Source of the DNA: Pseudomonadota bacterium
GTDB taxonomy: Bacteria; Pseudomonadota; Alphaproteobacteria; SP197
Assembly: GCA_027592745.1 (NCBI GenBank)
Contig: JAQCLG010000027.1
Span: forward strand, 1 to 32,000
Direction: 5' to 3'
DNA length: 32,000 bases
Position 1 is the first letter of the stretch. Each line of letters opens with the position of its first letter. Positions 1 to 32,000 of the stretch are shown piece after piece. Under the pieces are notes generated by a model. That model searched no databases and was not told where the DNA came from. It worked only from the letters and a program-made list of their open reading frames with translations. Position numbers and translations under genes: made by a program.

Positions 1-12
1 CGAGCCGAAGCT

Positions 13-119
13 GGGTGAGGGGGTGCGGCCTTGAGGCCGACTGCTGCGATTCATCTCCGCGCTGCCGCGCGTAAAACCCCTCACCCTGACCCTCTCCCAC
101 AGGGGGAGAGGGGAGAGCC
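13..119. repeat. Dispersed GC-rich extragenic repeat downstream of the dioxygenase gene
   Basis: A CCCTCACCCTGACCCTCTCCC-type element occupies about 77–119. It forms a hairpin with CCCTCTCCC at 90–98 and GGGAGAGGG at 104–112. An inverted partial copy lies nearby: GGGTGAGGGG at 13–22 is the reverse complement of CCCCTCACCC at 77–86. Repeats of this kind are common between genes in proteobacteria and are known for yielding spurious PHPDPLPQGERG-like peptides when translated. Read on the minus strand, the hairpin lies just past the dioxygenase stop at 123 and is followed by a TTTT run about 14 nt later, so it may double as that gene's transcription end. The terminator role is inferred. Confidence 0.6.
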
Positions 120-122
120 CCC

Positions 123-968
123 TCAGCGCGGACGGTCGCCCTTGACCTGGGTCCTCAGCATGATGCGCCGCGCCCCGGCATCGAAGCTGTCGCGGCGGTG
201 CATCAGGCAGCGGTTGTCCCAGACCAGCAGGTCGCCGGCGCGCCAGACGTGTTCCCAGGCAAACCGCGGATCGCGCACGAAAGCCCATAGGGCATCGAGC
301 AGCGCCTCACTGTCGGATACATCGAGACCTTCGATATAGGCGTTGGTGCGCCGCCCCAGGTAGAGGCTCTGCCGGCCGTTCTCGGGATGGGTGCGCACCA
401 TCGGGTGCACCGCGCCCTGGGTCGCCCTCACGTCGCTCACCGCCTGCGCACCGCGCCGCAGCTCGCCCGCGCTGGTCATACTCGCATCGTGGCGCAGCAT
501 GCGGCCCTCGATCGTGCCGCGCAGGTCGCCCGGCAGGGCCTCGAGCACGCCGGCCATGTCGCAGAAGCTGGTGTTGCCGCCGCTGGCCGGCACCTCACGG
601 GCATAGAGCACGCTCGCACTTGGCGGTTCGGCCAGGTAGGACATGTCGGTGTGCCACTCGGCCTCGGCATTCCCTAAGCTGCCGATGGCGCGGCCGTCCT
701 CCATGACGTTGGAGATGTACCAGATCGGCTGGCCGCCCAGTTCCTCGCGCGTCCCGGCCTCGCTCGCCGGCGGCGGCTCGAGTTCCCCCAGCCGCCGGCT
801 GAAGGCGACCTGGTCGGCAGGCTCCAGCGCCTGGCCGCGCAGCAGGATCACGCCGCGTGCGATCCAGACCGCATGCAGCGTCTCCATCGTCGTCGCGTCG
901 AGCGGGGAGGAGAGGTCGAGTCCGGCAATCTCGGCGCCGAACCCGGCGTTCAGGGGAATCACATCCAT
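123..968 (-). CDS. TauD/TfdA-family Fe(II)/2-oxoglutarate-dependent dioxygenase
   Basis: The 281-residue protein has the full TauD/TfdA layout. An HTD iron motif (His106, Asp108) sits in AEWHTDMSYL, the distal iron His257 in WDNRCLMHRRD, and the 2-oxoglutarate-binding arginine is Arg268 or Arg272 near the C-terminus. Family members couple 2-oxoglutarate decarboxylation to hydroxylation of small sulfonates, sulfates, phenoxy acids or amino-acid derivatives. The substrate here cannot be told. The ATG at 968 was chosen because MDVIPLNAGFGAEI matches the family N-terminus; the frame stays open upstream only through terminator sequence. Its AAGGG ribosome-binding site lies inside a palindrome at 972–987, and an intrinsic terminator (999–1039) lies immediately upstream. 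The gene therefore depends on terminator read-through or an unseen short promoter. It is probably controlled by the divergent LysR gene. Confidence 0.9.
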   Translation of the reverse strand: MDVIPLNAGFGAEIAGLDLSSPLDATTMETLHAVWIARGVILLRGQALEPADQVAFSRRLGELEPPPASEAGTREELGGQPIWYISNVMEDGRAIGSLGNAEAEWHTDMSYLAEPPSASVLYAREVPASGGNTSFCDMAGVLEALPGDLRGTIEGRMLRHDASMTSAGELRRGAQAVSDVRATQGAVHPMVRTHPENGRQSLYLGRRTNAYIEGLDVSDSEALLDALWAFVRDPRFAWEHVWRAGDLLVWDNRCLMHRRDSFDAGARRIMLRTQVKGDRPR

Positions 969-971
969 GGC

Positions 972-987
972 ACACAAGCCCTTGTGT
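972..987 (-). promoter_or_regulatory. Palindrome covering the dioxygenase ribosome-binding site
   Basis: On the minus strand, ACACAAG-GG-CTTGTGT forms 7-bp perfect arms with a 2-bp centre. It ends 3 nt before the ATG at 968 and contains the only purine-rich ribosome-binding sequence (AAGGG). It could be a protein operator or a small RNA hairpin that limits translation. The two-base centre is too short for a stable RNA loop without opening a pair or two, so an operator is somewhat more likely. The function is inferred from position only. Confidence 0.4.
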
Positions 988-998
988 CCAGTCCCCTC

Positions 999-1039
999 AA
1001 AAGAGAACACGGCCCTGCCGTTTCCAGCAAGGGCCGTGT
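999..1039 (-). terminator. Intrinsic (Rho-independent) terminator after the Lys/Ala/Pro peptide gene
   Basis: Read on the minus strand, ACACGGCCCTTGC pairs with GCAGGGCCGTGT (one bulged T) around a short loop at 1019–1026. TCTCTTTT follows directly at 1006–999. This is the strongest terminator-like structure in the window. It lies 39 nt after the peptide stop codon and 30 nt before the dioxygenase start, so it separates two genes that point the same way. Confidence 0.8.
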
Positions 1040-1077
1040 CTTTGACGAACCGAAGCCGGCGAACCGGCAACGGCTGC

Positions 1078-1158
1078 TTACTTCTTCTTCGCAGGCTTGG
1101 CAGCGGGTTTTGCGGCCGGCTTTGCAGCGGGCTTGGCAGCGGGCTTCTTGGCAGCCAT
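1078..1158 (-). CDS. 26-residue Lys/Ala/Pro-rich peptide (histone H1-tail-like or leader peptide)
   Basis: This short frame starts at ATG 1158 behind a good ribosome-binding site (GGAAGGAAG, 8 nt upstream) and stops at TAA 1078. After MAAKK it consists of PAAK units repeated in tandem and ends in AKKK; there are only four amino-acid types (M, A, K, P). The composition resembles the C-terminal tails of bacterial histone H1-like proteins and the many small AAKKP-type proteins of proteobacteria, which bind nucleic acid through lysine. It has its own terminator, and a LysR-type operator lies upstream. Two readings are open: an independent nucleoid-type microprotein, or a leader peptide whose translation affects the terminator ahead of the dioxygenase gene. 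Repeat-driven codon variation (GCT/GCC/GCA, AAG/AAA) is present, so the units are not identical at the DNA level. Confidence 0.6.
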   Translation of the reverse strand: MAAKKPAAKPAAKPAAKPAAKPAKKK

Positions 1159-1253
1159 GGTTTGTGCTTCCTTCCCAGGAAATCGGCGATAGTGCCGACA
1201 ACGCAATATCTAGTCGTTCACTTGCTGCAGGAAAGCGAATTTCTCTGAAGTTT

Positions 1254-1274
1254 AATATCGAACTTGGCGATATT
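1254..1274. promoter_or_regulatory. LysR-type operator in the divergent intergenic region
   Basis: AATATCG (1254–1260) and CGATATT (1268–1274) are perfect 7-bp inverted arms around a 7-bp spacer. The core fits ATC-N9-GAT (1257–1271), and T1258-N11-A1270 is the LysR-family consensus. The site lies in an AT-rich island 88 bp before the LysR gene and 96 bp before the divergent peptide gene. That is the usual place for an autoregulatory LysR site. The match to the family consensus is seen directly; occupancy by the adjacent regulator is inferred. Confidence 0.65.
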
Positions 1275-1361
1275 ATCGGCCTGTGACGACGGCAAAGCCT
1301 CGGAATTGCTCGTTTCGCGCGACCGCCGCAGCATCGTTTTCCCCAGGGGACGTCGCGTGCC

Positions 1362-2225
1362 ATGGACCTCGAACAGATCAGAAGTTTCCTCGCCATCGTC
1401 GACGAGGGCAATTTCGTGCGCGCCGCCGACCGGCTCAACGTCACCCAGTCGACCATCAGCGCACGGATTCGCGAACTCGAGGTGCGCCTGGGCCAGTACC
1501 TCTTCATCCGCAACCGGGCCGGCTGCACCCTGACCTCGGCCGGGCGCCGCTTCGAGGCGCCGGCCCGCACCATGGTGCGCGCCCTGCGCCAGGCCCAGCA
1601 GGACATCTCCCTGCCCGAGGAGATCTCGGCCGTGCTCAACGTCGGCGGCCAGCACAGCCTGTGGGACAACATCCTGGCGAGCTGGATCCACCGCCTGCGC
1701 AGCGAACGCCCCGACCTTGCCGTGCAGGCGACCATCGACCAGCCCGAGGATCTCCACAGCCAGCTTGCCAGCGGCCTGCTCGACATCGCCGTCACCTATG
1801 CCGCGCGCACCGAGGCCGAACTCGTCGCCGAGCACTTGTTCGACGAGGACCTCGTGCTTGTCACCAACCTGCCGGGCAGGCGTACCGTCGCCGATCCCGC
1901 CTATGTCTTCGTCGACTGGGGCCCGGAGTTCCGCGCCGCCCACGCCATCGCCTTCACCGACGCCCCGGCGCCCGGCCTGCGCTTCAGCCTGGGCGCGGTG
2001 GCGCTCTCCTACGTCCTGCAGCACGGGGGTCTGGGCTACTTCCCCATGCGCACCGTGCGCCCCCACATGGAAACCGCCGCCCTGCGCCGCGTCACCGGCG
2101 CCCCCCGCTTCAACCGCCCGGCCTTCGCCACCTACCGCCGCGGCCTCGAGGCCGAGGGCCTCGACGTGGCGCTGGACCTGCTGCGCGAGACCGTGAAATC
2201 GACGCGCTACATCAAGGTGCCGTGA
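1362..2225 (+). CDS. LysR-family transcriptional regulator
   Basis: The 287-residue protein starts MDLEQIRSFLAIVDEGNF and has the winged helix-turn-helix of LysR proteins at residues 1–60 (AADRLNVTQSTISARIRELE). A linker helix and a periplasmic-binding-protein-like effector domain follow at about 90–287. The length is normal for the family. An AGGGGA ribosome-binding site lies about 12 nt before the ATG. The gene is divergent from the Lys/Ala/Pro peptide and dioxygenase genes, and the shared region carries an ATC-N9-GAT site. It is therefore likely to regulate that unit and itself. The effector is unknown; a substrate or product of the dioxygenase is the natural guess. Confidence 0.92.
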   Translation: MDLEQIRSFLAIVDEGNFVRAADRLNVTQSTISARIRELEVRLGQYLFIRNRAGCTLTSAGRRFEAPARTMVRALRQAQQDISLPEEISAVLNVGGQHSLWDNILASWIHRLRSERPDLAVQATIDQPEDLHSQLASGLLDIAVTYAARTEAELVAEHLFDEDLVLVTNLPGRRTVADPAYVFVDWGPEFRAAHAIAFTDAPAPGLRFSLGAVALSYVLQHGGLGYFPMRTVRPHMETAALRRVTGAPRFNRPAFATYRRGLEAEGLDVALDLLRETVKSTRYIKVP

Positions 2226-2292
2226 CGGCCGGCACCGCGTCCTGCCTGCGCAACGCGCATGGTCTCAGCGGGCAACAGGCGAGGATCGGCCG

Positions 2293-2499
2293 ATGCGTAT
2301 CGTTCTGATGCTGCTGGGTGCAGCCATATCCGGCGGCGCGCTTCTGGTCTGGATCTACCTCAACGGCATGGCGGCAAGCTGGTCGACGAGCAACAGCAAG
2401 CCGTCGATCGACTGGCTGACCGGGGAAGCCCTGCTCTGGTTCTGGCTTCCCTTCGTCCTCGGCCTCGCAGTCGCCTTCATCGGCTGGAAGCGCTTCTGA
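2293..2499 (+). CDS. Small two-helix membrane protein of unknown function
   Basis: The 68-residue product has two hydrophobic segments: residues 3–24 (IVLMLLGAAISGGALLVWIYL) and about 47–63 (LLWFWLPFVLGLAVAFIGW). A short polar loop rich in Ser and Asn separates them, and the protein ends KRF. A GAGGAT ribosome-binding sequence lies about 6 nt before the ATG. It follows the LysR gene by 67 bp on the same strand, so it may be co-transcribed, but nothing ties it functionally to its neighbours. No known family was recognised. The hydrophobic pattern and ribosome-binding site support it as a real gene rather than a chance frame. Confidence 0.65.
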   Translation: MRIVLMLLGAAISGGALLVWIYLNGMAASWSTSNSKPSIDWLTGEALLWFWLPFVLGLAVAFIGWKRF

Positions 2500-2532
2500 C
2501 CGCCCCCGCCAGGACCAAACCGCCAGTGCCTC

Positions 2533-2622
2533 TGGATGCCCGCCTGCGCGGGCATGAGGAGCATGTTGAGAGGACTTCGCCCCAGATTTTTCCCTCCTCA
2601 TGCCCGCGCAGGCGGGCATCCA
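2533..2622. repeat. REP/BIME-like element: two 28-bp perfectly inverted copies
   Basis: The stretch 2533–2560 (beginning TGGATGCCCGCCTGCG) is exactly repeated in inverted orientation at 2595–2622, with 34 bp between. Each arm also contains its own hairpin (GCCCGC-CTGC-GCGGGC). This matches the widespread proteobacterial extragenic repeat whose translation gives MPAQAGIQ-like peptides, thought to be spread by REP-associated tyrosine transposases. It lies between the convergent ends of the small membrane protein gene (2499) and the gamma-glutamyltransferase gene (2654). It could end transcription from both sides as a large stem. No transposase gene is present in the window. Confidence 0.85.
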
Positions 2623-2653
2623 GACGCACCGGACGCGCGGGGCCCTCAGCCCC

Positions 2654-4264
2654 TCACACTGCAAGCGCCATGCCCTCGCCATAGGGAATGTCGGCCCCGC
2701 CCGACGGCCTGCCGTCGGCATCGAAGCCGATCGCCTGCACCGCGGCGATCTCGTAGCTGTAGGGGCTCCTGACCACGCTGTAGCCGGCCTCCTCCAGCGG
2801 CGCATGGGCGTAGCTGGGGATGCGTGCCGTCACGGCGATGGCGTCGCTCGTCGCCGAGAAACGCGGCGCCAGCACGGCCTCCTGGGGCGTCATGCCGAAA
2901 TCGACCACGTTCAGAATGACCTGGAGAACGCCCATGGCGATCTGCGTGCCGCCGGGTGCGCCCAGCGCCAGCACGGGGCGGCCCTTGTCGAACAGGATGG
3001 TCGGGCAGATCGAGGAGAAGCGCGCCTTGCCCGGCGCGATCGAGCCGGCCCGTCCCGGCCGGGGATCGAACACGCTCATGCAGCCGTTGTACATGAAACC
3101 CAGGCCGTCGGTGATGACGCCCGACATCATGCCCAGCGAATGGGTCATGGTGACGATGTTGCCCTCGCCGTCGACCACGGTGACATGGGTCGTGCCCGGC
3201 GATTCCGGCAGGCCCAGGCGCGGCACGTGCGCCTTCTCGCCGCGTGCAATGGCGGCGGCCTTCTCCGCCGCGTAGTCCTTCGAGGTCAGGTGCTCCACCG
3301 GCACGTCGTAGAAGCGCGGGTCGCCGACATAGGCGTCCTTGTCGGCCGTGGCCACCTTCATCGCCTCGGCCACGGTGCGGATGTAGTACGCGCTGTTGTG
3401 GCCCATCGCCTTGAGGTCGAAGTGCTCCAGGATGTTGAGCATCTCGACCAGCATGATGCCGCCGCCCGGCGGCCGGTTGGTCGCCATGTCGAGGCCGCGG
3501 TAGCTGCCCCACAGGGGCGGGGCCGTCTCGGTCTCGTAGGCGGCAAGGTCGGCCGCGTTCAGCAGGCCGCCGCCCGCGCGCATGTCGGCATCGATGCGCG
3601 CCGCGATGGCGCCGCTGTAGAAGGGTGCCGCGCCCTGCTCGGCGATGGTCGTCAGGGTCGCGGCATAGTCGGGGTTCCTGACCACCGCGCCGATGCCCCG
3701 GGGCGCGCCGTCGCCGTCGCAGTAGATCGCCCGCCCCGAGGCGCTGTAGCGCAGGCGGTCGAGCACCGTCGTGCGCCCCGGCCGGTCGGGCGAGGTCCAG
3801 TAGCCGTGTACGCCCGGGGTCACCATGAAGCCGTCCCGGGCCGAGCGGATCGCCGGTTCCACCAGCACGCCCCAGGGCAGCCGGCCCCAGCGGCCATGGG
3901 CCTCGTGCAGGGCCTTGAGCGTGCCCGGCGTCGTGATCGACTGGTGGCCGATGTCGTTGACCGCGCCCTTCAGGATGAAGCCGAAGCCGTCGTCCATCTC
4001 GCCCAGGATCAGGTCCTGCCACATCTCCGGCGTCGCGCCCGCGGGCACCCTGCCGTGGAAGTCGAGGATCTCGTGGGTGCCGCTTGCCGGCATCGACACG
4101 TGCAGGCTGCCGAAGCCGGCGATGCCGCACATCAGGGGATCGACCACGGTCTGCACGAAGGCGCAGGCGATGGCCGCATCCACCGCATTGCCGCCGGCCA
4201 TCAGCACCCGCGCGCCGGCTTCCACGGCATCGGGCTGCAGACTGACGATCATGGCCTTGTGCAT
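2654..4264 (-). CDS. ggt: Gamma-glutamyltransferase-family Ntn hydrolase
   Basis: The 536-residue protein is a gamma-glutamyltransferase/acylase-type Ntn hydrolase. The autoprocessing and nucleophile threonine is about Thr358 in PGTTHVTVVD, and the downstream glycine-rich oxyanion segment GAPGGTQ is at about 434–440. The N-terminal GGNAVDAAIACAF and central NRPPGGGIMLVEMLNIL segments are also family hallmarks. Members cleave gamma-glutamyl bonds of glutathione or related amides after self-cleavage into two chains. Unlike periplasmic Ggt, this one has no signal peptide, so it is probably cytoplasmic, as in the YwrD/oxamate-amidohydrolase branch; the substrate may not be glutathione. The ATG at 4264 follows GAGGGGGAA. 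It is divergent from the methyltransferase gene, with 73 bp between. Confidence 0.88.
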   Translation of the reverse strand: MHKAMIVSLQPDAVEAGARVLMAGGNAVDAAIACAFVQTVVDPLMCGIAGFGSLHVSMPASGTHEILDFHGRVPAGATPEMWQDLILGEMDDGFGFILKGAVNDIGHQSITTPGTLKALHEAHGRWGRLPWGVLVEPAIRSARDGFMVTPGVHGYWTSPDRPGRTTVLDRLRYSASGRAIYCDGDGAPRGIGAVVRNPDYAATLTTIAEQGAAPFYSGAIAARIDADMRAGGGLLNAADLAAYETETAPPLWGSYRGLDMATNRPPGGGIMLVEMLNILEHFDLKAMGHNSAYYIRTVAEAMKVATADKDAYVGDPRFYDVPVEHLTSKDYAAEKAAAIARGEKAHVPRLGLPESPGTTHVTVVDGEGNIVTMTHSLGMMSGVITDGLGFMYNGCMSVFDPRPGRAGSIAPGKARFSSICPTILFDKGRPVLALGAPGGTQIAMGVLQVILNVVDFGMTPQEAVLAPRFSATSDAIAVTARIPSYAHAPLEEAGYSVVRSPYSYEIAAVQAIGFDADGRPSGGADIPYGEGMALAV

Positions 4265-4337
4265 CGCGTTCCCCCTCGTGCTTGCTCGGCAGCAGGCGCG
4301 ATGATACCCGCGGGGCGGCAAATGTGGAGCCTTCCCG

Positions 4338-5090
4338 ATGAGCGAGCAGACCTGGAACGCACAGGGTTACCAGACCAACGCCGGCTTCGTGCCCGTGCTG
4401 GGCCGTCCCGTGCTCGAGCTGCTGGCACCCCGGCCGGGCGAACACATCCTCGACCTGGGCTGCGGCGACGGCGCGCTGACCGTGGAGCTGGTCGCGGCCG
4501 GCGCCACCGTGGTCGGCATCGACGCCAGTCAGGAGATGATCGCCTCGGCGCGCGAGAAGGGCCTGAACGCCCATGTCGCCGATGCCGCCCATCTCTCGCT
4601 CGACGGCGCCTTCGACGCCGTCTTCTCCAACGCCGAGCTGCACTGGGTGAAGGATGCCGACGGCGCCATCGCCAGCGCCTGGCGCGCCCTGCGCCCCGGC
4701 GGCCGTTTCGTCGGCGAGTTCGGCGGCCACGGCAATGTCGCGGCCATCGTCACCGCGCTCTTTGCCGTGCTCGCCCGCCGCGGCGTCGACGCGGCACCCT
4801 TCCACCCCTGGTTCTATCCCACGCTGCAGGCCTATCGCGCCCGCCTGGAGGCGGCCGGCTTCCGCGTCGACAGCATCGCCCTGGTGCCCCGCCCCACGCC
4901 GCTGCCCACGGGCATGGCGGGCTGGCTGGCGACCTTCGCCAATCCCTTCATGGCCGCCCTGCCGGAAGCCGACCGCAAGGCTGCGCTGGCCGAGGTCGTC
5001 GACCTGCTGCGCCCGGCCCTGTGCGACGACCGGGGCGACTGGACCGCCGACTACGTCCGCCTGCGTTTCGCCGCGACCCGGCCTGCCTGA
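4338..5090 (+). CDS. Class I SAM-dependent methyltransferase
   Basis: The 250-residue protein has a canonical SAM-binding motif I, ILDLGCGDGALTVEL (residues 37–51). The acidic end of strand 2 follows (VVGIDAS) and then the post-I/II segments (DAVFSNAELHWVKD, LRPGGRFVGEF). HWV after the fourth strand resembles the trans-aconitate 2-methyltransferase (Tam) and ubiquinone/menaquinone methyltransferase-like groups. The substrate is not determinable. A GGAG ribosome-binding site is about 9 nt upstream. The Rieske oxygenase gene follows after 69 bp on the same strand, with its own likely operator between them, so co-transcription is possible but not certain. Confidence 0.88.
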   Translation: MSEQTWNAQGYQTNAGFVPVLGRPVLELLAPRPGEHILDLGCGDGALTVELVAAGATVVGIDASQEMIASAREKGLNAHVADAAHLSLDGAFDAVFSNAELHWVKDADGAIASAWRALRPGGRFVGEFGGHGNVAAIVTALFAVLARRGVDAAPFHPWFYPTLQAYRARLEAAGFRVDSIALVPRPTPLPTGMAGWLATFANPFMAALPEADRKAALAEVVDLLRPALCDDRGDWTADYVRLRFAATRPA

Positions 5091-5118
5091 GCCGCCTTGA
5101 CGCTTCTGCCGGCGGCAC

Positions 5119-5140
5119 CGATTATACGAGTGTATAGTCG
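5119..5140. promoter_or_regulatory. Palindromic operator candidate before the Rieske oxygenase gene
   Basis: CGATTATAC (5119–5127) and GTATAGTCG (5132–5140) are inverted arms with one mismatch around a GAGT centre. The inner TATAC/GTATA is perfect. The site is AT-rich in an otherwise GC-rich region and ends 20 bp before the start codon at 5160, overlapping where a −10 element would fall. The form suits a small dimeric repressor (TetR-, GntR- or MarR-like), but no such gene is adjacent. The function is inferred from symmetry and position. Confidence 0.45.
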
Positions 5141-5159
5141 CGGGCAGGGAGACGGCATC

Positions 5160-6293
5160 ATGGCGCAGAACAACGTTCTCAAGGGCGATTTCGGCCGCCC
5201 CTTCAGCGAGGATGCCGAGCGGTCCTGGACCCTGCCGTCGCGCTACTACACCGACCCGGCGATCTGGGAGGCCGAGAAGGAGAAGATCTTCTACCGCTCC
5301 TGGATCTACGTCTGCCACGAGAGCCAGCTCGCCCAAGCGGGCGACTACGCCACCACCGCCATCGTCGACCAGAACGTCGCCGTGGTGCGCGGCCGCGACG
5401 GTGTGCTGCGCGCCTTCTACAACGTCTGCCAGCACCGCGCCCACGAGCTGCTTTCCGGCCGGGGCAACCTCAAGGCCGTCATCACCTGCCCCTACCACGC
5501 CTGGGCCTACGACCTGGAAGGCCGGCTGCGCACCGCGCGCAACTGCGAAAAGGTGAAGGGTTTCGACAAGGCCGATTTCACGCTGCCCCAGGTCCGCCTG
5601 GAGACCATGCTCGGCCTGGTCTTCGTCAACCTCGATCCCGATGCCGTGCCGCTCGCGCAGCAGGCGCCCAACCTCGAATCCGACATCCGGGCCAACGTGC
5701 CCCACTGGGACGAGCTGGCGTTCACCAACGCCTACGATTTCGGCGGCCGCCCGATCGAGGCCGGCTGGAAGGTCGTCGTCGACAACTACGTCGAGTGTTA
5801 CCACTGCGCGCCCGCGCACCCGGCCTTTGCCGAAATGATGGAGATGCCGGCCTACGAGAACAGCAGCGACGGAATCACCGCCCTGCAGGTCGGGCCCAAG
5901 GCCCATGGCGACAACAGCGCCTACAGGCTGACCAGCGAGGACCGGGTCGAGCGCGGCTTCTTCATGTATCTCTGGCCGACGACCACGATCAACATGTTTC
6001 CCGGCCGCGGCGACGTCATGATCGTCAATGTCGTGCCCCAGGGGCCCGGCCGCACCGCCTTCCACAACAACCGCTTCGCCGTGGGCGGCGAACCCGAGAT
6101 CGCCGAGCGCCACAACTACCTGCAGAACATCCTGGGCGTCGAGGACATGGAACTGTGCGAAAGCGTCCAGCGCGGCCTCAACTCCCGCGGCTACGACCAG
6201 GGCCGCTTCATGGTCGATCCCGCCCGCACCGGCGAGGGCGAACACGTCGTCCACTTCTTCCACAAGATGGTCTACGACGCCCTCGACGGCTGA
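5160..6293 (+). CDS. Rieske non-heme iron oxygenase, alpha subunit, quaternary-amine (CntA/GbcA-like) type
   Basis: The 377-residue protein has a Rieske [2Fe-2S] site with Cys90-x-His92 and Cys110-x2-His113 (CQHRAH…CPYHAW). A catalytic domain follows with DNYVECYHCAPAHPAF. His215 and His220 should bind the mononuclear iron, and Asp329 in GVEDMELCESVQRGL is the likely third ligand. Glu212, three residues before the first histidine, takes the place of the bridging aspartate of naphthalene dioxygenase; a glutamate there is known from carnitine monooxygenase CntA. That and the ECYHC context favour demethylation or cleavage of a trimethylammonium compound (carnitine, glycine betaine, choline or stachydrine). 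The needed reductase gene is not in the window. The ATG at 5160 follows AGGGAG. Confidence 0.88.
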   Translation: MAQNNVLKGDFGRPFSEDAERSWTLPSRYYTDPAIWEAEKEKIFYRSWIYVCHESQLAQAGDYATTAIVDQNVAVVRGRDGVLRAFYNVCQHRAHELLSGRGNLKAVITCPYHAWAYDLEGRLRTARNCEKVKGFDKADFTLPQVRLETMLGLVFVNLDPDAVPLAQQAPNLESDIRANVPHWDELAFTNAYDFGGRPIEAGWKVVVDNYVECYHCAPAHPAFAEMMEMPAYENSSDGITALQVGPKAHGDNSAYRLTSEDRVERGFFMYLWPTTTINMFPGRGDVMIVNVVPQGPGRTAFHNNRFAVGGEPEIAERHNYLQNILGVEDMELCESVQRGLNSRGYDQGRFMVDPARTGEGEHVVHFFHKMVYDALDG

Positions 6294-6604
6294 GCGGAAG
6301 AGACGAACCGGCCATCACCACGCCCTCACCATGTCATCGTCCGGCTTGACCGGACGATCCATGCTGTGACGAACCGGCAAGCGCCACCGCACACCGTGCT
6401 GCCGCAGGTGAGGTCACAGCATGGACCCTGTCCCCGGACTTGATCCGGGGATCAAGCCGGAGGGTGACCATTGCGATTATTTTTGCAGAGTTTTACAACC
6501 AATTACGCCGCCCAGCACATTTCCTGCCGACCGAACCCAATTCGGCGTAACCCCCTGCCAGACCTACCCGAATCCGATTCTCCGAATCCATCGCATGAAA
6601 AAGG
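6294..6604. other. Gene-free convergent gap between the Rieske and pbpC genes
   Basis: These 311 bp lie between two convergent genes. The first half holds the inverted repeat pair described separately (6333–6468). The remainder, 6469–6604, is noticeably more AT-rich than its surroundings (runs such as GATTATTTTTGCAG). It includes a short direct repeat CCGAATCC at 6568–6575 and 6582–6589. I see no ribosome-binding site with a credible small frame, no RNA gene and no clear terminator for either gene outside the repeats. Confidence 0.6.
6333..6468. repeat. Inverted pair of a second extragenic repeat family
   Basis: The left copy (6333–6370) begins GTCATCGTCCGGCTTGACC and ends TCCATGCTGTGAC. The right copy (6413–6468) is in the opposite orientation: its reverse complement begins GTCACCCTCCGGCTTGATC and also ends TCCATGCTGTGAC. 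It carries an extra inner hairpin (CCCCGGACTTGATCCGGGG). The two copies are 42 bp apart and so form a large BIME-like stem. Repeats of the form CCGGCTTGACCGG…CCATG are common between genes of Rhodospirillales-type alphaproteobacteria (from general knowledge). The pair sits between convergent gene ends, where it could act as a bidirectional transcription barrier. Confidence 0.75.
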
Positions 6605-8674
6605 TCACGGACGTCCCACGATCTCCACGAAAACCTGCACATCGGCCGAGCGTCCCGCCGCGTCGGTGACGGTGATCGCGGCGAAGCCTTCGCCGTCGGG
6701 CACCCAGCTTGCATCGCCGCGCCGGTCGGCGGCGACCGGCGTGCCGTTGACGAACCAGGAGAACGGCGCCTCTCCGCCGTCGACCCGCAGCGGCATGGCC
6801 TGGGCGGCGCCGTCGTCCCAGGCCAGGCGCAGGCGGGCGCCGTCCACGGGGAAGGACAGCTCCGGCCCGTTGGCCGCCGCGCCGCGGTCGAAGCGGGCGA
6901 GATAGGCGGGCAGGGCGGCACTCGCCATCGCCGTCACCGCCTCGGGCGGATCGGCTGCCGGGTCGCTGTCGCCGGGGAAGAGGTCGAAGACCGAGAGCAG
7001 GATGGGCGAGGCGGTGTCGATGCCGACGCAGCCGCCGCAGGGGCTGCCGTCGGCGCGCCCGACCCAGACGCCGACCGTGTGCTGTGCCGAGAAGCCGATC
7101 GCCCAGGCATCGCGATAGCCGTAGGAGGTCCCGGTCTTGAAGGCGATCGGCCGGGCGCTGCCGTCCTGCAGGAACCCGCCGGTGCGCGGCGCATCGCGCA
7201 GGATGTCGGCCAGGTACCAGGCGGCGAACGGCGCCATCAGGCGGTGGCCTTCCACCTGCGGCGCATCGCGGCGTTCCGCCAGCGGGCGCACCAGACCGCC
7301 GTTGGCGATGCCGGCATAGACCGCGGTGAGGTCGGCCAGGGTGATGCCGACGCCGCCCAGCGCCAGCGGCAGGGTTGGTCCCGCCGCACCCGGCGGATAG
7401 GTCAGCGCGATGCCGGCCTCGCCCAGCGCCGTGTCGAAGCCGGTCGCGCCCAGGCGGTCGAGCACCGCCACCGCCGGCACGTTGAGCGACCAGGCCAGCG
7501 CCTCGCGGGCGCGCACCATGCCGGCAAAGCCGCCGTCGAAGTTGACCGGCCGGTAGCCCGCGAAGTTGCGCGGCCGGTCCTCGATCAGCGTGTCGGGGTG
7601 CAGCAGGCGGCGGTCGAAGGCCAGACCGTAGATCAGCGGCTTCAGGGCCGAGCCGGGCGAACGCACCGCCCGCGTCATGTCGACCATGCCCTGGCGTCCG
7701 GCATCGAAGTAGTCCCAGGCGCCGACCTCGGCCAGCACCGCCATCGTCGTGTTGTCGACCACGATGATCGCCAGGCTGGCGCGCGGATCGGCCGCCGGCA
7801 GGCGCATCGAGACCATGGTTTCGATCGTTGCCTGCAGCCGGGCGTCGATCGTCGTGGCGATGGCGCCGGCCCGGGGCGTTTCGGCCTGCAGCCGTTCGGC
7901 CAGGTGGGGCGCCAGGAAGGGCAGGTCGCGGCGCGCCTCGGGCACCGCCGAGGCCATGGCCCGTTCGGCTTCCGCCTCGTCGATCAGACCGAGTGCGGCG
8001 GCGCGGGCCAGCACCCGGTCGCGCGCGATCCGGGCGGCGTCTGGAAATCGGTCCGGACGCAGCCGCTCGGGCGACTGGGGCAGGGCGACCAGCAGGGCCG
8101 CCTCGGCCGGCGAGAGGACGGCCGGCTCCTTGCCGAAATAGGCCAGGGAGGCGGCACGCACGCCCTCCAGGTTGCCGCCAAAGGGCGCCAGCGTCAGGTA
8201 GAGCCCGAGCACGCCCTCCTTGCCCAGGTCGCGTTCGAGCTGCAGCGCCCGGCCCATCTCGGTGACCTTGGCGAGAAGCGTCCGCGCCCGCGGCTCCAGC
8301 AGGCGCGCGGTCTGCATCGACAGGGTCGAGGCGCCCGAGACGATGCGCCCGGCCGAGAGCGCCTGGCCCAGGGCGCGCGCCACGGCCAGCGGGTCGATCC
8401 CGGGATGGCTGTCGAAGCGGCGGTCCTCCCAGCCCATGAGCATAGCGAGATAGAGCGGATCGACCGCGCCGGGTGTCGCGGGCAGGCGCCACATGCCGTC
8501 GCTTGCCAGGAAGGCGCGCAGCACGCTGCCGTCGCGCGCCTCCACGGTGTGGGTCACCGCCGCGGCGCGCGACAGGTCTGGCGGGGCGGCCCGGTCGAGT
8601 GCGGCGAGCGCAACCAGAAGAGCGGCGGCGCCCCAGGCCGCCGCGATCCGTGCCGTCGTTGCCCGTCTCGTCAT
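6605..8674 (-). CDS. pbpC: Penicillin-binding protein 1C (bifunctional transglycosylase/transpeptidase)
   Basis: The 689-residue protein has an N-terminal membrane anchor (residues 10–26). A GT51 glycosyltransferase domain follows, with catalytic Glu83 in GWEDRRFDSHPGID and the STLSMQTARLLEP segment. The penicillin-binding transpeptidase has SALK (nucleophile Ser342, Lys345), SLN (Ser396–Asn398) and KTGTS (Lys513). The C-terminal beta domain of about 100 residues is the BiPBP_C module typical of PbpC. Members polymerise or repair peptidoglycan on the periplasmic face. It starts 10 bp after the alpha-2-macroglobulin stop, the familiar yfhM–pbpC arrangement, in which the two are thought to act together in envelope repair and defence. 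No strong ribosome-binding site precedes the ATG, so translation is probably coupled. Confidence 0.94.
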   Translation of the reverse strand: MTRRATTARIAAAWGAAALLVALAALDRAAPPDLSRAAAVTHTVEARDGSVLRAFLASDGMWRLPATPGAVDPLYLAMLMGWEDRRFDSHPGIDPLAVARALGQALSAGRIVSGASTLSMQTARLLEPRARTLLAKVTEMGRALQLERDLGKEGVLGLYLTLAPFGGNLEGVRAASLAYFGKEPAVLSPAEAALLVALPQSPERLRPDRFPDAARIARDRVLARAAALGLIDEAEAERAMASAVPEARRDLPFLAPHLAERLQAETPRAGAIATTIDARLQATIETMVSMRLPAADPRASLAIIVVDNTTMAVLAEVGAWDYFDAGRQGMVDMTRAVRSPGSALKPLIYGLAFDRRLLHPDTLIEDRPRNFAGYRPVNFDGGFAGMVRAREALAWSLNVPAVAVLDRLGATGFDTALGEAGIALTYPPGAAGPTLPLALGGVGITLADLTAVYAGIANGGLVRPLAERRDAPQVEGHRLMAPFAAWYLADILRDAPRTGGFLQDGSARPIAFKTGTSYGYRDAWAIGFSAQHTVGVWVGRADGSPCGGCVGIDTASPILLSVFDLFPGDSDPAADPPEAVTAMASAALPAYLARFDRGAAANGPELSFPVDGARLRLAWDDGAAQAMPLRVDGGEAPFSWFVNGTPVAADRRGDASWVPDGEGFAAITVTDAAGRSADVQVFVEIVGRP

Positions 8675-8684
8675 GGCGGCGGTG

Positions 8685-11600
8685 TCAGGGCGCGCTGACG
8701 ACGAGAGCGCCGGCCTCTCCGCGGGCAAAGTAGTAGGGCCGGTACATGTCCTCGACGAAGGGTGCCGGCACCACGTAGTGCCCCGGCGTCACCGCTCGGG
8801 CGACATAGGCCAGGGTCGCCGTTCCCTTGGCGCGCCACAGTTCGAGGGCCGCGAGATAGCGGTCGTCGCGCAGCTCGACCTGATCCAGCTCGGCGAGTTC
8901 GGGGAGCCAGGAGAGGTCGCGGGTTTCGATGCTGCCCTCCAGCCGCGCGTTCTCCAGTTCCAGCCCTGCGGGCAGCAGGTCGACCACCATCAGGTTGTGG
9001 GTCAGCGTGTCGGTCACCTTGACCTTGAGGACGACCACGACCCGTTGGTGCTGGTGCAGGGCATTGGCGGCGATCGGTGTGCCCTGCATGTCGAAGACCG
9101 CGCGTTCGATGGTCAGGCCATCGGCCGCGGCAGGCGCGTCGGGCCGGGGGTAGCCGGCCCAGGCGACCGAGAGATAGAGCGGCGTCTCGCCCATGTTGGT
9201 GACCGGCGTGGAGGTGTCGGCGGGCGGCCAGGCGAGCGTCTGGCGCACCGCTCCGTCGTTTTCCTCGACCACGCGGTCGATGGCGACCGCAACCGGTGCG
9301 TCCGACTGCGAGGCCGCGGCCACGATCACCAGCCAGGCCTTCTCCTGGGTGCTGGTCCACCAGTAGCGCAGATCGGAGTGGCGCGCGACATCGGCCGCGA
9401 GCGCCCCGATCTCGGCCGGCGTGGCGATGCCGCTTTCGATCAGCAGGGCTTCGGCCATGGCCGAATCACGCAGCGGCGAACCGTAGAGATCGTAGTCGGA
9501 ACTGCCGTCGTCGACGGCGTCGGCAAGGCCGAAGGTCTCCCGGGCGCGCACTGGATCGCCCAGCTCGGCAAAGGCGGCGGCAAGCAGGGCGCGGCCGATG
9601 CGCGACAGGCTCGCATTCCGGCTCAGGCGGTCGGCGGCATAGGCCAGTTCGTAGGGATCGCCCTGGCCGTTGCGCGCCAGGACATGCAGCGCATAGGCCC
9701 TGGCCGCGCTGGTGCCGTCGCCATCGAGCGCCCGTTCCAGCGCCTCGTAGGCGCCCGCAAGGGCCGATTGGGAGACGAAGTAACCCTTGTCCTGGGCACG
9801 CGACAGGAAGTCGGTGACATAGGCGGTCAGCCAGGTCGATCCCGTGCCGTGCCAGGACCACAGGCCGAAGTCGCCATCGCTGCGCTGCATCGCGGCCAGA
9901 CGCCGGATCGCCCGCACGATGCGCTCGTCGCGTTCGTCGGGATCGACATCGGTCAGGGTGCCCTCGGGGTCGAGCCGGTCGAGGTAGAGCAGGGGCATGG
10001 CCGTGCTCGCGGTCTGCTCGGCACAGCCGTAGGGGTAGAGGTAGAGCCAGCGCAGCAGCGCGGCGGCGTCGATGGGCGGGCTGGTGTCGGCGACCATGGA
10101 GACCGCCAGGTCGCCTTCCAGGAAACCGGCGGTCAGGGCCGGGCCGAGCAGGTAGGTCGCCCCCGGTCCCAGGTCGACGAGGAGCCGCTCGGTCGTCACG
10201 CTGGTGGGCGCGCGTACGCTCAGGTCCCATGTGCGTTCCTGGTAGAAGTCGTCGGGGCCGCTGACCGCCAGCATCACCTGCGCCACGCCCAGAGCGTTGG
10301 CTTCCAGGCGGAAGCCCGCCTCGATCCGCTGGCCCTGGGCAAGATCGGCCAGCACGGTGGCCGGTTCGAGTACGGCGACCGGACCTTCCGCGATGAGCTG
10401 GAAGCGGTAGCTCCCGGCCGGTCCCGAGACGTTGTCGATGGCGAGTGAGGCAAGCGATCGGTCGCCCGGCGCCAGGAAACGCGGCAGCACCAGATCGGCC
10501 ACCACCGGCGCGGCGACGGTCATCGTCGTTTCGGCCTGTCCGACCCCGCCGGCCGACCACGCGACGGCCATCAGGCGCAGGCGTCCGTTGAAGTCGGGGA
10601 TGGGTAGCGGCACGGTCGCCATGCCGTCGACCACCGGCACGACGCCGGATAACAACACAACGACCTTCGTGGAGCGTTTGGCCAGGGCATCGCCCAGGCC
10701 GCCGCCCGAGCGGTCGCCGCCCGAGCGGATCTCGCCGGAGGCCGCGCCGGTGGCGTCGATCAGGCGGCCATAGAGGTCGCTGATCGCCACGCCCAGGCGT
10801 CGCTGCCCCAGGAACCATGCGGAAGGATCCGGCGCGGTGTAGCGGGTGAGCTGCAGGATGCCGTCATCGACCGCGGCCAGGGTGACAAAGGCGCTGCCTC
10901 CGGCGGCCTCGCCCACGGCAACGGCGACATCGACGGTCTGCTCGGGTTCGATCGCCTCGGGGGCCTCGATCGTGACCGCAAGGGCCTGACCGTCGCGGTC
11001 GATGCTCATCCAGGCGACGCCGACGGCGCGCTGGGGGATCGAGGGCACCAGGGGATCGGGCATGCCGTAGGCCGTGGCCACGACATAGGCGCCCGGCGCC
11101 CAGTCCAGCGCCGCCGTCAGCGTCACTTCGGCGCCCTCGTCGGGGATCGCCACGAAGCGCATCTCCCGCACGCTGTCGTCCATCACGGCCAGGGCCACCT
11201 GGGCGTCGAACGGCGGGTCGATGAAGACGGTGACGCTCTGGCCCGGCGTGAATCGTTCCTGCGAGAGGGTCACGGTGACCCTGTCGGGCGGGCTGTCGCC
11301 GGCGACCGGGCCGCGGCTCCAGCCGGAGCGGAACCGCACGCTGGTCGCCGCGCCGCTCTCGGGATCGTAGATCTCCAGCCGGTAGCGGCCCCAGTCGATC
11401 TCCCGGGCGATCCCGGCAAAGCTCTCCGTGCCGGCGTCGAGGCTGCCATAGGCTACCAGGTCGTCCCACAGGAAGCCGCGATAGCGCCAGTTGCCGCCAT
11501 CGTCCCACCAGCGCCATTCGTAGCCTTCGCGGACCAGATTCCAGGCGAGCCCGTTGCGCGCGACGCGGTTGCCCTGGTCGTCCCAGACGCCGACCTCGAA

Positions 11601-13421
11601 GGCGGCTTCCTCGCCCCGCCGGACATAGGTATCGAACAACGGCCTGATGCCGATCAGCAGGTCGGTGGACAGCACGGTCATCTGCCCGTCGCGTCCGACC
11701 GGGCGGCCGCCGACATCGAAGATCTGGGCCTGCAGTTCCACCGCCACCGGCGAGCTCGTCGCCGGCATGTCGGCGAGATCGAGCGGGACCTCGGCACGGC
11801 CCTCGGCATCGGTCGTGAACGCCACAGGCTCGGGCGAACGGGCGGCGAGGTCCTCCTCGATCAGGCCGAAGGCAAAGCCGTTGTCGAGGTTCAGCGGATC
11901 GCGCTCGGCGCCATAGGTCAGCGTCAGTTCGCCTTCCAGTCCCGCGGCGACACCGCCGTAGAGATAGTCCGCGTCGATCACCGCCATGCCGGCGGCGTCT
12001 GCGGCCGTGAGTATCTCGGGATCGGCGGTCAGGTCGAACTCGATGCGCGGCGGCACGAAGTCGTCGACCAGGAAGGTGACGCTGCCGATGGCGGGCGAGG
12101 ACGGATCGGCCAGGGCCTCGACCGTCCAGCGGCCGGTGTAGGCGTTGCCCGGCAATGCAATGTCAAGCGGGTGGCCGCCCTGGCCGGCGTCGGCGACGAC
12201 GCTGCGCGAAACCTCCACGCCGTCCGGGCGCACGACCCGCAGGATCAGGGACAGGCCGGTCACGGCGACCGAGCGGTCATCGCGCAGCAGGGCCATGACA
12301 TGGGCGGTCTCGCCCGGCCGGTAGATGCCGCGTTCGCTGTAGAGGAAGGCGTCGAGCGGCCCGGGAGGCAGGCGGCCCTCGACGCCTCGGTCGGACAGGT
12401 CGAGCGCCGACATCGCCAGGTCGATGAAGGCAAAGTCCTCGCCCAGCCTGGCGACCACGACACGGGGCGTGTTGCCGCCCGTGCCGCGCACCAGGCCGGC
12501 ATCGAGGCGGGCAAGGCCATCGGCATCGGTTGTTGCCTGGCCAAGCAACTGGCTGTTGCGCGCGTAGAGTTCGATGGTCGCCCCGGCCAGCTGTGTCCCG
12601 TCGGCCAGAGACCGGGCGGTGACGTCGAGCCCGTCGCCGCCCAGGTAGCTGGAGAGGCCTAGGTCGGAGACGACGAACCACTGGCTCGCCCAGTCCTGCC
12701 AGTAGGCCTCCATTTCGCGCTGATCGACAGCGGCGGCGGCGTAGATGCCCGGTTCCAGGGTGCCGATCGTCTCGCCGATGGGGATCGCGGTGCGCACGCT
12801 CTGGTTGGCGACATTGTCGACCGTCATCTGGCCCTGCCAGACCAGTTCGCCGCTGTTGTCGGCCAGATCGTCGAGGGCCCAGTTGTAGAGGTCGCCGAAG
12901 ACCATGCCGTTGCGGATCTCGCCGACCAGGGCGCGGTCGTTGACCCGGTAGATGCGCACTTCCAGCGTGTCGACGTTGACGGTCTCCACCGGCAGGCCGG
13001 CGTGTTCGACCCGGGGCAGGACAAAGCCGGTGCCGGGGAAACGGGTCGCGGGATCGCGGTCGGGCACGGCAAGGCGCAGGGTCTGGTCCTCGGCCAGGAC
13101 CGACTGGCCGCCGGGCAGGCCGGCCAGCAGGGTCAGGTCGTAGTCCTGGCCGTGGCGCAGCCCCTCGATGCAGAGCATGTCGCGGCGCACGCTGAAACCG
13201 GCATCGGTCTGGGGTTCCAGGCGCAGGTAGGTCTCGATCGGGGTGGCGCGGTCGCCTGCCAGGTCCTGGTTGAAGACGATGCAGGCGCGCGGCTTGTCGC
13301 CATCGCTCTCGACCTGGATGTCGTCGACATAGAGCTGCGCGCCACCGGCGCTGCTGCCGTCGGCCCGGGCCGCGCCGGTCGCGATCAGCAGGAGAACCAG
13401 TCCCAGAAACACTTTTGCCAT
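8685..13421 (-). CDS. Bacterial alpha-2-macroglobulin (YfhM-like) with thioester motif
   Basis: The 1578-residue secreted protein begins with a Sec signal peptide (MAKVFLGLVLLLIATGAARA-DG). Serial macroglobulin domains follow, and the complement-like thioester domain carries YPYGCAEQTAST (Cys1133, Gln1136). An LDVTARSLADG…YARN segment and the SERGIYRPGE motif of the MG domains are also seen. Family members trap attacking proteases in the periplasm through the Cys–Gln thioester. Escherichia coli YfhM is a lipoprotein, but here the signal peptide lacks a lipobox cysteine, so the protein should be soluble in the periplasm unless anchored otherwise. The ATG at 13421 follows GGAGG by 7 nt; longer upstream starts would bury the signal peptide. 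It is the first gene of the unit with pbpC. Confidence 0.94.
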   Translation of the reverse strand: MAKVFLGLVLLLIATGAARADGSSAGGAQLYVDDIQVESDGDKPRACIVFNQDLAGDRATPIETYLRLEPQTDAGFSVRRDMLCIEGLRHGQDYDLTLLAGLPGGQSVLAEDQTLRLAVPDRDPATRFPGTGFVLPRVEHAGLPVETVNVDTLEVRIYRVNDRALVGEIRNGMVFGDLYNWALDDLADNSGELVWQGQMTVDNVANQSVRTAIPIGETIGTLEPGIYAAAAVDQREMEAYWQDWASQWFVVSDLGLSSYLGGDGLDVTARSLADGTQLAGATIELYARNSQLLGQATTDADGLARLDAGLVRGTGGNTPRVVVARLGEDFAFIDLAMSALDLSDRGVEGRLPPGPLDAFLYSERGIYRPGETAHVMALLRDDRSVAVTGLSLILRVVRPDGVEVSRSVVADAGQGGHPLDIALPGNAYTGRWTVEALADPSSPAIGSVTFLVDDFVPPRIEFDLTADPEILTAADAAGMAVIDADYLYGGVAAGLEGELTLTYGAERDPLNLDNGFAFGLIEEDLAARSPEPVAFTTDAEGRAEVPLDLADMPATSSPVAVELQAQIFDVGGRPVGRDGQMTVLSTDLLIGIRPLFDTYVRRGEEAAFEVGVWDDQGNRVARNGLAWNLVREGYEWRWWDDGGNWRYRGFLWDDLVAYGSLDAGTESFAGIAREIDWGRYRLEIYDPESGAATSVRFRSGWSRGPVAGDSPPDRVTVTLSQERFTPGQSVTVFIDPPFDAQVALAVMDDSVREMRFVAIPDEGAEVTLTAALDWAPGAYVVATAYGMPDPLVPSIPQRAVGVAWMSIDRDGQALAVTIEAPEAIEPEQTVDVAVAVGEAAGGSAFVTLAAVDDGILQLTRYTAPDPSAWFLGQRRLGVAISDLYGRLIDATGAASGEIRSGGDRSGGGLGDALAKRSTKVVVLLSGVVPVVDGMATVPLPIPDFNGRLRLMAVAWSAGGVGQAETTMTVAAPVVADLVLPRFLAPGDRSLASLAIDNVSGPAGSYRFQLIAEGPVAVLEPATVLADLAQGQRIEAGFRLEANALGVAQVMLAVSGPDDFYQERTWDLSVRAPTSVTTERLLVDLGPGATYLLGPALTAGFLEGDLAVSMVADTSPPIDAAALLRWLYLYPYGCAEQTASTAMPLLYLDRLDPEGTLTDVDPDERDERIVRAIRRLAAMQRSDGDFGLWSWHGTGSTWLTAYVTDFLSRAQDKGYFVSQSALAGAYEALERALDGDGTSAARAYALHVLARNGQGDPYELAYAADRLSRNASLSRIGRALLAAAFAELGDPVRARETFGLADAVDDGSSDYDLYGSPLRDSAMAEALLIESGIATPAEIGALAADVARHSDLRYWWTSTQEKAWLVIVAAASQSDAPVAVAIDRVVEENDGAVRQTLAWPPADTSTPVTNMGETPLYLSVAWAGYPRPDAPAAADGLTIERAVFDMQGTPIAANALHQHQRVVVVLKVKVTDTLTHNLMVVDLLPAGLELENARLEGSIETRDLSWLPELAELDQVELRDDRYLAALELWRAKGTATLAYVARAVTPGHYVVPAPFVEDMYRPYYFARGEAGALVVSAP

Positions 13422-13791
13422 GGCAGCCTCCGGTGTTGCAACGCCGTTCGGGGCCATACTAACCAGCCATTGCGGCAAAGACATGCCAACCCTGTGGCCA
13501 CGGCATGGCCGCGGGGGCAAGGCGCGCGCGATCCCGCTTGACTTGCCTGCCGCCGGTCCGGAAATTGGCGCCGATCGAATCGCTGCCGCAATTTGGCGCG
13601 GGCCACAGGCGCGATGAGAGTTGGAGACGAAGAGCTTTTCGAGCAATCCGAGCCAAGCCAGCCCCAGTCGCCGTCTCCGCTTCTACCGAAGAATCAGCAA
13701 CGGAAACCCGTGATTGCAACCATGGTTGCATCTCGGGGGTTGAAGCGCGTGATGGGCGTCCGGTCGGGGGTCCCAAACCAAAAATCAGGTC
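13422..13791. other. 370-bp divergent intergenic region between the macroglobulin and glucan-synthase genes
   Basis: No gene is supported here. The region must hold the promoters of both divergent units. It contains a perfect 16-bp palindrome (13715–13730, listed separately). It also has a near-direct repeat, AATTGGCGC around 13563 and AATTTGGCGC around 13590, flanking a GATCGAATCG stretch. A TTGACT hexamer near 13540 could be a −35 element for the plus strand, but no convincing −10 was found at the right distance. Open frames crossing it are shadows with no ribosome-binding site. Confidence 0.5.
13715..13730. promoter_or_regulatory. Perfect 16-bp palindrome upstream of the glucan-synthase operon
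   Basis: TGCAACCATGGTTGCA reads identically on both strands and ends 61 bp before the start of the GH17–GT2 gene. Its TGcAAcC/GgTTgCA arms resemble operators of LacI-type sugar repressors, though the centre is AT rather than the usual CG. No LacI-type gene is adjacent, so the regulator would act in trans. The symmetry is seen directly; a regulatory role is inferred. Confidence 0.45.
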
Positions 13792-15441
13792 ATGCGCAGT
13801 TCCTCGTGGTTCGCGCTTCTTCTCGTCGCCGCCGCCAACCTCACGGTCTGGGCCTGGATGGGCGAACCCGTTCAGGGCACCGCCTGGACGCGCCCGATGC
13901 AGGGCATTGCCTACAACCCCTCCGGGCTGCGCCAGGCGCCGGCCGACGGCCCCGACATGGTCGCGGCCGAGATCGACCGCGACCTCGACCTGATCGACCG
14001 CCGCTTCGACCGCGTCCGCACCTATTCGACCAACGACGATCTCGACCTGGTGCCCTATCTCGCCCGCCGTCATGGCCTGGACGTCACCCTGGGCGCCTGG
14101 CTCGACGGCGTGGACAGCCGCGACGCCCCCGAAATCGACCGCCTGATCGCCGCGACCGAGGACAACAGCAACGTCACGGCAGTCGTGGTCGGCAACGAAA
14201 CCCTGCTGCGCGGCGATCTCGATGCCGCCGGCCTGAAGCTCTGGCTCGACAAGGTGCGCGCCGAGGTCGATGTCCCGGTCGCCACGGCCGAGACCTGGCA
14301 TATCTGGCTCGACCATCCCGAACTTGCCGATTCGGTCGATTTCCTCGCCGTCCACATCCTGCCCTACTGGGAAGGCGTGCCGATCGACAACGCCATCGCC
14401 TTCATCGACGAACAGTACGGCCGCCTGCAGCAGGCCTTTCCGGGCAAGCGCATCGTGCTGACCGAGGTCGGCTGGCCTTCCGACGGCATCGTGATCGGCG
14501 ATGCCGTGCCGTCGCCGGCCAATCAGGCGCTGTTCCTGCGCAGCTTTGTTGCCTATGCCGAACGTACCGGCATCCCCTACTACCTGCTCGAAGCCTTCGA
14601 CCAGCCCTGGAAGGTCGCCGCCGAAGGCACGGCGGGTGGCTACTGGGGCATCTGGGACGAGGCCCGCGCGCCGAAGTTCTCCTGGTCCGAGGAGGTCAGC
14701 GACCTGCCGACATTGCCGGTCCTGGCCCTGCTCTCGACGCTGCTGGGCGGCCTTGCCGCCCTGGCATTCCTCTATCGCAACGCCATGAGCCTGGGCGGGC
14801 GCATTGCCTTCGCCGGACTGATCCAGGCCAGTGCCGGCCTTGCCGTATGGGGCAGCCATGTCGCGCTGGCGCGTTATCTCACCACCTGGTCGGCGGCCGG
14901 CTGGCTGGCGATCGGGGTGGGCGTCGCCCTGCTGATCGTGGTGCTGCTGGTCGAGGCCTTCGAGTGGTGCGACGTGCGCGCCCAGCCGCGCCTCCACCGC
15001 GCCTTCGGCGCCCTTTCGTTCGGGAGCCGGCCGCAGCGGCGCGTCTCGATCCATGTCCCGCTCCACAACGAGCCGCCCGACATGGTCGCCGACACGCTTA
15101 CCGCCCTGTCGCGCCTCGACTACGACAACTTCGAGGTCCTGGTGATCGACAACAACACCAAGGACCCCGCCGTATGGCGCCCGGTCGAGGCGTTCTGCGC
15201 TCATCTCGGCGAGCGCTTCCGCTTCATCCACATCGACCACTGCCCGGGCTTCAAGGCCGGCGCGCTCAACCGCGGCCTGGCGATCACCGATCCGACGGCC
15301 GAGATCGTCGCCGTGATCGACAGCGACTACATGGTCGCCCCGAACTGGCTTGCCGACCTGGTGCCCCATTTCGACCGCGACGAGGTCGCCTTCGTCCAGG
15401 CGCCCCAGGACTATCGCGACGGCGGCGAAAGCCTGTTCTAG
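13792..15441 (+). CDS. ndvB: GH17–GT2 beta-glucan synthase (NdvB-like), N-terminal part, cut by in-frame TAG
   Basis: The 549 residues comprise a membrane anchor (5–25), a GH17 domain (about 35–300) and further membrane helices (about 308–390). The GH17 domain has the probable acid/base Glu136 in VVVGNE and nucleophile Glu225 in LTEVGWPS. The first half of a GT2 synthase domain follows: IHVPLHNEP, VIDNN and the DxD-type VIDSDY (Asp510/Asp512). A TAG at 15439–15441 then interrupts the frame. The same frame continues without a shift to 16392 and supplies the missing ED and QxxRW motifs, giving about 866 residues. As far as I recall, that is close to Pseudomonas NdvB, which makes periplasmic cyclic beta-1,3-glucan from UDP-glucose. 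Alone, this fragment should lack polymerase activity, but its GH17 domain would be complete. The lost residue is probably Lys (AAG) or Gln (CAG). Confidence 0.85.
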   Translation: MRSSSWFALLLVAAANLTVWAWMGEPVQGTAWTRPMQGIAYNPSGLRQAPADGPDMVAAEIDRDLDLIDRRFDRVRTYSTNDDLDLVPYLARRHGLDVTLGAWLDGVDSRDAPEIDRLIAATEDNSNVTAVVVGNETLLRGDLDAAGLKLWLDKVRAEVDVPVATAETWHIWLDHPELADSVDFLAVHILPYWEGVPIDNAIAFIDEQYGRLQQAFPGKRIVLTEVGWPSDGIVIGDAVPSPANQALFLRSFVAYAERTGIPYYLLEAFDQPWKVAAEGTAGGYWGIWDEARAPKFSWSEEVSDLPTLPVLALLSTLLGGLAALAFLYRNAMSLGGRIAFAGLIQASAGLAVWGSHVALARYLTTWSAAGWLAIGVGVALLIVVLLVEAFEWCDVRAQPRLHRAFGALSFGSRPQRRVSIHVPLHNEPPDMVADTLTALSRLDYDNFEVLVIDNNTKDPAVWRPVEAFCAHLGERFRFIHIDHCPGFKAGALNRGLAITDPTAEIVAVIDSDYMVAPNWLADLVPHFDRDEVAFVQAPQDYRDGGESLF

Positions 15442-15444
15442 CGC

Positions 15445-16392
15445 ATGTGCTTCTGGGAATACGCGGGTTTCTTCCGCATCGGCATGGTCCAGCGCAACGA
15501 GCGCAACGCCGTCATCCAGCACGGCACGATGACCATGGTGCGGCGCACCGTGCTGGAGGACATCGGCGGCTGGTCGGAATGGTGCATCGCCGAGGATGCC
15601 GAACTGGGCCTGCGCCTCTACGAGGCCGGCTGGGACTCGGTCTATGTCCCGGCGAGCTACGGCCGCGGAGTCACGCCCGACGACTTCGCCGCCTACAAGG
15701 GCCAGCGCTTCCGCTGGGCCTACGGCTCGGTGCAGATCGTCAAGAAGCACCTGGCGGCACTCTTCCGTCCCGGTGTCACGCGGCTGACCGGCGCCCAGCG
15801 CTACCAGTTCCTGGCCGGCTGGCTGCCCTGGTTCGCCGACGGGCTGAACGTGCTGTGTTCGGTGCTGGGGCTGGTCTGGACCTTCCAGGCGATCTTCTTT
15901 GCCAAGGTCTTCGACTTCCCCTTCATCGCCGCCATCGCGCTTGCGATCCTGCTGTTTGCCTTCAAGGTCGCCAAGACTGTCATGCTCTACCGCGCGCGGG
16001 TCGACTGCACCCTGGGCGAGGTGCTGGGCGCCTCGGTCGCCGGCCTGGCGCTCTCCTACACCGTGGCCAAGGCGATCTTCCTCGGCATCGTCACCTCGGG
16101 CCGGCCCTTCCTGCGCACGCCCAAGTGCGAAAACCAGCCCGCCCTTGTGCGCGCGCTGGTCGCGGTGCGCGAGGAGGCGGTCTTCATGGCCCTGTTGCTG
16201 GGCGGTTCGGTCGGCATGCTGGTGGTCCACGCCGACGACGGCATCGTGCCGATCCTCTGGGCGGCCTTCCTGGCGGTCCAGGCCCTGCCGTTCGGCGCCG
16301 CCATCGTGCTCTCGGTGATCGCGACCCTGCCGGCCCGCCGCCGTGCCGTGTCGGTCACCCGCCCCGCAGGCGAAGAAGCCCAGCGGGCCTGA
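15445..16392 (+). pseudogene. GH17–GT2 beta-glucan synthase (NdvB-like), C-terminal part after the TAG
   Basis: This continues the preceding frame directly: TAG CGC ATG. Its 315 residues hold the rest of the GT2 catalytic core, AEDAELGLRLYEAGW (Glu601/Asp602 in full-length numbering) and QRFRW (Gln638, Arg641, Trp642). At least four membrane helices follow, then a basic tail. The ATG three bases after the TAG could permit stop–restart translation, but that methionine (RMCFWEY) lies inside the conserved domain and no ribosome-binding site precedes it. It is best read as the severed half of one gene, kept in undamaged coding condition. The GMC oxidoreductase gene starts 10 bp after its TGA. Confidence 0.75.
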
Positions 16393-16402
16393 GGATTCGG
16401 TC

Positions 16403-17914
16403 ATGTTCATCGACGCCCGTCAGCTCGATGACGGCAGCGCCATCGCATGCGATGTCGCCATCATCGGGGCCGGCGCCTTCGGCATCACCCTGGCGCGCGC
16501 CCTGCGCGGCAGTGGCCGCGATGTCGTCCTGATCGAAAGCGGCGGCCTCGACTTCGAGGACGAGACCCAGGCACTCTACGAGGGCGCCACCGACGGCATC
16601 GCCTACAACCTCGATACCGCCCGCCTGCGCTATTTCGGCGGCAGCACCAACCACTGGGGCGGCTGGTGCCGCCCGATCGAGCCGGAGGACTTCGAGGCGC
16701 GCGCCTGGGTGCCCCATTCGGGCTGGCCGGTCAGCCGCGCCGACCTCGATCCGTATTATCCCCGGGCCCAGGAGATCTGCGAACTGGGCGCCTTCGACTA
16801 CAGCGTCGAAAACCTTGCCCGCCTCGGCCCGCCGCTGGGCCTGCCCGGCGGCAAGATCGCCGATGGCTTCTTCCAGTTCAGCCCGCCGACCCGCTTCGGC
16901 GAGCGTTACCGCGACGACATCGCCAATGCCGCCGACATCCGCTGCCTGCTCAACGCCAATGTCACCGAGATCGTGGCGGCCCACGACGCCGGCTCGATCG
17001 CACGCCTCGATGTCGCGACGCTGACCGGCAAGCGCTTCACGGTGACGGCGGGAACCTACGTGCTGGCCGCCGGCGGCATCGAGAACGCCCGCCTGCTGCT
17101 TGCCTCCCGTTCGGTCGCCCCGGCGGGCCTTGCCAACGACCGCGACCTGGTCGGGCGCTACTTCATGGAACACCCGATCTTCGGCCCCATCGCCTCCTGG
17201 ATCTGCGATGCGCCCGAGCGGATCGCCCCCTACTACGGCAGCTACACCGCGCTGGGCGATGCCGTGGCGCGCGGCTGCCTCTCGATGACGCCCGAGTACA
17301 TGGCCCGCGAAGGCCGGCTCAACACGATCTTCACCTTCACGCCCAACGACGACGTGCGCTACCTGCCGGGCCGCCCCGCCGAGGACGGCCCGATCCCGCT
17401 CGAGACCGAGATGCTGACCCTGCTTGCCGGGGTCGAGCCGGGTGTCGAGCACACCGGCAAGCGGGTCTACATGGGCTGCGGCACCGAGCAGGCACCCAAC
17501 CCCGACAGCCGCGTCACGCTGGCCGACGAGGTCGACGCCCTGGGCATGCCGCGCACGCGGCTGGCCTGGCAAATCACCGAAGGCGACCGCGAGAGCCTGC
17601 TGGCCAACGTCGCGACCCTGGCGGCGGCCATGGGTGCCTGGGGCCATGCCCGCCTGCGCCGCATCGTGCCGGCCGATTTCGCCTGGAACGACATCGACAT
17701 GTTCTGGGCGCACCATCACATGGGCACCACGCGTATGGCCGCCCAAGCCAGCCAGGGTGTCGTCGACGCCAACCTCAAGGTCCATGGCCTGGGCAACCTC
17801 TTCATCGGCGGCAGTTCGGTGTGGACCACCGGCTGCGGTGCGACCAACCCGACGCTCTCGATCGTCGCCTTCGCCCTGCGCCTGGCCGAACGCCTGCGCG
17901 CCGGGGAGGCCTGA
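16403..17914 (+). CDS. GMC-family FAD-dependent oxidoreductase (membrane sugar/alcohol dehydrogenase-like large subunit)
   Basis: The 503-residue protein has a Rossmann FAD-binding motif, VAIIGAGAFGITLARAL (GxGxxG at 22–27). It also has the substrate-side STNHWGGWCRP segment and the C-terminal GMC signature HHHMGTTRM (catalytic His within 437–439), with a final FAD contact in NLFIGGSSVWTTGCGATNPT. It lacks a signal peptide. It belongs with the large subunits of membrane-bound fructose, sorbitol and gluconate dehydrogenases, which oxidise sugars or polyols and pass electrons to a cytochrome c or quinone. A GAGGA ribosome-binding site precedes the ATG at 16403. It follows the glucan synthase by 10 bp and precedes the Tat-signal small protein by 2 bp, so the three form one operon. 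The substrate is unknown. Confidence 0.88.
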   Translation: MFIDARQLDDGSAIACDVAIIGAGAFGITLARALRGSGRDVVLIESGGLDFEDETQALYEGATDGIAYNLDTARLRYFGGSTNHWGGWCRPIEPEDFEARAWVPHSGWPVSRADLDPYYPRAQEICELGAFDYSVENLARLGPPLGLPGGKIADGFFQFSPPTRFGERYRDDIANAADIRCLLNANVTEIVAAHDAGSIARLDVATLTGKRFTVTAGTYVLAAGGIENARLLLASRSVAPAGLANDRDLVGRYFMEHPIFGPIASWICDAPERIAPYYGSYTALGDAVARGCLSMTPEYMAREGRLNTIFTFTPNDDVRYLPGRPAEDGPIPLETEMLTLLAGVEPGVEHTGKRVYMGCGTEQAPNPDSRVTLADEVDALGMPRTRLAWQITEGDRESLLANVATLAAAMGAWGHARLRRIVPADFAWNDIDMFWAHHHMGTTRMAAQASQGVVDANLKVHGLGNLFIGGSSVWTTGCGATNPTLSIVAFALRLAERLRAGEA

Positions 17915-17916
17915 AC

Positions 17917-18309
17917 ATGTCCTGGTCGCGGCGCGACATCCTGATCGGCGCGGGACTTTCGGCCGCCCTGGGCGGTGCCGTGCTCTGGCGCCTATCGCTG
18001 GACGAGGGACCGGGGCCGACGGTTGCCCTGGTCGACCGTGCCGCTGCCGCGCGCATCGGCCGGCGCCTGCTCGAAGCAGCACGGCCGCCGGCCGACGGTT
18101 CGGCTGCGCGCCAGCGCATCGACACCCTGATCGCGACCCTTCCGGCCGGCACCCGGGCGGGCGACCTGCGCCCGGCGCTTGCCGACTGGGTCGCGGCAGA
18201 CTTCGAGGAAGGCCGCATGGTCGAGGTCGAGGGCTGGTATCTCACCCGCACGGAAGCCGATCTGGCGATCCTGGCGGCGCTTGAGGAGGCCGGTGCTCAG
18301 ACCGGCTGA
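17917..18309 (+). CDS. Small Tat-exported protein, probable small subunit of the GMC dehydrogenase
   Basis: The 130-residue product begins MSWSRRDILIGAGLSAALGG, a twin-arginine signal (S-R-R-D-I-L) followed by a hydrophobic stretch. A helical, charged domain follows and ends in GWYLTRTEADLAILAAL, a W-x-L-(S/T)-x-T-E-A pattern I associate with small partners of GMC oxidoreductases. In gluconate and fructose dehydrogenases the small subunit carries the Tat signal and takes the signal-less FAD subunit across the membrane with it; the same is inferred here. Its ribosome-binding site (GGGGAGG) lies within the end of the oxidoreductase gene, implying coupled translation. Its last 13 bp overlap the end of the convergent transporter gene. 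Confidence 0.8.
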   Translation: MSWSRRDILIGAGLSAALGGAVLWRLSLDEGPGPTVALVDRAAAARIGRRLLEAARPPADGSAARQRIDTLIATLPAGTRAGDLRPALADWVAADFEEGRMVEVEGWYLTRTEADLAILAALEEAGAQTG

Positions 18310-19454
18310 AGCGGCCAGGCCCAGGGGATCAGGACCAGCGCCAGGCCGACGATGATGACTTCCAGCGGCAGGCCCATGCGCCAGTAGTCGCCGAAACGGT
18401 AGCCGCCCGGTCCCATGATCAGGGTGTTGTTCTGGTGCCCGATGGGCGTCAGGAAGGCACAGGAGGCGCCCACGGCCACGGCCATCAGGAACGGGTCGGT
18501 CGCCACGCCCAGGGCGCTCGCCACGCCCACCGCGATGGGCGCTATGACGATGGCCGTGGCTGCGTTGTTCATGATGTCCGAGAGCGTCATGGTCACGATC
18601 AGGACGACCGCGAGCAGCGCCAGTGGCGGCGCACCCGACATGACCGTAAGCAGCCCGTTCGCCAGCAGCACGGTGGTGCCCGTGGCTTCCAGCGCCCCGC
18701 CGACCGGGATCATCGCGCCAAGCAGGACCAGCACGGGCCAGTCGATCGCTTCGTAGAGTTCGCGCAGGTTGACCATGCCGAGCAGCACCATAGCGAGCAT
18801 CGCCAGCGAGAAGGTGATGGTGATCGGGGCAAGGCCGATGGCGGCCGCGATCACGGCAGTAGCGAAGATCGCGACCGCGGGCAGGGCACGGCGGCGGGCG
18901 CTGACGGCGATCTTGCGTTCTGCCAGCGGCAGCAGACCCAGGCGCGCCAGCGCCGAGGTGGCGTGGTCGCGCTCGCCCTGCAGCAGCAGGATGTCGCCGG
19001 CCTGGAAGCGGAAGCTGCGCAGCCTGCCGCGTGTCGGCTGGCCCTGGCGCGAGACCGCCAGCAGGTTGAGGTCGTAGCGGCTGCCAAGGCGCAGGCTGCT
19101 CGGCGTATGGCCCTCGATGCGGCTGCCGGTCGGCACGATCGCCTCCAGCATGACGACGTCCTCGGACTTCAGGGCTTCGACGGCCTGCGACTTCTCGCCG
19201 ACCAGCTCCAGGTCCAGGTTGTCCACCGCCTTGGCCATGCCCTCGGGCGAGGCCGAGAGCATGAGCACGTCGCCGGCGCGTACATGGACATAGCGGGCGG
19301 CGCTGAGCATGCGGTGGCCATCGCGGATCAGGGCCACGATCTGGACATTGCTGTCGGTGATCTTCTGGTCGAGTTCGTGCAGCGCTACGCCGACCGCCGT
19401 CGACTTCTCGGGCACGACGGCTTCGGTGATGTAGTCCTCGATGGCGCTGAGATC
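18297..19454 (-). pseudogene. SLC13/DASS-type transporter, C-terminal part (TrkA-C domains plus second membrane half)
   Basis: This 385-codon frame continues directly from the TAG at 19457–19455. It opens DLSAIEDYITEAVVPEKST, the start of the first TrkA-C (RCK_C) domain. A second TrkA-C domain follows (LRLGSRYDLNLLAVSRQG…FQAGDILLLQGE). The second membrane half has SDIMNNAATAIVIAP and AFLTPIGHQNNTLIMGPGGY, the conserved ion/substrate-binding loops of the family. There is no ribosome-binding site or credible start close to the break; the first GTG/ATG lies within the domain. The coding quality is undamaged to the TGA at 18297. The end overlaps the convergent Tat-protein gene by 13 bp. Confidence 0.8.
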
Positions 19455-20087
19455 CTAGGGAACGTTGCGCTTGCGTACCGAGGCCGGCAGCAGGTGCCAG
19501 CCGATCAGGGCAACGAAGGCGACGCCGACAATAGCGATGGGAAGGCCGACGGGCGTGAAGTCGAACATGCCGAAGGGCGCCCCGCCCGTGTTGGTGCGGT
19601 AGGAGGCGATGATGACGTTGGGCGGCGTCCCGATCATCGTGGCCAGGCCGCCCAGGATCGAGCCGAAGGCGAGCGGCATCAGGATCAACCCGGGCGAACG
19701 CTGGACCTTGACGCAGGACTGCAGCGCCACGGGCAGCAGCAGGGCCAATGCCGCGACATTGTTCATGAAGGCCGAAAGGAATGCTGCAACGCCGGCCAGC
19801 ACGGCGACATGAAGCGCCGGGCTGGCGCTGGCCCGCACGACCAGGGCCGCGATCGCGTCGACCGCCCCGGAATTGGCCAGCGCCCGGCTGATCACGAGCA
19901 CCGCCAGCACCGTCACCACCGCGGGGTGGCCGAAACCGTCGAAGGCGTCGGCGGCGGGAACCACACCGGCCACCACTGCCGCCATCAGGCCAGCGAAGGC
20001 GACGACGTCGTAGCGCCAGCGGCCCCAGATGAAGAACACCGTGACGCCCAGCACGATCAGGCAGATGGCAATCTGGGGGCCGCTCAT
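19455..20087 (-). CDS. SLC13/DASS-type anion transporter, N-terminal part, cut by in-frame TAG
   Basis: The 210 residues form the first membrane half, with about six helices and the family loops SAFMNNVAALALLLPVA and GGLATMIGTPPNVII. It ends at SVRKRNVP, exactly where the cytosolic TrkA-C insert should begin. The TAG at 19455–19457 is in the same frame as the downstream part, giving a 596-codon gene in total if read through. SLC13-type carriers with TrkA-C inserts import sulfate, dicarboxylates or related anions with sodium. The stop most likely replaced Glu (GAG) or Gln (CAG). It lies 30 bp after the aldehyde dehydrogenase stop on the same strand, so the pair is probably co-transcribed. The ribosome-binding site before the ATG at 20087 is weak. 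Confidence 0.8.
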   Translation of the reverse strand: MSGPQIAICLIVLGVTVFFIWGRWRYDVVAFAGLMAAVVAGVVPAADAFDGFGHPAVVTVLAVLVISRALANSGAVDAIAALVVRASASPALHVAVLAGVAAFLSAFMNNVAALALLLPVALQSCVKVQRSPGLILMPLAFGSILGGLATMIGTPPNVIIASYRTNTGGAPFGMFDFTPVGLPIAIVGVAFVALIGWHLLPASVRKRNVP

Positions 20088-20117
20088 GGCGTTCCGGAGG
20101 TCGACGTGTGGTGGGGC

Positions 20118-21638
20118 TCAGCCGATGTCGAAGCTGATGCCCTGGGCCAGCGGCAGGGCACGCGAATAGTTGATGGTGTTGGTCGCCCGCCGCATGTAGA
20201 CGCGCCAGGCGTCCGAGCCGGATTCTCGGCCGCCGCCGGTCTCTTTCTCGCCGCCGAAGGCGCCGCCGATCTCGGCACCCGAGGGGCCGATGTTGACGTT
20301 GGCGATGCCGCAGTCGCTGCCCTCGTCGGAGAGGAACATCTCGGCCTCGCGCAGGTCGTTGGAGAAGATGCAGGAGCTGAGGCCCTGGGGCACGTCGTTG
20401 TGCATGGCGATGGCCTCGTCGAGTTCGCGGTAACGCATGGCGTAGAGGATGGGCGCAAACGTCTCTTCCTTCACCACGCCGGTCTGGCCGGGCATTTCCG
20501 CAATGGCCGGACGCACGTACCAAGCCCCGGGGAACTCCTTCTCCAGAACGCGTTCACCGCCGAAGATTTTGCCTCCCTCGTCGACTGCACGCGACAGCGC
20601 GGCCTGCATCGACTGGAAGGCCCGACCGTCGATCACCGGGCCGATCAGGGTGCCCTTTTCCAGGGGATTGCCGATGGGCACGCTGGCATAGGCCTTCTTC
20701 AGGCGCGCCAGCAGGTCGTCATGGATCGAATCGTGGACGAACAGGCGGCGCAGGCTGGTGCAGCGCTGGCCTGCGGTGCCCACGGCGGAGAAGACGATAC
20801 CGCGCACCGCCAGATCGAGGTCGGCGGTGGGGGCGATGATCGCGCCGTTGTTGCCGCCCAGCTCCAGCAGGGTCTTGCCCAGGCGCCCGGCGACGGTCTG
20901 GGCCACCTGGTAGCCCATGCGCACGCTGCCGGTGGCGCTGATCAGCGCCGCATCGCGGTTGGCCGCCAGGCGCTCGCCGGTTTCGGGACCGCCGATGACG
21001 ATCTGCACCAGGTCGGAGGGCACCGCAAAGCCGCAGCTGGCCGCGGCGCGGCCCAGCAGGCGCTTGCAGGCGATGGCGGTGAGCGGCGTCTTCTCCGAGG
21101 GCTTCCAGACCATCGTGTTGCCGCAGACCGCGGCGATGGCGAAGTTCCAGGCCCAGGGCGCCACGGGGAAGTTGAAGGCGGTGATGCAGCCGATGACGCC
21201 GAGGGGATGCCAGGTCTCCATCATGCGGTGGCCCGGCCGTTCCGAGGCGATGGTCAGGCCGTAGAGCTGGCGCGACAGGCCGACCGCGAAGTCGCAGATG
21301 TCGATCATCTCCTGGACCTCGCCCTTGCCCTCTTCCAGGATCTTGCCGGCTTCCAGGGTGACGAGCGCGCCCAGCGCGTCCTTGGCCTCGCGCAGCTCGT
21401 TGCCGAACAGGCGGATGACCTCGCCGCGCTGGGGCGCGGTCAGCCTGCGCCAGGCTTTCTGCACGTCGGCCGCGCGGGCGACCATGGCATCGACCTGGTC
21501 GGGGCTGGTTTCCCGGACCCGGGCCAGTTCGGAACCGTCGACCGGCGTCTTCACCGCAAGGCTGCCGCCGTCGAAGTAGTCCTCGCGCATCTCTGCGTCG
21601 TTGAGGCCCAGCGTGTCGAAGATCGTCTTGGAGTCCAT
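20118..21638 (-). CDS. Aldehyde dehydrogenase of the ALDH7/antiquitin (alpha-aminoadipate semialdehyde dehydrogenase) type
   Basis: The 506-residue enzyme has the ALDH core: AFNFPVAPWAWN (Asn156 oxyanion), WKPSEKTP (Lys179 for NAD), LELGGNN (Glu259 general base) and GTAGQRCTS (nucleophile Cys293). The C-terminal GGAFGGEKETGGGRESGSDAW is characteristic of the ALDH7 branch, which oxidises alpha-aminoadipate semialdehyde (piperideine-6-carboxylate) in lysine breakdown. The ATG at 21638 follows GAGG; a TTG two codons earlier is less likely. It lies between the sensor kinase and the anion transporter on one strand. A role in lysine or pipecolate catabolism fits the family, but no other catabolic gene is nearby. 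Confidence 0.9.
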   Translation of the reverse strand: MDSKTIFDTLGLNDAEMREDYFDGGSLAVKTPVDGSELARVRETSPDQVDAMVARAADVQKAWRRLTAPQRGEVIRLFGNELREAKDALGALVTLEAGKILEEGKGEVQEMIDICDFAVGLSRQLYGLTIASERPGHRMMETWHPLGVIGCITAFNFPVAPWAWNFAIAAVCGNTMVWKPSEKTPLTAIACKRLLGRAAASCGFAVPSDLVQIVIGGPETGERLAANRDAALISATGSVRMGYQVAQTVAGRLGKTLLELGGNNGAIIAPTADLDLAVRGIVFSAVGTAGQRCTSLRRLFVHDSIHDDLLARLKKAYASVPIGNPLEKGTLIGPVIDGRAFQSMQAALSRAVDEGGKIFGGERVLEKEFPGAWYVRPAIAEMPGQTGVVKEETFAPILYAMRYRELDEAIAMHNDVPQGLSSCIFSNDLREAEMFLSDEGSDCGIANVNIGPSGAEIGGAFGGEKETGGGRESGSDAWRVYMRRATNTINYSRALPLAQGISFDIG

Positions 21639-21721
21639 GGGCAAACCTCGTCGGTCGGGATCGGATCAGATCGGGCGCGGGTTGTAACGTGCCCCGGGGA
21701 AGCCGTCGAGAAGCCCGGGCT

Positions 21722-23227
<1,506 letters not shown>

Positions 23228-23905
23228 TTAGAGGATCGTGCCGTCTTCATCGATGGCGAAGACCGAACCCAGGCAGCCGGCGCTGATCGGCGCCAGGAAC
23301 TCGGCAAACAGCGGGTCGAGGTCGGTCACGGCCGCCAGCACGCCCACGACCCGGTACTCGACCACCAGCGGGCGGTAGATCAGCAGGGCATGGCTGTCGT
23401 TGATCTTGATGATCTGCAGGACCGGCTCGGGCGCAAAGGTGAGGCCCGGCGTCGCCAGGAGCGCACGGCGGCCTTCGACGATCCCGGGAGCCTCCTCCAG
23501 GTCCGCCAGCGGCGTATAGAGGCGCTGTGCCACCAGGTTGCCCTGGGTATCGAGCAGCACCAGGCTGGTGCGGTGGACCTCACCGTGGATGTTCAGCACG
23601 ACGCGGTAGGCGACCGGCGAGACAGAAGTCTGGTTGAGCAGGGTTGCCAGCTCGACGCCGGCCAGTTCGCTGCGGCGCAGGAAGGTCTGCTCGAGATGGT
23701 CGGTCAGCGCGCGGGCGGCGATGCGGGTGATCGCCGTCTGCTCCTGGTTGAAGTTGTCGCGGTGACGGTCGACCGCCAGGGCGTCGAGCCAGGCGACGGC
23801 GATCGTCAGCACGACCATGGCCGCCGTGCCGATCAGGGCCACGGCCCATGTGGTCGCCCGCAGGCTGCGCGACGGGCGCGCAAATGTCGGAGTTTCGACC
23901 GCCAT
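23228..23905 (-). CDS. Sensor histidine kinase, N-terminal part (first helix and sensor half), cut by in-frame TAA
   Basis: The 225 residues have a short cytosolic start, a membrane helix (about 20–40: ATTWAVALIGTAAMVVLTIAVAWL) and a periplasmic double-Cache-like sensor segment (LVLLDTQGNLVAQRLY…GVLAAVTDLDPLFAEF). It ends DEDGTIL. The TAA at 23228–23230 sits within that sensor domain, and the frame resumes at once as SSEADTVD. A tyrosine codon (TAC or TAT) or Gln/Lys/Glu would each become TAA by one base change. Read through, the gene would be about 727 residues, a normal sensor kinase. No response regulator gene is adjacent. ATG 23905 was preferred to one at 23965 because it precedes the helix directly; the ribosome-binding site is weak. 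Confidence 0.75.
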   Translation of the reverse strand: MAVETPTFARPSRSLRATTWAVALIGTAAMVVLTIAVAWLDALAVDRHRDNFNQEQTAITRIAARALTDHLEQTFLRRSELAGVELATLLNQTSVSPVAYRVVLNIHGEVHRTSLVLLDTQGNLVAQRLYTPLADLEEAPGIVEGRRALLATPGLTFAPEPVLQIIKINDSHALLIYRPLVVEYRVVGVLAAVTDLDPLFAEFLAPISAGCLGSVFAIDEDGTIL

Positions 23906-24004
23906 CACTTCATCCGGCCGGAGTCCGGGTCCAGGGTTGTCTGTGGTGTATGCTGCGCCGCGCAAACACCTTCATAAACGAGCAAGGCGCGAATGATAGT
24001 CGCG

Positions 24005-24784
24005 TCAGGAGTGTTCCGGACCGTCCAAACTGGCGTGCAGGATGTAGTTCACGGCGACATCGCGCGAACGTGACCAGCGGTCGCGCAGCGGGTCGTAGGC
24101 CAGGCCGCTGATGTCGGTGGTGCGCGCGCCGCCCAGGCGCAGGTCGCGGGCGAGTTCGGCAGGGCGCACGAACTTCCTCCAGCGGTGGGAGCCGCGCGGC
24201 ACCCAGCGCAGCAGGTATTCGGCCCCCACGATCGCCAGGGCGAAGGCGCGCGGCGTGCGGTTCAGCGTCGACATCACCAGGCTGCCGCCGGGTTTCACCA
24301 GCCGGCAGCAATCGGCGACGAAGGCGGTGCGGTCGGCGACATGCTCGACGATCTCCAGGGCCATGACCGCATCGAAGCGCCGGCCGCTTGCCGCCACGGC
24401 CTCGGCGGTGCTCTCCAGGTATTCGATGGCGAGTCCGGCCCCCTCGGCGTGGGCGCACGCCACCGCCAGCGCCTCGGGCGCGGCGTCGATGCCGGTCACC
24501 GTGGCGCCCAGGCGTGCCAAGGGTTCGCAGATCAGGCCGCCGCCGCAGCCGATGTCGGCGATGGCCAGCCCTTCGAGCGGGCGATCCTGCGAGGTCAGTC
24601 CGAAATGGCCGGTCAGGGCATCGCGGATGTAGCCCAGGCGCACCGGATTGAGCCGATGGAGCGGGCGGAACGGCCCGGAGGCGTCCCACCACTGGTCGGC
24701 GACCGCGGCGAAGCCTGCGATTTCACGGGCATCGATGCTGCCGGGGCGGGCGGCGGTTTCTGTCGGCTCGGCTTGCTTCGTCAT
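24005..24784 (-). CDS. ubiG: Bifunctional ubiquinone O-methyltransferase UbiG
   Basis: The 259-residue protein starts with the UbiG-specific IAGFAAVADQWWDASGPFRPLHRLNPVRLGYI. The SAM motif I is IADIGCGGGLICEPLARLGA, and VTGIDAAPEAL and DAVMALEIVEHVAD follow. The UbiG membrane-binding loop TLNRTPRAFALAIVGAEYLLRWVPRGSHRW is intact. UbiG performs both O-methylations in ubiquinone synthesis at the inner membrane, consistent with an aerobic respirer. The ATG at 24784 gives the usual length. It is divergent from lysC across 85 bp, an arrangement commonly seen in alphaproteobacteria (from general knowledge). Confidence 0.95.
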   Translation of the reverse strand: MTKQAEPTETAARPGSIDAREIAGFAAVADQWWDASGPFRPLHRLNPVRLGYIRDALTGHFGLTSQDRPLEGLAIADIGCGGGLICEPLARLGATVTGIDAAPEALAVACAHAEGAGLAIEYLESTAEAVAASGRRFDAVMALEIVEHVADRTAFVADCCRLVKPGGSLVMSTLNRTPRAFALAIVGAEYLLRWVPRGSHRWRKFVRPAELARDLRLGGARTTDISGLAYDPLRDRWSRSRDVAVNYILHASLDGPEHS

Positions 24785-24814
24785 GGGGCCGAGAGTATGA
24801 AGTCGCGCCCTCGC

Positions 24815-24833
24815 GGCGGGAAGGCCTTCCGCC
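24815..24833. promoter_or_regulatory. Near-perfect palindrome in the ubiG/lysC divergent gap
   Basis: GGCGGGAAGGCCTTCCGCC is symmetric apart from one extra G. It lies 31 bp from the ubiG start and 37 bp from the lysC start. A run of six T follows about 12 nt later on the lysC side. It could be a shared operator, or a leader hairpin of lysC. The gap between stem and T-run is too long for an ordinary terminator. Confidence 0.3.
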
Positions 24834-24869
24834 ACGCCAGGGATGTTTTTTCTCCGGTGGCGGCGCGTC

Positions 24870-26093
24870 ATGGCGGTTCTTGTTCAGAAGTTCGGCGGCA
24901 CCTCGGTGGGCGATCTCGAGCGTATCGCCCGTGCGGCCACCCGTGTGAAAAGCGCGGTCGAGGGCGGCAATGCCGTCGCGGTCGTGGTTTCGGCCATGGC
25001 CGGCGAGACCGATCGCCTGGTCGGCCTCGTGCACGAGACCGATCCCGGCTTCGACCGGCGCGAATACGATGCCGTCGTCGCATCGGGCGAACAGGTGACC
25101 GCGGGCCTGATGGCGCTTGCCCTGCAGCGCATCGGCATCCCGGCGCGCTCCTTCCAGGGCTGGCAGGTGCCGATCGTCACCGACGAGAGCCACAGCCGCG
25201 CCCGTGTCGCCGAGGTGCGTCCGGAAAACCTGCAGGCCTGTCTCGACCAGGGCATCGTGCCCGTGGTCACCGGATTCCAGGGCATCACGGCCGCAGGGCG
25301 TGTTACAACCCTGGGCCGTGGCGGCTCCGATCTTTCCGCCGTGGTCCTGGCCGCGGCGCTGGGCGCGGAGCGCTGCGACATCTATACCGATGTCGATGGC
25401 GTCTACACCTGCGATCCCCGTATCGTTGCCAAGGCGCGCAAGCTCGATAAGATCACCTACGAAGAGATGTTGGAGATGGCCTCGCAGGGGGCCAAGGTGC
25501 TGCATACCCGGTCCGTGGCCACCGCCATGAACCATCGGGTGCGTCTGCAGGTGCTCTCCACCTTCACGGGTGCCCCCGGAACCCTGGTCGTCGACGAGGA
25601 CGAAATCGTGGAACAGCAGGTTGTCAGCGGCATCGCCTATACCCGGGACGATGCCAAGATCACGATGGTCGGCCTGCCCGACCGCCCCGGTGTCGCCGCC
25701 GCCCTGTTCGGGCCGCTGGCCGCCAACGACATCAATGTCGACATGATCGTGCAGAACATCTCCGACGATGGCGAACGCACCGATCTCACCTTCACGGTGG
25801 CCAAGGGCGACCTAAACCGGGCCCTGAAGGTGCTGGCCGACAACAACGCGACCCTGGGGGCGGCCGGGATCGAACCCGATTCCCGCGTCGTGAAGGTCTC
25901 GGTGATCGGCGTCGGCATGCGCAGCCACGCCGGTGTCGCGGGCACCATGTTCCAGGCGCTGGCCGACAAGGGCATCAACATCCAGGTCATCTCGACCTCG
26001 GAGATCAAGGTCAGCGTCCTGATCTCGGAGGACTACCTGGAACTCGCCCTGCGCGCGCTTCACACGGCCTACGGGCTGGACGCGGCCGAATAG
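24870..26093 (+). CDS. lysC: Aspartate kinase
   Basis: The 407-residue enzyme begins MAVLVQKFGGTSVGDLERI, containing the KFGGTSV ATP-site motif. It continues with the kinase core (GRGGSDLSAVVLAAALGAERCDIYTDVDGVYTCDPR) and tandem ACT regulatory domains (about 265–400). The second of these has the conserved VSVIGVGMRSHAGVAGTMFQALADKGINIQVISTSEIKVS. It phosphorylates aspartate, the first step to lysine, threonine, methionine and diaminopimelate; the ACT domains normally confer feedback control by lysine and threonine. The upstream ribosome-binding site is weak. It ends TAG and the nitronate monooxygenase gene starts 4 bp later. Confidence 0.96.
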   Translation: MAVLVQKFGGTSVGDLERIARAATRVKSAVEGGNAVAVVVSAMAGETDRLVGLVHETDPGFDRREYDAVVASGEQVTAGLMALALQRIGIPARSFQGWQVPIVTDESHSRARVAEVRPENLQACLDQGIVPVVTGFQGITAAGRVTTLGRGGSDLSAVVLAAALGAERCDIYTDVDGVYTCDPRIVAKARKLDKITYEEMLEMASQGAKVLHTRSVATAMNHRVRLQVLSTFTGAPGTLVVDEDEIVEQQVVSGIAYTRDDAKITMVGLPDRPGVAAALFGPLAANDINVDMIVQNISDDGERTDLTFTVAKGDLNRALKVLADNNATLGAAGIEPDSRVVKVSVIGVGMRSHAGVAGTMFQALADKGINIQVISTSEIKVSVLISEDYLELALRALHTAYGLDAAE

Positions 26094-26097
26094 GCTG

Positions 26098-27117
26098 ATG
26101 GCAGACAGGGCAGGAGAGGCCACCCTTCAGCGGTTGTGGTCCCGCGGCCGGTCCCTGTTTGGTGTCGAACACGCGATCATGGGCGGCGCGATGACCTGGG
26201 TCAGCGAGCGCAACCTGGTCGCGGCCATCTCCAACGCCGGCGGCTTCGGCGTCCTTGCCTGCGGCGCGATGTCGCCCGAGCAGCTTTCGGCCGAGATCGC
26301 CGCGACCGCCGCGCTCACCGGCCAGCCCTTCGGCGTCAACCTCATCACCATGCACCCGCAGCTCGAGGCCCTGATCGATGTCTGCGGCGACCATGGCGTC
26401 GGCCACATCGTGCTGGCCGGCGGCCTGCCCACGGTCAGGACGGTCGGCCATGCCAAGGCGCGCGGCGCCAGGGTCCTGGGTTTTGCCCCGGCGCTCGCCT
26501 TTGCCCGCAAGCTGGTGCGCATGGGGGCCGATGCCGTGATCATCGAGGGCATGGAGGCCGGCGGCCACATCGGTCCGGTCTCGACCAGCGTGCTCGCCCA
26601 GGAGATCCTGCCGGTGCTGACCGAGGCGCCGGTCTTCGTCGCCGGCGGCATCGGCCGGGGCGATGCCATCGCGGCCTACCTGCGCATGGGCGCCTCGGGT
26701 GTCCAGCTCGGCACGCGTTTCGTCTGCGCCACCGAATCGATCGCCCACGCCAACTTCAAGCAGGCCTTCATCCGGGCCAATGCGCGCGATGCCCAGCCGT
26801 CGGCGCAGCTCGACCCGCGTTTTCCCGTCATTCCCGTGCGCGCGCTGGTCAACCAGGGTACCCAGCGCTTTGCCGACAAGCAGCGCGAGGTCATCGACCG
26901 CCACGATGCCGGCGAACTCGACCAGAAGGCCGCCCAGCTCGAGATCGAGCATTTCTGGGCCGGCGCCCTGCGCCGCGCGGTCAAGGACGGCGATGTCGAA
27001 AGCGGCTCGGTCATGGCCGGCCAGAGCGTGGGCATGGTCGCGGCGATCCAGCCGACCGCCGAGATCATCGGCGAGCTGGTCGCCCAGGCCGCCGCGGCGC
27101 TGGCCCATGAGGGCTGA
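26098..27117 (+). CDS. Nitronate monooxygenase-family FMN protein
   Basis: The 339-residue TIM-barrel flavoprotein has the 2-nitropropane dioxygenase/nitronate monooxygenase pattern: an early AIMGGAMTWVSERNLVAAISNAGGFGVL, IIEGMEAGGHIGPVST, and the FMN phosphate loop VAGGIGRGDAIAAYLRMGASGVQLGTRF. Such enzymes oxidise alkyl nitronates such as propionate 3-nitronate; related members act as FabK enoyl-ACP reductases, and sequence alone does not wholly exclude that. It starts 4 bp after lysC and is almost certainly co-transcribed with it. In many alphaproteobacteria ptsP follows lysC (general knowledge), so this neighbour is less usual. Confidence 0.85.
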   Translation: MADRAGEATLQRLWSRGRSLFGVEHAIMGGAMTWVSERNLVAAISNAGGFGVLACGAMSPEQLSAEIAATAALTGQPFGVNLITMHPQLEALIDVCGDHGVGHIVLAGGLPTVRTVGHAKARGARVLGFAPALAFARKLVRMGADAVIIEGMEAGGHIGPVSTSVLAQEILPVLTEAPVFVAGGIGRGDAIAAYLRMGASGVQLGTRFVCATESIAHANFKQAFIRANARDAQPSAQLDPRFPVIPVRALVNQGTQRFADKQREVIDRHDAGELDQKAAQLEIEHFWAGALRRAVKDGDVESGSVMAGQSVGMVAAIQPTAEIIGELVAQAAAALAHEG

Positions 27118-27168
27118 AGGTCCGATTGCCGCATCCTTCGGCGCGATGATACCCTGACGCCTCAAGCG

Positions 27169-27189
27169 CCCGCACCAGACGGGTGCGGG
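27169..27189. promoter_or_regulatory. Hairpin between the nitronate monooxygenase and rodZ genes
   Basis: CCCGCACC (27169–27176) pairs perfectly with GGTGCGGG (27182–27189) around AGACG. It lies in the 87-bp gap 16 bp before the rodZ start. It has no T-run and so is not a normal intrinsic terminator. It could be an mRNA processing or stability stem, or affect rodZ translation. Confidence 0.35.
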
Positions 27190-27204
27190 GCGGCGGACAG
27201 GACC

Positions 27205-28362
27205 ATGAGCCAGAAAAGCCCGGGCGGCGGTGCTGCCGACAGCACCGTGACGCCCTTCCGCGACGTCAACGCCGATTCCGCGCAGCGGCGCATCGCCGAC
27301 GATCTCCACAACGCCCGCCTGGCGCGCGGCCTGGAGGTCGCCGATGCCGCGCGCACCCTGCGCATCCGGGCGGTTTATCTGGCCGCCCTGGAGGAGGGGC
27401 GTTTCGCCGATCTGCCCGGTCCCACCTATGTCGCGGGTTTCCTGCGCGCCTACGGCCGCTTCCTCGACCTCGACGGCGACGAGCTGGTGCGCCGCTACAA
27501 GGACGAGAGCGGCGGGGTCCTGGTGCACCAGCAGCTCAACTTCCCGGTGCCGGCCTCCGAAGCGCGCCATCCCACCGGCTTCATGATCGCCGCGGCGCTG
27601 ATCGTGGCCGTGGCCGTGGCCGTCGCCTGGTTCGTCGTGCAGGAGCGCGATCTCGAGCTGATCGAACGGGTGCCCGAGGTGCCCGAGGAGATCGTCGAGG
27701 CCGCCGAACAGGCCGAGGCGGCGACCACCGGCCAGGACCTCATGGCTACGGAGGCCGAAAAGGCCCTGGCCGACGATCTGGCGGCCGACATCGCATCGCC
27801 CGAAGCCGCCGAGGACCTGCCCGAGCCTGCGCCGGCCGATGCTGCGGCGACCGGGACTGTCGTGGAGGAGGCGGCGCCGGAGGCCGCGGTCGAGGAGACC
27901 GTCGCCGACGCCGCGGAGGAAACCGCCGCGGTCGACGAGGCCGCTGCAGCCGAGACCGCCCCGGCCGAACCCGAGCCCGAGGCTGCCGCGCAGGAGCCTG
28001 CAGCCGAGACGGCGGCGGAGGACGGCGGTGACATGGCGGCCAGCGAAGCCGAGATCATGGCCGAAAGCGGCTACGTGCCGCGGGTCTACGGACGCACCAA
28101 CACCGATTCCCGGGTCGAGATCCGCGCCGTCGAGGAGACCTGGATCCAGGTCGAGGGGCCCAACAACGAGATCCTGCTGACCCGCGTGCTGCTGCCCGGC
28201 GACATCTACCGCGTGCCCAACCGCGAGGATGTCACGCTCGACACAGGCAATGCCGGGGGGCTGGAGGTGCGCGTCGACGGCGGCCTGATCGCCCCGCTGG
28301 GCGAACCCGGAATTGTCATCCGCAACGTCACCCTGGCGCCCGAGGCCCTGCTTTCGCGCTAG
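27205..28362 (+). CDS. rodZ: RodZ-type cytoskeletal membrane protein (HTH plus DUF4115)
   Basis: The 385-residue protein has an N-terminal cytoplasmic helix-turn-helix of RodZ type (about 25–100: [38 protein letters not shown]…[16 protein letters not shown]) and one membrane helix (about 125–145). A low-complexity Ala/Glu/Pro/Asp periplasmic linker runs from about 150 to 285. The C-terminal DUF4115 beta domain follows (about 290–385: [35 protein letters not shown]). RodZ links MreB filaments to the cell-wall machinery and helps set rod shape. The strongly acidic linker is longer than usual. It lies before ispG, as in many proteobacteria. ATG 27205 follows a GGACAGGA ribosome-binding sequence. 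Confidence 0.9.
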
Positions 28363-28457
28363 TTTTCCGGGCCCGGCGGCCCCATCTCTGCCATGCCTTT
28401 TCCTTTACCCTACCCCAGCCGTGGGCTATTGCTCCGCGGAACCCCGGACCGGCAGCC

Positions 28458-29600
28458 ATGACCGCACAAGCCCTCGATCGTCCGCCCCGCCGCGTCAGCC
28501 GCAAGATCAAGGTCGGCAACGTGGAAGTGGGGGGCGATGCCCCGATCACCGTCCAGTCGATGACGAACACGCTGACCTCCGACGTCCATGCGACGGCGCA
28601 CCAGATCAGCCAGCTCGCCGTCGCCGGGGCCGATATCGTGCGTGTCTCCTGCCCGGACGAGGCCTCGACCGCCGCGTTCAAGTCGCTGGCCTACGAATCC
28701 CCGGTGCCGCTGGTCGCCGACATCCACTTTCACTACCGCCGCGGCATCGAGGCCGCGGTGGCGGGTGCGGCCTGCCTGCGCATCAATCCCGGCAACATCG
28801 GCTCGCCCGACCGGGTGAGGGAGGTCGTGCAGGCGGCCAAGGACCACGGCTGCTCGATGCGCATCGGCGTCAATGCCGGATCGCTGGAAAAGCACCTGCT
28901 GGAGAAACACGGCGGCCCGACGGTGCAGGCCATGGTCGACAGCGCGCTGTTCCATGCCCGCATCCTGGAAGACAACGACTTCCTCGACTTCAAGATCAGC
29001 GTGAAGGCCTCCAACGTGGCGCTCGCCGTGGGCGCCTACCGCGGCCTAGCGGCGGCCTGCGACTATCCCCTGCACCTTGGCATCACCGAGGCCGGCGGCA
29101 TGATCGGCGGCACGGTGAAGTCGGCCGTGGGCTTGGGCATGCTGCTCTGGGAGGGTATCGGCGACACGCTCCGCGTCTCGCTGGCGACCGATCCCGTGGA
29201 GGAGGTCAAGGTCGGCTGGGAGATCCTGAAGTCGCTCGACCTGCGCAGCCGTGGCGTCAACATCATCGCCTGCCCCTCCTGCGCGCGCCAGCAGTTCAAC
29301 GTGCCCGCGACCGTGGGCGAGCTGGAGAAGCGCCTGGCCCATATCGACGTGCCCATTACGGTCTCGATCATCGGCTGCGTCGTCAACGGCCCGGGCGAGG
29401 CCAAGCTCACCGACATCGGCCTGACCGGCGGCGGCAAGGGCGGCCTGCGTGCCGACGGCAAGGGTACCCATCTGGTCTACCTGGCGGGCCAGGCCGATCA
29501 CAAGGTCGAGTCCGCCGACATCGTTGACCACATCGTCGAGCTCGTGGAACGCCGCGCCGCCGAACTGCGCGCCGCCGACACCGCCGCGGCCGCGCAGTAA
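28458..29600 (+). CDS. ispG: (E)-4-hydroxy-3-methylbut-2-enyl-diphosphate synthase IspG (GcpE)
   Basis: The 380-residue enzyme is a full-length bacterial IspG: a TIM barrel ([42 protein letters not shown]) followed by the [4Fe-4S] domain. The cluster ligands are Cys272, Cys275 ([10 protein letters not shown]) and Cys307 ([12 protein letters not shown]), with Glu314 as the fourth ligand. It converts methylerythritol cyclodiphosphate to HMBPP in the non-mevalonate isoprenoid pathway, needing flavodoxin or ferredoxin electrons. It lies 95 bp after rodZ and 16 bp before hisS, all on one strand. It stops with TAA. Confidence 0.97.
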
Positions 29601-29616
29601 CCTTCGGAGCAGGGCG

Positions 29617-30861
29617 TTGAGCAAGCTGCAACCCATTCGTGGCACGCGCGACCTCCTGCCGGAGGACTGCCGCAGCCACCGCCGCGTCGAGGACGCCAGC
29701 CGGGCGGTCGCCGAACGCTACGGCTATGGCGAGATCCGCACGCCGATCCTGGAGATGACCGGCGTCTTCTCGCGCAGCCTGGGCGATGCCACCGACGTCG
29801 TGACCAAGGAGATGTACAGCTTCACCGACCGTGGCGGCGAGGACGTCACCATGCGCCCGGAGAATACCGCCTCGGTGGCGCGCGCGGTGCTCTCCAACGG
29901 CCTGCTCAACGAGATGCCGCTGAAGCTGCACTACGCCGGGCCGATGTTCCGCTACGAACGCCCGCAGAAGGGCCGCCAGCGCCAGTTCCACCAGATCGGC
30001 GTCGAGCTGTTCGGGGTCCCCGAGCCCGCCGGCGATGTCGAGATCATCGCCATGGCCGCCGACATACTGGAGGAACTCGGCCTGCTCGCCGACACGCGGC
30101 TGGAACTCAACACCCTGGGCGATACGGCCAGCCGCGAAGCCTACCGCGATGCGCTGGTCGCCTTCCTGGAGCAGCACCGCGAGGGCCTGAGCGCCGACAG
30201 CAAGGATCGCCTCGTGCGCAATCCCATGCGCGTGCTCGATTCCAAGGACGAGGGCGACAGGGCCATCGTTGCCGATGCCCCCTCGATCTTCGACCACCTG
30301 ACGCCTGATGCCGCCGCCTTCTTCGACGAGGTGTGCCGCGGGCTCGACGCATTGGGCATCGCCCACACGGTCAATCCCCGCATCGTGCGCGGCCTCGACT
30401 ACTACTGCCACACGGCCTTCGAGTTCATCACGCAGAAGCTCGGCGCCCAGGGCACCGTGATCGGCGGCGGGCGCTACGACGGTCTGATGGAGCAGATGGG
30501 CGGTCCGGCGCTGGCGGGCGTCGGCTGGGCCGGGGGCATCGAACGCCTGGCCATGCTGGCCGGCGAGCTGCCTGAGGTGCCCCGGCCGATCGCCCTGGTG
30601 CCGGTCGGCGAGGCCGCCGAACGGCGCGCCATCGCCCTGGCCCATGCCCTGCGCCGCGCCGGCCTCGGCATCGACCTTGCCTACCGCGGCAACCTGAAGA
30701 AGCGCATGCAGCGCGCCAACAAGGTCCATGCCCGGCTGGCCCTCATCCTCGGCGACGACGAGCTGGCACGCGACATCGTCGCGCTGCGCGATCTCGACAC
30801 AGGCGAGCAGACCGAACTCCCGATCGATAGCGTGAGCGAGAGTCTGCTGGCCCGGCGATAG
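29617..30861 (+). CDS. hisS: Histidyl-tRNA synthetase
   Basis: The 414-residue class II synthetase begins (TTG)SKLQPIRGTRDLLPEDC. TTG at 29617 is chosen because it gives the exact family N-terminus and has GGAG 7 nt upstream; no ATG or GTG is available between it and the preceding gene. Motif 2 is GPMFRYERPQKGRQRQFHQIG, the histidine-specific loops are RGLDYYCHTAFEF and GGGRYDGL, and motif 3 is GWAGGIERL. The C-terminal anticodon-binding domain runs from about 330 to 414. A TTG start may hold expression down. It follows ispG by 16 bp and ends TAG 5 bp before hemA. Confidence 0.96.
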   Translation: MSKLQPIRGTRDLLPEDCRSHRRVEDASRAVAERYGYGEIRTPILEMTGVFSRSLGDATDVVTKEMYSFTDRGGEDVTMRPENTASVARAVLSNGLLNEMPLKLHYAGPMFRYERPQKGRQRQFHQIGVELFGVPEPAGDVEIIAMAADILEELGLLADTRLELNTLGDTASREAYRDALVAFLEQHREGLSADSKDRLVRNPMRVLDSKDEGDRAIVADAPSIFDHLTPDAAAFFDEVCRGLDALGIAHTVNPRIVRGLDYYCHTAFEFITQKLGAQGTVIGGGRYDGLMEQMGGPALAGVGWAGGIERLAMLAGELPEVPRPIALVPVGEAAERRAIALAHALRRAGLGIDLAYRGNLKKRMQRANKVHARLALILGDDELARDIVALRDLDTGEQTELPIDSVSESLLARR

Positions 30862-30866
30862 CGCCG

Positions 30867-32000
30867 ATGGCCGAACCCCGTCACATCGTCGTCGGTGCCA
30901 ACCACCGCTCGGCGCCGCTCGAGCTGCGCGAGCGTCTGTTCGTAGGCCGCGAGGAAACGCCGGCCTTCTACGAGGCGATGCGCCATGCCGGGCTTGCCGA
31001 GGCGTTGCTGCTTTCGACCTGCGACCGGGTCGAGGTCCATGCCGTCTGCGACGATCCCGTGGCGGCCGGTGCGCGGCTGCGCAAGCGCCTGGCATCCCAG
31101 GCGGGCGAGGCCGCCGAGGTGATGGAGTGGCGCGGCTACGCCCTGGTCGACGAAGCCGCGCTGCGCCAGCTCTTTGCCATCGCGGCCTCGCTCGACAGCC
31201 TGGTCGTGGGCGAACCCCAGGTGCTGGGCCAGCTCAAGGAAAGCCATCGCCGCGCCGCCGAGGCGGGCATGATCGGCCCGGTGCTGGAGCGCCGCCTGCA
31301 GGCCGCCTACGGCGCGGCCAAGCGGGTGCGCAACGAGACCGCGATCGGCGAGCGCCCGGTTTCCATCGCCTCCTCGGCGGTCGAGGTCTCGCGCGAACTC
31401 CATGGCGATCTCGGCCGTGTCCACGCCCTGATGCTGGGCGCGGGCGAGGGCGGCGAACTGATCGCCGAGCGGCTCCAGGCCAACGGCCTGGGCAGCCTGG
31501 CGGTTGCCCATCGCAGCCCCGCGCTCGCCCGTTCGGTCGCCGAGCGGCTGGGTGCCAGGCTGTGCCCGCTCGACGATCTCGATGCCCTGCTTGCCGGCGC
31601 CGACATCGTCGTGCTCGCGGTCGGCTCGGGCGCCGCGCTGACGCGCGGCCAGGTCGAACGTGCGCTCAAGGCGCGGCGCCGCAAGCCGATGCTGATCGTC
31701 GATGCCGGGGTGCCGGCCGATGCCGAGGCGGCGATCCACAGGATCGACGATGCCTTTCTCTACGGTCTCGACGACCTCGAACGCATCGCGCTTTCGGGCC
31801 GGGCGCGGCGCGAGGGCCAGGCCGAGGCCGCCTGGGTGATCGTTGACGAGGAACTGGCGCGTTTCGGCCAGGACCGTGCCGAGCGGGGCGCCGTTCCCGC
31901 GCTGGCCGCCCTGCGCGCACGCTTCGAGAAGGCGCGCGCCGAGGTGCTGGCGCACAAGGCCGGGGCCGGGGCCGACGAGGCGACGCGGCGCCTGATCGCC
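30867..32000 (+). CDS. hemA: Glutamyl-tRNA reductase (3' end outside the window)
   Basis: The 378 codons seen are open to the window edge. The N-terminus has HIVVGANHRSAPLELRERL and the catalytic cysteine in LLLSTCDRVEVHAV (STCNR in most members, Asn here Asp). Then come SLVVGEPQVLGQLKESH, the NADPH-binding ALMLGAGEGGELIAERL and the start of the helical dimerisation domain. HemA reduces glutamyl-tRNA to glutamate-1-semialdehyde, the first step of C5-pathway haem synthesis. A C5 enzyme is notable because most alphaproteobacteria make aminolevulinate with the Shemin (ALAS) enzyme. The gene starts 5 bp after hisS, so translation is likely coupled. prfA would be a natural next gene, but this cannot be seen. 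Confidence 0.93.
   Translation, partial: MAEPRHIVVGANHRSAPLELRERLFVGREETPAFYEAMRHAGLAEALLLSTCDRVEVHAVCDDPVAAGARLRKRLASQAGEAAEVMEWRGYALVDEAALRQLFAIAASLDSLVVGEPQVLGQLKESHRRAAEAGMIGPVLERRLQAAYGAAKRVRNETAIGERPVSIASSAVEVSRELHGDLGRVHALMLGAGEGGELIAERLQANGLGSLAVAHRSPALARSVAERLGARLCPLDDLDALLAGADIVVLAVGSGAALTRGQVERALKARRRKPMLIVDAGVPADAEAAIHRIDDAFLYGLDDLERIALSGRARREGQAEAAWVIVDEELARFGQDRAERGAVPALAALRARFEKARAEVLAHKAGAGADEATRRLIA

Follow-up and report, generated by a model that had tools for sequence, protein, structure and literature searches.

Three adjacent genes at positions 13792 to 18309 of the window (the whole 32,000-nucleotide stretch of alphaproteobacterial DNA analyzed here) may form an operon that makes and oxidatively modifies a periplasmic beta-glucan, a reading to which a probability of about 0.42 was assigned. 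The genes lie on the same strand in the order GH17-GT2 glucan synthase, GMC flavoenzyme, and small Tat-signal protein.

The synthase gene (13792 to 16392, plus strand) comprises 866 codons, the GMC gene (16403 to 17914, plus strand) encodes 503 aa, and the small gene (17917 to 18309, plus strand) encodes 130 aa. The genes are separated by 10 bp (16392 to 16403) and by 2 bp (17914 to 17917), and these coordinates confirmed the three closely spaced genes of the preliminary description, which was made from the sequence alone. The unit is flanked by a divergent alpha-2-macroglobulin-like gene upstream and a convergent SLC13 permease gene downstream, and therefore consists of these three genes only. 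A scan for promoters and terminators gave nothing informative. The same-genus genome G001 has an identical three-gene layout and synteny, spread over two contigs, and comparison of the two genomes shows purifying selection on each of the three genes (dN/dS 0.16–0.24; GMC 0.16–0.20, small gene 0.24). The synteny kept in the genus and the selection on every gene argue that the operon is more than a chance arrangement.

The GT2 domain of the synthase was above the Pfam cut-off and the GH17 domain was just under it (26.4 vs 28.2 bits); the GH17 region matched solved GH17 beta-1,3-glucanosyltransferases (E 5e-27). The motifs GNE (residue 134) and LTEVGWP (223) supply the GH17 glutamates, and DSD (510), ED (601), and QRFRW (638) are those of GT2. 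Candidate transmembrane segments lie on both sides of GH17, and the hydropathy is as expected if GH17 faces the periplasm and GT2 the cytoplasm. The G001 synthase has an intact frame and is 82% identical. Domains, motifs, and hydropathy agree in placing the predicted window protein in the NdvB/Orphan GH17-GT2 family, whose members are the proposed makers of cyclic beta-(1,3)-glucan (PMC10237404). The NdvB and pseudomonad 'Orphan' synthases have the same two domains, GH17 in the periplasm and a QxxRW-bearing GT2 in the cytoplasm, and the pseudomonad gene is solitary, upstream of dapE (PMC10237404), whereas the window synthase heads an operon with a flavoenzyme. An alternative two-gene arrangement, in which a GH17-GT2 gene is followed by that of a second GH17-like membrane protein, was observed in other alphaproteobacteria (L117, G051:C12; L119, G058:C31).

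The GMC gene product had Pfam GMC domains above the cut-off. By sequence profiles and by the fold of the AF2 model, its closest solved relatives were the alpha subunit of Burkholderia FAD-dependent glucose dehydrogenase (FAD-GDH) and the large subunit of Gluconobacter fructose dehydrogenase (FDH), and pyranose and C-glycoside oxidases were also near. The enzyme thus sits in the sugar-oxidising branch of FAD-glucose/fructose dehydrogenases and pyranose oxidases. Burkholderia cepacia FAD-GDH (gamma-alpha-beta; PDB 6a2u, 8grj; PMC6719666) and Gluconobacter FDH (7w2j) likewise combine a signal-less GMC catalytic subunit with a small Tat-signal partner, and they share with the window GMC the catalytic His/Asn region and an equivalent His in the FAD region. 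The small subunits of FAD-GDH/FDH-type enzymes have been described as hitchhikers (PMC6719666). Unlike these enzymes, the window pair has no 3Fe-4S cysteine cluster, no multihaem cytochrome subunit, and a small subunit for which searches of limited sensitivity showed no significant similarity to theirs. The cysteine cluster (Cys212, 218, and 222 as 3Fe-4S ligands in Burkholderia FAD-GDH; PMC6719666) was absent from the window GMC and from 54/54 relatives checked. No cytochrome c gene adjoins the window operon, as had already been noticed, and no recurrent cytochrome c neighbour was found elsewhere, a CxxCH protein being encoded within 4 genes in 2/73 loci. Membership in the direct-electron-transfer group of FAD-GDH/FDH was rejected on the missing cysteine cluster and cytochrome subunit, and the comparison was kept as 'works like'. 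The membrane-bound sugar dehydrogenase scheme proposed earlier was supported as to the signal-less GMC with a small Tat partner, and not supported as an equation with those enzymes. Pyranose 2-oxidase, C-glycoside oxidase, and FAD-dependent glycoside oxidoreductases (PMC4650693) are further sugar- or glycoside-oxidising GMC enzymes, with about 16–20% identity between the window GMC and the pyranose 2-oxidase/C-glycoside oxidase family in fold alignments. By analogy with the pyranose and glycoside oxidases, oxidation of glucosyl residues at C2 or C3 by the window enzyme is plausible. We know of no member of the pyranose 2-oxidase/C-glycoside oxidase family encoded beside a glucan synthase.

The small protein carries a twin-arginine Tat-type signal (MSWSRRDILIGAGLSAALGGAVLW) and is a putative hitchhiker subunit of the GMC enzyme, which starts at the FAD domain without a signal peptide of its own; both features had been read correctly in the preliminary description. 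The model of the small protein has a mostly helical domain (pLDDT of 90 or more) and a poorly modelled signal helix. In 52 members, the only Pfam or NCBIfam matches were to Tat-signal models, apart from weak single hits here and there. A PDB sequence search of limited sensitivity gave no significant match (FdhS at E 0.47), and a fold search, the sensitivity of which may have been cut by the poorly modelled signal helix, gave nothing below E 0.7. As a candidate identity, Gluconate_2-dh3 (PF13618) gave no match to the small protein in a search of limited sensitivity, nor to anything elsewhere in the window genome.

In a profile search, the small protein adjoined this GMC in 72/80 loci, on either side of it. 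The loci came from Pseudomonadota, Bacteroidota, Cyanobacteriota, Gemmatimonadota, Actinomycetota, Myxococcota, and other phyla. That the two genes stay together while their order varies argues strongly for an enzyme of two subunits, and a conserved GW..S.TEA region could form part of the contact between them. Two arginines followed by a hydrophobic stretch were present in 66 of 71 small proteins, and the window genome has a TatC gene. The presence of the signal on the small partner only supports Tat hitchhiking, and export of the pair by Tat is predicted with good confidence. The GMC/small pair is a widespread, undescribed family, and its small subunit is without a Pfam or NCBIfam model. One locus (L113, G197:C88:26000-45000) contains two such pairs 10 kb apart, separated by acyl-carrier, HAD-like, and MBOAT-like genes (named from sequence only), and another (L202, CADEGR010000020.1) has three tandem genes of the window GMC family with no recognised small partner.

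Across 289 alphaproteobacterial genomes, the GMC was found in 31, the synthase in 56, and both in 16. This co-occurrence was above expectation (16/31 vs 40/258, Fisher p 2e-5, uncorrected for kinship or genome size), and neither family was found in 14 members of the taxonomic family outside the genus at the thresholds used. The two genes were adjacent in the window genome only, and in 0 of the 15 other genomes with both, on which ground general synteny of the three families was rejected in Alphaproteobacteria. The same gene order (GH17-GT2, GMC, small) was found in two gammaproteobacterial metagenome-assembled genomes (MAGs), Methylococcaceae UBA2778 (L176) and CSMAG_2845 (L187), and four further gammaproteobacterial GMC loci had no synthase nearby. 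The three-gene linkage expected earlier was thus recovered in G001 and the two gammaproteobacteria, and not as a general synteny. It is known in two lineages only, the window genus and a separate gammaproteobacterial lineage; the majority of GMC/small pairs have unrelated neighbours and no adjacent glucan synthase. Parvibaculum indicum DSM 25305, a culturable carrier of the pair, encodes GH17-GT2 at a separate site. For the linked GMCs, a single origin was rejected when those of L176/L187 were constrained with the window GMC (p-AU 1e-137). The L176/L187 synthases grouped with unlinked gammaproteobacterial synthases in the tree, and a single origin of the linkage was not shown for the synthase. 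Since the trees do not group the two lineages, the operon has apparently arisen on at least two occasions. Such recurrence favours a functional link in the two lineages, though most pairs serve elsewhere. No GMC enzyme tied to a glucan synthase turned up in searches of the literature.

Unlike the NdvB/'Orphan' comparators, the window synthase has an in-frame TAG (15439 to 15441, plus strand), which was overlooked in the preliminary description. As printed, the gene encodes 549 + 316 residues, so that the earlier claim of a GH17-GT2 synthase is upheld for the identity of the domains and not for a single intact protein. A true nonsense mutation, by which the synthase and hence the pathway would be decaying in the species, would fit the position of the TAG (residue 550) between the DxD and the ED/QxxRW motifs essential to GT2, and the adjoining SLC13 permease gene is interrupted too. 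It was nevertheless judged very improbable: the G001 gene is intact with AAG at this position, and synthase dN/dS against G001 is unchanged past the stop (0.21 before, 0.20 after). Moreover, 17 readthrough-like stops of all three kinds (7 TAG, 6 TAA, 4 TGA; some are ordinary gene junctions) were counted in 393 kb of the window MAG (G000; the window and L136-L155), whereas G001 had none in 37 kb and other alphaproteobacteria had 1 in 118 kb (4.3 per 100 kb vs 0 to 0.85 in controls). Recoding of TAG was rejected, as no CTA-anticodon tRNA was found among the 37 tRNAs of the window genome, TAG, TAA, and TGA all interrupt genes, and TAG terminates other genes. On the intact G001 frame with its AAG, the even dN/dS across the stop, and the excess of all three stops, an assembly error is the probable cause, likelier than decay or recoding. 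In the SLC13-type permease gene (18297 to 20087, minus strand) the in-frame TAG is at 19455 to 19457, where G001 has GCC in an intact 596-aa frame. A third readthrough-like stop (TAA, 23228 to 23230, minus strand) has coding signal on both sides and adjoins a PAS-histidine kinase gene. The excess of in-frame stops calls for caution with gene-loss claims from this assembly.

The GMC/small pair may be a self-contained periplasmic dehydrogenase of general use for sugars or alcohols, able to move from locus to locus; beside the synthase it would have a promoter or niche in common with it, and would oxidise free sugars or other alcohols and not the glucan. GMC homologues in other bacteria act on glucose or small alcohols (PMC12542777, PMC8630023), and the pair occurs in many contexts, mostly without a synthase; set against this are the same-order linkage to GH17-GT2 repeated in two lineages and the isolation of the three-gene unit on both sides. 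A sugar dehydrogenase of this kind that simply sits next to the synthase is almost as probable as glucan oxidation. It is improbable that the flavoenzyme acts on a different glycan or glycolipid of the envelope, e.g., another exopolysaccharide, produced or trimmed close to the glucan: several loci place the pair among glycosyltransferase and nucleotide-sugar genes (clusters judged from sequence), but no such genes adjoin the window operon. The synthesis and oxidation of a glucan by the operon was preferred because the tight, isolated unit is kept in the genus with selection on all its genes, the pair is conserved across loci with a Tat-type signal, the window genome encodes TatC, and the GMC is nearest to sugar dehydrogenases and pyranose/C-glycoside oxidases. 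The recurrence of the gene order in L176/L187, with a single origin rejected or not shown, and the co-occurrence of both genes in alphaproteobacteria and their joint absence, at the thresholds used, from the rest of the taxonomic family point the same way. Against the operon model count the non-adjacency in 15 other alphaproteobacteria, the mostly unrelated contexts of the pair, the broken synthase frame as sequenced, and the restriction of the linkage to two lineages.

According to the operon model, the GH17-GT2 inner-membrane protein would use UDP-glucose at the cytoplasmic face to build a glucose polymer, and in the periplasm its GH17 domain would cut, branch, or cyclise this beta-(1,3)-glucan, as expected from the family. 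The GMC enzyme would fold with FAD in the cytoplasm and bind the small protein, a pairing supported by the conserved adjacency, and the complex would cross the membrane via Tat on the twin-arginine signal of the small protein. In the periplasm, the flavoenzyme would oxidise a hydroxyl group on a glucosyl residue, either in the glucan or in oligosaccharides that GH17 sets free, to keto-sugar or lactone ends. Electrons would pass to quinone, a soluble carrier, or oxygen; they would not take a route through a 3Fe-4S cluster to a multihaem cytochrome serving this enzyme. Its place in the sugar-specific branch of GMC enzymes and the recurrent linkage to a synthase suggest, tentatively, that the glucan or its fragments are the substrate. 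The most far-reaching version, in which a synthesis-and-oxidation operon was assembled independently in Alphaproteobacteria and Gammaproteobacteria and an undescribed, phylum-spanning two-subunit flavoenzyme yields a keto- or lactone-bearing periplasmic beta-glucan, is doubtful.

Periplasmic glucans have been linked to osmoadaptation, biofilm drug tolerance, and host interaction, and to our knowledge no enzymatic oxidation of them has been described. The operon combines parts of known kinds, an NdvB-type synthase and a GMC enzyme with a hitchhiker. If the coupling is true, a modified glucan is to be expected, and the enzyme responsible for it is identified. The glucan aside, the GMC/small pair represents a widespread family of predicted two-subunit periplasmic flavoenzymes, for whose Tat carrier subunit there is no Pfam or NCBIfam model.
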